64,000 bases of DNA, from assembly GCA_035546535.1 (NCBI GenBank), contig DASZWQ010000083.1, positions 1 to 64,000 of the forward strand. The letters run 5' to 3'. Both the position numbers and the translations under genes were made by a program. This document shows, piece by piece, positions 1-64,000 of this stretch (positions are counted from its first letter, which is position 1; each line of letters opens with the position of its first letter). Under the pieces are notes generated by a model, which had not been told where the DNA came from, searched no databases, and was given only the letters and a program-made list of their open reading frames with translations. This DNA is from Pirellulales bacterium. Its GTDB lineage: Bacteria; Planctomycetota; Planctomycetia; Pirellulales; JACPPG01.

Positions 1-2586
1 CTCATCGATCGGCTGCTCGCCAGTCCCGAGTACGCACGACACATGGCGGGCGTGTTCGACGTGGCACTGATGGAACGGCGGCCGGAGAAAAACGTTCCGA
101 TTGCCGAATGGCAGAAGTACCTGTACGAATCGTTCGCCGCGAACAAGCCGTACGACAAAATCGTGCAGGAGATACTCTCGGCCGATGGTGTCGATCCCGC
201 CGCCCGCGCGCCGGCCCGCTTTTACCTCGATCGTGAAGGGGAAGCGAATCTGCTGACGCGCGACATCGGCCGCATCTTCTTTGGCATGGACCTGCAATGC
301 GCGCAGTGTCACGACCATCCGCTGATCGCCGACTATTACCAGGCCGACTATCAAGGGCTGTACGCATTCTTCAATCGCAGCCTGCTCTTCACGGACAAAG
401 ACAAAAAGGTCTTCTTCGCCGAAAAGGCTGACGGCGACGTGTCGTACGTGTCGGTCTTCGATGCCACGCGCAAAGGGGTCGCACTGCCGCAGCTTCCCGG
501 CGGCGAAGCGGTGCCCGAGCCGGCGTTCAACAAGGGAGAAGAATACGTCGTTGCGCCGGCCGACAATGTTCGTCCCGTACCCAAGTACAGCCGCCGCGCT
601 CAACTGGCGCAGCAGTTGTCGGCAAAACCGAATGCATATTTCGACCGGGCGATCGCCAATCGGCTGTGGGCACTCTTGATGGGACGGGGCCTGGTCGATC
701 CGGTCGACTTGCACCACGACGGCAATCCTCCGTCGAACCCTGCGGTCCTTACGCTGGTGGCCGACTCGTTCCGGGCGATGAAATACGACGTTCGGGCAAT
801 GCTGGCCGAGCTCGCGCGCACGCGAACCTATGCCCGGTCCATGGATCTGTCCCCCGACATGCCGGCGCGCGGCCCGCAGCTCGAGCCGCAATTGGCGACA
901 TGGGAAGCAGAGCGAGTGCGGTTGGCCGCCGTGCTCGATGCATCGCAAGAAACATCGCACAAGATCGGCGGCCAACTGTCGGCAGCGCGGACTAACGCCG
1001 CGCCGGTCGCCGACGAGTTAGCCAAAGCCCGCGCGACTGCTGCGGAAGCCAAGAAGAACGCCGAAACGGCCACCGCTACGTTTGCCGCCGCACAGCAATC
1101 GCTTCCGGGTCGCGAGGAGGCATCGCAACTGGTCTCGGCGGCCAATGCCAAGACGGCCGAGGCTGCGGCGAAACTTCCCGACGACAAGGAACTGGCCGAC
1201 GCGGCAGCAAAACTCAAAGCCCGCGCCGAACAGTTGACCGCCGAGGTCGCGAAGCTCACTCAGGCCGTAGCCGAAGGTCCGGCCGCGGTCAAAACGACAG
1301 CCGAAGCGCTCGTGGCCGCTGACCAGGCATTGGCCGGGGCGACCAGCAAATTCGAACCCCTCCAAGCACGCGTTGCCGAACTCACGGCTCAAGCCAAAAC
1401 GGCCGACGCACAAACCCGCGCCGACCGTACGGCGCTCGCCGCCTTCACCAGCAAGATGGACGATGCCCGCAGTGTCGTCGAGCTGTCGCGAGCGAACGAC
1501 TCGGTGCAAGCCGGCCGCGCCGCGACCATGAAAGCCGACGCCGAGCTAACTTCGGCGCGCCAGGCGATCGCCGGCATGCAAGCCGATATCGATCGCGCGA
1601 CTCAGGTCTTCAAAGCCGCCCAACAAGCGGCCGCGGCGGCAAGCGCTGCCGCCACCGAAGCGCGCCAAACACAAGGCGAGCGCAAAGCAACGTACGACGC
1701 GGTAGCCGAAGCCGTCGCCAAGACGCAGATCGCGCGGCAAAAGCTGCCCGACTCGCCTGAGCTGGCGGCCGCCGTGCAGTCGCTCGAGCGCAAAGCGGAC
1801 GAGCTGGCGGCGAGCCTGAAAATGGCCGATGCCGAGGTGAGCGATCGCGACAGCGCCGCCAAAGTCGCCGCCGAACAAGCGTCCGCCGCCCAATCGGCCG
1901 TCGACGCACTGACGGCGCAGCGGACGAAACTCGTCGAACAATCCGCTTCGGCCGAACAAGCCGCGGCCGCCGCTCATCAGAAACTCAATGCGGACCTGGC
2001 CAGCGCCGACACGGCACAGCGCAAACTGGTCGATCGTAGCGGCGTTCGCTGTGCCGTCGCGGTGTTAAAGCCGCTCTCGCCCGAGCAGTTGGCCTGGAGC
2101 ATGATGCAGGCCGCAGGCGTGGTCGATCGAGTGCGCGCGGCGGTCGAGGCCGAATGGAACAAGAACCATCCGACGCCGGATGAAGCGGCCCAGGCCGCGC
2201 GGTCTCGCGAGATCGACCGTGCGCTAAGCGAGAAGCTCAAAGGAGCGGTGCAGGCATTCGTCGCACGCTTCGCCGCTGCGGCCGGCCAGCCGCAACAAGT
2301 CTACTCGGCCACCGTCGACCAGGCGCTGTTCCTGGCCAACGGCGGCGAAGTCCGTTCATGGCTCGCGCCGGCCGAAGGCAATCTCACCGACCGCGTGACG
2401 AAACTCGCCGATCCGCAGCAAGCGGCTGCGGAATTGTACTTGAGCGTGCTCACCCGCGCGCCCTCCGATCAAGAGACCGCCGAGGTCGCAAGGTTTCTCG
2501 AGGCTCACACGGCAGATCGGGCGGCCGCCGTTCAAGAACTCGCCTGGGCGCTGTTTTGCTCGGCCGAGTTCCGCTTTAACCACTAA
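1..2586 (+). CDS. DUF1549/DUF1553 domain protein with inserted coiled coil (5' partial)
   Basis: The frame is open from base 1 (upstream of the first ATG at 43), so the N-terminus lies outside the window; 861 codons are visible. The motif CAQCHDHP near nt 298-321 sits in the DUF1549 part, followed by the conserved NRLWALLMGRGLVDPVD region of DUF1553. Typical family members are exported planctomycete proteins with an upstream cytochrome-c-like domain; their biochemical role is unknown. Between about nt 860 and 2040 there is an Ala/Lys/Glu-rich stretch of some 400 residues with strong coiled-coil character, after which DUF1553 resumes (LSPEQLAWSMMQAAG, then LTRAPSDQE near the end). The gene is followed 17 nt later by a DUF1501 gene, the standard partner of this family. 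Identity of the family is secure; function is not. Confidence 0.9.
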   Translation, partial: LIDRLLASPEYARHMAGVFDVALMERRPEKNVPIAEWQKYLYESFAANKPYDKIVQEILSADGVDPAARAPARFYLDREGEANLLTRDIGRIFFGMDLQCAQCHDHPLIADYYQADYQGLYAFFNRSLLFTDKDKKVFFAEKADGDVSYVSVFDATRKGVALPQLPGGEAVPEPAFNKGEEYVVAPADNVRPVPKYSRRAQLAQQLSAKPNAYFDRAIANRLWALLMGRGLVDPVDLHHDGNPPSNPAVLTLVADSFRAMKYDVRAMLAELARTRTYARSMDLSPDMPARGPQLEPQLATWEAERVRLAAVLDASQETSHKIGGQLSAARTNAAPVADELAKARATAAEAKKNAETATATFAAAQQSLPGREEASQLVSAANAKTAEAAAKLPDDKELADAAAKLKARAEQLTAEVAKLTQAVAEGPAAVKTTAEALVAADQALAGATSKFEPLQARVAELTAQAKTADAQTRADRTALAAFTSKMDDARSVVELSRANDSVQAGRAATMKADAELTSARQAIAGMQADIDRATQVFKAAQQAAAAASAAATEARQTQGERKATYDAVAEAVAKTQIARQKLPDSPELAAAVQSLERKADELAASLKMADAEVSDRDSAAKVAAEQASAAQSAVDALTAQRTKLVEQSASAEQAAAAAHQKLNADLASADTAQRKLVDRSGVRCAVAVLKPLSPEQLAWSMMQAAGVVDRVRAAVEAEWNKNHPTPDEAAQAARSREIDRALSEKLKGAVQAFVARFAAAAGQPQQVYSATVDQALFLANGGEVRSWLAPAEGNLTDRVTKLADPQQAAAELYLSVLTRAPSDQETAEVARFLEAHTADRAAAVQELAWALFCSAEFRFNH

Positions 2587-2603
2587 CGAGGGAGGATACC
2601 CTG

Positions 2604-3893
2604 ATGCGCTGCGACTATGCCTGCCATTCGCCCGAGCATTTGCTCGCGCGGCGTCGCTTCCTGGGGCAAGTGGCCGCCAGCAGTGGACTTTTCGTGGGCG
2701 GACTGGGCGCCGCCGTGCGTCCCGCCGCGGCCGAGCAACTGGCCAAGAACCAGAAACGCATCCTCTGCTTCTACATGGCCGGCGGCCTCAGCCAGTTGGA
2801 AAGCTGGGATCCCAAGCCCAAGACCGACACGGGCGGACCGTTCCGCGCGATTCCGACCTCGGTCCCCGGCGTCCACATCTCCGAGCTGCTTCCCAATATC
2901 GCCAAACAGATGCAGCACCTGATGATCGTGCGCGGCGTGAACACCAAAGAAGACGATCACGGCAAGGGGGGCTACATGATGACGACCGGCCGTCGCCAGA
3001 CGCCCGCCGCCGATTACCCGACGCTGGGTGCCGTCACGGCCAAGGCCCTGGCTCCCGACGAAAGCGCCATTCCTGGCCATATTCGCATTTCACCGGGCGG
3101 AGGCGGCGGACGATCGGACGACGCCGCGTATCTCGGTCCGCGCTACGCGAGCATCGTGCTCGGCAATGGCAATCCGCCCGCCAACAGCGCCCGCGACGGC
3201 TCTCTTTCGGCCGCCGCGGATGAAGAACGTAATCGCCTGCGCCGTCTGGCGGACGAGCGCTTCCTGTCGCGCCGTCGCACGGCGCTCACGGACGCCTACA
3301 CCTACAGCTATGAACAAGCGCAGCGGCTCATGGGCGAGCGCGACCTGTTCGATGTCAGCAAAGAGCCGGCCGCCGATCTCGAGCGTTACGGAACGTACGA
3401 CCTGGGCCGGCACTGTCTGCTCGCCCGGCGACTATTGTCCGGGGGCGCGACGTTCGTCCAGGTCACGCACTCGAACTACGACACGCACAACGAAAACTTC
3501 GATTTCCACCTGGAACAACTCGGCGAATTCGATCGCTCGTTCGCCGCGCTCGTGGCTGACCTGGCCGATCGGGGCATGCTTGATAGCACGTTGATCGTGG
3601 TGCTGGCCGAGTTCGGCCGGACGCCGCGGATCAACCATTTTTACGGCCGCGATCATTGGTCGGCCGCCTGGAGCGTCCTCTTGGGCGGATGCGGCGTGCA
3701 GCGCGGCGGCGCCTTTGGAAAAACCAACGCCAACGGCACCGAAGTGGTCGAGCACCAGGTCGACCACGCGCAGCTTTTCCACACCTATCTGAGCGCCGTG
3801 GGGCTTGATCCGTCGGAAAGCTTCGACGTCGGCGGCCGTTCGATGCCCATGGCCGACCCGGCGGCCAGCGCCATCAAGGAGTTGCTCGTATGA
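2604..3893 (+). CDS. DUF1501 domain-containing Tat-exported protein
   Basis: A 429-residue protein of the DUF1501 family, distantly sulfatase/alkaline-phosphatase-like and abundant in planctomycetes. The N-terminus carries a twin-arginine-like signal: ARRRFLGQ at residues 15-22, then a hydrophobic stretch ending in AAVRPAAAE. Family landmarks seen are FYMAGGLSQLESWDPKP early, DDHGKGGYMMTTGRRQ, and the C-terminal VVLAEFGRTPRIN and GRDHWSAAWS. The start is fixed by GGGAGGA 8-10 nt upstream. It overlaps the next gene by ATGA (3890-3893), so the three genes form one operon. DUF1549/1553 and DUF1501 are presumed to act together at the cell envelope; this is inference from conserved pairing. Confidence 0.93.
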   Translation: MRCDYACHSPEHLLARRRFLGQVAASSGLFVGGLGAAVRPAAAEQLAKNQKRILCFYMAGGLSQLESWDPKPKTDTGGPFRAIPTSVPGVHISELLPNIAKQMQHLMIVRGVNTKEDDHGKGGYMMTTGRRQTPAADYPTLGAVTAKALAPDESAIPGHIRISPGGGGGRSDDAAYLGPRYASIVLGNGNPPANSARDGSLSAAADEERNRLRRLADERFLSRRRTALTDAYTYSYEQAQRLMGERDLFDVSKEPAADLERYGTYDLGRHCLLARRLLSGGATFVQVTHSNYDTHNENFDFHLEQLGEFDRSFAALVADLADRGMLDSTLIVVLAEFGRTPRINHFYGRDHWSAAWSVLLGGCGVQRGGAFGKTNANGTEVVEHQVDHAQLFHTYLSAVGLDPSESFDVGGRSMPMADPAASAIKELLV

Positions 3894-4897
3894 GCGACGC
3901 CGCGCAAGCGCCCAAGGCCGATCCCGCGCAAACGCACGTAGCGGTCGAGTGGAAATACACGAGCCCCTTCATCTCGTGCCGCTTCGACCCGACCGGGCGA
4001 TTCGCCTTTGCGAGCGCCCAGGACAACACCGTGCAGCGTTGGGAGGTTACCAGCGGCGCGAACGTCTCGCTCGCCGGACATGAGAGCTGGGTCCGCGCGC
4101 TCGCTTTTTCGCCCGATGGGCAAACGCTCTACACCGGCGGCTACGAGGGGCGCTTGATCTTCTGGCCGGCCATGGCCGATGCCCCCGCGCCCGCCCGCAC
4201 GATTGAGGCGCACACCGGCTGGCTGCGCGGCCTGGCGGTCAGTCCCGACGGATCGCGCATCGCCAGTTGTGGCAACGACAACCTGGTCAAACTGTGGAAC
4301 GCCGCCGACGGCGCTCTAGTCCAAACGCTTTCAGGCCACACGGGCAACGTCTTCAGCGTGCTCTTTCATCCAGGCGGCCAGTGGCTGCTCTCCGGCGATC
4401 TCATGGGCCAGGTCCACCAGTGGGAAGTCACAAGCGGCAAGCTCATGCGGAGCTTCGATGCCAAGGAGCTACACACGTACGAAAAGGGGCAGGCGGTAGA
4501 TTACGGCGGTGTGCGCAGCATGGCCCTTTCGCCCGACGGCAAAAGCCTGGCCTGCTCAGGCTTGCACAAGGCGACCAATCCGCTAGGTGCCGTGCAGGAT
4601 CCACTCGTGATGGAATTCGACTGGGAATCGGCGAAGCCGCGTATTTCGCACGCGCCCGACGCCAAGTCGATCGCCTGGCGCATCGTCTATCACCCCGACG
4701 GCTACCTGATCGCCGGCTGCGGTGGCACCAATCCGCTGTTCCTGTTCTTCAAGTCGGACCAGGACAAGGAATTCTTCCGCTTCGCCTTGCCGAATACCGC
4801 CCGCGACATGGACCTGCATCGCGACGGCGTGCAATTGGTCACGGCGCATTTTGATAATCACGTGCGCATCAGCCGGATGACGCCGAAGGCAGCGTAA
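3890..4897 (+). CDS. WD40 repeat protein
   Basis: A 335-residue beta-propeller protein. At least five WD40 blades can be read, with repeats such as LAFSPDGQTLYTGGYEG, LAVSPDGSRIASCGNDN and GHTGNVFSVLFHPGGQ, typically ending in a LW/HQWEV-type strand. No signal peptide is visible, unlike its two upstream partners. The start ATG overlaps the stop of the DUF1501 gene (ATGA), implying translational coupling. WD40 proteins are scaffolds with no catalytic activity; the partner here is likely a product of the same operon. The C-terminal third (from about residue 205) has longer, less regular blades. Confidence 0.9.
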   Translation: MSDAAQAPKADPAQTHVAVEWKYTSPFISCRFDPTGRFAFASAQDNTVQRWEVTSGANVSLAGHESWVRALAFSPDGQTLYTGGYEGRLIFWPAMADAPAPARTIEAHTGWLRGLAVSPDGSRIASCGNDNLVKLWNAADGALVQTLSGHTGNVFSVLFHPGGQWLLSGDLMGQVHQWEVTSGKLMRSFDAKELHTYEKGQAVDYGGVRSMALSPDGKSLACSGLHKATNPLGAVQDPLVMEFDWESAKPRISHAPDAKSIAWRIVYHPDGYLIAGCGGTNPLFLFFKSDQDKEFFRFALPNTARDMDLHRDGVQLVTAHFDNHVRISRMTPKAA

Positions 4898-4930
4898 ATG
4901 CCAACTCGGTGACGAATCATCAAGAGGATT

Positions 4931-5070
4931 ATTGTGGTGCAGGCGTCCCGCCTGCGAATTTGTCCGCTCGATCATTGTGGTGCAGGCGTCACGCCTGCGA
5001 GTTCGCCCGCTCTGTCCAGTACTTCGCGCGGCACGGGACGTCGGCGGGCAGGCGGGACGCCCGCAGCACA
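4931..5070. repeat. REP-like palindromic repeat cluster
   Basis: Two direct copies of a 27-bp unit beginning ATTGTGGTGCAGGCGT lie at 4931-4957 and 4974-5000; they differ at one base (CCC/CAC) and each contains the palindrome GCAGGCG-T-C/A-CGCCTGC. A diverged inverted copy (GGCGGGACGCCCGCAGCACA) lies at 5051-5070. The arrangement resembles bacterial REP/BIME elements and sits between the convergent WD40 and aceA genes. The rest of 4898-5206 holds only the aceA terminator. Confidence 0.75.
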
Positions 5071-5107
5071 AAAGGCGGGCGTGACGATCCTTTTGCGAGC
5101 GGCCATG

Positions 5108-5167
5108 AAAAAAACCGCCTCAGGCGGCGCTTGGTGGCTCGCTCAAGCACCAAGGCACCACCTGAGG
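5108..5167 (-). terminator. Terminator of aceB-aceA, with an alternative long hairpin
   Basis: Read on the minus strand, CCGCC-tga-GGCGG (5127-5115) is followed by seven T (5114-5108), a compact intrinsic terminator 80 nt after the aceA stop. An alternative fold pairs CCTCAGGTGG (5167-5158) with CCGCCTGAGG (5127-5118), enclosing an inner stem of CTTGGTG with CACCAAG. The two folds share bases 5118-5127 and cannot form together. Confidence 0.75.
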
Positions 5168-5206
5168 CCAGCGTGGCGTTCCGAAAAACCCTGCCGCCTT
5201 AGTTTC

Positions 5207-6613
5207 TCAGTCGGTGGCCCAGATGTTATTCCGCTCCTGGCCGACCGTGGCCGCCTCACCTTCGGCCGCACAGACCGTCGCGCGGTGCGGGGCCGCACCG
5301 TTTGCGTGGCCGCGGTGCGCGTCCGCCGGGTGGAATTGGGCTTCTTCCGTCGAGCCGGTCAGGGCCGTGGTCGATGCCTCGCCGCGCGAGACGCACTGCG
5401 TGACCTGGTCGAAGTAGCCGGTGCCGACGAAGCGTTGATGCTTGGTCGCCCGGTAATCCCCTTCGGCCTCGCAGGCGAACTCGCGCTCTTGTAGCGCGGC
5501 GTAGGCCGTCATGCCATGATCGCGATAGCCGCGAGCCAGCTCGTACATGGACAGGTTCAGAGCGTGGAATCCGGCCAGCGTGATGAACTGGAAGCGGTAT
5601 CCCATTGCCCCCAGCTCGCGCTGGAAACGAGCAATCGAGGCGTCGTCCAGCTTGCGCTTCCAGTTGAAGCTCGGCGAGCAGTTGTAGGCCAGCATCTTGC
5701 CGGGGAAGCGTTCGTGAACGGCCTCGGCAAACGTTCGGGCTTCCTCCAGATCGGGATGCGAGGTCTCACACCAGATCAAGTCCGCATAGGGAGCGTAGGA
5801 AATGGCCCGATCGATGGCCACTTCCAGGCCGCCGGTCATCCGGTAAAACCCTTCGGCCGTCCGCTCGCCGGTCAAAAATCGCTGGTCGCGCGCGTCGATG
5901 TCGCTGGTGACCAGGCGTGCCGCGTCGGCGTCGGTACGGGCGATCAACACCGTCGGCACGTCGAGAATGTCGGCCGCCAGGCGCGCGGTGGTCAGGGTGC
6001 GAATGAAGTGCGACGTCGGCACCAATACCTTGCCGCCCAGGTGACCGCATTTCTTTTCGCTGGCCAGTTGATCTTCGAAATGCACGGCCGCGGCGCCGGC
6101 TTCGATCATGCCCTTCATCAGCTCGAAGGCGTTGAGCGCGCCGCCGAAGCCGGCTTCGGCGTCAGCCACGATCGGCAAGAAATAATTCTTGTCTGCGCGT
6201 CCCTCGGCGTGCTGAATCTGGTCGGCCCGGCGGAAGGCGTTATTGATCTTGCGCACCACGTTCGGCACGCTGTCGGCCGGATACAGGCTCTGATCCGGAT
6301 ACATCTGGCCGGCGTTATTCGCGTCGGCCGCGACCTGCCAGCCGCTGAGATAAATCGCCTGCAAGCCGGCTTCGGCCATTTCCAAAGCCTGATTGCCGGT
6401 CAGCGCCCCCAGCGCGTGAACGTAAGGCTCGGATTGCAAAAGTTCCCACAGCCGCTCGGCCCCCATCCGGGCAAGACTGTGTTCGACGTGTACGCTGCCG
6501 CGCAGCCGCGCCACTTCCTCGGCCGTGTACTCACGGCAAATCCCTTCCCAGCGCGGGTCCGTATCCCAACGCTCCTTCAACTCTCCGATCGACGGGCAAG
6601 CACGGCGAATCAT
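5207..6613 (-). CDS. aceA: Isocitrate lyase
   Basis: Splits isocitrate into glyoxylate and succinate, the first committed step of the glyoxylate shunt, in the cytosol. The 468-residue length is close to that of enterobacterial AceA (about 434) with a C-terminal extension. The active-site signature KKCGH is at residues 187-191, with the catalytic Cys. Other family landmarks are [24 protein letters not shown] and [10 protein letters not shown]. The start has GGGGAG about 8 nt upstream. It lies 89 nt downstream of aceB on the same strand, so the two are probably co-transcribed. The last 45 or so residues (after the GEAST-like end of the family core) are low in recognisable features and may be a lineage-specific tail. 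Confidence 0.97.
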
Positions 6614-6702
6614 CTCAAACTCCCCAGAAATCCTTTAGGTGTGGCGATGCGTTACAAATCGGTGATCAACATTCTCTTTGAACTCGTGAAAGTAGCGGCG
6701 GC

Positions 6703-8313
6703 TCATGACAACTCGTCGTAGGCCGGCAACGTCAGAAACTCGACGAACTCGTCGTTCGCCACGATCTCGTCCATCAGCTCTGCGGCGCGCTCGTATTTGC
6801 CTTGCTCGAAGGCCGCGTCACCTACCGAGCCGCGGATCTTCTGCAACTCTTCGGCCAGCACCTGGCGGAACAGGTCGAGCGTGACCCGGCGGCCGTCGCT
6901 GAGCACCCCGCGCGGGTGGCGAATCCATTGCCAGATCTGCGTGCGGCAAATCTCGGCCGTGGCGGCGTCCTCCATCAGGTTGTAAATCGGCACGCAGCCT
7001 TGCCCGCGCAGCCACGATTCCAGGTACAACAGCCCCACGTTCACGTTCACCCGCAAACCGGCCTCGGTAATCGGGCCCGTGGGTACCTGCAGCAAATCGG
7101 CCGCCGTGACACGCACATCGTCGCGGCGGATGTGTACCTGGTTCGGCGTGGGCATGTGCTTGTCGAACACCTCAAGCGCCACGGCCACGAGCGCCGGATG
7201 GGCCACCCAAGTGCCGTCGTGCCCATCGGTCACTTCGCGCAGCTTGTCCTGGCGTACTTTTTCGAGCGCCGCTTCGTTGGCCGCGGTGTCCCCTTTGATC
7301 GGAATCTGCGCGGCCATTCCCCCCATCGCAAACGCGCCACGACGATGGCACGTCTTGATCAATAGTTGCGAATAGCTGCGCAGGAAGTGCGTGGCCATGG
7401 TCACCAGCGCCCGATCCGGCAGCACGTAATCGCCTCGGGCGCGGAACTTCTTGATGAAGCTGAAGATGTAGTCCCAGCGGCCGCAGTTGAGACCCACGCA
7501 ATGGTCGCGCAGCTCCCACAGGATTTCGTCCATTTCGAAAGCGGCCAGAATCGTCTCGATCAGCACCGTAGCGCGGATCGTGCTGCGCGGCAGGCCGAGC
7601 TCTTCTTCCGCGGCCACGAACACCTCGTTCCACAGCCGGGCTTCGAGATGGTTTTCCATCTTCGGCAGATAGAAGTAGGGGCCGGAGCCTTTTTCGATCA
7701 ACTGCGTCGCGTTGTGGTAGGCGAAAAGCGCGAAATCAAAGAGCGACGCCGAAACCGGCTGACCGTCGACCAACACGTGCTTCTCAACCAGGTGCCAGCC
7801 GCGCGGGCGGACCAGCAGCGTCGCCGTGTCACGATTCAGGCGGTACTCTTTCCCTTCCGGCGTCACTAGTTCGATCGTGCCGCGCACGGCGTCGCGCAGA
7901 TTGATCTGGCCCTGGATCGTCGCTTCCCACGTCGGGGCGTGCGAATCCTCGAAATCGGCCATGTACATCCGCGCGCCCGAATTGAGGGCATTGATGACCA
8001 TCTTGCGGTCGACAGGACCAGTGATCTCGACGCGACGGTCCTGCAAATCGGCGGGAACGTCCACGACCCGCCACTCGCTTTCGCGAATGCCGCGCGTCTG
8101 CGGAAGGAAATCCGGCACGTAGCCGGCGTCCAACCGCTCTTGCAACTGGCGGCGCCGGGCCAAGAGCTCGCGGCGGCGACCATTGAAGCGGCGGTGCAGC
8201 CGGGCCACGAATTCCAAAGCTTGCGGCGTCAGGATCTCGGCGAATGCGGGCGTTACGGGGGCCGTCACCAGGGCGGCCGCGAGGCGTGGGCGGGCGAGCA
8301 TCATCGAACACAT
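6703..8313 (-). CDS. aceB: Malate synthase A
   Basis: Condenses glyoxylate with acetyl-CoA to malate, the second glyoxylate-shunt step. The frame could start at 8379, but the ATG at 8313 (MCSMMLARP) has a GGGA 8-10 nt upstream and matches the expected length, giving 536 residues (E. coli AceB has 533). It aligns along its length with AceB from memory: [33 protein letters not shown], the signature region [31 protein letters not shown]-like [11 protein letters not shown], and the end [12 protein letters not shown]. The divergent LysR gene at 8560 is the natural candidate regulator. Confidence 0.97.
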
Positions 8314-8478
8314 GGAACGTTCCCTTTGCGTTGGGGCGGCGGTGGCGCGGAAGTTCTCGAGGCGCGTGGTTCCGTCCACGCTTGACCTGCGGGACTGCCC
8401 GGAACGCGAACCATTCGCTGCCCCAAGCGGCCCACTTCTGTCACGATGGTACGGCGTGAGCTATTATTTGGGAAAGTA

Positions 8479-8511
8479 ATTGTGTCAATAGATTGAATTG
8501 TTACAATCAAT
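8479..8511. promoter_or_regulatory. Paired dyads in the aceB/lysR intergenic region
   Basis: An AT-rich patch in an otherwise GC-rich gap carries ATTG-tgt-CAAT at 8479-8489 and ATTGAATTGTTACAATCAAT at 8492-8511, the latter with arms ATTGA and TCAAT. The T-N11-A pattern of LysR-type binding sites fits inside it. Location between divergently transcribed aceB and a LysR gene suggests an operator and promoter region. Confidence 0.6.
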
Positions 8512-8519
8512 CAAATACT

Positions 8520-8542
8520 GATCATTAACCCTTTCAATGATC
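8520..8542. promoter_or_regulatory. Perfect 7-bp dyad upstream of the LysR gene
   Basis: GATCATT (8520-8526) and AATGATC (8536-8542) form perfect arms around a 9-bp spacer. The dyad ends 17 nt before the LysR start codon, where a bound repressor would block transcription or initiation. A role in autoregulation is inferred. Confidence 0.5.
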
Positions 8543-8559
8543 TGCGGAGTCTTGCTCCC

Positions 8560-9504
8560 ATGCCCAGCCGACGCCTGACGCACGCCTACAAGGGAAGCCG
8601 TTTGCCGCAGCTGCGCAGCTTCTGTTTCGCGGCACAAGCCGGTAGCGTTTCCAAGGCGGCCGAGCGGATGTTTCTCAGCCAGCCGACGGTCTCGCTGCAG
8701 ATTCAGGCGCTCGAGCGCGAATTGAAAACCGCGCTCTTCGAGCGGCGCGGCCCGCGCATCACGCTGACGCCCGAGGGCAAAACGCTCTACGAGCTGGCGC
8801 TGCCGCTGGTGGAAGGGATCGATGCGCTCGGAGAGAAATTTGCCGCGCGGCGCGGCGGCATCGAAGCAGGCCGGCTGGACATCGCCGCCGGCGAGTCAAC
8901 GCTGCTGTACCTGCTACCGCCATTCATCAAGGAATTCGCCGAACGCTATCCGGCGATCGAACTAAAGCTGCACAACGTCACGGGGCGAGACGGGGTGGCC
9001 ATGCTGCGGGCCGACCAGGTCGACTTTGCGGTCGGCCCCATGACCGAGGAAGGCGAAGGAATGGATTACCGCGACATGTTCGCCGCCGAGCCGATATTGA
9101 TCACGGCCACCGACCATCCCTTGGCGAAGAAAAAAGAAGTGACCATCCGCGACGTCGCGGCGCACCCCTTGATCCTGCCGCCGCGGCACCTAGCCACGTG
9201 GCGCGTCGTCGACTTCGTCTTTCACAAGCACAAGCTGAAATACCACGTAAAGCTCGAAGCTGGCGGCTGGGAAGTCATCAAGAAGTATGTCGAACTGGGG
9301 CTAGGCATTTCGATCGTGGCCAGCCTGTGCTTGACCGGCAAAGAAGCACTCGTCGCCATCCCCATGAAGCGCTATTTTCCCACGCGCCGTTATGGCGTGG
9401 TCACGCGGCGCGGGAAGTTTCTCTCGCCGCAGGCGCAGCGCTTCCTCGAGATCATGGCCAAGGCGGCGCCCAAGCGGGCTCCGGCCGCCGCGCATGCCGG
9501 ATGA
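8560..9504 (+). CDS. LysR-family transcriptional regulator (CysB-like)
   Basis: A 314-residue regulator with an N-terminal winged helix (residues about 13-72, AGSVSKAAERMFLSQPTVSL as the HTH core) and a C-terminal substrate-binding domain (about 98-300). LysR proteins bind T-N11-A sites and sense small metabolites. The N-terminus resembles the CysB/Cbl branch (PQLRSFCFAAQAGS). The gene is divergent from aceB-aceA with 246 bp between, and dyads are present there, so control of the glyoxylate shunt plus self-regulation is the likely job; the effector cannot be read from sequence. Confidence 0.92.
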   Translation: MPSRRLTHAYKGSRLPQLRSFCFAAQAGSVSKAAERMFLSQPTVSLQIQALERELKTALFERRGPRITLTPEGKTLYELALPLVEGIDALGEKFAARRGGIEAGRLDIAAGESTLLYLLPPFIKEFAERYPAIELKLHNVTGRDGVAMLRADQVDFAVGPMTEEGEGMDYRDMFAAEPILITATDHPLAKKKEVTIRDVAAHPLILPPRHLATWRVVDFVFHKHKLKYHVKLEAGGWEVIKKYVELGLGISIVASLCLTGKEALVAIPMKRYFPTRRYGVVTRRGKFLSPQAQRFLEIMAKAAPKRAPAAAHAG

Positions 9505-9565
9505 GCCGATCACGCACTCGGCGCCGTACAGGAAACACGAATACAACCACACATTTCGCAGATGG

Positions 9566-9638
9566 CACAGATTTCAGGAATAGAGTACGGGCGCGTATGA
9601 ACCCAGTTCATCAATCAATCTGCGGAATCCAATCTGTG
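9566..9638. repeat. Dispersed-type inverted repeat (CACAGATT/AATCTGTG)
   Basis: CACAGATT at 9566-9573 and AATCTGTG at 9631-9638 are perfect inverted arms. CGCAGAT just before the first arm and ATCTGCGGA before the second show that each side carries the same two-word pattern. It lies between the convergent LysR and molbindin genes and looks like a small intergenic repeat rather than a terminator, since no T run follows. Confidence 0.45.
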
Positions 9639-9644
9639 GACGCA

Positions 9645-9848
9645 TTAGTCCTTGGCGATCATCACGTCCGAGGCCTTGATCACGGCTGTAACGCGATCGC
9701 CGGCGGCCAACTTCATCCGCTCGGCCGAGGCCCGCGTGATGGCCGCCACGATCTCGACCCCGGCGGCAGAAATGACTACTTCCGCAGCCACGGCGCCCAG
9801 CTTTACCGCCGTGATCTGACCAGGGACCTGATTGCGTGCGCTGATCAT
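9645..9848 (-). CDS. mop: Molbindin (single TOBE domain molybdate-binding protein)
   Basis: A 67-residue protein made of one TOBE/Mop domain: SARNQVPGQITAVKLGAVAA at the start, then VVISAAGVEIVAAITRASAE and KLAAGDRVTAVIKASDVMIA, as in small molbindins that store or buffer molybdate as ring-shaped hexamers. The start ATG has an AAGGAGAT SD 4-5 nt upstream. No modABC genes are nearby, but moaC (molybdenum cofactor synthesis) lies 10 kb away in the same window. Confidence 0.92.
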   Translation of the reverse strand: MISARNQVPGQITAVKLGAVAAEVVISAAGVEIVAAITRASAERMKLAAGDRVTAVIKASDVMIAKD

Positions 9849-9907
9849 CGAAATCTCCTTGTCGTAGGCTTTATGGGTGTCGAATAGCTCGATGGTAGAA
9901 TCGTCGC

Positions 9908-10039
9908 ATGTTCGCCGTCGATATCGTTATTCACGACACCTATTTCATTCTCGATTGGCGGCTAGTGGCGGGCATCGTGAGCGCCTTGATCGTTATGGTG
10001 GCCGCCATCGCATGGCCTCTCTTAAGCAGGCGGAGATAA
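9908..10039 (+). CDS. Small membrane ORF with an IHDTYF motif
   Basis: A 43-codon ORF, too short for most gene callers. It begins MFAVDIVIHDTYF, followed by one hydrophobic segment (about residues 19-37) and a basic end SRRR. The HDTYF word resembles the HDTYYVxAHFHY motif of heme-copper oxidase subunit I and, as far as I recall, similar short HDTYF membrane proteins exist in other bacteria. There is no strong SD. It is divergent from mop with 59 bp between starts. Coding status is moderately supported by the membrane-protein pattern only. Confidence 0.45.
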   Translation: MFAVDIVIHDTYFILDWRLVAGIVSALIVMVAAIAWPLLSRRR

Positions 10040-10187
10040 GACCGCTGCTCCGCGAGAGGAATATTACCAGAATCCCGGCAACTTGCTGGATCGATCCGGT
10101 GGGCGATAAAATGCAATGCCGCGCGACTGCCTCCAGGACGGCAGGGCGCGGAGATTACTCTCAGACCAAGGCAGCCCACGGATACGC

Positions 10188-11150
10188 ATGAGCGAGGACT
10201 ACTACAAGACACTCGAAGTTGCCCGCGATGCCTCGCAGGACGACATTCAAAAAGCTTATCGTCGCTTGGCGCGGAAGTACCATCCGGATCTGCATCCCGA
10301 CGACAAGGCCGCGAAGAAAAAATTTCAGGAGGTACAGGGCGCCTTCGATGTCCTGAACGATCCGAAGAAGCGCGAGATGTACGATCGCTACGGCAGCTCG
10401 TTCGAGAGCGCCGCGGCGGGTGCCGGCGCGGGAGCGGGGCCAGGCGGCCCATGGAGAACGACGGCCGGAGGTCCGGATTTCGAGAACGTCGACTTCTCGC
10501 AATTCTTCGGCGACCGTTTCGGCGGTGAGGAAGGGGGCGGCTTCGCGAGCATCTTCGGCAACCTGGGTGGGCGCGGCAAGCAACGTCGCGGTCGCGCGGC
10601 TCAGCCCGGCGCCGATTTGGAAAGCGAACTCGAGGTTCCCTTCAACACGGCCGTGCTCGGCGGCCAGGCCCAGCTCAGCGTGCGTCGGGCCACGGGAAAG
10701 GTCGACACGATCAGCGTGAAGATTCCGGCCGGGATCGAAGACGGCAAAAAAATCCGGCTGCGCGGCCAAGGTGAGCCAAGCCCGACCGGCGGCCAAAGCG
10801 GCGACATCCTGCTGACGATCCATATCGCACCGCATCCCTTCTTCCGCCGGCGCGGCGACGATTTGGACGTACGCGTGCCCGTCACCCTGCTGGAAGCGGC
10901 CGAGGGAGCAAAAGTCGAAGTCCCCACGCCGCGCGGCACCGTCAATCTGCGCGTGCCGCCGAAAACGTCCAGTGGCACCAAGCTGCGCATCAAAGGACAC
11001 GGTGTTGCCAAAAGCGGCAAAACGCCGGGCGACCTGTATGCGGAAATCGCAATTATCCTGCCCAAGCAACTTAGCTCGGAGGATATGGAACAGATTCGCG
11101 GCATGTGCCAGAAGAGCCCGATCGACCCGCGGGCCGAATTGCGATGGTAG
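10188..11150 (+). CDS. DnaJ-family co-chaperone, CbpA-like (no zinc finger)
   Basis: A 320-residue J-domain protein. The start at 10188 ([11 protein letters not shown]) is chosen because the J domain begins right there; a longer frame from 10116 adds unrelated residues. The J domain spans residues 4-69 with the HPD motif (KYHPDLHP). A Gly-rich linker with DF/GF repeats follows ([10 protein letters not shown]), then the C-terminal peptide-binding domains (about 135-310). The Cys-rich zinc finger of classical DnaJ is absent, matching CbpA/type II J proteins that stimulate DnaK. The stop overlaps the next gene's start. Confidence 0.93.
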
Positions 11151-11494
11151 TGCGCCGGTCCGCAACGCTGGTCGCTTTATGTCCGCCGCCTGCCTCGGTG
11201 TTGTTGTGGGCCTTCGTCGAGACGGCGGAATTGCCGGTCGAGCCAGTGGCCGAACTCGACCCGGCCACACGTGCTACGCTGCTTTTGGCGCTCTTGGCGA
11301 TTATCGTATTAGGTGTCGGGCTGATCGTGATGGTAATTCTCGGTGGTCGGATGGTGCGGCGGTGGGCGCGGCTCACGCCGCCATCGCGGGTGCCTGTACG
11401 CGTACCCACGCCGCCGCCGCGCGAACTTGTGATCGAATTCGACGATGACGACCCAGACGCTCCGGCTGGCGATGCAAACGATGCCAGGCCATGA
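11144..11494 (+). CDS. Small single-span membrane protein of unknown function
   Basis: A 116-residue ORF starting with ATG inside the last codons of the dnaJ-like gene. It has an N-terminal hydrophobic stretch that may be a signal ([20 protein letters not shown]), a clear membrane segment ([20 protein letters not shown], about residues 42-61), basic residues after it (RMVRRWAR), and a Pro-rich then very acidic tail (EFDDDDPD). No family was recognised. It sits between the J-protein gene and rnpA and overlaps both, so it is probably translated as part of that operon; a role in membrane protein biogenesis is only suggested by yidD downstream. Confidence 0.6.
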
Positions 11495-11840
11495 ACTGCC
11501 TGCCCAATTCCGTTTGAAGAGTCGAGAGGACTTCGCGCGCGTCTTCGAGAAGCGGGTTTCAGCGGCCGACGGTGTGCTCCGCATGTATGCGGTCGAGGGT
11601 AACGAAGCGTACCCGCGACTAGGATTGTCGGTTTCGCGCCGCGTCGGTAACGCCGTGGTGCGGAATCGCCACAAGCGGCTCTTGCGCGAAGCGTTTCGGC
11701 TGTTGCGCCCCGATTTGCCGGCGTTAGATATGGTGGTGATTCCGCACTCGCGCGGCGAGCCCGAGCTGGCCGCCTTTCAGCGATCGCTGGCCGCACTCGC
11801 GCGGCGATTGGAGCGGCGGCTGCGAAAGGAGTCGCCATGA
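11481..11840 (+). CDS. rnpA: Ribonuclease P protein component
   Basis: The protein subunit of RNase P, which assists the RNA subunit in 5' maturation of tRNAs. The diagnostic RNR region is present as VSRRVGNAVVRNRHKRLLREAF, giving a secure call. The start is uncertain: ATGs at 11445, 11472 and 11481 are all in frame, without a clear SD; 11481 gives the most family-like N-terminus (PAQFRLKSREDFARVFEK) and 119 residues. It overlaps the upstream membrane-protein gene and overlaps yidD by ATGA. rpmH, the usual upstream neighbour, is not present. Confidence 0.93.
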   Translation: MPGHELPAQFRLKSREDFARVFEKRVSAADGVLRMYAVEGNEAYPRLGLSVSRRVGNAVVRNRHKRLLREAFRLLRPDLPALDMVVIPHSRGEPELAAFQRSLAALARRLERRLRKESP

Positions 11841-12076
11841 GCGGGCTTTGGACTGCCATCCTGCGGCTGCCTGCGGAGACCTTGATTCTGGCGGTTCGGG
11901 TTTATCAATACACACTCAGCCCGATCGTCGGCCGGCAATGCCGCTTTGAGCCGACTTGCAGCCACTATTTCATCGGCGCCGTGCGCAAACACGGGGTTCT
12001 TGTCGGCACGCTCCGCGGTGTGGGCCGCATCTGCCGCTGTCACCCGTTTCACCCGGGCGGATACGACCCTCCTTAG
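11837..12076 (+). CDS. yidD: Membrane protein insertion efficiency factor YidD
   Basis: A 79-residue protein with the full YidD/DUF37 signature: YQYTLSPIVGRQCRFEPTCSHYF, with the two conserved Cys, then RICRCHPFHPGGYDPP at the end. YidD is a membrane-associated helper of YidC-dependent insertion. The start overlaps rnpA by ATGA. yidC itself, normally next, is missing; an unrelated lipoprotein gene follows after about 280 bp with no recognisable gene. Confidence 0.96.
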   Translation: MSGLWTAILRLPAETLILAVRVYQYTLSPIVGRQCRFEPTCSHYFIGAVRKHGVLVGTLRGVGRICRCHPFHPGGYDPP

Positions 12077-12358
12077 TCTGTCATTCGCAGTACTCAATAC
12101 GTCCAGGACGCTATCAGCAGTCGTTGCAATGATGTGACATCGACGGTACTTGCTGGCAAGGGACGCGATGTGCCGTCGAGCACGCAAGCTCGCCTTGACG
12201 CCCCGGCACCGTCCCACTATCTTCCCCGCCCGACTACCTTTCTCCAATTCCTTTCGCGACATTTGCCGGCGCTGGTCCTCTCGGCCGACGTGCGCTTGAC
12301 GAGCGCTCATTTCAGGCTGTGAAGAAAACCAGTGTCTACGTTTACGGAGCGCAATGGC

Positions 12359-14218
12359 ATGAGGCCTGCACGCTGGTCGCTCGTCGTTTTTGTGGCACTC
12401 GCCGGCTGTGGCGGACCGTTTATCCGCTCGCAAAGCCCCGAGCCCGACGTCGATATGCCGCGCACGAAACTCGTCGGCGATTACGCCGTGCCGTTCGGGA
12501 TGCACCCGGTAAAGGTCGAGGCCGTGGGCCTGGTGACCGGCTTGCCGGGCACCGGCAGCGACCCCGATCCGTCGCCGCAACGCGATGAGTTGCTGGCCGA
12601 AATGAAGGCCTATGGCGTCGACCACCCGAACAAGATCTTGGCCTCGGGCACGGCTTCGTTGGTACTCGTGCGGGCCTACCTGCGTCCCGGCATTCAACAA
12701 GGCGACCATTTCGATATCGAAGTGCGCGTCCCCAGCCGCAGCGCCACGACGAGTCTGCGCGGCGGCTGGCTGATGGAAACGCGGCTGGCCGAAATGGCCG
12801 TGGTACATGGCAGCGTCCGCGAAGGGAGCCTGCTGGCCAAAGGTCAGGGCCCCGTGCTCGTCGACCCATCAGCCGACAGCAAGGACGATAATCACGTTTC
12901 GTCCGGGCGAGGCCGCGTGCTGGGCGGCGGTATCGCGTACAAGTCGCGCCCCTTGGCGCTGGTGCTCAAGCCCGATCATCGCAGCGTTCCCATCAGCTCG
13001 CAAATCGGCACGGCAATCAATCATCGCTTCCACACCTATACCGCAGGGACCAAAAAAGGCGTAGCGAATCCCAAGGATGACCAGCACGTCGAGCTGATCG
13101 TCCACCCACGCTACAAGGACAACGTCGAACGGTACATGCAAGTCGTCCGCTCGGTCGCGCTCAAGGAGAGTTCGAGTCAGCAGATGGCGCGGCTGGTGCT
13201 GCTCGAGCGGCAATTGCTCGATCCCATCACGGCCGCGGCGGCTGCGCTAAAACTAGAAGCCATCGGCAAGGACGGCATTGCCACGCTCCGGAAAGGACTG
13301 CAATCCGGCGACGCCGAAATTCGCTTCTACGCTGCCGAGGCCCTGGCCTATCTCGATCAGAAGGACGCGGTCGAACCCCTCGTCGAGGCGGCCCGCGAAG
13401 TACCTGCCTTCCGCGCCTATGCCTTGACGGCCTTGAGCGCGATGGATGAGGTGGCCGCTTACGATGGCCTGCGCGAACTGCTGGACATGCCCAGCAACGA
13501 AACCCGCTATGGCGCCTTCCGCGCCTTGTGGGCCATGAACGCTCAAGATCCGCTTGTTCGCGGCCAGAAACTGAACGACCAATTCAGCTATCACGTACTC
13601 GACACCATGGGCCCGGAATTGGTCCACGTCACGCGCAGCTATCGGCCCGAAATTGTCGTCTTTGGTCAGGATCAGAAGCTGACGACGCCGTTCGTGATCG
13701 AAGCCGGCAATCAGATCATGCTCACGGGCAAGGAAGATCGGGTCACCATCTCGCGATTCGCTCCTAACGAGCCGGACCAGAAACGAGTCGTCTCGTGCGG
13801 GCTGGATGACTGCATTCGCGCCATGGCCGATCTGGGCGCCAATTACCCCGACATCGTCCAGGCGCTGCAGCAAGCGAAATCGATGGGAGTCCTGAGCGGT
13901 CGCCTCGCCATCGACGCCGTGCCGACCGGCGGACGGCGTTACGATCGCGGGGCTGCGAGCAGTAGCACCGACGCCGAAGAGCGTTCCGGAGCCAATCCCG
14001 AACAGCCCGACAACGGCGACAGTGACGCGAACGACGGCCAGGAGGAATCAACCGGGGTGGCGGTGGCAAACCCGCTGCCGGGGCTCTTTGATAGTGGTAA
14101 ATCCACCTTTGACCGCAAGGCGGCCGACCGCCCGTCCCGCTCAGAGCCCGAGCCTGCGGAGGATAACTCGGCTAAGAAGGCCCGGTCGTGGGGCTCGTGG
14201 TTGGGTACAATGGAATGA
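12359..14218 (+). CDS. FlgI-like lipoprotein with HEAT-like repeats
   Basis: A 619-residue predicted lipoprotein. The ATG at 12359 is preferred because GGAG lies 9 nt upstream and it yields a lipobox VALAGC with Cys17. Residues about 50-290 resemble the flagellar P-ring protein FlgI: AVGLVTGLPGTGSDP, LVRAYLRPGIQQGDHFDIEV, TSLRGGWLMETRL. Residues about 300-400 look like HEAT-type helical repeats (LKLEAIGKDGIATLRKGLQ, AEIRFYAAEALAYLDQKDA). The last 110 residues are hydrophilic and low in complexity. No other flagellar gene is nearby, so a role in flagella is doubtful; this fused form appears to be a planctomycete lipoprotein family of unknown function. Confidence 0.8.
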   Translation: MRPARWSLVVFVALAGCGGPFIRSQSPEPDVDMPRTKLVGDYAVPFGMHPVKVEAVGLVTGLPGTGSDPDPSPQRDELLAEMKAYGVDHPNKILASGTASLVLVRAYLRPGIQQGDHFDIEVRVPSRSATTSLRGGWLMETRLAEMAVVHGSVREGSLLAKGQGPVLVDPSADSKDDNHVSSGRGRVLGGGIAYKSRPLALVLKPDHRSVPISSQIGTAINHRFHTYTAGTKKGVANPKDDQHVELIVHPRYKDNVERYMQVVRSVALKESSSQQMARLVLLERQLLDPITAAAAALKLEAIGKDGIATLRKGLQSGDAEIRFYAAEALAYLDQKDAVEPLVEAAREVPAFRAYALTALSAMDEVAAYDGLRELLDMPSNETRYGAFRALWAMNAQDPLVRGQKLNDQFSYHVLDTMGPELVHVTRSYRPEIVVFGQDQKLTTPFVIEAGNQIMLTGKEDRVTISRFAPNEPDQKRVVSCGLDDCIRAMADLGANYPDIVQALQQAKSMGVLSGRLAIDAVPTGGRRYDRGAASSSTDAEERSGANPEQPDNGDSDANDGQEESTGVAVANPLPGLFDSGKSTFDRKAADRPSRSEPEPAEDNSAKKARSWGSWLGTME

Positions 14219-14369
14219 CGCTCTCGAGCCGACCGCGCATGGCGCTTGGCGAGTCTAGGTCCGTACCTGAAAGTCGACGAGGCCGACCAGCAAGCGGCCC
14301 TGATGGACCGCTCGTGGCTATCGACCTCGGAGCTGGCGATCGCTTTCCCACACCCATTCCAAGTTTGTC

Positions 14370-17300
14370 ATGCTCAAGGCGCTGGAACTTGTCGGCTTCA
14401 AAAGCTTCGCCGACAAGACCCGTTTCGACTTTCCATCCGGCATCACGGCCGTGGTCGGGCCAAATGGCAGCGGCAAGTCGAACGTCGTGGACGCCATCAA
14501 ATGGGTGCTTGGCGAACAGAGCGTAAAAAGCCTGCGCGGCAAGGAGATGGCCGACGTCATCTTCAATGGTTCGGCCAGCCGCGCGCCGCTCAACTACGCC
14601 GAAACCACCCTGACGCTCGACAACAGCACGCGCCGGCTGCCGATCGATACGGCAGAAGTGCTCGTTACGCGTCGCGTCTATCGCAACGGCGAAGGCGAGT
14701 ACATGCTCAATCGGCAGCCATGCCGGCTGCGCGACATTCGCGAGCTGTTTTCCGGCACCGGCGTGGCCACCGAAGCCTACAGCGTGATCGAGCAGGGCAA
14801 GGTCGACGTGCTCTTGCAATCGTCGCCGCGCGACCGGCGCCTGATCTTCGAAGAGGCCGCCGGCATCAGCCGGTTCAAAGCCAAGAAGGTCGAGTCGCTG
14901 CGCCGCCTGGAACGGGTCGAGCAAAACCTGCTCCGCCTGGGAGACATCGTCGCCGAGGTGGAACACCGCCTGCGCCAGGTGCGGCTGCAAGCCGGCAAGG
15001 CTCGGCGCTATAAGGAGTACTCCGACCGCCTGCAACAGTTGAGGACGCACGTCGGCCTGGCCGACTGGCGGCAATTGAGTGCCCGCATCGCGGAAATGGA
15101 GCGGGAACTACTCGCGCTCACTCTCGAGCGCAATCAAACGGCCGATGCCGCTCAACAGAGCGAAACCGCGGCGGCACTGGGCGAAACGCAGCTTGCGGCC
15201 ACGGCGGAAAAGATTCGCGCCACCGAGGCCCGCAGCGCGCAAATCCGCGAGGGCATCGCCACCCGCGAGGCGGCGCTCGATCATCATCGGCAGCGCACGG
15301 CGGAGCTCGACAAGGAGGCGGACCGGTTGCGCCGGCAATTGTCGGCGGTCAACGTGCGCGCCGGTTCGCTCGAACAGCAATTGCACGAGACGGCCGCACA
15401 GCTCTCCGCCGCCGAAAGCGATTATGCTCAAGTCGCGGCCAACGCCAGCGCCGAAGACCGACGCCTGGCGGATGTGACGAGCCGATTAGCGACCTTGCGC
15501 CGCGAGGGCGAGGCATCGCGCGACGCGTATCTCGCCGAAATGCGCCGGACGGCTCAATGCGAAAGCGAAACAAGCTCGCAGACTGCACGCCTGGAGTCGG
15601 CCCGAGTCCGCCGGCAACGTGAGGAACAACGGCAACAGGAATTACAGGCGGCGCGGAACACGCTTGAAACCGATCTAGCCGCATTCCGCGAGGGCGAATC
15701 GGCCTTATCGGCGTCGATCGCGCAGTTAGACCAGGTGATCAAGGCCGCACGGGACGAAGCGGCCGGTCTTGCGCAGCGACAAGCCCAGCAGCAACGAGAG
15801 ATCGCCCAAGTTCGCGAGCAATTGACCGCCGCCCGCGAACGGGCCTCCGTGCTCGAAGAATTCCAGCGGCGCCGGGAAGGATACTCCGAAGCCGTCAAAA
15901 CGGTGCTCGAGCGGGCGGGCATACCGGGCGGGCCCTTCGAGAACGTCCAAGGAGTCGTGGCCGAGCTTCTGCAAGTCAATTTCGAGATGGCGCCGCTCAT
16001 CGAAGTGGCGCTCGGTGGTCGGGCGCAGCACATCGTGGTGAGCACGCTGGACGAACTGATCCTCTCGATGCAAAAGGACCTGCAGCGATTTCCCAGCCAG
16101 GTGACGTTCACGCCGATCGACGCGCCTGAACATCGCTCAGCCACGCGCGACGTCGATTTGCGCGGCCAGACGGGCGTCTTGGGAAGAGCCGACGATTTCG
16201 TGCGCACCTCGGCGCCGTTCGTTCCCTTGGCAGTCCGGTTGCTCGGCCGGACATGGATTGTCGACACGCTCGAGCGGGCGACGACGTTGGCGGCCGCGCA
16301 CGCCGGGTTGAACTTCATCACGCTAGCCGGCGAAGCCCGTTTCGCGGATGAAACACTGTCCTTTGGCGCAAGCGCCCCCGCGGCAGGACTGATCTCGCGC
16401 CAGAGCGAGCTGGCGGTACTGGCCGATCAGATCAAGCGTTTCGAGTCCTCGCTCGCCGAACAGTCGCGCCTGGCCGCAGAGTGCGGCGCCGAATTGAACG
16501 CGGCGAATCGTCGTCGTGGCGAAGCCGAGCACGAGAGATCGCAACTGGTCGCGCAGCGCAGCGAACTGCAATCCAGGATCAAGGCGTCCGGCGAACGCGC
16601 GACGCAACTGGCAGACGAGCAGCGCCGTTCGCAGCTCGACCTGGCGACGATTGCCGAAACCCTGGCGACCATCGACGCGGCGCTCGTAACGCTTCGCGAG
16701 CGCGCCGCCGCATCTCGTGCCGTGCAGGCGGAACTGGAGACGCACGCCGCGGAGCTGGCCGAAAAGGTCGCCGACGAGGACGCCGCACGGTCCGCGATCG
16801 AAGCCGCCGTGGCCACGGTGAAGATCGAACTTGGTAAAAGCGAAGAGCGGCTGGCGAACCTACGGCTGCGGGCACGCCAATTGGAACAGGACCAGCGCGA
16901 GCGCCGACGCACCGTGGCCGAGGTGTCGGCGGAATTGGCGCGCGCCATCGAACGACGAACGGCCTCGGACCGCGTCCTCCTTGATACAGAATCGGAGTTG
17001 GCGCTGCTCTACTTGAACAAGGAAGGAGCCTTTGCCGAACTGGCCACGCTCGCTGCCAGAGAGGAAACGCAGCGGACCGAACGTGCCGCGCACCTGGCCG
17101 ACGTGCAGCGACAACGCGCGCGGGCGCACGATTTGGAAGAGAAGATGCACGGACATGAGCTGGCCACTCACGAAATCCGCCACGCCCGCACCACGGTGGC
17201 CGATCGGCTGCGCGAGGATTACGGGCTGGATCTGGCCGCCGCCGAGGAGCCGCAAACGATCGAAGAAACGCGACGGCGCGAGGAAATCGACGCCGAAATC

Positions 17301-17993
17301 GCGGAATTGCGGCGCAAGATTGCTCATATCGGCAACGTCAACCTCGACGCCTTGGCCGAGGTCGAAGAGCTTGAGGGGCGTTTTGCCCATCTTTCCGCGC
17401 AGCATCGCGATCTGAGCGAGGCCAAGCAATCGCTGGTCGAAATCATCGACCGAATCAATGCCGACAGCCGCCGGCTCTTTGCCGAGACCCTGGCCCGGGT
17501 GCGCGTCAACTTTCAGGCCCTGTTCCGTAAGCTGTTCGGCGGCGGACAGGCCGACATTCTGATCGACGAAGGGGCCGACATGCTGGAAAGCGGTATCGAG
17601 ATCATGGCTCGACCGCCGGGCAAGGAGCCGCGCAGCATTTCGCTTTTGAGCGGTGGTGAGAAAACGCTAACCTGCGTGGCCCTGCTGCTGGCCATTTTCC
17701 AATATCGCCCTAGCCCTTTCTGCGTACTGGACGAAGTCGACGCGGCACTGGATGAAGCGAATATCGAGCGCTTCATCGGGGTGCTGCAGGAATTCCTGGC
17801 CTGGACGCAATTCATCGTCGTAACACACTCGAAAAAGACGATGACCTGTGCCTCGACATTGTATGGCGTGACCATGCAAGAGTCGGGGGTCTCCAAACGG
17901 GTGGCCGTGCGTTTCGAAGACATCACGGCCGAGGGCAAGCTAGCGCCGGCAGCCGACACGGCGGCTAGCGACGACGAGACGCAGGCCGCCTAG
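14370..17993 (+). CDS. smc: Chromosome segregation protein SMC
   Basis: A 1207-residue SMC ATPase, which with ScpA/ScpB condenses and organises the chromosome. The Walker A motif GPNGSGKSN is at residues 30-38. Two long coiled-coil arms (about 165-510 and 670-1020) flank the hinge (about 510-660, starting around RREGYSEAVKTVLERAGIPG). The C-terminal head has the ABC signature LLSGGEKTLTC and the Walker B region FCVLDEVDAALDEAN. The arms are rich in Ala, Arg and Glu. There is no evident SD; the start is the family-typical MLKALELVGFKSF. Confidence 0.97.
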   Translation: MLKALELVGFKSFADKTRFDFPSGITAVVGPNGSGKSNVVDAIKWVLGEQSVKSLRGKEMADVIFNGSASRAPLNYAETTLTLDNSTRRLPIDTAEVLVTRRVYRNGEGEYMLNRQPCRLRDIRELFSGTGVATEAYSVIEQGKVDVLLQSSPRDRRLIFEEAAGISRFKAKKVESLRRLERVEQNLLRLGDIVAEVEHRLRQVRLQAGKARRYKEYSDRLQQLRTHVGLADWRQLSARIAEMERELLALTLERNQTADAAQQSETAAALGETQLAATAEKIRATEARSAQIREGIATREAALDHHRQRTAELDKEADRLRRQLSAVNVRAGSLEQQLHETAAQLSAAESDYAQVAANASAEDRRLADVTSRLATLRREGEASRDAYLAEMRRTAQCESETSSQTARLESARVRRQREEQRQQELQAARNTLETDLAAFREGESALSASIAQLDQVIKAARDEAAGLAQRQAQQQREIAQVREQLTAARERASVLEEFQRRREGYSEAVKTVLERAGIPGGPFENVQGVVAELLQVNFEMAPLIEVALGGRAQHIVVSTLDELILSMQKDLQRFPSQVTFTPIDAPEHRSATRDVDLRGQTGVLGRADDFVRTSAPFVPLAVRLLGRTWIVDTLERATTLAAAHAGLNFITLAGEARFADETLSFGASAPAAGLISRQSELAVLADQIKRFESSLAEQSRLAAECGAELNAANRRRGEAEHERSQLVAQRSELQSRIKASGERATQLADEQRRSQLDLATIAETLATIDAALVTLRERAAASRAVQAELETHAAELAEKVADEDAARSAIEAAVATVKIELGKSEERLANLRLRARQLEQDQRERRRTVAEVSAELARAIERRTASDRVLLDTESELALLYLNKEGAFAELATLAAREETQRTERAAHLADVQRQRARAHDLEEKMHGHELATHEIRHARTTVADRLREDYGLDLAAAEEPQTIEETRRREEIDAEIAELRRKIAHIGNVNLDALAEVEELEGRFAHLSAQHRDLSEAKQSLVEIIDRINADSRRLFAETLARVRVNFQALFRKLFGGGQADILIDEGADMLESGIEIMARPPGKEPRSISLLSGGEKTLTCVALLLAIFQYRPSPFCVLDEVDAALDEANIERFIGVLQEFLAWTQFIVVTHSKKTMTCASTLYGVTMQESGVSKRVAVRFEDITAEGKLAPAADTAASDDETQAA

Positions 17994-18777
17994 CTGCCGT
18001 CGACGATCGCCACGGACGAAATGTCCAGGTCGTCGTCATCGCCGGATCGAGCCCCCTCTTTTATGGCCTGGCACGCTTGCACCGCGGCTGCCGGCAACTT
18101 TGCGCCACACGGCAGAACCGGCACAGGCCGCTTGTGCGCTATCCGTGGGACAGCAGTCGCAGCCGGCTATTGTGACGCAGACCGGCGGCTTTTCGCCCGC
18201 GCCAAGAGCGGCACGATCGGGGTGGACGTTACGATTGGAAAAAGTTTTTAAAGTCGTAAGCGTCTTTATCTCGAAACTTACTTTCGGATAGCTCATCAGG
18301 CACATGAGGCCTCAGCCGAGGTACGTGCTGCCGGGGTGAGTTGCAGGGGGGAACCTGCCACAAGACACGCCTTGTTTGCTGGTCCGCTTGGCCCCATGCG
18401 CCAAACGCGTGCGCCGGCTCTCCCCTCAGCGTTCGCCGCTTTGCCTTTAGCTAGCAGAGACCTTCCGCATTGGCGCGATGGGAACGCGTGTTCCCTAGAT
18501 TGCGGATTTTCTCTGCGTGCTGATTGCAATGCATGCCGATACGGAGTCAGTAAGGCACCGGTCAGAGGGAGCTGAGCCAGAGCCGACACAAGAGCAAACA
18601 AGTTAAGCCCCGACCCAGATGCTTGCCCCGCTGGCGGCCTGGTTGCCCACAGCCGGCACGAAGGACCGCGAGAAGGCCGCCGTTGAGCGCAAGCGAGGGG
18701 CTGTTGCTCGTCCGAGACCCTGGTCGTCTCGGAGGAGCGAAGATCCCAAACAACGTGAACGAATTGGAGAGTTTGCG
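17994..18777. other. Long intergenic region / leader of the HTH-receiver gene
   Basis: About 785 bp without a credible gene; the ORFs present lack family resemblance and have poor codon usage. An AT-rich patch at 18232-18290 (GGAAAAAGTTTTTAAAGTCG and following) stands out from the GC-rich surroundings and may be a promoter. A hairpin TCCGAGAC-N7-GTCTCGGA lies at 18711-18733, 45 nt before the next start codon. If transcription begins at the AT-rich patch, the leader would be roughly 480 nt. Confidence 0.45.
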
Positions 18778-19350
18778 ATGAAGGTCTTTACAACTGGACA
18801 GGTCGCCAAGATCTGTAAAGTAGCCCCCCGCACCGTCAGCAAATGGTTCGATTCCGGCCGGCTGAAGGGCTACCGCATCCCCGGCTCGCAAGACCGGCGG
18901 ATTCCCCGCGAATATTTGATTCGCTTCCTCAAGGAGCACGGCATGCCGCTGGGCGACCTCGAAGACGAAGCGATGGCGAAAGTGCTGATCGTCGGTCAGG
19001 ATCAGGTCCTGATCGAGAACCTGAAGCGCGAGCTTCCCGCCGAGCGTTCCTTCCGCGTGGCCGTGGCTGCCAGCGGTTTCGAAGCCGGCATTCAGGCCGA
19101 GAGCTTCCACCCGGATTCGATCATCGTCGACTTCTCGATCGGCCGCACCGAAGCCCTGCAGATCTGCCAGAACCTGCGTCGGAACGCCGAGTACTCGGAT
19201 ACGATCCTGATCGCCCTGTTGCCCGATGACGGCAACACGAACAGCTTCGATCGTTCGAGCATCAACGAGACGTTCAAGAAGCCGTTCGACGTGGCCCTGC
19301 TTGCCGAACGCGTCCGCACGCTGATCGGCGCCCGCAAGGAACTCGTCTAA
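18778..19350 (+). CDS. Excisionase-type HTH protein with degenerate receiver domain
   Basis: A 190-residue protein. The ATG at 18778 has GGAGA 7 nt upstream, and the HTH begins immediately, so the longer frame from 18619 is rejected. Residues 1-55 form a MerR/excisionase-like HTH (TTGQVAKICKVAPRTVSKWF, then RIPGSQDRRIPREYL). Residues 68-186 fold like a response-regulator receiver. The phospho-acceptor Asp118 (IIVDFS) and the Lys before Pro170 (FKKPF) are kept. The paired acidic residues are reduced to GQDQ (73-76), and the conserved Thr/Ser after strand 4 is replaced. No histidine kinase is adjacent. Likely a DNA-binding regulator; whether it is phosphorylated is open. Confidence 0.85.
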   Translation: MKVFTTGQVAKICKVAPRTVSKWFDSGRLKGYRIPGSQDRRIPREYLIRFLKEHGMPLGDLEDEAMAKVLIVGQDQVLIENLKRELPAERSFRVAVAASGFEAGIQAESFHPDSIIVDFSIGRTEALQICQNLRRNAEYSDTILIALLPDDGNTNSFDRSSINETFKKPFDVALLAERVRTLIGARKELV

Positions 19351-19388
19351 GTCAGACCGGCGTCCCGCTCGCCGCACAATAAACAAAC

Positions 19389-19413
19389 CCGTCGCGGTAG
19401 ACCCCCGCGACGG
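19389..19413 (+). other. Stable hairpin downstream of the HTH-receiver gene
   Basis: CCGTCGCGG (19389-19397) and CCGCGACGG (19405-19413) form a perfect 9-bp GC-rich stem with a 7-nt loop, 38 nt after the stop codon. No T run follows it, so it is not itself an intrinsic terminator; the true terminator lies about 80 nt further on. Confidence 0.6.
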
Positions 19414-19495
19414 ATCGGGAAACACGAGAGGCAGCTGAACGACTCGGCTCTTGGCAACGCAGGGCATTCCGGCCCCGGCCTTGCCCCTCTTGCTT

Positions 19496-19531
19496 AAAAG
19501 CGGCTTGCCACTTGTGCAAGCCGCTTTTTTT
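19496..19531 (+). terminator. Strong Rho-independent terminator
   Basis: AAAAGCGGCTTG (19496-19507) pairs perfectly with CAAGCCGCTTTT (19517-19528) around a 9-nt loop, and the T run continues to 19531. This is the cleanest intrinsic terminator in the window. It ends the HTH-receiver transcript about 145 nt after the stop and isolates moaC. Confidence 0.9.
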
Positions 19532-19678
19532 GCGCGCCGACCGCTGCGATGATGTCCTGTGCTCGGCAGTGCCCCGCGTTCGAACGGGGCTCCGCCCTCG
19601 ACGGCCACTCGTCAGGCCTTACAATGGGCGCAGGGGGTGAGGCGCAATGCTCAGGACTTCGGCAGCGAGCCTTCTGCG

Positions 19679-20155
19679 ATGACCGAGTTGACACATTTCG
19701 ACGCTGACGGCGCCAGCCGCATGGTCGACGTCGGCGGAAAAGACGTCACGGCGCGCATGGCGCGGGCCAGCGGCCAGGTTCGCATGGCGCGCGACACGCT
19801 GGCTCTCATTCGCGACCGCCGCGTGGCCAAGGGGGATGTGCTGGAGGTGGCTCGACTGGCAGGCATCATGGCCGCCAAGCGCACAAGCGACCTCATTCCT
19901 CTATGCCACCCATTGGGATTGGATTCGGTGGAAGTGGCATTCAGCTTCCCGGATGCAGAAACGGTGGCGATCGAAGCCACCACCCGGGTGACGGCCCGCA
20001 CCGGTGTGGAGATGGAGGCGCTGGCCGCGGTAAGCATTGCCGCCCTCACGATTTATGACATGTGCAAGGCCGTCGATCGCGGCATGCAAATCGGCGCCAT
20101 CTGTCTGGAGGAAAAGCAAGGAGGCCGGAGCGGTCACTATCGACGCCAAGCCTGA
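19679..20155 (+). CDS. moaC: Cyclic pyranopterin monophosphate synthase MoaC
   Basis: Second step of molybdenum cofactor synthesis: converts the MoaA product (3',8-cyclo-GTP) to cPMP. The start at 19679 ([20 protein letters not shown]) gives 158 residues, the normal length; a longer frame from 19559 adds a non-conserved N-terminus. Signature regions are [13 protein letters not shown] and [19 protein letters not shown] followed by MCKAVDRGM. No other moa/moe genes are adjacent. It follows the strong terminator and has its own promoter by inference. Confidence 0.96.
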
Positions 20156-20310
20156 TTCCGCCGCGGTCGGCGAATGCCGGTTTCGAAGAGGGCCGACTTC
20201 GGTTAAAACGCGTGTGGAAACGCGGTTAGGGTCTCGGCATTGAAGTCTGGCCTTATGGCCGCGAACGGTCAGGAAGCGATAGCCCGCATGGCAGCGAATC
20301 GAGGAAGGGC

Positions 20311-21315
20311 ATGAGCCGATTGGTCGAGGTTTCCGGGAGCGCTCAGAAGGTTTTACTCGAGCGCCTCTATCTACCCATTGCCGGGGAATTGGCTCAAGCT
20401 GAAGAAATTTTGCGAGCCGAGCTGCGCAGCAAATTTCCCTTTGTCGACGAGCTCGTGCGACACAGCTTTCGTCTGGGAGGCAAACGCCTTCGGCCGGCGC
20501 TGGTGCTCTTGGCCGCGAAGGCCACCGGCACGGTCTGCCACGACCACCTGGTGCTGGCAGCCGTGATGGAAATGATCCACACGGCAACCTTGGTGCACGA
20601 CGACGTTTTGGATCAGGCCAATTTGCGTCGCCATCTCGATACGATCAACGCCCGCTGGGGTAACGAATCGAGCGTACTCTTGGGCGACTATCTGTTCACC
20701 CACTCCTTCTATCTGGCGAGCACGCTAGGCACTACGTACGCCTGCCAGACGATCGGCAAAGCCACGAACATCGTCTGCGAAGGGGAATTGCGGCAAATCG
20801 CCAGCCGTGGAGATTACGACCTTTCCGAGCAGGCGTACCTCGACATCATCGAGGCAAAAACCGCGGAGCTTTGTTCCTGCTGCTGCCGGCTGGGCGCCCA
20901 CTACGCCGGCGCCGAGGCTGCAGTGGAAGAGTCGCTCGCCCGCTTCGGCCGCTACCTGGGCATCGCCTTCCAGATCGTAGACGATCTGCTCGATATGCAA
21001 GGCGACGAAGACACGACCGGCAAATCGCTGGGTACGGACCTGGAACAGCGCAAGCCGACCCTGCCGCTGATTCGCCTGTTGGCACAGGCCGACGCCACAC
21101 AGCGCGGCAAGATCGTAGCCGCGCTCGACGCCGATCCATGCTGCCCTGGAGCGCTCGATCCATGGTTCGACGCCTCGGATGCGCTTGCATACACGCGCGA
21201 CAAAGCCCGCTGGTTCGCCGATCAGGCGCGGGCTGAACTGGCGCAACTGCCGGCGAGCGACGCACGCGCCGTCCTGGAAGTGGTCGCCGAATTCGCCATC
21301 GAACGCCAGCATTGA
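20311..21315 (+). CDS. ispB: Long-chain polyprenyl diphosphate synthase
   Basis: A 334-residue trans-prenyl transferase that elongates farnesyl or geranylgeranyl diphosphate with IPP to make the side chain of a respiratory quinone or similar. Both Asp-rich motifs are present: HDDVLDQANLRR and IVDDLLDMQGDE. The first has the two-residue spacing of medium/long-chain synthases. GGKRLRPALVLL and LGDYLFTHSF are further family landmarks. AGGAAGG upstream fixes the ATG. Chain length cannot be read; ispB is used for the general octaprenyl/heptaprenyl type. Confidence 0.93.
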   Translation: MSRLVEVSGSAQKVLLERLYLPIAGELAQAEEILRAELRSKFPFVDELVRHSFRLGGKRLRPALVLLAAKATGTVCHDHLVLAAVMEMIHTATLVHDDVLDQANLRRHLDTINARWGNESSVLLGDYLFTHSFYLASTLGTTYACQTIGKATNIVCEGELRQIASRGDYDLSEQAYLDIIEAKTAELCSCCCRLGAHYAGAEAAVEESLARFGRYLGIAFQIVDDLLDMQGDEDTTGKSLGTDLEQRKPTLPLIRLLAQADATQRGKIVAALDADPCCPGALDPWFDASDALAYTRDKARWFADQARAELAQLPASDARAVLEVVAEFAIERQH

Positions 21316-21363
21316 TCGTTGGCCAGGGAACTCAGCGGCGAATGTCGGACGGCAGGCGCGTTT

Positions 21364-22704
21364 TTATTTCGCAGTAACCTTGCCCCGATGCCACCGCATC
21401 ACCAGTGCCGCGATCACGGCGCCGCAGGCGAACGTCAGGAGCCCTGTCGGCTCGGGAACGGCGGCGGCGTTCGTGCTTCCTCCGGTCGTTGATACGGCAT
21501 CCGAGGTAGCCCCCCAGTTCGATGAAACGATGGCCAGATCCTGGGAATTGACGATGCCGTCGCCATTCAGGTCGCCGGTTACGCCTGTCCCGCTCACCAG
21601 CCAATCGCTCGACACCAAGGCGAGGTCCTGGCTGTTCACGATACCGTCGGTATTGATGTCGCCGGGCACACCCAGGAACGTGTAGTCGGCCACCACGGGC
21701 AAATGGTCAGTTGCCGTCGTCAGGGCCGAGAGCACGAGCGATTGATTAGGCAGGTCCGATAGTGCCGTGTTGCCTGCGGCCGCCACCGAATGCCGGTATG
21801 CGGTCGTACCATTATTGCCAAAGGCAGTATACGACCCCGGCACTTGTTGCATGCCATACTCGTTCATCATGGGACCGCTGATCAATTGCAGATCATCACG
21901 GTACTGTAGTGCCGTCGCACTTTCGGTGAAAATGCCCACGAACTTCGAAGCCCCTGACCAATCGCCGGCCGGGTTGACGGGATCGAACGCCTGCCCAGCG
22001 CCGGGCGCGACGAGCGTTTGATAGGCCGCCTCGCTAGCCCCGTTCAGATTCCAATCCCCCGCATAGATGATGTGCGCGTGCGGACCGAGAGTCGCCGCGT
22101 CGGCGCGTACTTCCTGCGCCTCGATGTTTCGTCGAGCTTCGTCGGATGCCTCGGTGGAATCCGAACTGGATTTCGCGTGATCGACGTACAGGTAAAAGTT
22201 CGCGGCGCTTCCGTAACCGACGGGCGCCAACTCGTAGCGCATGGGATCACGCGGCGCGCCCGAGCTGCTCGCCGGGCCGATGGCCACCGCGCCCAAGTCC
22301 TGGACGGTATGCGTGTTGTAAATCAATCCACTCGGGCCGTTGCCCGTGAGCGAATTGCCGGTCGTGGGATCGGTCGTCGCGTCGTAGGCGTAGGTCCCGG
22401 CGCCGTAGATCGCATTGAGCTGATCGACGATGTACTGCAGAGTGGTCGTGGGCGTCTTGTAGAGCTCTTCCAGCGCCAGCACGTCGATCGGCTGGGCGTT
22501 ACCAGCCAGGTTCTCGGCGCCGATCGCCTGTAAGACCGTCGTCAGTCCGGGTCCGGCTGTGGGTCCACCTCTCTGGCCCGCGGCCCCGCCTGTATCGGCA
22601 TCGATGTTGTAGGTAACGACGCGCAGCGTCTGTGCGTCAACACGTGGGGCCAGGAGAATCCAACCACAGATCGCCGTAAGAAAAACGCAGCGCCCTCTTG
22701 GCAT
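21364..22704 (-). CDS. Endonuclease/exonuclease/phosphatase-fold protein with dockerin repeats and PEP-CTERM
   Basis: A 446-residue secreted protein (ATG at 22704; a TTG 12 nt earlier is also in frame). It has a signal peptide ending near PRVDAQ, then an EEP-fold domain (about residues 28-340). The catalytic-type residues seen are LALEEL, YAGDWNLNG (GDxN) and TDHLPVVADY (DH). Two dockerin-type repeats follow (GDINTDGIVNSQDLALVSS and GDLNGDGIVNSQDLAIVSS). The C-terminus carries PEP-CTERM sorting features: VPEPTGLLTF, a hydrophobic helix and WHRGK. Substrate could be nucleic acid or a phosphoester. The dockerin repeats match those of the giant protein 1.5 kb away. Confidence 0.88.
   Translation of the reverse strand: MPRGRCVFLTAICGWILLAPRVDAQTLRVVTYNIDADTGGAAGQRGGPTAGPGLTTVLQAIGAENLAGNAQPIDVLALEELYKTPTTTLQYIVDQLNAIYGAGTYAYDATTDPTTGNSLTGNGPSGLIYNTHTVQDLGAVAIGPASSSGAPRDPMRYELAPVGYGSAANFYLYVDHAKSSSDSTEASDEARRNIEAQEVRADAATLGPHAHIIYAGDWNLNGASEAAYQTLVAPGAGQAFDPVNPAGDWSGASKFVGIFTESATALQYRDDLQLISGPMMNEYGMQQVPGSYTAFGNNGTTAYRHSVAAAGNTALSDLPNQSLVLSALTTATDHLPVVADYTFLGVPGDINTDGIVNSQDLALVSSDWLVSGTGVTGDLNGDGIVNSQDLAIVSSNWGATSDAVSTTGGSTNAAAVPEPTGLLTFACGAVIAALVMRWHRGKVTAK
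21514..21663 (-). repeat. Two dockerin-type repeats (in the EEP-fold gene)
   Basis: Two tandem coding units with consensus GD-N-DGIVNSQDLA-VSS-W, each about 22-25 codons, similar at the DNA level to each other and to the pair at 24592-24735. Each is a calcium-binding F-hand half of a dockerin I domain. Confidence 0.8.
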
Positions 22705-22815
22705 GCAACTGATCAACCACCCATCCCCTTCCCAGTACCCGCGCTTGCGGCACCCTAAAAGAACAACGATTTCGCGCTTCCGAAATCGCTTACCTACACC
22801 CTACGAAGCAGAATC

Positions 22816-23979
22816 TCATGGCGTAGCGGCGACCGGCTCACCGCCATTACGCGTGCCGAGTGAGCGCCAGACCTGCAAATCGACGCTGTTGGCTATGCTG
22901 CTCACATGGCCATCTCCGAAACAGACATTGACCACGCCAGGGTGGTCGCTGCGCGCCGAAACCAGTGCCGGCTCGCCCGGCGTATCGGCGATCGGATCGT
23001 GGGCGCAATCCCACCCCTGCCAATTAGGAGGGGCCACATGGTTGTACATCGTGGAGATATACCCAGCGAACGGCCAGCCGTTCGTATAGCTTTGGTTAGC
23101 GTCCTGCAACCATCGTCCGAGCGAACTGAAATTGTATTGGCTGATCGCAGGCTTGTAGTTCAAGCAGGTATTGAAGAACGTATCCACAGGAGCGAGTCCC
23201 TCGGGGACGCTGTCGAAGACGTCCACTACTTCATATTTGGTGGGCAGTTGCTGGGTCATGTCCTGCCCGCTCCCCTTGGAGCGTTCGGAAAAGAAGGCCG
23301 TATTCGACAGGCCATCGGTGAACTCACCGGTGCGAAAGGCGGTTCCAAAAGTAAACGCGCCATTACCCAGGCTGACATCGGTGCGCGTTTGTTGGGCCGC
23401 GTCGCTAACCCCCCCGGCGTAAGGAGTCGAGCCCCCGAAGTTGTAGCGGTAGTTATTCTCCGATTGCATGATCCCGGTGTTGGGGTCGCTCGGGCAGATG
23501 AAGCCGTTGATGATCTGAGAAAAGGCGGCGTAGTTCTTGTTGACCTGGCTACCGCCGATGGTCATGACGTCGGTCCATCCGATACCCATGTTGATCTGGT
23601 CGTAGATCGTCTGCTGCTCCATGTAGGGCAATAGCCATACGTGCACCGAGACATTGCCCGTCTGACAGGCGGCGGTCTGCACGACACTGTTGTAGTTGGG
23701 GCCGCCGGGGTATGTCTGTGGAATCTTGAACGTGGACCCCGCCTTGGTCGCCAGATCAGGATATTTGCGGCCATAGGGAAACGTTTGAACCGCGCTTTCG
23801 TGATTGGCCAGGGCCACGCCGATTTGTTTCAGGTTATTAATGCATTGCGAGCGGCGCGCGGCCTCGCGAGCCATCTGCACGGCGGGCAGCAACAGCGCGA
23901 TCAAAATGCCAATGATCGCGATCACGACTAGTAGTTCGACGAGCGTGAAACCGCGTCGTGGAAACATTCGATTGTCCAT
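22816..23979 (-). CDS. DUF1559 prepilin-like protein
   Basis: A 387-residue member of the DUF1559 family, found in very high copy number in planctomycetes. The ATG at 23979 is chosen because an AGGA SD lies 8-9 nt upstream and the type IV prepilin methylation motif begins 8 codons in: [20 protein letters not shown], with the conserved Phe and Glu5. After the hydrophobic helix come [21 protein letters not shown] and, near the C-terminus, the usual [18 protein letters not shown]. These proteins are presumed substrates of a prepilin peptidase and surface or pseudopilus components. The gene lies between two secreted dockerin proteins on the same strand. Confidence 0.95.
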
Positions 23980-24207
23980 GCTTGCATCCTGCCTTCTGCG
24001 AGGGAGCCGCGCAGCTCGCAGCTGCGAGCCGACGCACCGCTCCGCGCGCACCTCGTGCGCAGACCCGAACGCAGCCGTCACGCCTCGCAATCGCCAAGAT
24101 TCTAGAAGGCGATTGTTTGCGTCGAGTTTGGCGATCTTCAGAATCCCGTTAGGAATTCGTGAGAGACCGCCCAGATCGTCGAACGTGGGCCGCAAACTTG
24201 CTGCAGC

Positions 24208-27200
24208 TTACGCGCCCTTTCCTGACCGCGGCCCGCTGGCGATGACACTCAGCAATTCGTCATCGATCGACGACAACAACAACTCGTCCGCAATCGCCGT
24301 CCCGGCAGTGGACGAGCTCGCCGAACTGTCGCTCGACGTGCTGATCGGCGTCGCCGTGGGGCCCGTTTGCGAGAACAGGCGATCGACCGGCCCCGTCGGC
24401 AACGCGGCGTCAATGCGACCGACAAACGTCGCGAGATGCGCAAACGGAAGCGGCCCGATGAACGACGCCGGCACAGTGGCCAAAGCGGCATTCGGAACGG
24501 CGCCACTTTGCCCGCTCACGACGGCACTCGCGATTTGCGCGCCCGAAGACTGGGCGTTGGCCTGGGCAGCGCCGGCGGGCAAGGTCGAGAGCCAATTCGA
24601 CGACATGGACGCCAGGTCCTGGCTATTGACGATGCCATCGGCATTGACGTCCCCGGCAGGACCGGTACCGAGCCAGTTCGACGAGACCGCCGCCAGATCC
24701 TGGCTGTTGACGATGCCGTCTTGATTGGCGTCGCCCGGCAGAACATTGAAGCCGAAGTTGAAGTCTCCGCCGGCGGTGCCGTCGCCCGAGGGGAACGCAC
24801 TGGCGCCGTTGGTCCACTCACCGTCGAGGGCCTGGCCATCGGCAGTGCTGGTCACCGCGCCCGCACCACTGGCGTGTATGACCAGGTTCAGCCGGTCGGC
24901 CGGAATCTGACTCGACAGCGTCCAGGTGGCGGTAAAAGTCGCCGGATTGTAGCTGAAGTTGCTGATCGTGTAGGCGCCGTGAACGCCCGTCAGGCTCAAG
25001 CTGGCTTGCGAGACGCTGACATTCTCGCTGAATTGAACCTGGATCTGGTTGACGTTGCCCCAAGGCAAAGGTTTCGATTGCGCGGCGCCAGCCGGAATCG
25101 AGAACCCGAGCCCGTTCCCCTCGCCGTGGGTTTGCAGGGCGTTCAAGGCGGTCGCGCTCCAGGACGTGCCGTCGGCGACAATGCTGGTAATCGTGGGCGG
25201 CGGGCTCGCGACAGAACCCGTCTGGGTCAGCAAGGTCAGCATCGGCTGATTGACCAGGTAGTTGCCCTCCCAGTCGGCCGCGACAGGGCTTCCTTGCGAC
25301 GGCGTGATCGCAAACCGAATCAGCGAAGCGCCACCTGAGTTGTAGTCCGCTGTCAGAGCATTTTTGACAGCCGCCGAAAGGTTGTCGAACACGAAGTCGT
25401 TGTAGCCCACCTGGTTGTTCGTGAAGTTGGCCGTTCCGACGAAGATCGGGCTGGCCTGGCTGCCAATCACAACAGAACCCGTGGCGCCGGTTCCGCCGCC
25501 ATAGACCAAAGCCGTGTCGTCCACGGAATCATCGGTCAGCAAGTACACGTCGAAGCTACCGGGCGTGCCGGCGAAACTGCCCGTCGTCGCGATGTTGTAG
25601 ATGCTGAGTTTGAGGCTGTCGACGGTCGAAATCTGGCCACCACCGAAAACCGTCGACGTTGAATCGAACGTCATCACCGGCATCGTCGAAAAGCCGAAGC
25701 CCGCATGCGGAGCCGAGACCAGGTTCATGAAATTGTTCACATAGAACGGGCCGCTGGTTTCAACGCCGGAGGTTTGCGAGGTGATACCCGATGGCGTCTG
25801 GCTATTGGCGGGAGCGTTGTCGGTGATCGTGATGGTCGAGTTCCCGTTGATGATCTGGGTGCCCGTGCTCACATCCGACAAGGTCGCCGTGAACGACCGC
25901 GTACCGGCGAAGGTCGTCACGTTGATCAGCGGTATCGTCACCGACGCCTGCGTCTGGCCCACCGCGAAATGAATCGGGTACGTGGGCGCGGTGCTGTTGC
26001 CGGCCGTGCCGAAATCGCGTCCTGCCTGGGCGTCTTGAGGGTTCTGCGGATCGCTCAAATAGGGAAGGCCGCTGGCGGTGCTGAGGATCACGTCGGCCGT
26101 CGCCGTGTTGACGTTCGCGCCCGATCGATCGACCTTGATCGTGACGGTGCCGGCGGATTCATTGACGCTGTACGAGCTCTGATCAATCGAGATCTGGCCC
26201 GCCTGCTTGTAAACAATTGTGACGGGCGCCGTGGCGCCGCCCGCCGGGAACACCGGCGCAATCGGGTTTCCGCCGTGGTCGCTCAAGGTTACGTTCAGGC
26301 TTCGGCTAGGATCGGTCGTGGTGATGTCCTTGAAGCTGACGTTGAACGTCTTGTCGCTCGTGTCTCCCGCGTCCCAATGCAGCACTCCGGAGGCCGGAAT
26401 GTAATCGCCGGGAGCGTGCGCGGTGCCGTCGCTGGTCTGGTAGTTGATGTCGAGCGAGGAGTTCGGGTTGCCGCTTCGGTGAACCGTAATCGTGGCAATT
26501 GTTGTGGCGCCGGGATTCTGGTCCGCCTCGTTCACGCTGAAGCTGGGTGAGCTGAACGTCACGAGCGGCGCTTCGTTCACATCCAGTTGCACCTGGGGGA
26601 ACTTGGCGGTGGCATTTCCGTCCCAGTCGGCTTTAACATTGTTGTCGAGCGCGACGATGGCCAGGCGAACGTTCGTGCCGCTGTTAATGTCGCTGGCGAT
26701 GCCGGCCTGCGCACCGCTCGCCAGGCTGTTGAAATCGAACTCCGAATAACCCGCCGGCAGGTTGGAACTGATCGTGAAGGTGCCGACCAGATCCGAGGAA
26801 TCAACTCCCAGAGTTGAAGCTCCGCCGGTTGTCGTGCCCAGGGCGGCCAGATCCGTCTGGGTGCCCCCCTTGGTACCGGTCGGCCCCCCGAAGCGCATGT
26901 CGCTGAGCGACGTGGTGTCGTTCGGAATGAAGTACACATTGAACGAACCGCCGGTCGGCGCAAATTTTCCGGAGGTCGCAGTGTTGTAGAGATTGAGGCT
27001 CAGGCTATTGACGCCCGAGACGCCCGAATTCAAGCCGAAACTGGCGGCCGGGACTTCCACCACTCCGAACGAAGAAAACCCGCTGTAGGAATTGGGACCG
27101 CTGCCGACCGGCAAAAAAGTGCTAAAGGGCCCGGTGAATTCGATTTCGGTGCCGACGCCGTTCACAAACCCCGAGGCTGTCAACAGTTCGCGCCGCTCTA

Positions 27201-27288
27201 GCGGCTCCAGCATGCACTGGCGATGCTTGTTGTTGCTCTGCGATTTCTTGGCCAATTTGCCGCGGGTGAGACTGAACGATCGGGCCAT
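24208..27288 (-). CDS. LEPR-XLL-type surface protein with Calx-beta and dockerin repeats
   Basis: A 1026-residue secreted protein. The N-terminus is basic and carries LEPLERRELLTA (residues 27-38), the planctomycete LEPR-XLL-type motif found at the start of giant exported proteins. Two Calx-beta domains follow (about residues 243-350 and 372-480; VNEADQNPGATTIATITVHR and VNESAGTVTIKVDRSG). A second copy of the N-terminal-type beta domain comes next, then an Ig-like region and two dockerin-type repeats (GDANQDGIVNSQDLAAVSS, GDVNADGIVNSQDLASMSS). The hydrophilic C-terminal tail has no PEP-CTERM. GGGAG lies 8 nt upstream of the ATG. Probably a calcium-dependent adhesion or matrix protein; no catalytic domain was seen. 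Confidence 0.85.
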   Translation of the reverse strand: MARSFSLTRGKLAKKSQSNNKHRQCMLEPLERRELLTASGFVNGVGTEIEFTGPFSTFLPVGSGPNSYSGFSSFGVVEVPAASFGLNSGVSGVNSLSLNLYNTATSGKFAPTGGSFNVYFIPNDTTSLSDMRFGGPTGTKGGTQTDLAALGTTTGGASTLGVDSSDLVGTFTISSNLPAGYSEFDFNSLASGAQAGIASDINSGTNVRLAIVALDNNVKADWDGNATAKFPQVQLDVNEAPLVTFSSPSFSVNEADQNPGATTIATITVHRSGNPNSSLDINYQTSDGTAHAPGDYIPASGVLHWDAGDTSDKTFNVSFKDITTTDPSRSLNVTLSDHGGNPIAPVFPAGGATAPVTIVYKQAGQISIDQSSYSVNESAGTVTIKVDRSGANVNTATADVILSTASGLPYLSDPQNPQDAQAGRDFGTAGNSTAPTYPIHFAVGQTQASVTIPLINVTTFAGTRSFTATLSDVSTGTQIINGNSTITITDNAPANSQTPSGITSQTSGVETSGPFYVNNFMNLVSAPHAGFGFSTMPVMTFDSTSTVFGGGQISTVDSLKLSIYNIATTGSFAGTPGSFDVYLLTDDSVDDTALVYGGGTGATGSVVIGSQASPIFVGTANFTNNQVGYNDFVFDNLSAAVKNALTADYNSGGASLIRFAITPSQGSPVAADWEGNYLVNQPMLTLLTQTGSVASPPPTITSIVADGTSWSATALNALQTHGEGNGLGFSIPAGAAQSKPLPWGNVNQIQVQFSENVSVSQASLSLTGVHGAYTISNFSYNPATFTATWTLSSQIPADRLNLVIHASGAGAVTSTADGQALDGEWTNGASAFPSGDGTAGGDFNFGFNVLPGDANQDGIVNSQDLAAVSSNWLGTGPAGDVNADGIVNSQDLASMSSNWLSTLPAGAAQANAQSSGAQIASAVVSGQSGAVPNAALATVPASFIGPLPFAHLATFVGRIDAALPTGPVDRLFSQTGPTATPISTSSDSSASSSTAGTAIADELLLSSIDDELLSVIASGPRSGKGA
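24592..24735 (-). repeat. Two dockerin-type repeats (in the Calx-beta gene)
   Basis: Tandem GD-N-DGIVNSQDLA units near the C-terminus of the 1026-residue protein, closely matching those at 21514-21663 in the word GIVNSQDLA and in DNA sequence, which suggests recent duplication or gene conversion between the two loci. Confidence 0.8.
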
Positions 27289-27671
27289 GGATGCGCTCCC
27301 TAAGAGAGTAATACCTTGCCGTGTAGCCAGCAGAATCCTTTGCCCAGCGCTTACACCCTAGGCAGCGCCTGTAGAAACAGATCACAGGCGAGTTCGGCGG
27401 GATGGTACCCGACGCACGTTTGCAAGCCATGAACGTCCTGTGAGACTTCAACGAGATTCCCGTGAGAGCACCATGTGCGATCTGTCAGAGCGCGGTTAGA
27501 GTTTCGTGAGAATCGATCTCTCCGCTTGACGGCATCGCATGGCCTTCTAAATTCGCGGTGCGCGGCGCCATCGCTCGTCGGCGGTTTCGCGATTTTGTTG
27601 ACGTCGTCGCCCGGGACAACGTCCATTTTCTGCCTTTTGATTTGTCTCACTTGCCCCTCGAGTCTTTTCTC
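27289..27671. other. Divergent intergenic region, no gene seen
   Basis: 383 bp between the divergent Calx-beta giant and the S1/P1 nuclease. It must hold both promoters; apart from the GGGAG ribosome site of the minus-strand gene no clear motif was recognised. Small ORFs here overlap the flanking genes and lack support. Confidence 0.4.
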
Positions 27672-28673
27672 ATGCGCACCGGCCGGATCGCGGTAATATT
27701 TGCGGCTCTTATCGTTGGCTCGGCGATCCAGGCGTTTGCTTGGAGTGAGGCAGGGCACAAGATCGTGACGGCCATTGCCTTCCGACAGCTCTCTCCGCAA
27801 GCACAGGCCAAATTCGGCGCAATCTTGAAACGTCACCCTCGGTACGAAGAAGATTTCGCGCGGCACATGCCGGCCGAAGTCGCCGCGGGATCGCCAGCCA
27901 TGCAGAACGAGTGGCTCTTGCAACAGGCGGCAATCTGGCCTGACATGGCGCGAGGCCTGCCCGACGAACTAAAGGAGAAGTTCAACCACCCGACCTGGCA
28001 CTACATCGATATTCCGACGTTTCTCAGCGAGGCCGACCGCACGGAGCTGGAAAAGAACCTCTCGCTAAACATGAGCCTCGATCCGCCGGCAACGGCCCAG
28101 CGCGACATGAACGCGGTACAAGCCATTCGCCTGGCGCGCAAAACACTCGGCGCTCCTCCGGCCGACGAAGCCGAGGCGGCTGTCTGGCTCTGTTGGCTGC
28201 TACACGATATTGGCGACCTGCACCAGCCGCTGCATTCGACGGCGATGTTTAGCGCCGCGCTTTTTCCCGAAGGGGACAAAGGAGGCAACTCGGTGCCCAC
28301 GCAGCAGGGATTTAACCTGCATGCCCTGTGGGACGAGTTCCTGGGCGACTGGACCACGTTTGCCGCCGCCCGGCAGCGGGCCGCAGAGCTGATGGCCGAC
28401 AAACGATGCGCGGATGTCGGCGAAGCGGCCGCCCAACAGCTCGACGAATCGATCTGGCTCACGGAAAGCCGTAACCTGGCACAATCCGCGGTTTACACGC
28501 CAGAAGTGCTCGGCTATCTGCGTGTACAAAAGCCACGCGAGAACGGCTACGGCCCGCCACCTTTGCGATTGAGCGAAGAATATCTGACCGGCGGCGTGCG
28601 GATTGCCACGGATCGAGTCGTGCAAGCCGGGTACCGCTTGGGCGCTGTACTCGAGTCGCTGACCGCCGAGTAG
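27672..28673 (+). CDS. Secreted S1/P1-type nuclease
   Basis: A 333-residue zinc-dependent nuclease that hydrolyses single-stranded nucleic acid or 3'-nucleotides outside the cytoplasm. The start at 27672 gives a 23-residue signal peptide ending AFA, so the mature protein begins with Trp (WSEAGHKIV). This matters because the N-terminal Trp and the His five residues on are zinc ligands in P1 nuclease. Other ligand motifs are present: WPDMARG, HYIDIP, LLHDIGDLHQPLH and LHALWDE. A longer frame from 27558 would bury the signal. It stands alone on the plus strand and ends 27 bp from the convergent nrdR. Confidence 0.93.
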   Translation: MRTGRIAVIFAALIVGSAIQAFAWSEAGHKIVTAIAFRQLSPQAQAKFGAILKRHPRYEEDFARHMPAEVAAGSPAMQNEWLLQQAAIWPDMARGLPDELKEKFNHPTWHYIDIPTFLSEADRTELEKNLSLNMSLDPPATAQRDMNAVQAIRLARKTLGAPPADEAEAAVWLCWLLHDIGDLHQPLHSTAMFSAALFPEGDKGGNSVPTQQGFNLHALWDEFLGDWTTFAAARQRAAELMADKRCADVGEAAAQQLDESIWLTESRNLAQSAVYTPEVLGYLRVQKPRENGYGPPPLRLSEEYLTGGVRIATDRVVQAGYRLGAVLESLTAE

Positions 28674-28700
28674 GGCAGAGAGGCGGATGCGGCCGAGCTT

Positions 28701-29168
28701 TCAGCGCGCCGGATCGGTCTTGTCCAACATCGGCTGCAATTCCTCGACGAAGTCGCGTACGTCTTCGAAGTCGCGATAAACGCTGGCGAACCGCACGTAC
28801 GCGACCTGATCCAGTTGCCGCAGGTGCTGCATCGCCAATTCGCCCAGATAGCGGCTGTCGACCTCGGACTCGAAGTTGGCGAACACGTCCGATTCGATCG
28901 CCGCAACCACGGCTTCGATCTGATCGTCTCGAATCGGCCGCTTCCAGCACGCCTTTTCCAGGCCACGCTTGATCTTGTCGCGCTCGTAGGGAACGCGGAC
29001 GCCGTCTTTCTTCACGACCTTGATCGCTTGTTCTTCGATGCGCTCGTAGGTCGTGTAGCGGCGATGACAGTTGACGCACTCGCGACGGCGGCGAATCGCA
29101 AAGCCGTCTTCGCTCGCGCGGGAATCGGTGACGCGGTCGTTATCGACGCGGCAGAAGGGGCACTTCAT
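28701..29168 (-). CDS. nrdR: Transcriptional repressor NrdR
   Basis: A 155-residue repressor of ribonucleotide reductase genes that senses ATP/dATP. It has the N-terminal zinc ribbon (CPFC at residues 3-6 and CVNC at about 31-34), the conserved VTDSRASEDGFAIRRRREC, and an ATP-cone domain (VVKKDGVRVPYERDKIKRGL onward). Length is typical. No nrd gene or NrdR box was recognised in the window. Confidence 0.97.
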   Translation of the reverse strand: MKCPFCRVDNDRVTDSRASEDGFAIRRRRECVNCHRRYTTYERIEEQAIKVVKKDGVRVPYERDKIKRGLEKACWKRPIRDDQIEAVVAAIESDVFANFESEVDSRYLGELAMQHLRQLDQVAYVRFASVYRDFEDVRDFVEELQPMLDKTDPAR

Positions 29169-29420
29169 GATATTACTGCCAATCTCCGTCCGGTCGGCCC
29201 CATACCCCCACCCTCGTTTGCTCGACCTGTACGTGCAGGCCCGAGCAAGCTACCGCAAGTGTACTCCACGGCCCCCGCGCCTAGTAGCAATTGTGCCAGC
29301 AGGGTACCAGCGCTGGTAGCACAAACGTACCGAAGCCGAAGGGCATATTGCGCCAGGGGCGGATCCAACCGCAATCAGGCTCGAATTCGGGTACCCCTTC
29401 CCGCCGCGTATAATGGGCGG

Positions 29421-29675
29421 ATGAAACCTACAAACTTAAGCCCCGAAGCCGCCGACGCATTGTTGTACGATCTGTGCGTTGTGATGGGATTCTGTTTGCC
29501 GCCCCAAGACAACGAGAGAATTAGGAATGATCCGCCCCCTGACGTAGATGCATTTATTGACGCAGTGTATGCGGCGGAGGGAACGGACGAGATAACGAAC
29601 AATAGGTGCAGACCTAAGATGCGCGAAATTGCGACAAAGCACTTTCAGAACTGGCAATCTCGGCGAATATCTTGA
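29421..29675 (+). CDS. Small hypothetical protein (84 aa), possibly leaderless
   Basis: An 84-residue acidic ORF (starts MKPTNLSPEAADALLYDLC) with no recognised family, no signal and no membrane segment. A perfect TATAAT at 29409-29414 lies so close that transcription would begin at or next to the ATG, which would give a leaderless mRNA. The gene uses more A/T-ending codons than its neighbours (for example aga, aat, aac-poor stretches), which suggests acquisition or weak selection. It sits between divergent nrdR and convergent rpoN. Confidence 0.55.
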   Translation: MKPTNLSPEAADALLYDLCVVMGFCLPPQDNERIRNDPPPDVDAFIDAVYAAEGTDEITNNRCRPKMREIATKHFQNWQSRRIS

Positions 29676-29750
29676 TTTCAGACTGACCCACTACCCGAAT
29701 TCGCCGCGGGCAGGCCGCTAGCTTCCAAGCCGGAATCGCGCACGCGGGAA

Positions 29751-31361
29751 TCATTCGTCATCGGCCGGGTCGTCTGGCAATTGACCTCGCGCGAGGTGCG
29801 GCTGTTCGACATGTCCGCCGGCCTGCGCGCCCATGCCATTATGCGAGTCCGCATGGCCCGGCGCCGGAGCGCTCCCCGGCGTGATCGTCCAATCGCGACG
29901 TTGCCGCGAGCTGGGAATCTTCATCGCCTTGCGATACTTCGTGACGGTGCGGCGCGCCACGGACAGGCCGTGCTTCTCCAGCTCCTTGACCAGCTCATCG
30001 TCGCTGTAGGGATGCTGCTTGCTCTCGCCGTCGACGATCTCTTGCAGCTTCAGCCGCACGGCGTCCCACGCCACTTCCTCGCCATCGGCACTGACGGTGC
30101 CACCGCCAAAAAACCGCTTCAAGGGGAAGATGCCGCGCGGCGTCTGGATCCACTTGTCGTCCACGGCGCGACTGACCGTGGTAACGTGTACGCCGACCTT
30201 GTCGGCGATTTGCTGCATCTTCAAAGGCTCGATGAACTCCGGACCTTTGTTGAGGAACTCGGTTTGATGATCGACGATGGCCTGCGCCACGCGCGTCAGC
30301 GTGTTGCGGCGCTGCTCGATCGACTCGATCAGCCATTGCGCGGAGTTGATCTTCCGCTTGATCCATTCCTTCTCCGCGTCCGTCGCGTCCTCTTTCATCA
30401 GCAGCTTGCGATAATAAGGGCTGATGAACAAGCTAGGCGTGCGGCCGTCCTCGAGCCGCACCTTGTAGCGCCCCCCCTCGACGACGTCGATAAACACGTC
30501 CGGAGTGACGGTCGGCGCCGGTACTTCGCCAAAATCCGCCCCCGGCTTGGGATTCAGCTTGCGCAGCTCGTGCAGCGTCTCTTGAATCAATTCCATCGAA
30601 TAGCCGGTACGCCGCTGGATGACGGGCCAGCGATTGTGCTCGATATCCTCCAAGTGCCCGGAAATCAGGGTGCGCAGCTGCTCGTAGCAGTGCATGCCGG
30701 GCTTCAGTTGCAACAGCAGGCATTCGCGCAAATCGTGGGCACCGATCCCCGGCGGATCGAGCTTTTGCACGACGGCCAAGGCGCGCTTGGCCAGGGCCAA
30801 CTGCTCCGGCCCGCCGTTGGGATCGATCAGGTCTTCCAGTTGTCCGCGCAACCAGCCATTGGCGTCCAGACTGTAGATGATTCGTTCGGCCATCTGCCGC
30901 GTGGCGGCGTCGAGTTCGAACCAGCTCAACTGATCGCACAGGTAGTCCTGCAGCGTTTGCGGCCGCGACACCATGTTGGCGATCGCGTCGTGCTTACGAT
31001 TCGACTCTTCCTCCATGCGCGTGCTGGAGGTGCGCGGACGCTCGTCGAACGTGTCGGGCCAATCCTCGCCCAGATTCAGCAGCCGTTCGAAGTCTTCCTG
31101 ATTGTTCTTCGTTTCATCGACGACCAACTCGCGCTCTTCCGAGGTGGGTGCATCAGGGTTCTCGACCTCTTCGCTGGTTTCATCGGGAAGGTCCGGATCG
31201 TTCTCCAGCTTGTCGAGGCAGGGATTCTCGGCGATCTCTTGCTCGATGCGCTCCTGCAGCTCCATGATCGGCAGCTGCAGAATCTCCATCGACTGGATCA
31301 TCCGCGGCGCCAGAATCTGCTTCTGGACGAGCTTCATTTCTTGGCCGAACGACAAACGCAT
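29751..31361 (-). CDS. rpoN: RNA polymerase sigma-54 factor
   Basis: A 536-residue sigma-54. Region I is Gln/Leu-rich (SFGQEMKLVQKQILAPRMIQ, then SMEILQLPIMELQERIEQEI). Region II is acidic. The core-binding and HTH regions follow, and the C-terminus carries the RpoN box ARRTVTKYRK that contacts the -24 element. Sigma-54 needs AAA+ activators; none is in the window. Sits on the same strand as recR, ybaB and dnaX but 164 bp downstream of recR, so it may have its own promoter. Confidence 0.97.
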   Translation of the reverse strand: MRLSFGQEMKLVQKQILAPRMIQSMEILQLPIMELQERIEQEIAENPCLDKLENDPDLPDETSEEVENPDAPTSEERELVVDETKNNQEDFERLLNLGEDWPDTFDERPRTSSTRMEEESNRKHDAIANMVSRPQTLQDYLCDQLSWFELDAATRQMAERIIYSLDANGWLRGQLEDLIDPNGGPEQLALAKRALAVVQKLDPPGIGAHDLRECLLLQLKPGMHCYEQLRTLISGHLEDIEHNRWPVIQRRTGYSMELIQETLHELRKLNPKPGADFGEVPAPTVTPDVFIDVVEGGRYKVRLEDGRTPSLFISPYYRKLLMKEDATDAEKEWIKRKINSAQWLIESIEQRRNTLTRVAQAIVDHQTEFLNKGPEFIEPLKMQQIADKVGVHVTTVSRAVDDKWIQTPRGIFPLKRFFGGGTVSADGEEVAWDAVRLKLQEIVDGESKQHPYSDDELVKELEKHGLSVARRTVTKYRKAMKIPSSRQRRDWTITPGSAPAPGHADSHNGMGAQAGGHVEQPHLARGQLPDDPADDE

Positions 31362-31525
31362 GCGACTTGCTTCTTTTGCTGATGTGTCAGTCGGCGACGA
31401 AGTAATTCGTCGAAAGTCTCCGCCGTGACTGGCCCCTTGCGACCCGGTCTATCCGCTGTTGCCCGTGGCCCCCGCCGACGAGCAGCGCACGATGTCAAAT
31501 CCTGCTGTTTCCGCCTTGCAATGCT

Positions 31526-32125
31526 TCAAAACTTCTGCCGGCCCGAAAGCGCGTCCGCCAAAATCTCCTTGTTAGCAAATTCTAGCACGCTGCCCGTCGT
31601 GATCCCCCGGGCCAGCTTCGTGATTTCCACGCCATACTCGGCCAGGCGGTTGGAAATCAACAGCGCCGTCCCGTCTCCTTCCAGCGTGGGATTGGTTCCC
31701 ATGATGACCTCGCGAAACGCTCCCGTTCGGACCCTTTCGACCAGTGCGTCGATCGTCAGTTGATCAGGTCCGACGCCCTCCAGTGGCGCCACGCGCCCCA
31801 AAAGCACGTGATACAACCCGCGATAGGCTCCTGCTTGTTCGAGGGCCATCAAATCGCGCGGTTGCTCGACCACGCACAACTGCTTTTGATCGCGGCGCGG
31901 ATCACGGCAGATCTCGCACAGGTCTCCCTCGGCCAGATTATAGCAAACCTTGCAGTAGTGGACGTTTTCCTTGACATTCCGAATCGCATCGGCCAATCCC
32001 AATGCTTCCGACTTGCTCACTCGCAGCACGTGGTAGGTCAGTCGCTCCGCGGTCTTCTTGCCGATTCCCGGCAAGCGCGAGAACTCCTGCACCAGCCGGC
32101 TCACCGATTCCGTCAATTGCGGCAC
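31526..32125 (-). CDS. recR: Recombination protein RecR
   Basis: A 199-residue protein that with RecF/RecO loads RecA at gaps. The HhH segment (FSRLPGIGKKTAERLTYHVL), the C4 zinc finger (CKVCYNLAEGDLCEIC) and the Toprim domain (VVEQPRDLMALEQAGAYRGL) are all present. The start is GTG at 32125 with GAGGAA about 9 nt upstream. It lies 89 bp downstream of ybaB in the classical dnaX-ybaB-recR order. Confidence 0.97.
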   Translation of the reverse strand: MPQLTESVSRLVQEFSRLPGIGKKTAERLTYHVLRVSKSEALGLADAIRNVKENVHYCKVCYNLAEGDLCEICRDPRRDQKQLCVVEQPRDLMALEQAGAYRGLYHVLLGRVAPLEGVGPDQLTIDALVERVRTGAFREVIMGTNPTLEGDGTALLISNRLAEYGVEITKLARGITTGSVLEFANKEILADALSGRQKF

Positions 32126-32214
32126 GTAGACGCTTCCTCACTCACCGCGCTCGTCGGAGCGCCGTGTCAAAGTGGCATTTCCTTGGGGTGCGCCAAAGGC
32201 GCGATCATCGAACG

Positions 32215-32580
32215 TTATCCGTTTGCTGCTCCGCCCCCCGTCAACTTCGCCAGCGCCTCGTTAAGCCCCGGCAGGTCGGCGCCCCCCATCAATTCCTTCA
32301 TGGCGTCCGCATGAAACTGGCGCGCTTTTGCGATCGCGTCGTTCGTGGCGCCGCGCACCAGATCTTCGATCAGCTCGCGATCGCCCTGGGCGAACAGCCC
32401 CGGATCGATCCGACAGGCGAGGACCTCTTGCAGGCCATTGACCTCGACTTCCACCAGCCCGCCACCGGCGCTGCCATTGGCGCGCTTCGCGCGCAGTGTC
32501 TCATTCAAGCCTTCGAGCCTGCCGCCGATCTGCTGGGCCTGGCGAATCATCGACGCCAGGTTGCCAAGTTGGCCGAACAC
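32215..32580 (-). CDS. ybaB: YbaB/EbfC family nucleoid-associated protein
   Basis: A 121-residue DNA-binding protein. The start is the GTG at 32580: a GGAGG SD sits 9 nt upstream, and the protein then begins VFGQLGNLASMIRQAQQIGG, matching the family N-terminus. A longer frame from an ATG at 32631 overlaps the dnaX stop region and adds unrelated residues. The core shows GGGLVEVEVNGLQEVLACRI and ends with a Gly-rich tail. It follows dnaX by 57 bp. Confidence 0.95.
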   Translation of the reverse strand: MFGQLGNLASMIRQAQQIGGRLEGLNETLRAKRANGSAGGGLVEVEVNGLQEVLACRIDPGLFAQGDRELIEDLVRGATNDAIAKARQFHADAMKELMGGADLPGLNEALAKLTGGGAANG

Positions 32581-32637
32581 GTGATTCTCCCTCCGCGGTA
32601 GCGCCCATTGGTGTGCTTCGTGTACGACCATAACGCT

Positions 32638-34479
32638 CTAGACGTTCCGGTCGTCGACCCGCAGCGGCCGCGCTTCGAACAGCTCGATCGCGCGGCTAAC
32701 CATCGGATGCTTGGCCTTCTCGCGAACCCGATCGCGCCCCTGAGGCGGCCGGGCCGCGGTGGTCGTCGTCGGGCCAGCCGACTGCTCCAGCACGAAGCTG
32801 ACGCGCATCGGTTGTCCGGCGACCTCCGCCAGCGCCCGCTCGATTTTTTCGAGCTGATCGGTCTTCTCGCAGAAGGCTTTGGCCAAATTATACTTCTTGG
32901 CAAAGGTAACGACCAGCAAGTTTGGCGCAGAAATTGCTACATGACCGGCCTGATTCGCGTAGTCGGCCGCCATCCCCTGCAAACGCGCCAAGGTCTGCTG
33001 CCAAAGACGCGGGGCATCGGCCGGTTGCAACGAGGAAGGTTGCGAAGAATTGAGCGTTGGGGCGGGCGTCTCGTCGGAAAGATTGACCGACGCTACTTCA
33101 CCGTTTTTTTTTACCTCGTTTTGCGTCGCCGATTCACTCGGTTCTGCCCGAGAGGCGGGTCTCGCAGCGGCAGTGGTCGATGAGCTGACCTGCCTCACCG
33201 GTTGCGCGGCCGGCGCCGGCGCGCGCTGCACAACGGGGCGGCTCACCGCGTCGTTTGACGGCGTGACGTCCGTTCCCGATTTGATTTGTTGAATCAGCGC
33301 TGGCAATTCTTCCAGGTCGGCAAGTTGGCAGATTCTAACGAGTGCCAGTTCCGCCAATACCCTGCCCTGCGTGCTATAGCGTAACCTGGCGAGCGTGTGG
33401 TCCAGCACCTGCATTGCGGCCAGCACGGTTTGCAGGCCCAGTTGCTGCGCCTGTTCGGCGGCCAGTTTTTGCAGCGCTGGATCCGATTGCAGCAGGATTT
33501 CGCCCGAGCCGCCCACGGCGGCCACCATCAAATCGCGAAAATACACGAGCAATTGGTCGAGCAATTGCCCGCTATCGACACCCGATGAAGCGGCGGCATC
33601 GAGTTCGGCAATGGCCGCCGCGGCGTCGCGCGCCACCAGGTGTCCAGCCATCCGCGACAGGCGCTCGTCAGACGCGGTACCGAGCAAATGATTCACATCG
33701 TCGACCGTGATTTCGCGCCCCCCAACCGCCAACAATTGCTCCAAGAGCGATTGGCTGTCGCGCATCGAACCGCCGGCCCGCCGCGACAGCAGCACGAGCG
33801 CTTGCGGATCGGCTTCGACCCCTTCGGCCGCCACGATCTGCCGCAGCCGATCGACGATCGAACCGGCCTGGATGCCGGCGAAATCAAATCGCTGGCAGCG
33901 CGACAGGATCGTTACCGGGATCTTCTCGGCCTCGGTCGTGCAGAAGATGAACTTCACGTGCTCAGGCGGCTCTTCCAGCGTCTTCAGCAAGGCGTTGAAT
34001 GCCTCGCGCGTGAGCATGTGGACTTCGTCGATGATGTAGATCTTGAAGCGCGACCGGCTGGGGCGAATCGCCACGTTGTGCCGCAGCTCGCGCATCTCTT
34101 CGATGCCGCGATTGCTGGCGCCGTCGATTTCCAGCACGTCGACGTCATCGCCGGCCGCGATGCTCAAGCAGCTATCGCAGCGGTCGCAAGGGACCGGCGC
34201 CGGCCCCTCTTGGCAATTCAGACATTTGGCCAGAATCCGCGCGGCCGAAGTCTTACCGACACCACGGGCGCCGGTGAACAAATACGCGTGACCGACACGG
34301 TTGCTCGTAATCGCGGCCGTAAGAGCACGGGCGACGTGCTCCTGTCCGACCAGCTCGGCAAAGGTCTGCGGTCGATAACGGCGGGCGACGACGACATATT
34401 CCTTCTTGCCGCCTTCCCGATGAACGCCCCCGGACGGACTGGCGTCGTCGCTGAGACCGGGTAATCCGTCGCTGGCCAT
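32638..34479 (-). CDS. dnaX: DNA polymerase III subunits tau/gamma
   Basis: A 613-residue clamp-loader ATPase. Residues 28-250 are the AAA+ core: Walker A GARGVGKTS at 70-78, a zinc module with CNCQ, CDRCDSC (about 87-104), Walker B IIDEVHML and sensor 1 IFCTTEAEKI. Domain III runs to about residue 400, followed by an Ala/Pro/Ser-rich linker and the tau-specific C-terminal domain (about 500-600). In the linker, codons 456-459 read GTA AAA AAA AAC, a run of nine A. A -1 slip leads to Lys-Arg then TGA, giving a 460-residue gamma form. The SRP RNA gene lies just upstream, ybaB and recR downstream. Confidence 0.96.
   Translation of the reverse strand: MASDGLPGLSDDASPSGGVHREGGKKEYVVVARRYRPQTFAELVGQEHVARALTAAITSNRVGHAYLFTGARGVGKTSAARILAKCLNCQEGPAPVPCDRCDSCLSIAAGDDVDVLEIDGASNRGIEEMRELRHNVAIRPSRSRFKIYIIDEVHMLTREAFNALLKTLEEPPEHVKFIFCTTEAEKIPVTILSRCQRFDFAGIQAGSIVDRLRQIVAAEGVEADPQALVLLSRRAGGSMRDSQSLLEQLLAVGGREITVDDVNHLLGTASDERLSRMAGHLVARDAAAAIAELDAAASSGVDSGQLLDQLLVYFRDLMVAAVGGSGEILLQSDPALQKLAAEQAQQLGLQTVLAAMQVLDHTLARLRYSTQGRVLAELALVRICQLADLEELPALIQQIKSGTDVTPSNDAVSRPVVQRAPAPAAQPVRQVSSSTTAAARPASRAEPSESATQNEVKKNGEVASVNLSDETPAPTLNSSQPSSLQPADAPRLWQQTLARLQGMAADYANQAGHVAISAPNLLVVTFAKKYNLAKAFCEKTDQLEKIERALAEVAGQPMRVSFVLEQSAGPTTTTAARPPQGRDRVREKAKHPMVSRAIELFEARPLRVDDRNV
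33072..33117 (-). other. Candidate dnaX frameshift/slippage cassette (SD-like, A9, stop, hairpin)
   Basis: Reading the minus strand: GAGGT (33117-33113) resembles an SD; nine A (33112-33104) contain the slippery A-AAA-AAA; the -1 frame stop TGA is at 33100-33098; a hairpin CGTCGG-N9-CCGACG spans 33092-33072, 11 nt after the run. The same ingredients act in E. coli dnaX, and A9 runs cause transcriptional slippage in Thermus dnaX. Efficiency here is unknown. Confidence 0.75.
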
Positions 34480-34547
34480 GGGAAAAGCGCCTCCTTGGTC
34501 CGCTTCGCGGCATCGAGCCCTCGGGCCGCAAAAAACTGGCGACCGGT

Positions 34548-34636
34548 GAGAGACCCCCGCACAAAGAGCTGACTGCTTATGGCTGCTGGATTTCTCCCCT
34601 GACCAGGTTCACAGCGCCCCATTGCGGGGGCCTCTC
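34548..34636 (-). ncRNA. ffs: Signal recognition particle RNA (small bacterial type)
   Basis: About 89 nt. The ends pair as GAGAGGCCCCCGC (34636-34624) with GCGGGGGTCTCTC (34560-34548). The apical part reads GAACCTGGTCAGG, then GGA-GAAA-TCC with a GNRA tetraloop, then AGCAGCC, the conserved helix 8 of SRP RNA that binds Ffh. Position directly upstream of dnaX is common in bacteria. A short T run (TTTTTT, about 34531-34536) follows on the minus strand. Confidence 0.93.
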
Positions 34637-34832
34637 ATCGGCAGCCAGAATGCCGCCGCGCCGAGCGACACTACTTTTTACGCTGCCCGAGCCGGTCCGT
34701 CAAAGCCTCGCGAAAAGAGCCCCACCCCGCCACTTGACGGCGACGCGAACCCGGCTGCGCGCTCCTTTCCCGATTTCGCGCGTCCGGCCGCGTCGCGCCC
34801 GAACAAACGGACTTCGTTGGCACACCCCGCGT

Positions 34833-35681
34833 TTAAGTCCAATTCAGTTGGTACACGGCGCCCGTTCGCGGAGCGCTGATATGCCAGAAGGCGAGACTTC
34901 CGCTGGCAATGTCGAGTGGTTTTTCGGCAACCGGCAAGAGCGGTCCCTCCGCACGATGCCGCCACATTCCCTGCAACGAGCGAAACGGCTCTTGTTCCGG
35001 GAACTTGACGAGCATCGTCAGGCTATCCGTCGTATAGGCCACGTGCGATTGGATCATCTTTTCGTGGGGACGCATGAACCCGGTGGCGAGCTCTACCTGA
35101 TTCTGCACGACCATCCCCTCTCGCGGCAGGCCCGGCACTTGCAGAAGCAATGCCCGCAAGCGGTCTTGCGGCGCGCGGTTGCCACGGTCTGCGCGCGTCG
35201 TGTCGGCCGACGAAAGCCAGACGGCGTTGCGATGGTGCGACAACGAACGCCCCTCGACGGCGGTGGCGGGGTAGTAGAACATCAGTTCTTCGGTATCGGC
35301 GGGGCATTGCCGCAACCACACCGTATCGGTCAACACGGCGGCAGCCGTGGGCTGCCAACGGCTGTTGTCCGCACCGCTTCGGGTGGCCGGCAGTTCCAGC
35401 AGCCTGATGTTCTGCTGAATAATGACGCCGCCCACGGTTTCCGGATCCTCCCGGCGCCTGACGAGCAGGTCCGAAAGCTGAACCGGTCGCCCCAAGCAAC
35501 CGGCCAGCACCGTGGCGATGGCCGTCAGCGTGGCAGCGGTCGTACGACGTCCTCCCTCGACGTTCCCAATGGTGCGCAGGCCATATCCCGCCCGCTCTGC
35601 TAGTTCGTCTTGAGTCAAGCCAGCCTCGCCGCGTAAAGCGGCAACGCTCGCGCCGTCCGGCAGGACGTGTCCTCGCGGCAT
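34833..35681 (-). CDS. XRE-family helix-turn-helix regulator
   Basis: A 282-residue protein with an N-terminal Cro/CI-type HTH (about residues 12-66: LRGEAGLTQDELAERAGYGL, then IGNVEGGRRTTAATLTAIA). The remaining 200 residues form an unrecognised domain with Trp-rich beta-like segments (VWLRQCPADTEELMFYYPAT, LAFWHISAPRTGAVYQLNW), which could be a ligand-binding or cupin-like fold; this is a guess from pattern only. It is divergent from the chitinase-like gene at 36027, with a 345-bp gap, and upstream of the SRP RNA on the same strand. Target unknown. Confidence 0.82.
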   Translation of the reverse strand: MPRGHVLPDGASVAALRGEAGLTQDELAERAGYGLRTIGNVEGGRRTTAATLTAIATVLAGCLGRPVQLSDLLVRRREDPETVGGVIIQQNIRLLELPATRSGADNSRWQPTAAAVLTDTVWLRQCPADTEELMFYYPATAVEGRSLSHHRNAVWLSSADTTRADRGNRAPQDRLRALLLQVPGLPREGMVVQNQVELATGFMRPHEKMIQSHVAYTTDSLTMLVKFPEQEPFRSLQGMWRHRAEGPLLPVAEKPLDIASGSLAFWHISAPRTGAVYQLNWT

Positions 35682-36026
35682 AGGGGGATTTCTCTGTTCC
35701 GGAAAGGAGAAGGGATTACTAGCACTACGCGGGCAGGTCGCTGCGCGTTCATTGCCTTGTCTTGGCCGTCATTTCTGGCAAAGATCACACCGCCGCGAAT
35801 CGGTTGGGGGAATTGCAGGGGTTCCCCTACCACATCTTTGCCGGCTCCGCCGGGCCCAAGATTCGCCGCGTTCGTAAGAGCCAGTAGCGGTGTTCTTCCG
35901 CGCGCTTATCCAGTCAGGGTACGGGCGGGAGTGCGATCCGTTTTCAGCAGGTCTTTCGCCAGGTCAGCGCCGAGGATTTTTGTCGCGTGCCGACCGGGAC
36001 TGCGGGCACCATCCGGAGATCACACC
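35682..36026. other. Divergent leader region with nested inverted repeat
   Basis: Contains GGCAAAGAT (35777-35785) and ATCTTTGCC (35834-35842) as perfect 9-bp arms, enclosing a smaller palindrome AGGGG-TT-CCCCT (35817-35828). The region also holds GGAG at 36015-36018, the ribosome site of the next gene. The plus-strand frame of that gene is open back to 35667 by chance, but the upstream part lacks protein character. Confidence 0.45.
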
Positions 36027-38417
36027 ATGAGGAAGCGTGGCAACTGGCGCAATTGGCTCCCTGAATTTACTTCGCCGATCTTTGGCAAAAGCACGTCTTC
36101 ACCCACGCGCACGCGGCGCGATTCGCGTCACAGTTGGCGCAGCAGTGGCTTCGAAATGCTCGAAGATCGCAGCATGCTGGCCGCCGGCGTCGTGGCCACT
36201 TACTCCGTCACCAACGACTGGGGGTCGGGCTACCAGGCCCAGATTCAATTGAACAATCCACAGGCGACCAGCATTTCCAATTGGCAGGCGCAGTTCGACC
36301 TCGCCCGCAATATCACCTCGATCTGGAATGCCACGATCGTCAGCCACACCGGTAATCATTACGTCGTTCAGGGCGCCGCATGGGACAGGACGCTGGCAGC
36401 AAATTCCAGCGTCGCCTTCGGCTTCGTCGCCAGCGGCGGCGGCAGCGTGGCGCCGACGAACTACGTGATCAATGGCGTGCCGTCCGGCGGCGGTGGTCAG
36501 CCGGCGCCCACGCCCACGCTCTCGATTGCCGATGTCACGCAAACCGAGGGAAACAGCGGAGCCACGAATTTCCTTTTTAATGTGACACTCTCGGCCGCCT
36601 CGACCACGCCCGTGACCGTCAAGTACGCCACCACCAATGGCACGGCAACCGCCGGCAGCGACTACACGGCCACGAGCGGCACGCTGACGATTCCTGCCGG
36701 CCAACTGAAAGGGCAAATCTCGGTTCCGGTGCTCGGCGACACGATGGTCGAGCCTGACGAGACATTCACGGTCACGCTGAGCAGCCCTACCGGCGCCACG
36801 CTCTCGCGGGCGAGCGCCACCGGCACGATCACCAACGACGACACCGCGCCCGCCTCGGGAAACTTCAAATTCCAAGTCACAAGCGATTGGGGGTCGGGCT
36901 TCACCGGCCAGGTCACGGTCACCAACAGCAGCCAGCAGCCGATCACCAACTGGCAACTGGAATTCGATTTCCCCGCCGCGATCACCTCGATCTGGGACGC
37001 AACGATCATCAGCCACACAGGCAACCACTACGTGATCGGCAACGCCGGCTGGAACAGCACCATTCCGGCCGGCGGTACGGCGTCCTTTGGCTTCAATGGC
37101 AGCCCTGGCAACCTCTCCGTCGTGCCGACGAATTACGTGCTGCACAACGGTACGAGCGGGGGCGGTGGTGGATCCACGGGCACGACCAATCATGCCCCGA
37201 CACCAGCCGCCGACGCCCTACTCGTGAATCCCAGCCAGGCCACCGTTCTCAATGTGCTGGCCAATGACACCGATCCCGACGGCGACCCGCTTTCGGTAAC
37301 CGCCGTGACCACACCGCAGCACGGAACCGCCGTCTTGAACTCCAATGGCACGGTGACCTACACGCCGACAACCGGTTACACCGGCACCGACGCGTTTTCC
37401 TACACCGTAAGCGACGGTCGCGGCGGAACGGCCTCGGCCGCCGTGACACTGACGATCGGCACGCCGGCTTCGACGACCAACTGGCCGGCTCAGTACTATG
37501 CGCCGTACGTCGACGTCACTCTCTACCCGACTTACAACCTGGTCTCTGCGACGCAAACGCAAGGCATCAAGTACTACACGCTGGCCTTCATCACGGCCGA
37601 CGCCCAGAACCAGCCCGCCTGGGGCGGCTACAGCGAGTATGAAATCAACGGCGGCACCTTCGACATGGCGCTACGCCAGCAGGTTGCCCAGGTACGGGCG
37701 CTGGGCGGTGACGTGATGGCGTCGTTCGGCGGCGCCGCGAATCAGGAGCTGGCGCAGGTCATTACCAACGTCAAAACCCTGACGGCCGCGTATCAGACCG
37801 TGGTCACCGACTACAACCTGACACACATCGATTTCGACATCGAAGGCGCGGCGGTCGCCGACCACGCCTCGATCGATCGACGATCGCAGGCGCTTGCCGC
37901 GTTGCAGCAAGCCCAGGCCGCCGCCGGCAAACCGCTGTCGATCTGGTTCACGCTACCCGCACTGCCCACGGGCCTGACGGCCGACGGGCTGTACGTTTTG
38001 CAATCCGCGCTAAAGTACGGTGTTCAGATCGGCGGCGTGAACGTGATGACGATGGACTATGGAGAGTCGGCCGCCCCGAACCCGCAGGGGCAGATGGGCA
38101 CTTTCGCGATCGAAGCCGCCAACAGCCTGTTCACCCAGTTACAAGGGCTCTATGGCGGCGCCAAGACGAGTGCGCAACTGTGGCAGATGATCGGCGTAAC
38201 ACCCATGATCGGAGTCAACGACGATACGAAGGAAGTGTTCGACAAAGCGGCTGCGCAACAGCTCACTACGTTCGCGCAGCAGCACGGCATGGCGCGCATC
38301 TCGATGTGGTCGCTGAACCGCGATACGGCCGGAACAGCGAAGAATTATGTCGACAACACATCGAGCAGTATCACGCAGAGCGCTTTCGACTTCTCGAAGA
38401 TTTTCGAAACGATCTGA
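36027..38417 (+). CDS. Modular GH18 chitinase-like secreted protein (CBM2, Calx-beta, CBM2, GH18)
   Basis: A 796-residue secreted protein. The ATG at 36027 has GGAG 8 nt upstream. The N-terminus is basic and carries MLEDRSMLAA (residues 44-53), a LEPR-XLL-type motif. Then come CBM2 (about 54-150: YSVTNDWGSGYQAQIQL), Calx-beta (165-272), a second CBM2 (278-375: VTSDWGSGFTGQVTVTN), an Ig/cadherin-like module (385-482: LNVLANDTDPDGDPLSV) and a GH18 domain (488-790). The catalytic DxDxE is visible as HIDFDIEG. Likely degrades chitin or a related polymer and binds it through the CBM2 pair. The two CBM2 copies are similar in sequence. A strong terminator follows. Confidence 0.88.
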   Translation: MRKRGNWRNWLPEFTSPIFGKSTSSPTRTRRDSRHSWRSSGFEMLEDRSMLAAGVVATYSVTNDWGSGYQAQIQLNNPQATSISNWQAQFDLARNITSIWNATIVSHTGNHYVVQGAAWDRTLAANSSVAFGFVASGGGSVAPTNYVINGVPSGGGGQPAPTPTLSIADVTQTEGNSGATNFLFNVTLSAASTTPVTVKYATTNGTATAGSDYTATSGTLTIPAGQLKGQISVPVLGDTMVEPDETFTVTLSSPTGATLSRASATGTITNDDTAPASGNFKFQVTSDWGSGFTGQVTVTNSSQQPITNWQLEFDFPAAITSIWDATIISHTGNHYVIGNAGWNSTIPAGGTASFGFNGSPGNLSVVPTNYVLHNGTSGGGGGSTGTTNHAPTPAADALLVNPSQATVLNVLANDTDPDGDPLSVTAVTTPQHGTAVLNSNGTVTYTPTTGYTGTDAFSYTVSDGRGGTASAAVTLTIGTPASTTNWPAQYYAPYVDVTLYPTYNLVSATQTQGIKYYTLAFITADAQNQPAWGGYSEYEINGGTFDMALRQQVAQVRALGGDVMASFGGAANQELAQVITNVKTLTAAYQTVVTDYNLTHIDFDIEGAAVADHASIDRRSQALAALQQAQAAAGKPLSIWFTLPALPTGLTADGLYVLQSALKYGVQIGGVNVMTMDYGESAAPNPQGQMGTFAIEAANSLFTQLQGLYGGAKTSAQLWQMIGVTPMIGVNDDTKEVFDKAAAQQLTTFAQQHGMARISMWSLNRDTAGTAKNYVDNTSSSITQSAFDFSKIFETI

Positions 38418-38449
38418 TCGCGCAACGCCCTCTGTCTCTTGGGCTGGTT

Positions 38450-38517
38450 GCCGCGGCGGTGTGGTTCGGGGATCAAACCCTTGCCAGATCCTCAGGGCCT
38501 GCCGCCGCGGCTTTTTT
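38450..38517 (+). terminator. Rho-independent terminator of the chitinase-like gene
   Basis: GCCGCGGCGG (38450-38459) pairs perfectly with CCGCCGCGGC (38502-38511), followed by six T (38512-38517). The loop is long (42 nt). It abuts the stop codon of the convergent peptidase gene. Confidence 0.75.
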
Positions 38518-39700
38518 ACTGCGGCGGTCCGGCGACGCCGGCCGTGACCACGCCCTGCCCGTTCGCCGAGGGTGCGTCGGCACTCGCCGCGACTGTGTCG
38601 GCGACGACCGGCGGCTGGCCGCCTAATGCGCCGTTTTCGGCGCGGCCCGCGCGCACTAATTGATGAATGAATCGCAGCTTGACGACCACGGGGTCGACGA
38701 AAATCTCGGGCACCACGTCCAAGAGCCCCATGCTGCGATTGACTTCGTTCAGGGCGATGCCCAATTGCTGATAGCGTTTCACCATGTCATCGACGTCGGC
38801 CTCGATCGGCTCCGTCTCGCCGCCGAAACCGACATGCTGAGCCGTATCCAGGCCGCTGATCATGTCCAGATACGTGGCCCAGGTTTCTGCAAAGTCCTCC
38901 CAGGGGTGCATCGTGGCGTAGGCGCTGACATGGCGCTGCGCCCAGTCGGCGGGTGCCCCGTCCTTGTAGTACCTCTCCAGCGCCTCGGCGTAGGTGGGGC
39001 TGTCATGATCGCCAAAGACTTCTCGGCATTCGTCCTCGCGACGCCCCTTCACCAATTGATCCCAGTAATAATGGCCGATTTCGTGGCGAAAGTGGCCGAT
39101 CAAGGTGCGGTGCGCCTCGCCGAAATCAACGCGGAGCTTTTCACGCTCGACGTCGTCGGCTTCCTTGATATTGATCGTGATGCGCCCGGCCGCGTGCCCG
39201 GTGTAGACCCTTTCGACTTTCCCTTTGCCCATCGAGCGCCAGAAGTTCTTGCCGGGTATGACATCGGCCTTGAAGTCGAACGTCAGCGGCGGATTGACCT
39301 GGTCGCTCGCCTTGCCGTAAGGGAGGCCCAGTTCATCCAGATCGTAGAACAAGCGACGCTTGGCAGATTCGAGCAGGCGCCACTTCTCCCAATTTCCAGC
39401 GACCGTCAGATCGGGAATGGTGTCGTTGAAGCGGCAGCAGTCGCACAACGAGCCCGCCGCATCGGCCGTCACACAACGATTGCAGACGTTGTGTTCGGCA
39501 TAGTTCTGGCACTTGGCCAGCGCGGCACCGCAGTTTAAGTTGCCGCAGGTGTACTGGCCGCTGCCGTCGGATAAAAGCGACACGATATTCCGGCACGTCG
39601 GACAAAAGCCGAGATCCTTCCCGCAAGCCACGCACTGACTGTTGTCATAAAAGACGGTGTTCCCACAAGCACATTGATAATTCTGCATACCCTGGTCCAT
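38516..39700 (-). CDS. Zinc-ribbon plus putative zinc metallopeptidase
   Basis: A 394-residue protein of the putative zinc-binding metallopeptidase type (Pfam Peptidase_Mx-like). The first 95 residues are Cys-rich, with CACGN, CVACGKDLGFCPTC and CNRCVTADAAGSLCDCC forming several zinc ribbons. The catalytic motif HEIGHYYWD (HExxH) is in the middle, and HPWEDFAETWATYLDM supplies the downstream Glu typical of this family. No signal peptide is visible, so it is probably cytosolic. The C-terminal 40 residues are low in complexity. A second in-frame ATG at 39688 is an alternative start. Substrate unknown. Confidence 0.88.
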   Translation of the reverse strand: MDQGMQNYQCACGNTVFYDNSQCVACGKDLGFCPTCRNIVSLLSDGSGQYTCGNLNCGAALAKCQNYAEHNVCNRCVTADAAGSLCDCCRFNDTIPDLTVAGNWEKWRLLESAKRRLFYDLDELGLPYGKASDQVNPPLTFDFKADVIPGKNFWRSMGKGKVERVYTGHAAGRITINIKEADDVEREKLRVDFGEAHRTLIGHFRHEIGHYYWDQLVKGRREDECREVFGDHDSPTYAEALERYYKDGAPADWAQRHVSAYATMHPWEDFAETWATYLDMISGLDTAQHVGFGGETEPIEADVDDMVKRYQQLGIALNEVNRSMGLLDVVPEIFVDPVVVKLRFIHQLVRAGRAENGALGGQPPVVADTVAASADAPSANGQGVVTAGVAGPPQ

Positions 39701-39936
39701 CCGCTTGGCTACTGGCTCAATGCGCCGGCGCGACTCAATGGCGAAACGGCGTTTCCGATTTCTCGGAGCGAGAAAATCGACCCCTCAAGCGTAGCTTAGC
39801 AATGGATGTGCCAATGGACAGCATTTGCATGCCCCCTCCGCGGATGGCTTAGACCATTCAAAACCCCGCGTGCCGCCAATGGCACTCGGGCCGGAACCTG
39901 CAACCGCTTCAGAGAATGCCTCTTCCCCGTTCCGGC

Positions 39937-41754
39937 TTACTTGGCCGCCGTCCGGAAGCGATAGACCTTCGGCGCGAGCGGCACACCAAAGCGGCTTTGG
40001 AAGTTGATGTAGTCCGGATCGTTCAGGCCGAACTGGTAATCGTGATCGGGCTCGAGCTTAACTGGCAGCGTGCAAGTCAGACCGTCCGCTGTCCAGGCAG
40101 CTTGCCGCCCCTTTTCCCTCGTGGGGAAGTTCGGGCCAACGTCCACCCAGGACATGCCCTGGCCCATCGGTATGTCGAAAGTCACGCTCAGCTGTTTGAT
40201 GTTGGGATCAACGTCCTTTGCGCCATCAGCAGGAAAGATGCTCGCCACCTTGGGAGCCCGGACCCGCGCGACGACGTCCGGCGCCGCCCCCTTGGTAACG
40301 AAATAAATCGCGGCAGGTCGTGCCGCGACCCCTTCGGCCGAGCGAAAGTTCTGATAGCTGGTCGAATTGATGCCAACGCGATAGAGCGTGCCCCCGGCCA
40401 GCTTCACGCGAAGAAGGCACGTGCGGCGATCCTTCCACGCGGCTTTCTCACCCTTTCGAGTCTCGGGAAATTCCGGGGGTCCGCCGGTCCAACTCATTCC
40501 GCCTTGCATATCACGGTCGAAAGTGACCGAGATCGAAGAGAGGTTCGGATCGACATCCGTCGCGCCGATCGCCGGCTCCGTCGCAACAATTTGCGGATAC
40601 TTGGTCGTCGTGGCGGCCGGCGCCTCGGCCGCGCTCTTATCCTCCGCAGCCGCGTTAAACGGCGCGGCCCCTGGCGCCATCGGGAATGCGAGCAATGCAA
40701 ATAGGGCCACGGCCAGTCCGGATAACCATGACGATCTTGGCCTTCGTGTTTCGAATTCCATGATTTCCTCCAATCGGTTTTGCAGTTTCGTGCCACGCTC
40801 GAACACGCCCACCAGGCTGCCTGCCGCCAGCGACCGACCCCGCGCCGCTGTCAGCACGCGGACGATCGAATCGCCATATTGCTCGGCGGGTAGCTCACTC
40901 TGTCGTAAGACAGCTTCATCGCACGCACATTCACGCTCGTGCCGCAGCTCGCGATTGGCCCACCACACGAACGGGTGAAACCAGAACAAACCCTGTGCCG
41001 CCACCTGCAACCACCCGACGAGCACGTCGTGGCGTTGCCAGTGCACGAGCTCGTGCGTCAGCACAGCACGCAACTCGTGATCGGCAAGGCCATCGAGCAT
41101 CGCCACCGGCAGCACGATCCGCGGCCTTACGACGCCAAACAAGAAAGGGCTGGTCACCTGCGAGGTGGCCAAGAGCTCCGGCAATCGCTTCACACGCAAG
41201 GCCAAACCGATCCGCTCGAGCTCGACGCGCAGCGGGCCTTCGTCGATCACTTGCGCCGCGCGCAGCGCGTGCAACACACGGGCATAGCGACACGCGACGA
41301 GGCCCCAGAACAAGAATAGGCCCGCCCCCCAGGTAAACATGAGCCAGGCGGTGGCCGGCAATCGCGCGGCCGTCGACGCCGGCTCGCTGTGCGTTACATC
41401 GGCACTCGTCGAACGATCTTCTGAGGAGCCCTCGGTCGGGTGTGTCAGGTTCGCATCGGCGTTATCAGTCCCGCGGTCGGTCGCGGGGCGCCACGACAGA
41501 ACTCCCGCGGCGTCGAGCCACGGCCGGGCCAATCGCCCGACGCTCCACGGCGCCGTCAGTCCGGGCGGAATGAAGACTTTGATAATGACTAACAGCCACA
41601 GCGCATGCCGCAAGCGTGGTGATGCACGGCGCAGCAAGACCACCGCCGCGGCGACCAGGCACGTGAGTAAGGCCAATTGCCAACTGGCCGCTGTGACCCA
41701 CCCCCACCACGCGCGCGAAAGCCGCTCAATCAATTGCAGGCTTGGTGCGTTCAT
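39937..41754 (-). CDS. BlaR1/MecR1-type M56 membrane metallopeptidase with Ig-like C-terminal domains
   Basis: A 605-residue membrane protein. The N-terminal half is an M56 peptidase with several membrane segments (WQLALLTCLVAAAVVLLRRA, WLLVIIKVFIPPGL, LMFTWGAGLFLFWGLVACRY). The zinc motif HELVHWQRHD is followed by HERECACDEAV. After a last membrane segment (about residues 342-362) the extracytoplasmic part has two tandem Ig-like SbsA-type domains (ATEPAIGATDVDPNLSSISV and IFPADGAKDVDPNIKQLSV), not the penicillin-binding domain of BlaR1. It lies 3 bp downstream of blaI, so it should be the sensor that relieves BlaI repression by proteolysis. The signal sensed is unknown. Confidence 0.92.
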   Translation of the reverse strand: MNAPSLQLIERLSRAWWGWVTAASWQLALLTCLVAAAVVLLRRASPRLRHALWLLVIIKVFIPPGLTAPWSVGRLARPWLDAAGVLSWRPATDRGTDNADANLTHPTEGSSEDRSTSADVTHSEPASTAARLPATAWLMFTWGAGLFLFWGLVACRYARVLHALRAAQVIDEGPLRVELERIGLALRVKRLPELLATSQVTSPFLFGVVRPRIVLPVAMLDGLADHELRAVLTHELVHWQRHDVLVGWLQVAAQGLFWFHPFVWWANRELRHERECACDEAVLRQSELPAEQYGDSIVRVLTAARGRSLAAGSLVGVFERGTKLQNRLEEIMEFETRRPRSSWLSGLAVALFALLAFPMAPGAAPFNAAAEDKSAAEAPAATTTKYPQIVATEPAIGATDVDPNLSSISVTFDRDMQGGMSWTGGPPEFPETRKGEKAAWKDRRTCLLRVKLAGGTLYRVGINSTSYQNFRSAEGVAARPAAIYFVTKGAAPDVVARVRAPKVASIFPADGAKDVDPNIKQLSVTFDIPMGQGMSWVDVGPNFPTREKGRQAAWTADGLTCTLPVKLEPDHDYQFGLNDPDYINFQSRFGVPLAPKVYRFRTAAK

Positions 41755-41757
41755 TTT

Positions 41758-42147
41758 TCAGCGACCCTTTCGCTTGTCGTCGAGCTGGCGCTTGAGGGCG
41801 CGGATCTCTTCGTCGCTGAGATCGGCCTCTTCGATGAATTGCGCCAACACCGGCGCCGAGGCCTCGCTGATCAGGCGCTCGAAAATCGATCGCACCTCCT
41901 GCCGGGTCATGCGCTGGCGATCGACCGCCGCGCGGTACAGATACGAATTGCCGACCTGGTCGTAGGCCAGTGCCTCTTTCGCCACCAGACGCGACAGTAG
42001 CGTCTTCACGGTCTTGTAGGCCCAACCCCGCTTTTGTGGCAGCCGCGCAAACACGTCGCGGGCGGCCAGTGGTCCATGATCCCACAGGATCTTCATGATT
42101 TCCCACTCGGCCGGCGAAAGCGGCGTCTGCTCGTCACGTCGTGTCAC
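41758..42147 (-). CDS. BlaI/MecI/CopY-family repressor
   Basis: A 129-residue winged-helix repressor (SPAEWEIMKILWDHGPLAAR, then TVKTLLSRLVAKEALAYDQV). BlaI proteins bind TACA-N2-TGTA dyads and are cleaved upon signalling by an M56 partner. The start is GTG at 42147, with GAGGAG about 6 nt upstream. The M56 gene follows after 3 bp, and a matching operator lies 51 bp upstream, so autoregulation of the two-gene operon is likely. Confidence 0.95.
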   Translation of the reverse strand: MTRRDEQTPLSPAEWEIMKILWDHGPLAARDVFARLPQKRGWAYKTVKTLLSRLVAKEALAYDQVGNSYLYRAAVDRQRMTRQEVRSIFERLISEASAPVLAQFIEEADLSDEEIRALKRQLDDKRKGR

Positions 42148-42197
42148 GGCGGCTCCTCTGGGCGGATGGTCTCATGCGCTCACAACGCTCGCCATTA

Positions 42198-42213
42198 GAC
42201 TACACTTGTAATC
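42198..42213. promoter_or_regulatory. BlaI-type operator TACA-CT-TGTA
   Basis: The sequence GACTACACTTGTAATC contains TACA-CT-TGTA (42201-42210), the BlaI/MecI/CopY core, and symmetry extends outward (GA...TC). It is 51 bp upstream of the blaI GTG, placed to overlap its promoter. Confidence 0.75.
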
Positions 42214-42357
42214 CTTTGTCAACAACACTACGGCGAAGCATCGAAAAACGGGCGGAATCCCCGCTAACCGTCCAGATTGCTCGGCGCTGCGGCTTCTTTG
42301 GAAATCGAACAGGTCGGCGACACGAATTGGGCGCCGCCGGCTGCGACGTCGGACCGT

Positions 42358-44310
42358 TTACGGCGTCACGATCGGGAACCACGCGTCGAACGTATCGAGC
42401 AAGCCGAACAACTGCCCCACGCTCGCCACTTTGCCCGTGATTTTGACGCTGCCGTCGCCCAAGGCCTCGGGCATGGTCAACTGCCTGAGCATGATCTTGT
42501 TCAGCGTCGACCGCTCCAGGCTCAAGGTCGCGTCGGCGTCGGCCGCCTGATCTCCGTCCCAATGATTCAGCACCGAGTCGGCCAGTTTGAGCACGTAGCG
42601 CTCCTTGGTGTCGGTGAAATCGAAATTGAGCGTGATCTTCTTGCCAGCCGCTTTCGGTGCATTGAGTCGGATTCCCAGGTAATCGAAGAACTGATCCAAC
42701 GTCAGGGCTTCGACCACGTCGCCGACGGTCGCCGCCGCATTGGCGCCGCGCTTGATGCCATCGCGCAGCTCCTTGGCGCCGGTCAGGTAAAAGTTCCGCC
42801 ACGGTCCCGATTCCGCCTGATAGCCAAGCTGCTCAAGCGTGTCGGCCTGAAGTTCCTTGGCGGCAATATTCTCCGGCTCGGCGAAAACGACATGGTTCAC
42901 GACTTCGGCCACCCAGCGATAATCCCCCTCCTTGAATGCTTCGCGCGCTTTGGACAGCACGGCTTCGGCTCCGCCCATATAGGCGACGTACTTCTTGCTG
43001 GCTTCGACCGGCGGCAAGCGATGCAGCGTGGCGGGATTGCCCTCGAACCAGCCCAGGTAAAACACGTACGTCGATTTCACGTTGTGATTCAACGTGCCGT
43101 AGTAGTCGCGGTTCGACCAATACTTCGCCAGTGGCTCGGGCAGCTCGACCGTTTCGGCGATCTCGGTCATCGTCAGGCCCTGATTGGCCAGCCGCAGCGT
43201 CTGATCGTTGATAAAGCGGTACATGTCGCGCTGCTTTTCCAGGTGCTCGACCACGCGTTCGGTGCCCCACACAGGCCAGTGGTGCATGCCGTAGAGGACC
43301 TCGGCCTCGCCGCCCCACTGTCTTACCGACTTGTGCAGATATTTCGACCAGGCCAGCGGATCGCGCAGCTTCGTGCCGCGCAGCGAGTACAGGTTGTGTT
43401 GCGTATGACAGGCGTTCTCAGCAACCGTCAGCGCCTTTAGTTCTGGCAGGTACCAATGCATTTCCGCGGGCGCTTCGCTGCCCGGGGCAAGCAGAAATTG
43501 AAACTTCAGCGCATCGATCGTTTCCTCTTGTCCATCGCGACGGATATAGACGGTGGGCGGAATGAGGGTCACGGTGCCGGTCGAAGTGGTCATACCGAGC
43601 CCTGCCCCGACCTGCCCGCGCGGCTCGGGCGGCAGCAGGTTGCCGTACATGTAGTTGGCCCGCCGCCCCATCACATTACCGGCCATGACGTTTTCGCTGA
43701 TGGCGTGCTCGAAAAAACCCTCGGGGGCGTAAACCTGGACTTTGCCGGCCTGCACATCATCGCCCGACACGACGCCACGTACGCCGCCGAAGTGATCGAT
43801 GTGTGAGTGCGAGTAGATCACGGCCACCACGTTCCGCTTGGGCCGATGCTGAAAATAAAGTTCTAGCGCCGCACGCGCCGTCTCGGCCGAGATCAACGGG
43901 TCGACGACGATGATTCCGGACACGCCCTCGATGATCGTCATGTTCGAAAGATCACCGTTGCGCACCTGGTAGATGCGATCCACGACCTTGAACAAGCCCG
44001 AGATGTTCACCAGTTGCGATTGCCGCCACAGGCTGGGATTGACCGTGTCTGGCGCGTCTTTGCCTTCCTCGATGAAGGCGTACTTATTCGGGTCCCACAC
44101 CGCATCTCCCGCTTCTGTGCGGATGACCTCCTTGGATAGCGGCGCGATGAAGCCGCGGTGCGCCTCGTCGAACGATTGCCGGTCGGCAAAGGGCAATTGC
44201 TCCCGCACGCGCTGGTTCGCTTGACGCGTGGCGGTGGTCGCGTCTTTTGGCTCGGCAGCCATGCTGGTTCCGGCAACCAACAGCAGCACGATCGCTCTTG
44301 CACAGCGCAT
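42358..44310 (-). CDS. Alkyl sulfatase / SdsA1-like metallo-beta-lactamase-fold hydrolase
   Basis: A 650-residue exported hydrolase with signal peptide ending SMAAEP. The MBL motif HSHIDHFGG is intact. The long conserved middle (ENVMAGNVMGRRANYMYGNL, AENACHTQHNLYSLRG, EVLYGMHHWPVWG) is that of type III alkyl sulfatases such as SdsA1 and YjcS, which release sulfate from alkyl sulfate surfactants. A dimerisation helical domain and a C-terminal SCP2-like lipid-binding domain (about residues 530-650) follow. Length matches the family (about 650). Upstream is the divergent ABC transporter; regulation is not evident. Confidence 0.93.
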   Translation of the reverse strand: MRCARAIVLLLVAGTSMAAEPKDATTATRQANQRVREQLPFADRQSFDEAHRGFIAPLSKEVIRTEAGDAVWDPNKYAFIEEGKDAPDTVNPSLWRQSQLVNISGLFKVVDRIYQVRNGDLSNMTIIEGVSGIIVVDPLISAETARAALELYFQHRPKRNVVAVIYSHSHIDHFGGVRGVVSGDDVQAGKVQVYAPEGFFEHAISENVMAGNVMGRRANYMYGNLLPPEPRGQVGAGLGMTTSTGTVTLIPPTVYIRRDGQEETIDALKFQFLLAPGSEAPAEMHWYLPELKALTVAENACHTQHNLYSLRGTKLRDPLAWSKYLHKSVRQWGGEAEVLYGMHHWPVWGTERVVEHLEKQRDMYRFINDQTLRLANQGLTMTEIAETVELPEPLAKYWSNRDYYGTLNHNVKSTYVFYLGWFEGNPATLHRLPPVEASKKYVAYMGGAEAVLSKAREAFKEGDYRWVAEVVNHVVFAEPENIAAKELQADTLEQLGYQAESGPWRNFYLTGAKELRDGIKRGANAAATVGDVVEALTLDQFFDYLGIRLNAPKAAGKKITLNFDFTDTKERYVLKLADSVLNHWDGDQAADADATLSLERSTLNKIMLRQLTMPEALGDGSVKITGKVASVGQLFGLLDTFDAWFPIVTP

Positions 44311-44464
44311 AGTGATTGTCCTTCTTGGGCTAATCGACAGGCAGAACGCGACGAGAGTGCAGCCGAGCGCACCGCCGCGCGAAACCAGGGAAGTTTACCT
44401 CGCAATCGTGCGTTCGAGCATTAGCGCTAATGACTGGCGTTGCTGCGAGTGCGCGGGCATAGTA

Positions 44465-45208
44465 GTGCTTGATCAGCATTACTTTTCCCCGGCCGCGGAA
44501 CTCCCGGCTTTGCACGAATCGACACGCAACGAATTGGCCATCCAGGCGATAGGACTGGCGAAGTCTTACGGCGGCGCGTCCGCGCCGGTCCATGCCTTGC
44601 GCGGCGTCACGCTCACGGTTCGTCCGGGGGAACGCGTCGCACTGTTGGGCAAATCCGGCTCCGGCAAGTCGACGCTATTGAATCTACTCGGAGGTCTCGA
44701 TCGCCCATCGTCGGGTGCGTTGCACGTCGCCGGGCAAGATCTCACCGCCCTGGCCGATCGCCCCTTGGCCCAGTTCCGTTCGGCCGCAGTGGGCATGATC
44801 TTTCAGTCGTTCAACCTGGTCATGTCGCGTTCCGCGCTTGAGAACGTCGAGCTGCCGATGATCTTTGCCGGCCAGCCCGCCGCCGCGCGCCGCACGATCG
44901 CCCGGCAGGCGCTCGAAGCGGTCGGCCTCGGCGAGCGGCTGGACCATCGCCCGGCGCAGCTGAGCGGTGGCGAAAACCAGCGCGTGGCGATCGCCCGCGC
45001 CCTGGTCAATCGGCCGCAAATCCTGCTCGCCGATGAGCCGACGGGAAATCTCGACAGCGCCACGGCGGGCGAAATCGTGAGGCTGATCTCCACGCACCTG
45101 GCAGAACATCGAACGACGCTGGTTCTGGTCACACACGACGAAGAACTCGCGCAAAACCATGCGGAACGCATCATCCGCCTGAAAGATGGTCAGCTCCAAG
45201 AGAGTTAG
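44465..45208 (+). CDS. ABC transporter ATP-binding protein (MacB/LolD type)
   Basis: The ATPase of an ABC exporter. Walker A GKSGSGKST, the signature LSGGENQRVAIARAL and Walker B ILLADEPTG are all present, and the sequence FQSFNLVMSRSALENVELPM is typical of the LolD/MacB class. The start is uncertain: the frame is open from 44228, but the ATPase fold begins only at ELAIQAIGLAKSYGG. GTG at 44465 and TTG at 44534 are the plausible starts. The permease gene follows after 21 bp, so the two form an operon divergent from the alkyl sulfatase. Confidence 0.92.
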   Translation: MLDQHYFSPAAELPALHESTRNELAIQAIGLAKSYGGASAPVHALRGVTLTVRPGERVALLGKSGSGKSTLLNLLGGLDRPSSGALHVAGQDLTALADRPLAQFRSAAVGMIFQSFNLVMSRSALENVELPMIFAGQPAAARRTIARQALEAVGLGERLDHRPAQLSGGENQRVAIARALVNRPQILLADEPTGNLDSATAGEIVRLISTHLAEHRTTLVLVTHDEELAQNHAERIIRLKDGQLQES

Positions 45209-45229
45209 CGACGCTCCGGGGAACACATT

Positions 45230-46777
45230 GTGCGCACGATCGACCTTGTGACACTGCCTCTGGCCGCGCTCGCACAGCAGAAATCGCGGACCGCGATGAC
45301 CACGCTGGGCATTGTATTCGGGGCGTTCGTCCTGGCGGCCAGCCTGTCGATCGGCCAGGGCGTGCAAGACACCATCCAGCGCGAGAGCCACCGCACTGAC
45401 TTGCTGCGAAAGATCAACGTCCACCCCAAATGGCTGACCGGCGACATCGACAGTGTGCCGGAAGTGATCGATGTGCCGGGCGCGATGAGCAATGAGCGAC
45501 GAGAGCGACTGCGCACGGCGCTCCGCCAGTCGCAAGCGCGCCGCCAGAACGGCTCACCCACGATCAAGCTGTCGCGCGAAAAGCTTGCCGAGCTGGCGGC
45601 ACTCCCGCACGTCGAGTTGGTCCTGCCTGTGGTGCACGAGAGCTGCCACGCGCTGCTCGCTGACAAGTCGCAACCGGCCATGGTCGCGGGGGCACGTCCC
45701 AGCGACGACTATTTGTTGAAGCGGATCGTCGCCGGACACGGCTTTCAGACGGCTGATGAAGCGTCAGCCGTCGTCAGCGAATTGTTGCTCTACCGGCTGG
45801 GCCTGCTTGACGAAGCGACGATCGAAGGCGCGATCGGCAAGACGCTCCGTCTGAAGATGAGCACAGTGCATCAATCTCCCGACGGCTTTCGATTGTTCCT
45901 GCTCAAGCCCGATGGCAGCGAGTTGTCGCTCGCCGAGAAAGAGATCGTCGACAAGATCAAGGACCGGCTCCCGGAGTCGCTCGACAAGCTCGATCTGAGC
46001 CCTGCCGAGACGGCTGTCCTTCGCGCAGCGCTGGGTAGCGAGTCGAAGAGCGTCCGTGAGCCTCTCTCGGTCGACGTGACGATCGTCGGCGTCGCTCGCG
46101 ATCCTGATGCCGAAGAACAAAAAACGCCCTGGGACCCGTCGCGTCAGACTGCGGAAGTGATTCTCCCCTACCAGTTCGCCACAGACATCGATTTTCGTCG
46201 GCCGCTGCGGCAACAATACGGTGCGGACCAGGTCGTCGTCATCGTGGATAGCGAAGATCACACACTCGAGGTGGCCAGCGCGATCAAAGAGCAAGGATTC
46301 AATACTTACGCCGCCGCGGAGTTCGTCCGGCAACAGCGCCTGATGTATTTGTTGATCTTCGCCGGCATGACCTGCGTCGCCACCGTGGCTCTGCTGGTGG
46401 CAGCCTTGGGAATCGCCAACACGATGTTGATGAGCGTGCTGGAACGAACACGTGAAATCGGCATCATGAAGGCCGTTGGCGCGGCAAGTGCCCAGCTGCA
46501 GCTTATTTTCCTCGTCGAAGGAGCTCTCCTGGGCTTCGTCGGCGGATTGCTCGGCTTGTTCTTGGCCTGGGCAGCGTCGTTTCCCGGCGATGCCTGGGTC
46601 CGCTCGCGAGTTTCCAGCCAGTTGAAGATCGACCTTACGGGCTCGATCTTCGTCTTTCCGGCGTGGCTACCGCTGGTCGTGCTCGCCTTCGTCGTCACGG
46701 TCACAACGCTGGCGGCATACTATCCGGCGCGGCGGGCGGCAAAGACTGATCCTGTGGTGGCCCTGCGGCACGAATAG
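45230..46777 (+). CDS. ABC transporter permease, MacB/FtsX family
   Basis: A 515-residue permease starting at GTG 45230. It has one N-terminal membrane helix (SRTAMTTLGIVFGAFVLAAS), a large periplasmic MacB-PCD-like domain (about residues 40-370), then three membrane segments of the FtsX domain (TCVATVALLVAALGIANTML, FVGGLLGLFLAWAASFPG, LPLVVLAFVVTVTTLAAYYP). The GIANTMLMSVLERTREIGIM motif is diagnostic. Substrate may be a lipoprotein, peptide or toxic compound; not determined. Confidence 0.92.
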   Translation: MRTIDLVTLPLAALAQQKSRTAMTTLGIVFGAFVLAASLSIGQGVQDTIQRESHRTDLLRKINVHPKWLTGDIDSVPEVIDVPGAMSNERRERLRTALRQSQARRQNGSPTIKLSREKLAELAALPHVELVLPVVHESCHALLADKSQPAMVAGARPSDDYLLKRIVAGHGFQTADEASAVVSELLLYRLGLLDEATIEGAIGKTLRLKMSTVHQSPDGFRLFLLKPDGSELSLAEKEIVDKIKDRLPESLDKLDLSPAETAVLRAALGSESKSVREPLSVDVTIVGVARDPDAEEQKTPWDPSRQTAEVILPYQFATDIDFRRPLRQQYGADQVVVIVDSEDHTLEVASAIKEQGFNTYAAAEFVRQQRLMYLLIFAGMTCVATVALLVAALGIANTMLMSVLERTREIGIMKAVGAASAQLQLIFLVEGALLGFVGGLLGLFLAWAASFPGDAWVRSRVSSQLKIDLTGSIFVFPAWLPLVVLAFVVTVTTLAAYYPARRAAKTDPVVALRHE

Positions 46778-46827
46778 AATTGATGGTCGCATGGGGGAAA
46801 CACCCCGATGCGCCGCAATGGGAAGCG

Positions 46828-47556
46828 CTATCGCCGGGCTGCCGCCTTTTCCACCGCCCCCACCAGAATCTTTTCCGCGGCCGGACGCCCGAGCGTCGTT
46901 TCCTCGCCGTCAACGACAACGGTAACGATGCCGGCCTCGGCGCGATTCGTCTTCACGCGCCCCACGGCGCCCAGCGGCAAACCCGTCTCGCTCAGATAGC
47001 GCAGAAACTCGGGCGATTGGTCGATCACCCGTGCCAGGCGAAACGGCGCGCCAACCTCGCACTCGGCCAGCGAACGTAGCGACTCGTCCACCACCGACCC
47101 GTCGGCGCGCGGAATGGGATCGCCGTGCGGGTCGACCGGCGGATAGCCGAGAAAGGCGTCGATGCGGTCAACCAGCAGGTCGCTGACCGCGTGTTCCATG
47201 TTCTCGGCTTCCTCGTGTACCTCATCCCAGCTCAGGTCGAGCGTCTTGGTGAGAAATAGCTCGATCAAACGATGACGGCGGAGGATGCGCAAAGCCAGGC
47301 TCTTGCCCGCCGCAGTCAGCCGCGCTCCTTCGTAGGGCGTGTAAGTCGCCAGCTTGCTGTCCGAGAGCGTTTTCAGCATGCTCGTCACGGTGCCGGGCGA
47401 AACCGCGAGCGCCGTCGCAATTTGCCCGGTGGCGGCCGGCTTGCCATCCTGGGAAGCGCCGATCTGGTAGATCGTCTTCAGATAGTTCTCGACGGTAAGA
47501 CTGGCCAAGCGAACGGCTCCGCGGTTGAAAGCGAACACGACAAATCGAAAACGCAC
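46828..47556 (-). CDS. DtxR-family metal-dependent regulator
   Basis: A 242-residue repressor of the DtxR/MntR/IdeR family. It has an N-terminal winged helix (TVENYLKTIYQIGASQDG, then ATALAVSPGTVTSMLKTLSD), the dimerisation/metal domain (RHRLIELFLTKTLDLSWDEV and HEEAENMEHAVSD with His/Glu ligands), and a C-terminal FeoA/SH3-like domain (about residues 165-235). The annotated start is GTG at 47556; a start a dozen codons later is possible. No iron or manganese transport gene is adjacent, so the regulon cannot be inferred. Confidence 0.93.
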   Translation of the reverse strand: MRFRFVVFAFNRGAVRLASLTVENYLKTIYQIGASQDGKPAATGQIATALAVSPGTVTSMLKTLSDSKLATYTPYEGARLTAAGKSLALRILRRHRLIELFLTKTLDLSWDEVHEEAENMEHAVSDLLVDRIDAFLGYPPVDPHGDPIPRADGSVVDESLRSLAECEVGAPFRLARVIDQSPEFLRYLSETGLPLGAVGRVKTNRAEAGIVTVVVDGEETTLGRPAAEKILVGAVEKAAARR

Positions 47557-47741
47557 CGAGCGGATCTCCGCCCCCGATTCGCCGTACGGAATTCTAGATC
47601 ACGCTTAGGCAATCGGGCAATCGAGCCCCGCATGGTCGCCACGAGCAACCCCGAAAAGCCGGGCCCCATTGCCAGTAGCTGGCTAAGCGACGATCATACG
47701 AAAGCCATGTCTGGCACTTCCTGACCATCGGTACGATCACC

Positions 47742-48680
47742 GTGAATCTGAACCAGCGGGCCGCCGCACTTTGCCAGCGAATTGTCGCCGATGTGGCGCG
47801 GCTGCGCGTCGAGGTTTCGTCGATCGCCGGCGCCACCGTGATCGACGCCGGCATTGCCGCCGCTGGTGGGCTCGAGGCTGGCCTGGCCTTGGCCGAAGTC
47901 TGCCTGGCCGGCCTGGCAAACGTCGCGCTCGCTCCGTCTTCTGCGGCGTGGCACGGGCCGTCGGTGACGGTGGCCACGGACCATCCCCTCGCCGCGTGCA
48001 TGGCCAGCCAGTATGCCGGTTGGCAAATCGCGCAAGGCAAATTCTTTGCCATGGGATCAGGTCCCATGCGCGCGGCCGCCGGCAAGGAGGCGGTGTTCGA
48101 GCGCATCGGACATCGCGAGCAGCCCGGGCAAGCCGTGGGCGTGCTCGAAACCCGCAAGCTGCCGCCCGCCGAGGTGATCGACTACATCGCGAAGGCCTGT
48201 CAGGTTGAGGCCGGGCAGCTCACGCTGCTTGCTGCCCCCACGGCGAGCCAGGCCGGCGGCGTGCAGATCGTGGCCCGCTCGATCGAAACGGCGCTGCACA
48301 AGATGCTGGAGATCGGCTTCGACATAACTCGCGTCGCCAGCGGCTACGGCATCGCCCCCCTGCCCCCCGTGGCGGCCGACGACGTCGCCGCCATCGGCCG
48401 TACGAACGACGCGATCCTGTACGGCGGCGAAGTTACCCTATGGTGTCACGGCGCGGACGCGGATCTCGAGTCGTTCGGCCCGCGCATTCCCAGCAGCGCG
48501 TCGGCCGACCATGGGCAGCCGTTTCGGCAAATCTTCGAACGCTACGATCGCGACTTTTATCGGGTTGATCCGCACCTGTTCAGTCCGGCGGTGGTGAATC
48601 TCGTGAATCTCGACTCGGGGCGCAGCTTCCGCTTCGGCAAGTTGCTGCCCGACGTGGTCGAACAATCGTTCACGACTTGA
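47742..48680 (+). CDS. mch: Methenyltetrahydromethanopterin cyclohydrolase
   Basis: A 312-residue enzyme that hydrolyses methenyl-H4MPT to formyl-H4MPT in the H4MPT-linked C1 (formaldehyde oxidation) pathway, shared by methanogens, methylotrophs and many planctomycetes. The start is GTG at 47742. Family features include SIAGATVIDAG, GSGPMRAAAGKE and the C-terminal DRDFYRVDPHLFSPAVVNL followed by the serine- and glycine-bearing stretch DSGRSFRFG. The RimK-like gene follows immediately and overlaps or abuts its stop. Confidence 0.95.
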   Translation: MNLNQRAAALCQRIVADVARLRVEVSSIAGATVIDAGIAAAGGLEAGLALAEVCLAGLANVALAPSSAAWHGPSVTVATDHPLAACMASQYAGWQIAQGKFFAMGSGPMRAAAGKEAVFERIGHREQPGQAVGVLETRKLPPAEVIDYIAKACQVEAGQLTLLAAPTASQAGGVQIVARSIETALHKMLEIGFDITRVASGYGIAPLPPVAADDVAAIGRTNDAILYGGEVTLWCHGADADLESFGPRIPSSASADHGQPFRQIFERYDRDFYRVDPHLFSPAVVNLVNLDSGRSFRFGKLLPDVVEQSFTT

Positions 48681-48694
48681 AGCGAGGCCGCGCG

Positions 48695-49606
48695 ATGGAA
48701 GTCGCCGTCTTGGGCTCGCCGACAAGTTGGTATCTGCGCGATCTACAGCGCGCGGCCGGCACGCACCATCGCGTTACTCCGGCCACCTTTCGCGACATGG
48801 CGGCCTCGGTCAGTTCGACGGGGCAGGGATGCCGCTCGGTCGGACTGAATCTAGGCCGCTGCGATGCGGTGCTGGTAAGAACGATGCCCCCCGGTTCGCT
48901 GGAACAGGTCGTCTTCCGCATGGACGTGCTGGCCCGCCTGGCGGCCGCGGGCGTGATCGTGCTCAACCCTCCCCGCGCGGTCGAGGCAGCCGTCGATAAG
49001 TACCTGGCCACGGCGCGATTGCAAGCGGCGGGCCTGCGCGTGCCGCGTACCGTCGTATGTCAGACGGCCGAAGAGGCCCTCTTGGCTTTCGAAGAGCTTG
49101 GCCGCGATGTCGTGGTCAAGCCGCTTTTCGGTTCCGAGGGGCGCGGTATCACGCGATTGCAGGACGCGGCGCTCGCCGACCGCGCCTTTCGCATGCTCGA
49201 GCAACTGGGCGCTGTGATCTATTTGCAGGAATTCGTCCCCCATGACGGTTGCGACCTGCGGCTGTTGGTGATAGGCGATGAGACGTTGGCCATGCGCCGA
49301 TGCAATCCGCATGACTGGCGCACGAATGTCAGCCGCGGCGCCACGGCCGAAGCGTTTGCGCCCGGCGATACGTTGATCGATATGGCCCGTCGCGCGGCGG
49401 CCGCGGTCGAGGCGCCCTTGGCGGGCGTCGATATCTTGCCGGGACGCGACGGCGAGCTTTATTTGATCGAAGTCAACGCCGTGCCCGGCTGGCGGGCACT
49501 TTCGCGCGCGACCGGCAAGGACGTCGCCGGCATGGTGCTAGGGCTTGTCGAGTCGATGGTCGCGCGCGCTCAGGGTCCACCTGGAATCATCCACGCGCAG
49601 AAGTAA
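48695..49606 (+). CDS. RimK-like ATP-grasp ligase of the H4MPT C1 pathway
   Basis: A 303-residue ATP-grasp enzyme. The ATG at 48695 has GAGG 7 nt upstream; a TTG at 48677 overlapping the mch stop is the alternative. ATP-grasp landmarks are KYLATARLQAAGLRVPRT, VVVKPLFGSEGRGI, YLQEFVPHDGCDLRLLVIGD and the metal-binding LIEVNAVPGWRALS. RimK-type ligases add glutamate; the coupling to mch suggests glutamylation of a methanopterin side chain, as in genes linked to H4MPT enzymes of methylotrophs. The specific activity is inferred. The 3' end overlaps the convergent lactate permease gene by 37 bp. Confidence 0.88.
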   Translation: MEVAVLGSPTSWYLRDLQRAAGTHHRVTPATFRDMAASVSSTGQGCRSVGLNLGRCDAVLVRTMPPGSLEQVVFRMDVLARLAAAGVIVLNPPRAVEAAVDKYLATARLQAAGLRVPRTVVCQTAEEALLAFEELGRDVVVKPLFGSEGRGITRLQDAALADRAFRMLEQLGAVIYLQEFVPHDGCDLRLLVIGDETLAMRRCNPHDWRTNVSRGATAEAFAPGDTLIDMARRAAAAVEAPLAGVDILPGRDGELYLIEVNAVPGWRALSRATGKDVAGMVLGLVESMVARAQGPPGIIHAQK

Positions 49607-51255
49607 GCCTGCACGAGGGTGAGCAGCCCCACCAGGCAGGCCAGGGCAATGCTGTGCGGAAAGACGAACCGCAAGATCGCTCCTTCGCCGCCGTCCTGCT
49701 CGGTGGCCACGGCAGCAACGACGATGCTTTGTGCATCGATCATTTTGCCCATCACCCCTCCTGTGCTGTTCGAGGCGACGATCAACACCGGCGGCAGATT
49801 CAACTGTTCGGCCGTGATCTTCTGCAAACTGCCGAAAAGGGCGTTCGACGACGTGTCGGAACCGGTCAGCGCGACGCCCAGCCAGCCCAAGAGTGGCGCG
49901 AAAAACGGATACAGCCATCCCGTATGAGTAAAGGCCAGCCCGAGCGTCGCGTCCGCGCCACTGAAGCGCGTGACGAAGGCGATTCCCAGCATGCAGGCGA
50001 TCGTCATTAGTGCCAGCCGCATGCGCCACAACGTGTCGAAGAATTGCCGCACGAACACGCCCGGCGCAATGCGCATCCAAAAGGCCGCCAGGATCGCGGC
50101 CAGGAAGATGCCGGTTCCCGTAGCGGAAAGCCAATTCAGGTCGTAAACGGCCGGCAGCGCCTCGGCGGCGCGGTCGGCTCCGGCCGGCACTTCGGCCACA
50201 GGCGCCGTTGGAAAGACGACGCCGTGCAATTGGTGGATTCTGAAGGAAAACTTACCGATGCCGGCCAGCGCGCTGGGATGTTCCACCGTGCCGCCGTTCA
50301 ACAACGTTTTGAATGACGGCCAGCCCCACAGAAAAACCATGATTGAGAGCAGCACCCACGGCATCCAGGCGTGGATGATCTGCCGCCGCGTGAGCGGATC
50401 GCCTTGAACGGTCGGCGGCGCGGCATCCGGAAAGCGCCATACTTCGGCGGGCTGCCAGAAGCGTAGGAACACGGCAAGCGCCACGAGGGAGCCCAGCCCA
50501 CCGACAACATCGACCAGCGTCGGACCGTGCAGATTCGAGGTAAGGAACTGGAGTGCCGCGAAGCTGCCGCCGCAAACCACGATCGCCGGCCAACAGTCAC
50601 GCACGCCGCGCCAGCCCGACATCACGGCCACCAGCCACGCCGGCACGACCAGGGAGAACAAGGGCAACTGCCGCCCGGCCATCTGGCTGAGCGTCATTTC
50701 GTCGAGGCCCGACACCTTGGCCAGCATGATGATCGGCGTCCCGAGGGCTCCGAAGGCGACGGGCGAAGTATTTGCCAAGAGCGCCAGGCCCGCCGCGTAG
50801 AGCGGCGTGAAGCCCAGCCCGATCAGAAGCGCCGCCGAGATCGCCACCGGTGTACCGAAACCGGCCGCTCCTTCGACGAAGGTGCCGAAAGAAAACGCGA
50901 TCAACAGCGCCTGCATGCGCTGATCGGACGAGATAGCGGCGACGGATCGCTTCACGATCTCGAACTGCCCCGACAGAACAGTCAGATGGAACATGAAGAC
51001 GGCAGCGACCACGATCCAACCGATCGGCAGCAATCCATACGCGGCGCCATTACCCGCCGCCGCCAATGCGGGCGCGACGGGCATGCCGAAGCCAAGAACT
51101 GCCACGCCCAGCGCGGCCAGCAATCCGGCCAGCGCGGCGCGCTCAGCGGCGACTCCCACGACCAGCAGTCCGAGCAGCAGGCAGACAGGCGCCCCGGCCA
51201 GCAGCGTGGAGAGAAAAGCGCAACCCAAGGGATCGTAGTTTTGCGTCCAGGTCAC
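49570..51255 (-). CDS. lctP: L-lactate permease
   Basis: A 561-residue transporter with about 12-14 membrane segments, family LctP (L-lactate/glycolate:H+ symport). Diagnostic stretches include FSFGTFVEGAAGFGTPVAIS, NTSPVAFGALGTPIIMLAKV and LGVALTGSDTSSNALFGSLQ near the end. The start is GTG at 51255 with GGAGG 10 nt upstream; the longer TTG start at 51261 leaves only 4 nt after the SD. The gene overlaps the RimK-like gene tail to tail. Its head faces the alcohol dehydrogenase gene at 51468, so the 212-bp gap holds both promoters. Confidence 0.95.
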   Translation of the reverse strand: MTWTQNYDPLGCAFLSTLLAGAPVCLLLGLLVVGVAAERAALAGLLAALGVAVLGFGMPVAPALAAAGNGAAYGLLPIGWIVVAAVFMFHLTVLSGQFEIVKRSVAAISSDQRMQALLIAFSFGTFVEGAAGFGTPVAISAALLIGLGFTPLYAAGLALLANTSPVAFGALGTPIIMLAKVSGLDEMTLSQMAGRQLPLFSLVVPAWLVAVMSGWRGVRDCWPAIVVCGGSFAALQFLTSNLHGPTLVDVVGGLGSLVALAVFLRFWQPAEVWRFPDAAPPTVQGDPLTRRQIIHAWMPWVLLSIMVFLWGWPSFKTLLNGGTVEHPSALAGIGKFSFRIHQLHGVVFPTAPVAEVPAGADRAAEALPAVYDLNWLSATGTGIFLAAILAAFWMRIAPGVFVRQFFDTLWRMRLALMTIACMLGIAFVTRFSGADATLGLAFTHTGWLYPFFAPLLGWLGVALTGSDTSSNALFGSLQKITAEQLNLPPVLIVASNSTGGVMGKMIDAQSIVVAAVATEQDGGEGAILRFVFPHSIALACLVGLLTLVQAYFCAWMIPGGP

Positions 51256-51467
51256 GTGCAAGGGCCCTCCAGCGTGGCCGACGTGTGAAGAAATGTTGAA
51301 GTCGCGCTCCGTCCGCGGGCCATCGAGAATAACCGCACCCTACCGCACGCCGCAAACCCACCGACGCCCGCCAAGAATTGGTTAACAAGTTCGGACCACG
51401 CTGATATTGTGAAAAAAGGTGAATTGGCGATCGGAGCAGCTCTGGGCTCGCGTGGAGGAGACGAACG

Positions 51468-52451
51468 ATGCGCGCCATGCTTCTTGAGCGTCCGCACGCT
51501 CCATTACGTGCCGCCGACATTCCCGACCCGCGGCCCGGCGAAAACGAGCTGCTGATCGAAGTCCGGGCGTGCGGCGTGTGCCGCACCGACCTGCACGTCG
51601 TCGACGGCGAACTGACCTCTCCGAAGTCGCCACTCGTGCCCGGGCATGAAATCGTAGGAATCGTCGCGGAATTGGGAACAAACGTCGCAGGATTCCGCGT
51701 GGGCCAACGCGTGGGCGTTCCCTGGCTCGCCTGGACGTGCGGCGAATGCCCCTTCTGTCGGCGCGGGGAAGAGAACCTTTGCGACCGGCCCCGCTTCACG
51801 GGATACACCGTCGACGGCGGTTACGCCCAATTCACGATTGCCGATGCGCGATATTGCTTTGCGATTCCTGAAAGCTATTCCGACGCCGAAGCCGCGCCGC
51901 TTTTGTGCGCTGGGTTGATCGGTTATCGCTCCTTGCGGATGGCCGGCGATGCGGGACGGCTGGGGATTTATGGATTCGGCGCCGCGGCACACATCGTCGC
52001 CCAGGTGGCCGTTCACCAAGGGCGCGAAGTCTTCGCCTTCACGCGCGCCGGGGACGACAAAGCGCAGCAATTCGCGCGCTCGCTCGGCGCCGCTTGGGCC
52101 GGCGCCTCGGAAGAAAACCCTCCGGCCCTGCTCGATGCGGCCATCCTGTTCGCGCCTGTCGGGTCGCTCGTGCCGCTGGCCCTATCCGCGGTGCGCAAAG
52201 GAGGAATCGTCGTCTGCGCCGGAATCCACATGAGCACGATTCCGGCGTTCTCCTACGACCTGCTATGGGGCGAACGCGCGGTTCGGTCGGTCGCGAACCT
52301 GACGCGTCGGGACGGGGATGAGCTGTTAGCTCTCGCCCCGCAGGTGCCCGTCAAGACCGAGGTCACGACCTTTCCACTGGCACGCGCCAACGAGGCGCTC
52401 GACGCGCTCCGTTCAGGCCGGGTTCACGGCGCTGCCGTGCTGACGATCTAA
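51468..52451 (+). CDS. Zinc-dependent alcohol dehydrogenase
   Basis: A 327-residue medium-chain dehydrogenase. The catalytic zinc ligands appear as CGVCRTDLHVVDGE and GHEIVG. The structural zinc site is CGECPFCRRGEENLC. A Rossmann segment GRLGIYGFGAAAHIVAQVA binds NAD(P). The GYTVDGGYAQFTIADARYCF stretch is typical of the AdhA/AdhP-like subgroup that oxidises short-chain alcohols. GGAGGAG precedes the ATG. It is divergent from lctP, consistent with a role in fermentation-product metabolism, though this is inference. Confidence 0.93.
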   Translation: MRAMLLERPHAPLRAADIPDPRPGENELLIEVRACGVCRTDLHVVDGELTSPKSPLVPGHEIVGIVAELGTNVAGFRVGQRVGVPWLAWTCGECPFCRRGEENLCDRPRFTGYTVDGGYAQFTIADARYCFAIPESYSDAEAAPLLCAGLIGYRSLRMAGDAGRLGIYGFGAAAHIVAQVAVHQGREVFAFTRAGDDKAQQFARSLGAAWAGASEENPPALLDAAILFAPVGSLVPLALSAVRKGGIVVCAGIHMSTIPAFSYDLLWGERAVRSVANLTRRDGDELLALAPQVPVKTEVTTFPLARANEALDALRSGRVHGAAVLTI

Positions 52452-52719
52452 AGCCGATCGGTGCGAGGGCGTTCCCGAGGACCAGAGTGCCATTTGGGGG
52501 GGACCGAGTTTAAGAAGGACGTCGAAATACCACCCGGCAGGGAGGTATTTGCCCCATTTTCAAGAAAATCGCAAAGGCCGGCGCTTTTTTGCGTCCGATT
52601 TTGCCTCGCTTTGGCAATTAGTGATTGGGGAGGTCGTTAGGGACCAAATTGCTACGCGGGAGAACGACGTGGAAATCGCGAAACCGAGGGGCAGCCGGGG
52701 GCGAGAGCGGTACCTGGTC

Positions 52720-53184
52720 ATGTGGGGAGGGAATGTTGTCTGTGGTCTGCAATGCGCCGTCGGCCCCGCCCAAAGCTTTCGCTCCGTGGGCCCGAGTCTG
52801 CGGCTCGGTCCGCGCGGTCAGGAAGCCGCGCGCTACCGGGACGGCCTGTGGATCAACCGAAAGACCGGGGGTCGTTTTCCGTGCCTGTGGATCGAGACGG
52901 CTTCGCTGCTGCGGCTGGAAAACCCGCTTAACGGTCAGTCGCTGACACTTGGCACGTTCGGCATGATCGGCGTGATGGGCAATACGGTTTATGCCGAACG
53001 CGAGAATAGCCACGCCGTTGCCACGCTGAACGAACGAAGCGGTTTGTGGGAAACATGCCGCGACCAGCGCGCGTGGTCGGATCTGACCGTGCAGCCTGCC
53101 GCCAGCGTCGGTGGCTGGCCCGCCGGGGTGTTCGCAGAGTTGCCGAATCTCAATGTGGACCGATGGGAGGCGTTGGCGCATTAG
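52720..53184 (+). CDS. Hypothetical protein, no recognised family
   Basis: An ORF of 154 residues from the ATG at 52720; the frame is open back to 52549, but codons before 52720 are unlike the neighbours. It contains YRDGLWINRKTGGRFPCLWI and LGTFGMIGVMGNTVYAEREN, a soluble-protein pattern with no signal, membrane segment or motif I recognise. The codon-third GC content is high after 52720, supporting coding. Upstream lies a palindrome ATTTTC-AA-GAAAAT (52556-52569) and CGCAAA/TTTGCG arms (52570-52594), which may end the alcohol dehydrogenase transcript. An antisense frame of 227 codons spans the same DNA; the plus-strand frame is preferred. Confidence 0.5.
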   Translation: MWGGNVVCGLQCAVGPAQSFRSVGPSLRLGPRGQEAARYRDGLWINRKTGGRFPCLWIETASLLRLENPLNGQSLTLGTFGMIGVMGNTVYAERENSHAVATLNERSGLWETCRDQRAWSDLTVQPAASVGGWPAGVFAELPNLNVDRWEALAH

Positions 53185-53311
53185 CCACTGCCGAGAGTCC
53201 GTGTCGCACGGAGCGGTCCGGAGCACACCACGCACTGTGCTTCGGTGCCGCTCCGATGCGGTGCGGGATCTGGGTATCGCTTGCCAGGCACCGCTCGTCA
53301 CTCATCAATGA

Positions 53312-54199
53312 TCAAGCGCGCGACTGCCGCGCCCCTTCGGCTGCCGCCGCCAGGCACTGGCGGATATCGTCCAGCGGATTCTCCGGCTTCTCTTCGTACT
53401 CCAGGGCAAGGCAGGCATCGGCCGGGAATTCGGCCTTGCGCAGCGCCCGGAACGTCGCTGGCAAATCCAATTGTCCCTTGCCGAGGATTACGCCCGCGGC
53501 ATCCTTTTTCGGTTCGGCGAAATCCTTGAGATGTACGCCGTACAGTCGGCCGGCCAACAGCGTGATCGCGCGCACCGGATCTTCGCCGGAACGAATGTAG
53601 TGCCCCAAGTCGGCGCACGCGCCGATCGACGGATGATGGCCTTTGACGGCATTCAAAACGTCGGAGACCTTATCGTATCGCGCGCCTGGGCCGTGATTGT
53701 GGATGGCGATGCGGATGTCGTATTCGGCCACCAGCTTGTCGAGGCTGTCGAACGCATCCTCGTGCGGATCAGCCGACAGGTTGCGGACGCCGAAGCGCTT
53801 GGCGAACTCGAAGATCTTGCGATTTGCTTCATGGTCCTTGGTGAAGGGATTCACGCCATGCGCAAGCGCCTTCAGCCCTAACCGATGGACCTGCGCCTTG
53901 ACCGCATCGATCTCCGCCGGCGATGCCTTGGTGCTCAAGTGTCCCGTGGCGAATTCCAAGGTCGTGAATCCCAGCTCTTTGGCGAGCTGCAGCGCCTTTT
54001 CCGTCGGGTAGCCGCGCAGCGAATACGTCTGGATCCCCATCATGAAGCCCGCGTAGTCGTCGGCGGCGCGAGCCTCGAGGCCACGACCGGCGAATGCCAT
54101 TCCGGCGCCAGCGGTGGCCACGCCAAGAAACCGGCGGCGCGAAAGGTCGCGGCCGACGAGCGAGGAATTCACCGCAAGCGGTTCCGACGAGCGTGTCAT
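53312..54199 (-). CDS. Tat-exported sugar phosphate isomerase/epimerase-like protein
   Basis: A 295-residue TIM-barrel protein of the AP endonuclease family 2 / xylose isomerase-like group. The ATG at 54199 has GGAG 7 nt upstream and gives a twin-arginine signal, LSRRRFLGVATAGAGMAFAG. Conserved acids of the barrel are visible in GFTTLEFATGH, IHNHGPGARYDKV, GACADLGHYIRSG and YGVHLKDFAEP. Planctomycetes carry many such exported isomerase-like proteins of unknown substrate, often with Gfo/Idh/MocA proteins; one such oxidoreductase lies 1.4 kb away. Confidence 0.92.
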   Translation of the reverse strand: MTRSSEPLAVNSSLVGRDLSRRRFLGVATAGAGMAFAGRGLEARAADDYAGFMMGIQTYSLRGYPTEKALQLAKELGFTTLEFATGHLSTKASPAEIDAVKAQVHRLGLKALAHGVNPFTKDHEANRKIFEFAKRFGVRNLSADPHEDAFDSLDKLVAEYDIRIAIHNHGPGARYDKVSDVLNAVKGHHPSIGACADLGHYIRSGEDPVRAITLLAGRLYGVHLKDFAEPKKDAAGVILGKGQLDLPATFRALRKAEFPADACLALEYEEKPENPLDDIRQCLAAAAEGARQSRA

Positions 54200-54443
54200 C
54201 GACGATCTCCCCAGGGAATGAAATCTACCGACGTAATCAAGGCCCTCGTTAAGCTGTGGCAGCAAGTCTAATTAGCCGGCCCAGACCCGCACAAGCGGCT
54301 ACTCGCGGGCGTATCAGGAAGAGAGGGTGAAACCGGCCTGGACGGCGCTGCCTGCCGTTTGCTACAGAATTGCCGGCCGGCGGCTTCTCGGCGCCGTGGA
54401 ACGTGCTATCTATAGGAACCGAGCTATGTGACCCCTTTGGGGC

Positions 54444-55169
54444 ATGGCAACCGTGGAGATTGGCGCAGGGGAGTTTGGCAAAGTGGCGATTTCTTCCGAC
54501 AACACATTCGACGCGGGCACGGCCACCCTGCCGCGCCTCGAAGACGAGATCGCCAACAGCATCACGCATGGCATCGGACTCGCCCTGAGCCTGGTCGGAG
54601 CTGCCGCGCTGGTCATCGCCGCGGCCCGTACCGCCGACACCCGCGAGTTCGTCGGCTGCCTGATTTATGGCCTGTCGCTGGTGGCCGTGTACGCGGCCTC
54701 GACGTTGTCGCACGTCTTCTGGCAGCCGCGGCTGCGACGCGTGTTCCGCATGCTCGATCAAGGGTGCATCTACCTGTTGATCGCCGGCACATTCACGCCG
54801 CTCGCCTTGCGCTATCTTCGCGACGGATGGTGGTGGGTACTCTTGGCCACGATGTGGACGATCGCCGTCGTCGGTTTCTGCTCGAAGGTGTTCCTGGCAC
54901 ATCGCGTCGAGGCCGTGTCGACGGCCGCTTACGTCGTGATGGGCTGGCTGCCCGTGCTGGCCGCCAAGCCGATGATCGCCGTGACGCCCGGCCGCTGCCT
55001 GTGGATGATGTTCGCCGGCGGGCTGTGCTACACGGTGGGGACCCTGTTCCTGACCTTCGACCGCAAGGCGCTCTACCTGCACGCCGTGTGGCACATCTTC
55101 GTGATCGCGGGGAGTGCCGTGCATTACTTCGCGATCCTCGAGTACGCCTTGCCGGGCGCGACCGTGTAG
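54444..55169 (+). CDS. Hemolysin III / PAQR-family membrane protein
   Basis: A 241-residue protein with seven membrane helices, family HlyIII (YqfA/PAQR). Diagnostic elements are EIANSITHGIGLALSLVGAA near the N-terminus, ASTLSHVFWQ, and the C-terminal HAVWHIFVIAGSAVHYFAIL with the conserved histidines that bind zinc in PAQR proteins. About 30 N-terminal residues precede the family core, so the true start might be later. Real function unknown despite the name; not evidence of a toxin. Confidence 0.92.
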   Translation: MATVEIGAGEFGKVAISSDNTFDAGTATLPRLEDEIANSITHGIGLALSLVGAAALVIAAARTADTREFVGCLIYGLSLVAVYAASTLSHVFWQPRLRRVFRMLDQGCIYLLIAGTFTPLALRYLRDGWWWVLLATMWTIAVVGFCSKVFLAHRVEAVSTAAYVVMGWLPVLAAKPMIAVTPGRCLWMMFAGGLCYTVGTLFLTFDRKALYLHAVWHIFVIAGSAVHYFAILEYALPGATV

Positions 55170-55570
55170 CCCTGCGTCTGTCAGGCGCTTTCGTTCGTCG
55201 AAAAAGACGAATCCCAGCGGCGGAAAAAGCCCTAGATTGCAGGCCGCCCCCCCGTCGGTTATCGTTTACCCAGTGCCCGATTGTGCTGGCGGATAGCGTC
55301 GTTCCCTTGCGGCTCGACGCCCTTCCCCGAACGTCGCTTCCTCAGGCGGCCTGCGTCTTGCGAACCCAGGGGCGAAATCGCGAGGCAGGAACAACAAAAC
55401 GAGGACGTGGCGCCCACCCGGAACGCTTGCGCAATCCATGCTTCGTCACACACCGCAGACGCGGCGGAGTAAGTCCTACCCTTGGTGCTCTCACGGTCCC
55501 CTGGCCATTCGTTTGAGCCAGGCGACCGCAGCCAGAACAAAGTCTCCCTTATTGCGAAGGAGTTCCGCAC
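55170..55570. other. Intergenic region, no gene seen
   Basis: 400 bp between the PAQR gene and the oxidoreductase. No credible ORF, RNA or repeat was found. AAGGAG about 8 nt before the ATG at 55571 is the ribosome site of the next gene. Confidence 0.4.
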
Positions 55571-56923
55571 ATGAAGCGTTCAACGAGTCGTCGTGACTTC
55601 TTGAAATCCACCACCGCCGCGGGCGTCGGCTTTTGGGTCGCCGCCGGCGCCACGCCGAAGGAAAGCCGCTCGGCCATCGAGCGCATTCGCTTCGCCTGTA
55701 TCGGCGTGGGCGGTAAGGGAAGCAGCGATTCGAAGGACGCCAGCCGCAACGGCGACGTCGTCGCGATTTGCGACATCGACGACAACACGCTCAACAAGGC
55801 GGGCGACGCTTTCTCCGGCGCCAAGAAGTACAACGACTTCCGCAAGCTGCTGGAAGAAATGGGACCGAACATCGACGCCGTCACCGTCAGCACGCCGGAT
55901 CACACGCACGCCGCGGCCTCGCTGATGGCCATGCGGATGGGCAAGGCCTGCTTCACGCAGAAGCCCATGACCCACAGCATCTACGAAGCCCGCCGCATGG
56001 GCGAAGTCGCTCGCGAGATGAAGGTCGCCACGCAGATGGGCAACCAAGGCACCGCCAACCGCGGTTTGCGTCAGGCCGCCGCCGTCGTGAAGGCCGGCAC
56101 GCTGGGTAACGTCAAGGAAGTACACGTCTGGACGAATCGTCCCATCTGGCCGCAAGGCGCGGGTCGTCCGCCCGAGACCGAAGTGCCCAAGCATGTGCAC
56201 TGGGACCTGTGGATCGGCCCGGCCGCCTATCGCTCGTACGCCAACGGCTATCACCCGTTCGCCTGGCGCGGTTACTGGGACTTCGGCACCGGCGCCCTGG
56301 GCGACATGGCCTGCCATACGATGAATATGCCGTACATGGCGCTCGACCTGCAGCACCCGATCTCGGTCGAGGCGCAGACCTCGGGCCACAACAAGGAAAC
56401 CTATCCGGCCTGGTCGATCATCAAGTACGAGTTCCCGGCCACGGAGAAGCGCGGGCCCGTAACCTTCACCTGGTACGACGGCAAGAAGCTGCCCCCCGCC
56501 GAGTTGCTGCAAAGCGTCAAGTGGCCGAAGGAGGCCATCAAGGACGGCCCCAAGGGGGACAAGGCCGAGACGTTCGAGACCGCGATCTCGGGCGCGCTGT
56601 TGATTGGCGACAAGGCTTCGATGTACTCGCCGGGCGATTACGCCGACAAGTACTACCTGCCCGAAGGCATGGAGAAGCCGAAAATCGAAGTCGAAACGAT
56701 GAACCACTTCGCCGAGTATGCCCGCGCCATCAAGGAAGGCATCCCGGCGACGTCCAACTTCCCGAACTACTCCGGTCCGCTCACCGAGATCGTGCTGTTG
56801 GGCAACCTGGCCGTGTGGAGCGGCAACAAGGTTCTCTGGGACGCCAAGGAACTGAAGGCCAAGGGCGCCCCCGAGCTCGACAGCATGATCCGTCCGACCT
56901 ACCGCGAAGGCTACACCCTGTAA
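55571..56923 (+). CDS. Gfo/Idh/MocA-family oxidoreductase (Tat-exported)
   Basis: A 450-residue NAD(P)-dependent oxidoreductase-fold protein. It begins with a twin-arginine signal (TSRRDFLKSTTAAGVGF). The Rossmann domain starts IRFACIGVGGKGSSDSKDAS and includes DAVTVSTPDHTHAAASLMAM. The EKP-like motif is present as FTQKPMTHSIYEARRMGEV. The C-terminal domain carries GALGDMACHTMNMPYMAL. Such exported members are expanded in planctomycetes and probably act on sugars at the envelope; substrate unknown. AAGGAG precedes the ATG. Confidence 0.95.
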   Translation: MKRSTSRRDFLKSTTAAGVGFWVAAGATPKESRSAIERIRFACIGVGGKGSSDSKDASRNGDVVAICDIDDNTLNKAGDAFSGAKKYNDFRKLLEEMGPNIDAVTVSTPDHTHAAASLMAMRMGKACFTQKPMTHSIYEARRMGEVAREMKVATQMGNQGTANRGLRQAAAVVKAGTLGNVKEVHVWTNRPIWPQGAGRPPETEVPKHVHWDLWIGPAAYRSYANGYHPFAWRGYWDFGTGALGDMACHTMNMPYMALDLQHPISVEAQTSGHNKETYPAWSIIKYEFPATEKRGPVTFTWYDGKKLPPAELLQSVKWPKEAIKDGPKGDKAETFETAISGALLIGDKASMYSPGDYADKYYLPEGMEKPKIEVETMNHFAEYARAIKEGIPATSNFPNYSGPLTEIVLLGNLAVWSGNKVLWDAKELKAKGAPELDSMIRPTYREGYTL

Positions 56924-57096
56924 GGGGCGCGAGTATCGGTCGTACGAATTCCGTCAACTGATTTTAAACGCGAATGCGGGCTGCCAGGGTTGGCGCAAGA
57001 ACCTCCCTGGCAGCCTCGCTCGCTTTTGACGTGGTCCTTTTCCCCGGCAGCCTGGACTGCTTAAACACGTATTTCATTTTTCGCGAGATTTCCTCC

Positions 57097-58353
57097 GTGA
57101 CACGATTGCCGATCCTGCGTGCCGTGCTGTTCTCGTTAGCCGTGAGCGCTTTCTCTTTCGCGCATGTCGCGACCGCGGACGACGCGGCCGTCGCTAAGAC
57201 GCTCGATGGTTTGGGCGCGCTGGTCAAGTTGAACGACGCCAAGCAAATCACCAGCGTGAATTTCGGCGAGCATCCCGTGACCGACGCCGACCTGGCACTG
57301 ATCACGCCGTTGACGGAACTCGAGCAATTGATGGTCACAGGGCCCGGCGTGGGCGACGCGCAGATTTCGACCATCGCTAAGATCGCCAAGCTCAAGGATC
57401 TGTCGTTGGAGAACACCAGCGTCTCGGACGATGGCCTGTCTCGTTTGGCGCCGCTCAAGAATCTGAAGTCCTTGAACCTGCGGCGCTGTTCGCAGGTCAC
57501 GAATGCCGGGCTGGGCAACCTTGCCAAGCTGCCGCAGCTCGAGCAGTTACACTTGCTGTACACGAATACCGCCGACGACGGCCTGGCCCGGCTGGCGCCG
57601 CTGCAAAAGCTGCGCGTGCTCGACTTGCGCGGCTGCGTCGGCGTGACCGATGCCGGCATGGCGCACCTCGTGGCGCTCAAAAACCTGGAACGTTTGAAAC
57701 TGCGCAACCCGGGGGTCACCGACGCGGGGCTCAAATCGATCGGCAAGCTCGCCAAGCTCAAGGGGCTGTGGCTCGAAGACACCGTCGTCAGTGACGATGG
57801 ATTGGCTGATCTCGAGCCGCTCACCGCGCTCGATGAGCTTTATCTGCTGCGCACGAAAGTGGGCGACCCTGGCCTTGTACACCTCAAAGGGCTCAAACAG
57901 CTCAAGCGGCTGGAAGTGCGCGACACGGCCGTCAAAGGCCCAGGCCTGGCGTCGATCGAAGGCTTGAAAAAGATGAAGGTGCTCGACTTTGCCGAAACCG
58001 CGCTTACGGACGAGGGCCTCAAGCACATCGCCGCGCTCCCAGAGCTCGAACGGCTCGACCTCTGGTCGACGCGCGTCACGGACGACGGGCTCAAGAACAT
58101 CGCTGGACTGAAAAACCTGCAGTATCTGAATTTCGACTCGACCTCGATCACCGACGCCGGGTTGACTCACGTCTCCGGACTCACGAATCTCAATTCGCTC
58201 GGCCTGGCCAGCACGAACGTGACGGACGAGGGGCTCAAAAAGCTGCACGGTCTGAAGAAGCTCAAGCAACTCGACCTGCAGTTCACGCAAGTCACCGAAG
58301 ACGGAATCGACGCGCTGAAGCAAGCCGTGCCCGGCGTGAAGGTCACCTTTTAG
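57097..58353 (+). CDS. Secreted leucine-rich repeat protein
   Basis: A 418-residue protein starting at GTG 57097, chosen because a signal peptide follows (PILRAVLFSLAVSAFSFAHV); the frame extends back to 56974 without support. About 14 leucine-rich repeats of 23-25 residues run from residue 45 to the end, with the consensus L-x-L-x-x-T-x-V-T-D-x-G-L (for example LEDTVVSDDGLADLEPL, LDLWSTRVTDDGLKNIAGL). The repeats are of the bacterial/planctomycete TDxGL type. No catalytic domain. Likely binds proteins in the periplasm or at the surface. Confidence 0.92.
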   Translation: MTRLPILRAVLFSLAVSAFSFAHVATADDAAVAKTLDGLGALVKLNDAKQITSVNFGEHPVTDADLALITPLTELEQLMVTGPGVGDAQISTIAKIAKLKDLSLENTSVSDDGLSRLAPLKNLKSLNLRRCSQVTNAGLGNLAKLPQLEQLHLLYTNTADDGLARLAPLQKLRVLDLRGCVGVTDAGMAHLVALKNLERLKLRNPGVTDAGLKSIGKLAKLKGLWLEDTVVSDDGLADLEPLTALDELYLLRTKVGDPGLVHLKGLKQLKRLEVRDTAVKGPGLASIEGLKKMKVLDFAETALTDEGLKHIAALPELERLDLWSTRVTDDGLKNIAGLKNLQYLNFDSTSITDAGLTHVSGLTNLNSLGLASTNVTDEGLKKLHGLKKLKQLDLQFTQVTEDGIDALKQAVPGVKVTF

Positions 58354-58389
58354 AGCCGTCGGCACGCAGCCACCAAGGACGAAACGGCC

Positions 58390-59052
58390 GTGAGAATCGC
58401 CGTTCTCAGCGATATTCGTGGCTTTCTCGCCCCGCTTAACTCGGCGCTCGATGACATTCGATCACAGAATGTCGATCAAATTGTCTGCCTCGGCGACATC
58501 GTCGGCGTAGGTCCCGATTCGACGTCCTGCATTGATCGCTTAAGATCAGCGGACCCGATGGCCTGCATCACTGGAGACTGGGAACAATACGTTCTGCAGC
58601 AGCTCGCCACGGACGAACTCCATGTGAAGTCGCGGGCCGCCGTTGAGGTTGTTCGTAGTCGGCTGCTCTTCCCCTCGGGAGACGAGGCGGGTTCCAGCCG
58701 TTTGGACTTCCTTGCCTCGCTGCCGACCAGCCTGTCGATAGGAGACGTTCTCTTCGTTCACGGCTCGCCGCGACAGACCGATGAGTACATCTTCCCCGAG
58801 GATGCTTATAACACCCGCAAGCTTGAAAAGCTCTTCGCGGGCTTTCCAAAAATCTGCGTGCATGGGCAAGCCCCGATTCGCAGCGTCATCTACGAAGACG
58901 GCGAGCATTTCGAGGTGAAAGGGCCCGAGCGCCATCAGCTACGACCAAACGTGAAGGTACTCGTCGGTGTTGGCAGCGTTACCCTGGCAGCCGCACAGGG
59001 GAACAGCCTTGGCTATGCGATTGTGGAAGATGACGCCGTGGAGTTTCGGTAG
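58390..59052 (+). CDS. Metallophosphoesterase-like protein with lost metal ligands
   Basis: A 220-residue protein of the calcineurin-like (YfcE/MJ0936-type) phosphoesterase fold, starting at GTG 58390. The fold's landmarks are recognisable but degenerate. The SDIHGN motif reads SDIRGF (Asp8 kept, His10 now Arg). GDxxG is kept (GDIVGVGP, Asp36). GNHE reads GDWE (62-65). The VHGSPR motif keeps its His. GHTH is replaced by HGQAP. Most dinuclear metal ligands are therefore missing, so phosphatase activity is unlikely. The downstream DEYIFPEDAYN and the overall length match active planctomycete homologues as I recall them. Confidence 0.85.
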   Translation: MRIAVLSDIRGFLAPLNSALDDIRSQNVDQIVCLGDIVGVGPDSTSCIDRLRSADPMACITGDWEQYVLQQLATDELHVKSRAAVEVVRSRLLFPSGDEAGSSRLDFLASLPTSLSIGDVLFVHGSPRQTDEYIFPEDAYNTRKLEKLFAGFPKICVHGQAPIRSVIYEDGEHFEVKGPERHQLRPNVKVLVGVGSVTLAAAQGNSLGYAIVEDDAVEFR

Positions 59053-59094
59053 GTCGGGCCGATTCGACATTGCCTACCGCAACAGCCTCTCCTT

Positions 59095-59293
59095 GGCCCC
59101 GAAGGGGCCTAGTCGTGTAGCCGTGGGCGCAAGCCCACGGTACTAATTCGCAATGAGATTCGTCGTAAGCCCTGAAGGGGCGACATACGACAAACCTGAA
59201 ATCGATGTCGCCCCTCCGGGGCTTGCAGGGCGCTACGAGACGTTTACCCGTGGGCTTGCGCCCACGGCTACACGATTTCGCCCCTGCGGGGCT
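59095..59293. repeat. REP-like cluster of palindromes
   Basis: Several hairpins sit between the phosphoesterase-like gene and topA. GGCCCC-gaa-GGGGCC is at 59095-59109. CCGTGGGC-gcaa-GCCCACGG is at 59121-59140 with flank GTGTAG. An inverted copy CCGTGGGC-ttgc-GCCCACGG with flank CTACAC is at 59248-59272. GCCCC-tgc-GGGGC is at 59280-59292. The outer copies are mirror images, so the whole is a composite inverted repeat of about 160 bp, typical of REP/BIME elements. Confidence 0.8.
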
Positions 59294-59359
59294 CCCCGCC
59301 GTCGCGATGTTCGGCTATCGAGCCGTGGCGTCTTGGGCCGTCGATAGGCCAAGAAGTAC

Positions 59360-62053
59360 CTACTCGTCGTCCGCTGCCTTCTTCGCCTTGCTCGTTTTCT
59401 TCTTGGCGGACTTTTTCGCCGGCTTCGCACTCGCGCTGCCGGCCGGCTTCTTCTTTGCCGCGCGGAGTTTCTGCCGATCCGACGGCCCCGCTTCGGCCCG
59501 CGCCGCCAAGAGGGCGAGCGCCTGTTCGAGCGTTACTTCTTCGATCGGTTGCTGCTTCGGCACCGAGGCGTTCGTGACGCCGTCGGCCACGTAGGGGCCG
59601 TAACGCCCTTCGAGCAGCTTCACCTCTTGTTTCGTGACCGGCGAAGTGCCCAGCACCTTCAGAGGTTCCTTGGCGGCGCCAAAGCCCCGACGCTGCTTTT
59701 TCGGCTGGTTCAACAGCTCCACAGCTTGCTCGAAGGTCACGTCCAACGGCGAGATATCCGGCGGCAGGCTGCGCGTCTCTTCGCCTGATTTGACATACGG
59801 TCCAAAGCGCCCGTTATAGGCCGTGATCTTCTGCCCCGTCGTAGGATGGTTGCCCAGATCGCGCGGGATCGACAGTAGCTTGAGAGCGACGTCGATCGTG
59901 ACGTCCTCGGGCTTCATCCCCTTGAGCAGCGACGCGTTCTTCGGCTTCTCCTCGTCGTCGGGAACGCCCATCTGCACGTAAGGACCGAAACGGCCGGTCT
60001 TGATGAAGATCGGCTTGTTCGTTTCCGGGTCGTAGCCGAGCGGCTTTTCCCCTTCGGCGGCCTGGTCGAGCAGTTGCAACGCGGCCTCGATGGTCATTTC
60101 ATCGGGGGACACTGTCTCGGGAATGCTGGCCCGCCGCTCCCCTTGCTCCAGGAACGGACCATACCGCCCGACGCGCACGAAAATCTGTTCCCCGCCGTCG
60201 GGCTGCCCCAGGTAGATGCGGCTGATGTCGCGAGCGTCGATCTCGTCGACCTTATTCTCGAGCTGCTTCTTGAGCCCGGACTGCCCGTTGCCGAAGTAGA
60301 AATCCTTCAAGTAATCGGTGTATTTGCGCTCACCCCGGCTGATGGCGTCCAGGTCGTCTTCCATCTGCGCGGTGAAGCGATAGTCGACCAGCGCCGGCAG
60401 ATGCTCGGAGAGCAATTGCGAAACCGAAAACGCCACCCACGTCGGCACCAGGGCGTTGCCGCGCTTCACGACATACTCGCGGGCGAGAATCGTTTCGATG
60501 ATCACGGCGTACGTGCTCGGCCGGCCGATTCCCAACTCCTCGAGCGCTTTGGTCAATGTGGCTTCATTGTAGCGCGCCGGCGGTTGCGTGTTGTGCTCCT
60601 TTGTCTCGAGCTCGCGGCACGACAAGACTTCGCCGACGGCCACATCCGGCAGGATGGTCTCCTTGTCGGCCAGCTCGGCGGCCGGATCGTCAGCCCCCTC
60701 GACATAGGCTCGCAGGTAGCCGGGGAAGTCGATCGTCTTACCGCCGACCTGAAACGTTGCGTCGGCACCTTCGATCGTGATCGAAATCCGGCGGCCGCGG
60801 GCATCGGCCATTTGACTGGCCACGGTGCGCTTCCAGATCAGGTCGTAGATCTTGAATTCGTCGGCCGACAGCGTGTTGCGCAGCGACTCGGGAAACGCAA
60901 ACGGATGCCCGGCCGGGCGAATCGCTTCGTGCGCTTCTTGCGCGTTCTTCACCTTTGTGCGATATTCGCGGGCGGCGGCGGGCAGAAATTCTTTGCCGTA
61001 CTGCGACGAGACAAGCTCGCGCGCCGCCTCGATGGCGACCGTGGCGAGGTTGGTCGAGTCGGTACGCATGTAAGTAATGTGGCCATTCTCGTACAGGCTC
61101 TGCGCCACCTGCATTGTGCGTCGGGCCGTGTACCCTAGTTTGCGGTTCGCTTCTTGCTGCAAGGTGCTGGTCGTAAACGGTGGATACGGCTTGCTCGTGT
61201 ACGGCTTGTCGTCGACCGACGTAACGCGGAATTCGGCCGGCTTCAACTTCGTAGCCAGGTCGATGGCCTGCTGCTCGTTGAGGATCAGCAGGTTGTCGTC
61301 CTTGGGCTTACCCGTCGCCGGGTCGAAATCCTTGGCGGCCGGCACGCGCCGTTTCTGGTAGCTCTGCAATCCGGCTTGCAGCGTCTGGCCCGTCGTCTTG
61401 GCGAACAAGCCCAGCAGGTCCCAATATCGGGCCGAGACGAAACGCATGCGCTCGCGTTCACGCTCGACGATCAGGCGCACCGCCACGCTTTGCACCCGGC
61501 CGGCCGACAGCCTTGGTCGCACCTTGCGCCACAATAGCGGCGAAACCTCGTACCCGTAGAGCCGATCGACAATGCGGCGCGTTTCCTGCGCCTTGACCAG
61601 ATCGTCGTCGATCTCGCGCGGGTGCTCGAGCGCCTCGTGGATCGCCTCGGACGTGATTTCATGAAACACCAACCGGCGAACGGGCACCTTGGGCTTCAAC
61701 AGCTCGCGCAGATGCCAACTGATCGCTTCGCCTTCGCGGTCTTCGTCCGTCGCCAGATACAACTGGTCGGCATCCTTCAGCAGTCCCTTCAGCTTGCGAA
61801 CTTGCTGCGTCTTGCCCGGCGGGATGATATAGACCGGGTCGAAATCCTTGTTGACGTTGACGCCCAGGTAGGCCCAGTCTTCGTTCTTGTACTCGGCGGG
61901 AATCTGCTTGGCGCCCTGCGGCAAATCGCGCACGTGCCCGATGCTGGCCTCGATCACATAGCCGGGCCCGAGAAACTTGCTGATCGTTCGCGCCTTGGCG
62001 GGCGATTCGACGATCACCAGTGCTTGTCCGTTAGAAGCCGATTTACGCGCCAT
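59360..62053 (-). CDS. topA: DNA topoisomerase I (type IA)
   Basis: An 897-residue enzyme that relaxes negative supercoils. The ATG at 62053 (MARKSASNGQALVIVESPAK) is preferred; the frame extends to 62212 without family resemblance. The Toprim domain has ESPAKARTISKFLG and the acidic DEDREGEAISWHLRE. The catalytic Tyr lies in HITYMRTDSTN. The core runs to about residue 600. Instead of C4 zinc fingers, the C-terminus has four Topo-C repeats (GRFGPYVQMG, GRFGPYVKSG, GRYGPYVADG and VGRYGPFLEQG) and a Lys/Ala-rich basic tail. It is divergent from the foldase gene at 62451. Confidence 0.97.
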   Translation of the reverse strand: MARKSASNGQALVIVESPAKARTISKFLGPGYVIEASIGHVRDLPQGAKQIPAEYKNEDWAYLGVNVNKDFDPVYIIPPGKTQQVRKLKGLLKDADQLYLATDEDREGEAISWHLRELLKPKVPVRRLVFHEITSEAIHEALEHPREIDDDLVKAQETRRIVDRLYGYEVSPLLWRKVRPRLSAGRVQSVAVRLIVERERERMRFVSARYWDLLGLFAKTTGQTLQAGLQSYQKRRVPAAKDFDPATGKPKDDNLLILNEQQAIDLATKLKPAEFRVTSVDDKPYTSKPYPPFTTSTLQQEANRKLGYTARRTMQVAQSLYENGHITYMRTDSTNLATVAIEAARELVSSQYGKEFLPAAAREYRTKVKNAQEAHEAIRPAGHPFAFPESLRNTLSADEFKIYDLIWKRTVASQMADARGRRISITIEGADATFQVGGKTIDFPGYLRAYVEGADDPAAELADKETILPDVAVGEVLSCRELETKEHNTQPPARYNEATLTKALEELGIGRPSTYAVIIETILAREYVVKRGNALVPTWVAFSVSQLLSEHLPALVDYRFTAQMEDDLDAISRGERKYTDYLKDFYFGNGQSGLKKQLENKVDEIDARDISRIYLGQPDGGEQIFVRVGRYGPFLEQGERRASIPETVSPDEMTIEAALQLLDQAAEGEKPLGYDPETNKPIFIKTGRFGPYVQMGVPDDEEKPKNASLLKGMKPEDVTIDVALKLLSIPRDLGNHPTTGQKITAYNGRFGPYVKSGEETRSLPPDISPLDVTFEQAVELLNQPKKQRRGFGAAKEPLKVLGTSPVTKQEVKLLEGRYGPYVADGVTNASVPKQQPIEEVTLEQALALLAARAEAGPSDRQKLRAAKKKPAGSASAKPAKKSAKKKTSKAKKAADDE

Positions 62054-62312
62054 AGGGTCGTTCGATGCTGTCGGAGAAGAGAATCTGCGGGGTGCTCGTT
62101 TGGATCTTCGGCCTGGCTGCAACCGGCAGACTGGGTATTCGCGCCCGCGGTTGCATCTGCTTGCGACCTTGTTACCGAGGCAACTCGGCCAACTTTTGTA
62201 TGTAACGGCCAACGTCCCCTACGGGCATGACCACTTTATCTTCGCGCCGGCGCAATCCGAGGCAGCCGTGTCCGTTGGAGGTGTGCCGAGTCGACGTGAC
62301 TCCTGTTTGGCA

Positions 62313-62340
62313 TTGCGTTTACGTCGATTCCCCCTACAAT
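62313..62340 (+). promoter_or_regulatory. Candidate sigma-70 promoter of the foldase gene
   Basis: TTGCGT (62313-62318) and TACAAT (62335-62340) with a 16-bp spacer, 111 nt before the ATG at 62451, inside the 397-bp divergent gap (62054-62450) that holds no gene. The fit is moderate, and other promoters are possible. Confidence 0.35.
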
Positions 62341-62450
62341 CGGGACCATCGCAATTTGTGGGCCAAGACGCCCACTCCTTAACCTTTCGATTACCCGGCT
62401 GTCAAGGCTTGTTGTCGGCCGCGCTGCCGTGGTTTGCAAGGATATTTCGC

Positions 62451-64000
62451 ATGGCTAGCCCCTTTGCACTCTTCCGTAAGCACGAGCGTTGGATGATGGC
62501 CATCCTGGGCGTCATGGCCATGGTGGCCTTCGTGTTCCTGGGCCCTCTTCTCGATTTTCGCGGCATGCGCGGCAGCGCGCAGGACCCGGTCGTCGCCGAG
62601 ACCAAACTGTACGGCGACATCCATGAATCGGACCTGGGGCGGATGCTCATGGCCCGCAACCTGGTCAACCGGTTCGCGCAACAAACGTTCGCGATGCTAT
62701 ACGGCTTTTCGCCGCCGGGATATTTCGGACCGGAGACCGAAGCGGGCGTCGTCGACACCATGCTCATGGCTCGCAAAGCCGAGCAAATCGGCATGCGCGT
62801 GACCGACGACGAGATCACGCGCTTTCTGCAGACGATTAGCGAAAACCGTCTGACGGGCGAACAGTTTTCCGACATTCTCGCCGGTATCAGCGGCCGCCGC
62901 GGTGGTATCAGCCGCCGGCAGCTCTACGACGCGCTGCGCACCGAGCTCATGGCACAACGCTTTGCCGCGGGGTTCAGAAGCAGTCAACAAGTTACCCCCG
63001 CCGAGCGCTGGGAAGCCTATCAGAAACTGAATAGCCGCGCGACGATCCAAGCCATTCCCGTGGCCGTCGCCGACTTCATCGACAAGGTTGCCGAGCCCGA
63101 CAACACAGCCGTGCAGACTCTGTACGAGAACTACAAGCAATTCGAGCCGACGCCCGGCGCGCCGGTCCCCGGCTTCAAGATTCCGGCCAAGATCGTGCTG
63201 CAATATTTCGTGGCCAGCTACGAGCAATTCGAAGATCCCGCCGCCGTCACGCAGGAAGAAATCGTCAGCGAGTACGAAAAGAATAAAGACACCCGCTATC
63301 TGTACTCCGGCGAATTGAATTCTGGGAACGGCGCCGCCGGCGCTGGTGAGCCCAGTGCCCAAGAAGGCGCCAAGCCAGAGGGCGAGAGCTCCGACGCGAC
63401 GCCGCCGGGCGAAAAGTCCAGCGACGAAAAACCGGCCGACGAGAAAGCCGATGGCGACCAGGCTGCGACGCCGCCTGCGGAAGAAAAGCCCGCTGACGAC
63501 AAGCCCTCAGACAAAAAGCCGGCCGCGGATGCGCCGCCGCAAAGCAGCAACCGCACCGGGCTCGACGGTACGGAACTGGCCCTGGCCACCTTCGCCCAGG
63601 ATGAGCAACCGGCCGCGGCTCCGTCGGAGGCAGCCGCAGAGAAGCCCACCGAGGAAAAGCCAGCAGCGGAAGCAGCGCCTGCGGAAAAGCCAGCGGAGGG
63701 TGCCGCCACCCCGGCCGCTTCCGAAGAAAAGCGGGCCGAAACGCCTGCCGCCGGCGAGAACTCGGACGTCAAGGCGGACGCCGCCTCAACAGAACCGGCG
63801 CGTCCCAAGTACGACCCGCTCGAGAAAGTCGAACCGGCGATTCGCTCCGAGCTGGCGCGCCGCAAGGCCATGGAAAAGATGTCGATGGTCCTCAATCAGC
63901 TTCGCGAACAGAAGTTGGTGAAATACGGCAACGAGCGGACGCGCTGGGAAGTGAAGCACGAAAAAGATCGCACGCTGCAGCCGCCGAAGCCGCTGGACTT
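62451..64000 (+). CDS. SurA/PpiD-like membrane-anchored foldase (3' partial)
   Basis: An ORF open from the ATG at 62451 to the window end (516 codons), so its C-terminus is missing. A short basic N-terminus is followed by one membrane helix (MMAILGVMAMVAFVFLGPLL, residues 15-34), as in PpiD. A SurA-N-like helical region follows (LMARKAEQIGMRVTDDEITR, LYDALRTELMAQRFAAGFR). About residues 295-455 are a very unusual low-complexity insert of repeated Glu/Lys/Pro/Ala/Asp words (EEKPADDKPSDKKPAAD, AAEKPTEEKPAAEAAPAEKP). Coil-forming sequence then resumes. A PPIase domain has not yet appeared in the visible part. Likely a periplasmic chaperone anchored in the inner membrane. Confidence 0.85.
   Translation, partial: MASPFALFRKHERWMMAILGVMAMVAFVFLGPLLDFRGMRGSAQDPVVAETKLYGDIHESDLGRMLMARNLVNRFAQQTFAMLYGFSPPGYFGPETEAGVVDTMLMARKAEQIGMRVTDDEITRFLQTISENRLTGEQFSDILAGISGRRGGISRRQLYDALRTELMAQRFAAGFRSSQQVTPAERWEAYQKLNSRATIQAIPVAVADFIDKVAEPDNTAVQTLYENYKQFEPTPGAPVPGFKIPAKIVLQYFVASYEQFEDPAAVTQEEIVSEYEKNKDTRYLYSGELNSGNGAAGAGEPSAQEGAKPEGESSDATPPGEKSSDEKPADEKADGDQAATPPAEEKPADDKPSDKKPAADAPPQSSNRTGLDGTELALATFAQDEQPAAAPSEAAAEKPTEEKPAAEAAPAEKPAEGAATPAASEEKRAETPAAGENSDVKADAASTEPARPKYDPLEKVEPAIRSELARRKAMEKMSMVLNQLREQKLVKYGNERTRWEVKHEKDRTLQPPKPLD

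Follow-up and report, generated by a model that had tools for sequence, protein, structure and literature searches.

The 64,000-nucleotide stretch of Pirellulales bacterium DNA analysed here (the window) contains a short open reading frame (ORF) on the plus strand (9908..10039), which runs from ATG to TAA and encodes a protein of 43 aa (translation MFAVDIVIHDTYFILDWRLVAGIVSALIVMVAAIAWPLLSRRR). The ATG is the first start codon of a 46-codon open frame. The ORF is flanked on one side by a divergent TOBE/Mop gene on the minus strand (9645-9848), across a 59-base spacer (9849..9907) in which no Shine-Dalgarno-like stretch was seen by eye, and on the other side by a DnaJ-family gene on the plus strand (10188-11150). 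The encoded protein consists of MFAVDIVIHDTYF, followed by a single hydrophobic helix and a basic tail. Its plus-strand features comprise a predicted β-hairpin, VDIVIH-DTYFILD, with a loop like that of cytochrome oxidase subunit I (COX1) at codons 3-16 (9914..9955); the motif DIVIHDTYF (9920..9946), whose D5, H9 and D10 correspond to COX1 D364, H368 and D369 (ovine/bovine numbering); a single predicted transmembrane helix at residues 17-41 in an AlphaFold2 model (9956..10030); and, from the translation, a basic RRR end (10028..10036), which we take to be cytoplasmic by the positive-inside rule. The window holds a single occurrence of the coding form of DxxxIHDTYF, against an expectation of 0.00; none of 100 shuffles of the window contained one. 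A gene of 43 residues is one that annotation would miss. Elsewhere in the window, inspection by eye identified the pair rnpA-yidD (for ribonuclease P protein and the membrane insertion factor YidD, 11445-12076), as well as minus-strand genes for isocitrate lyase and malate synthase (5207-8379), adjoined by a LysR regulator (PF03466, PF00126).

Searches with the single protein gave little. The one Pfam return was DUF553 (E 0.1, under the cut-off), with no COX1 match; NCBIfam returned no match; and the sole match in the plasmid collection was a Rhizobium ctaD at E 7. Against PDB sequences, a weak COX1 alignment was obtained (E 1.8), placing D5, H9 and D10 on D364, H368 and D369. A relative that is 48% identical across 42 residues (E 9.2e-7) was present in another genome of the same genus (G003), and the ORF is therefore not a chance frame. 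Free-standing homologues were found in two of the five genomes of the genus (the window genome, G000, and G003), in 7 of 396 genomes sampled from the order and in 2 of 170 from another family. Iterated searches added short frames in G257, G050, G028, G715, G827, G018 and G1038, giving conserved free-standing ORFs in nine planctomycete genomes in all. What these forms of 37-47 residues have in common is the pattern [DE]-[ILVF]-x-I-H-D-[TA]-Y, a single helix and a basic end. In an alignment of eight of them, I, H, D and Y of the word and the basic end were present in 8/8, and the position four before the histidine was D or E. The earlier note had described a 43-residue membrane ORF with an HDTYF word, of a kind that gene callers would miss, and had left open whether it was a real small protein or a chance match; translation, the shuffles and the G003 homologue bear out the description, and the conserved frames in related planctomycetes and in Bacteroidota (below) support the real protein over the chance match. 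The outcome that the note had named as refuting, a frame that is not conserved in related genomes, was looked for and did not occur.

The homologues lie in differing gene neighbourhoods, and planctomycete families differ in their neighbours; shared neighbours among the planctomycete loci were seen only within the pair of Schlesneria genomes and between G028 and G715. The ORF is not tied to mop, next to which the earlier note had advised looking for it: the congener copy adjoins DksA-like and LspA-like genes (named by eye). Across the family, 122 of 145 listed neighbour proteins were scanned. Among these, the commonest family occurred in 4, and no toxin, defence or regulatory gene was enriched; nor did any conserved neighbour, there or in the comparison of planctomycete loci, point to oxidase assembly.

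In three pairs of planctomycete frames, amino-acid-changing differences were fewer than silent ones. For G000/G003, dN/dS was 0.37 (Fisher p 0.006), which is weak by simulation (P 0.14), and for the Schlesneria pair 0.25 (Fisher p 0.008), likewise weak (P 0.06). The signal was strong for the first 23 codons of G028/G715, with 11.5 differences over 18.7 silent sites versus 3.5 over 50.3 replacement sites (p 5e-6), although in the G715 assembly the frame does not continue intact beyond 24 codons.

A pattern scan over 84,980 species, in which COX1 was excluded by forbidding the second HxH histidine, gave 50 matches, seven of which (L071, L085, L088, L093, L097, L109 and L111) were dropped by eye as unrelated. 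The remaining 43 are related small membrane proteins, 40 from Bacteroidota and three from Planctomycetota. Most of the Bacteroidota relatives have 66-190 aa and carry the word [IL]DI[NHQ][LIV]HDTY[FY]V between two hydrophobic stretches. Their size is bridged to that of the planctomycete forms by a 71-codon Flavobacterium frame and by L254, which starts with TTG and has 45 aa and one helix. D, H, D, T and Y were invariant in an alignment of 35 of the 40 (three were cut by the locus end, one was an odd long frame and one a near-duplicate). An hhalign comparison of the planctomycete and Bacteroidota alignments gave E 7.4e-10, mostly from the word. The window ORF fits the common pattern: it is short and free-standing, carries [DE]xx[ILV]HD[TA]Y and continues with a helix and a basic end. 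We name this family mini-COX1 (its members, minis); the window ORF is a real gene that encodes a one-helix inner-membrane microprotein belonging to it. The family is apparently undescribed, as no description of such small proteins was found in open PubMed Central. The strict motif pattern had no matches in viral contigs. Within the order of Flavobacterium tistrianum, 95 of 148 genomes held at least one copy of the word, and ten of these at least two; the words in G1129 and G1202 are COX1. No genome with a mini and without COX1 was found in the stretches examined, which covered a minority of the single words. The words in G1191 and G1232:C5 (single or extra) look like mitochondrial COX1 contamination.

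The Bacteroidota minis resemble the C-terminal part of COX1. COX1 models aligned with this part in several relatives, with best E values of 5.4e-7 (TIGR02891) and 1.4e-5 (PF00115), below cut-off; the best PF00115 score was 24.6 bits against a cut-off of 34.8, among ten proteins scanned, including nine relatives from other loci, two of these being planctomycete minis. The Bacteroidota profile searched against 177,635 PDB sequences found COX1 in 35/35 matches at E<=1 (best 1.1e-9), and hhalign to planctomycete COX1 gave E 5e-12 over 121 columns. Excising the motif left the minis collinear with COX1 in the same register (E 3.8e-5 to 7.6e-4). When the word was masked, one type of mini matched COX1 helices X-XII (best E 2.7e-9) and another type (L078, L081) the helix III-IV region (best 3e-7); separate outer-face parts of COX1 have thus been placed on different scaffolds. 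The planctomycete profile matched no PDB chain at E<=1. Descent of the planctomycete forms from COX1 is likely rather than proven, because what they share with it is the word and a helix of similar length.

Three loops are kept among the minis, DxxxHDTY, PRRYY and GWTxYPPLS, which hold Asp364, His368, Arg438 and Tyr129 (Arg438 and Tyr129 were numbered by counting from PDB alignments). The planctomycete forms carry one COX1 loop only, and many of the larger minis keep a second (PRRYY in 4/36 and YPP in 5/36, by the regular expressions used). In COX1, the HxH that follows HDTY provides axial haem ligands. The window ORF has the DxxxHDTY loop of the propionate/Mg site and lacks the HxH after HDTYxxxx, with ILDWRLV where COX1 has VAHFHYV; HxH is absent in nearly all relatives. 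Direct haem ligation by the minis was therefore rejected as unlikely. The 167-codon mini L257 (G1156:C5) has EHLH after the word, with a histidine at both COX1 haem-ligand positions, and is a possible intermediate. The earlier reading of the motif was thus correct in relating a real small protein to the HDTYY segment of COX1, and is not supported in its haem-ligand part, since what is kept is the propionate/Mg loop D364/H368/D369 and HxH is replaced by LDWRL. In a passage of PMC10194837, the residues listed as surrounding the Mg-water cluster include Tyr129, Asp364, His368 and Arg438. According to a passage of PMC5947679, the haem a3 propionate forms hydrogen bonds with COX1 Asp364 and His368, and Mg is bound through Glu198 of subunit II.

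Minis and COX1 (PF00115 / TIGR02891) have in common the loop DxxxHDTY[FY] between helices IX and X, and the Bacteroidota relatives additionally share helices X-XII or the III-IV region and the PRRY or YPPLS loops. They differ in size (free-standing genes of 37-190 aa versus about 600 for COX1); in score, the minis falling below every curated cut-off; in HxH, which nearly all minis lack; and in the predicted hairpin, where COX1 passes from loop to helix. COX1 has twelve transmembrane helices, and the ORF protein one predicted helix. Like microproteins derived from larger enzymes, which are small and free-standing and keep one contact piece of the larger homologue, minis retain a contact piece of COX1; unlike them, minis combine outer loops from separate parts of the parent and co-vary with it, and their partner is putative. 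They resemble CydX and CcoS, which are small oxidase subunits or assembly peptides, in size, in having one helix and in a presumed role with a respiratory oxidase, whereas they lie outside any oxidase operon and reproduce a loop that belongs to the catalytic subunit itself.

AlphaFold2, run on the ORF protein with eight homologues, predicted strands at 3-8 and 11-16 and a helix at 17-41 (mean pLDDT 87.9), and the same hairpin was predicted for a Bacteroidota mini. Since helix X of COX1 sets in with the residues that follow HDTY, the modelled hairpin may differ in shape from the parent segment. Foldseek on both models gave no match at E<=0.001 and no COX1. VIA-align gave only helical bundles with Z under 8; COX1 was not among them, a result that does not by itself indicate a different fold.

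The word varies at the residue two before HDTY (position -2). In 31 of 33 Bacteroidota genomes, this residue (N, H, Q, P, T or S) was the same in the mini and in the genome's own COX1, compared with a mean of 11.8 and a maximum of 22 in 20,000 shuffled pairings; position -1 agreed in 19 (shuffle mean 11.2, maximum 18). Seven of the 40 genomes were set aside, six with at least three matches (ambiguous) and G1081, and in 7/7 of these the mini and the presumed COX1 word shared the -2 letter. In planctomycetes, -2 matched the IHDTYFIV-type COX1 in 8 of 9 genomes, including Y in both Schlesneria. The mismatch is the window genome itself, with V in the mini versus F in the nearer COX1 and H in the second. 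A second COX1 word with H at -2, differing from the mini, is present in G000, G003 and G1038. Lineage words are also common to the flanks of minis and COX1, namely PRRYYAF(S/T)EF (G1051), GVPRRYYTNSN (G1056), YPPLSAVP (G1057) and NSAIDIP (G1080).

Codon identity at matching residues was nearly equal for own (127/264) and foreign COX1 (3394/7563), which argues against copying, and recent gene conversion from COX1 was rejected on this ground. Minis with different -2 residues were homologous outside the word in 26 of 75 related pairs, the best being L076 (N) versus L086 (H) at E 2e-23; the -2 residue has therefore changed within one family. On a tree of 31 minis, nine changes of the mini residue and nine of the COX1 residue were reconstructed, with 29/31 matching. 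A tree-aware co-variation test was not significant, being underpowered with only two independent pairs on supported branches. Within the family, the sequences thus show that the word changes at its variable residue in step with the COX1 of the same genome.

We propose that minis are lineage-matched mimics of the COX1 outer face that act in oxidase assembly through its partner, a reading to which we assign a probability of roughly 45%. The peptide would insert with its N-terminus outside and display the hairpin D5-x3-H9-D10-T-Y-F; this outer-face presentation of the word is suggested by the basic C-terminus and by COX1 topology. The hairpin would resemble the COX1 segment that covers haem a3 from the outer (P) side, beside subunit II. 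The mini could then bind whatever recognises that face, with subunit II (CuA domain) or a factor inserting copper or haem as the likeliest candidates, and hold or regulate this partner during oxidase assembly; the choice of subunit II is a guess. A shared protein partner that varies by lineage best explains why -2, -1 and the loop flanks match in protein while codons do not. Haem or Mg alone would not drive this matching. The role of an assembly peptide, raised earlier, is possible, although the sporadic distribution of minis is unlike that of a core assembly factor and counts against it. Also counting against the proposal are the lack of a conserved neighbour linked to oxidase assembly, the -2 mismatch in the window genome, the non-significant tree-aware test, the hairpin modelled where COX1 starts a helix, the missing COX1 matches in Foldseek and in the PDB search with the planctomycete profile, and the single loop of the planctomycete forms.

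A broader and more tentative version is that widespread, unannotated microproteins of Bacteroidota and Planctomycetota show lineage-matched COX1 outer loops, co-evolve with COX1 via a shared docking partner and serve as placeholder or regulator while the enzyme is built. The loops, drawn from non-adjacent parts of COX1 and carried on scaffolds of 1-4 helices, would wall the Mg-water cluster above haem a3, and the docking partner would probably be subunit II or the factor that loads it with copper or haem. Were this so, small mimics of the catalytic subunit would serve bacteria in regulating or building aa3-type oxidases, a step invisible to annotation. The tracking at -2 would help in searching for the protein that recognises this COX1 face and in probing the assembly of subunit II, copper and haem, and genes of 37-47 residues missed by ordinary callers would become recognisable through co-variation with a large enzyme.

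Two alternatives, both unlikely and about equally so, keep a function for the minis. One is that the D-x3-H-D hairpin itself binds Mg2+/Mn2+ or haem propionates, for example as an outer-face holder of haem A, with no protein partner. D, H and D are indeed the most conserved residues (35/35 in Bacteroidota; H and D 8/8 in planctomycetes, with D or E at -4), and their COX1 counterparts Asp364 and His368 contact the propionate in the account cited above. However, such a ligand is identical in all lineages and would not make -2 follow the own COX1, and the HxH ligands are lost. The other is a decoy or brake, the mini competing with COX1 for a partner and so delaying assembly, or absorbing an outside agent that attacks the COX1 outer face. 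Sporadic presence, scaffolds of 1-4 helices, mixed loops and solitary genes suit such an accessory or defensive role more than a core factor, whereas the lack of enriched toxin, defence or regulatory genes among the scanned neighbours and of strict-pattern matches in viral contigs speaks against it.

Repeated birth, in which COX1 fragments captured in each lineage decay without a common function, is less probable still. The Schlesneria mini and COX1 words differ by 2/27 bases, the G715 frame is broken and L257 keeps HxH; against this stand the homology outside the word between minis of different -2 type, a codon choice independent of the own COX1 and the excess of silent over replacement changes. 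A chance ORF with a chance word has next to no probability: the frame is short and absent from three of five congeners, and two of the three selection comparisons are weak by simulation, but the nine genomes with homologues and the 40 relatives from Bacteroidota, against a chance expectation of 0.00, already refute it.

Several loci found by the scans deserve mention in their own right. Two Flavobacteriales assemblies (L250, L252) hold short, mitochondrial-looking COX1 pieces that are probably contamination. One Flavobacterium carries tandem minis, both with DINIHDTYY (L070, 1259-1426 and 2044-2241). In Sinomicrobium weinanense, a CDP-alcohol phosphatidyltransferase (PF01066, E 8e-16; L097, about 6595-7347) carries DINIHDTYFVIAYESF, the same word as in the minis, where the protein seems to outrun the Pfam profile.

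Follow-up and report, generated by a model that had tools for sequence, protein, structure and literature searches.

The dnaX gene of this Pirellulales bacterium probably contains a programmed slippage site of the Thermus type, through which one gene would yield both tau (613 aa) and gamma (~460 aa). Comparison of dnaX sequences across the order leads us to place the probability of this reading at roughly 0.78. The window, which is the whole stretch of 64,000 nucleotides analysed, carries the gene, the run and the two shifted-frame stops as follows.

32638–34479, minus strand: dnaX, an open reading frame with the 0-frame product tau (613 aa), matching TIGR02397 dnaX_nterm (439.8 bits), PF13177, PF22608 and PF12169
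33104–33112, minus strand: the A9 slippery run, in codons 456–459 (GTA AAA AAA AAC)
33098–33100, minus strand: TGA, the -1 frame stop (mRNA with one added A), predicted to end a gamma of 460 aa with KKKR
33093–33095, minus strand: TAG, the +1 frame stop (mRNA lacking one A or carrying two extra)

Domain III (PF12169, ending at residue 398) precedes the run, and the conserved C-terminal region follows it. The surrounding sequence reads ...AACGAGGT-AAAAAAAAA-CGGTGAAGTAGCGTCGGTCAATCTTTCCGACG..., and the minus strand at the run reads ...GAGGT AAAAAAAAA CGGTGAAGTAGCGTCGG.... Both shifted frames close within a few codons of the A9, the TGA coming 4 nt and the TAG 9 nt after the run. The -1 frame reads AAA CGG TGA, giving ...EVKKKR and a stop, while loss of one A gives a +1 frame product of ~461 aa ending ...EVKKTVK. 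The initial annotation had placed the run (33112–33104), its codons, the -1 TGA and the 460-residue product exactly so; the +1 stop went unmentioned there.

That annotation also counted the run among the longest homopolymers of the window, and it is in fact the sole homopolymer of at least 8 in the 64 kb. The whole 6.36-Mb genome contains 11 separate A/T tracts of at least 9. No other tract was placed within a domain that Pfam recognises. One is located ahead of the conserved domain of an undecaprenyl diphosphate synthase, and several are covered by long open reading frames that lack any Pfam match. One A9 (L325), close to a gene like arfB, was considered as a further in-gene run and rejected, as it starts at the TAA stop codon of that gene and is outside the coding sequence. 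Among all A/T runs in the genome a T13 (L330 3192–3204, contig C98) is the longest. The open reading frame over it is without a Pfam match, and a gene for tRNA-Arg lies within ~10 kb of it on that contig.

In the proposed mechanism, RNA polymerase would slip on the A9 run to produce mRNAs with 8, 9, 10 or more A. Messages with 9 A (or 9 ± 3n) would encode full-length tau, including the C-terminal region past the run. All other lengths would lead into one of the two quickly closed frames and yield a gamma of ~460 residues whose C-terminus falls in the linker that follows domain III. A further amount of gamma could come from ribosomes slipping by -1 at these codons. We infer that slippage takes place, mostly at the level of transcription, and yields a stable and functional gamma.

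To place the run in a wider context, we searched genomes of the genus and of the order for dnaX. Some match was present in 392 of 397 order genomes, counting weaker hits to other AAA+ proteins. From stretches of the best-matching genomes and further loci came a sample of 152 different dnaX genes of the order, and in 127 of these the interdomain linker holds an A run of exactly 9 or 10; the genes are related, and these counts are not independent events. In a list of 161 loci, which takes in duplicates and a few other planctomycetes, the site is A9 in 96, A10 in 38 and A6 in 2, and no A7, A8 or A11 occurs there. Interruption of the run in close relatives would have spoken against the initial annotation; in the two genus mates whose gene was recovered, an A9 or A10 is retained. 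Outside the order, A9 or A10 with close -1 stops is found in the majority of the other class members examined (among L239–L259), and the run is absent from most of the phylum's more distant families. Where homologues keep a run of nine A constant in length, purposeful slippage is very likely its function (PMC1088944).

The context of the run is far less constant than the run itself. The flanking DNA diverges freely between genes, and the base that follows (n = 127) is C in 84, G in 32 and T in 11. The codon phase of A9 is 2 in 63 cases, 1 in 23 and 0 in 5, and that of A10 is 2 in 22, 1 in 13 and 0 in 1. Upstream of the run, lysine codons in the same genes are AAG 779 times and AAA 448 times, and the other A runs there reach 6 at most. 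Because flanks and phase vary, and because AAG is preferred and yet does not break the run, the conserved entity is evidently the DNA run and not the peptide. The presence of A9 or A10 in the same linker of so many genes likewise means that the run is evidently not due to chance. It could still be proposed that the run is retained for a Lys-Lys peptide or arose by chance, with tau as the sole product, and the otherwise low-complexity, tolerant linker and the 25 genes that manage without a run are in keeping with such a view. The variable phase and flanking residues, the avoidance of AAG within the run and the rarity of A/T tracts in the genome all oppose it, as do the stops described below, and we regard it as highly improbable.

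These stops are strongly enriched directly after the run in both shifted frames. Among the 125 genes with enough sequence, a -1 frame stop occurs within 8 codons of the run in 116 (93%) and a +1 frame stop in 89 (71%), at median distances of 2 and 5 codons respectively. When the order of the downstream codons was shuffled, the corresponding values were 23% and 19%, and when synonymous codons were resampled they were 27% and 25%. The maxima over 40 control replicates were 42 and 39, against the observed 116 and 89, and at comparable places in runless genes stops occur in 13% (-1) and 10% (+1). Base composition is an unlikely cause of the enrichment, since G+C directly after the run (0.63) is near that of the rest of the linker (0.66). 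Both shifted frames appear to be selected for closure. Despite the kinship of the genes, the stops have evidently been kept or remade many times, because the flanks have diverged enough. One sister (L084) has a +1 frame that remains open over ~50 codons.

Homopolymers are hypermutable (PMC1088944), and both A9 and A10 are found in the order, so the run might be thought a phase-variable contingency tract, in which slippage during DNA replication turns tau on and off in subpopulations. However, nearly all genes examined have the C-terminal part in frame, with a 0-frame stop at the run in a single genome (G368, locus L334), and the shutting off of an essential replication subunit is implausible. 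This explanation is scarcely credible, the least so of those considered.

In E. coli, dnaX uses programmed -1 ribosomal frameshifting at A_AAA_AAG, with stimulators. The initial annotation had pointed to two elements of the window dnaX as signals of this kind, and both are present where it placed them.

33113–33117, minus strand: GAGGT, abutting the run; not a conserved SD-like stimulator
33072–33092, minus strand: CGTCGG/CCGACG hairpin (33092–33087 pairing with 33077–33072), 11 nt after the run; not conserved and probably incidental

Neither element is borne out as a signal. GAGGT directly abuts the run, and SD-like cores within 22 nt upstream occur in 20% of genes and 12% of control windows, a marginal difference that provides no conserved SD. 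Folding after the run is no stronger than in controls (mean z -0.07 compared with -0.19, 126 genes), so that no conserved hairpin is found. The fold of the window hairpin has a z of -1.3, and the nearest sister (L083) lacks such a stem and has a z of +1.1. Both elements in the window therefore look incidental. What stands of the initial interpretation is the production of tau and gamma by programmed slippage, for which the conservation across the order and the stop enrichment are strong support; the E. coli-like accessory signals are unsupported.

The main competitor to transcriptional slippage is a programmed -1 ribosomal frameshift of the E. coli type, acting on A_AAA_AAA or A_AAA_AAC with an SD and a hairpin, the run merely containing the heptamer. 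A_AAA_AAA is indeed included in every A9 whatever its phase, the -1 stop is nearer to the run than the +1 stop, and GAGGT and a 6-bp hairpin do exist in the window. However, a heptamer of 7 nt would be enough for ribosomes, and yet lengths of 7 and 8 are missing, leaving just 9 and 10. Pressure would also be expected on the -1 frame alone, whereas the +1 frame too is closed beyond controls, and neither SD nor hairpin is conserved in the order. The strong E. coli site A_AAA_AAG is not used. In the window the run is followed by C (AAA AAA AAC), and whichever base follows it in the 127 genes does so after 9–10 A. Finally, the same genome encodes two lysine tRNAs, with anticodons TTT and CTT (UUU and CUU), the second of which counts against this reading. 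Possession of two tRNA-Lys has been given as a possible reason for polymerase slippage in Thermus, whereas E. coli with its single tRNA-Lys uses ribosomes (PMC5009743). The data favour transcriptional slippage, because of the restriction to lengths 9 and 10, the closure of both frames, the lack of a conserved SD or hairpin and the two tRNA-Lys, and the ribosomal alternative appears unlikely, if more deserving of attention than the other two. The tighter closure of the -1 frame leaves room for a ribosomal share and counts against pure polymerase slippage. It would be compatible either with one-base insertion being the commonest event or with added ribosomal slippage, two situations that look the same in sequence.

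The arrangement most closely resembles that of Thermus thermophilus, in which dnaX undergoes transcriptional slippage at A9 (Larsen et al. 2000, via PMC3711429, PMC1088944, PMC5009743). Both have an A9 in the sense strand of dnaX, a tau read in the 0 frame, stops close by in the two shifted frames and two lysine tRNAs. Here, however, the phylum is another one, and the run is A9 or A10 in varying codon phase. With E. coli the gene, the linker position and a predicted -1 shift leading almost at once to a stop and a truncated gamma are shared; the differences are the absence of A_AAA_AAG and of a conserved SD or hairpin, the closure of both frames, and two tRNA-Lys instead of one. In Caulobacter gamma arises by proteolysis of tau (PMC5009743), which gives the same pair of end products at the protein level, where a conserved run and stops are unnecessary. 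The GeneTack survey describes two-ORF dnaX genes, for example in Chlorobium and Chloroherpeton, with poly-A of 7–10 (PMC3711429); the window and almost all of its relatives, by contrast, have tau as the 0-frame product. Planctomycetes are not named in the dnaX section of that survey (PMC3711429), and no report of planctomycete dnaX slippage was found in the literature searched, most subscription literature being outside the search. The mechanism is thus known from Thermus, and the planctomycete case appears to be new and has clear comparative support.

The exceptions within the order are also informative. With 25 of the 152 genes lacking the run, gamma made by slippage on it cannot be essential to every member of the order. 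On a tree of the N-terminal regions of DnaX, built quickly with FastTree and with the linker left out, the fewest changes required are 18 for the state of the run and 22 for its length (A9 or A10). One clade of four, all of genus g16 (L147, L159, L166 and L167), is entirely runless, and related genera keep the run. Some runless genes (such as L107 and L225) contain C6–C7 runs, which are possible replacement slippery sites and are not shared.

In G368 (L175/L334) the layout is reversed, as in the two-ORF genes of the GeneTack survey. The 0-frame stop falls right after an A10 (L334 1503–1512), and one added A joins both halves into a single alignment over query residues 26–610. Here tau itself should need slippage, through a -1 shift, or the stop may be an assembly error. 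Seven distant planctomycetes (G588, G405, G460, G480, G465, G495 and G544) have one in-frame stop inside the dnaX match, and these are either further two-ORF dnaX genes or assembly errors. It may be that dnaX slippage is old in the class, has been gained and lost many times in the order, and was inverted in one lineage so that tau became the slippage product; we consider the odds on this history to be even.

The reason why bacteria make gamma is a matter of long debate, and studies cover few dnaX genes. In this order most genomes bear the run, a minority of genes lack it and at least 18 changes of state have occurred, which would allow clamp loaders with and without slippage-made gamma to be compared directly. 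If the history of an old site, often gained and lost and once inverted, is true, the order amounts to a natural experiment on the purpose of gamma. The runless g16 clade would be useful for asking what replaces gamma. DnaX annotations of the group probably list no more than one of the gene's two products.

Other features of the window were noted in passing. An Acido-Lenti-1 RNA (RF01687, 45.6 bits, gathering threshold 37), a member of an RNA family of unknown function, lies at 59248–59293 on the plus strand. A bacterial small SRP RNA (RF00169, 63.9 bits) is found at 34542–34639 on the minus strand, 62 nt upstream of the dnaX start and on the same strand as the gene. Downstream of dnaX, again on the same strand, YbaB/EbfC (PF02575) and RecR are encoded at 31526–32631 (minus). 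The order dnaX-ybaB-recR is a familiar one, and relatives of recR are present in most of the longer dnaX loci of the order.
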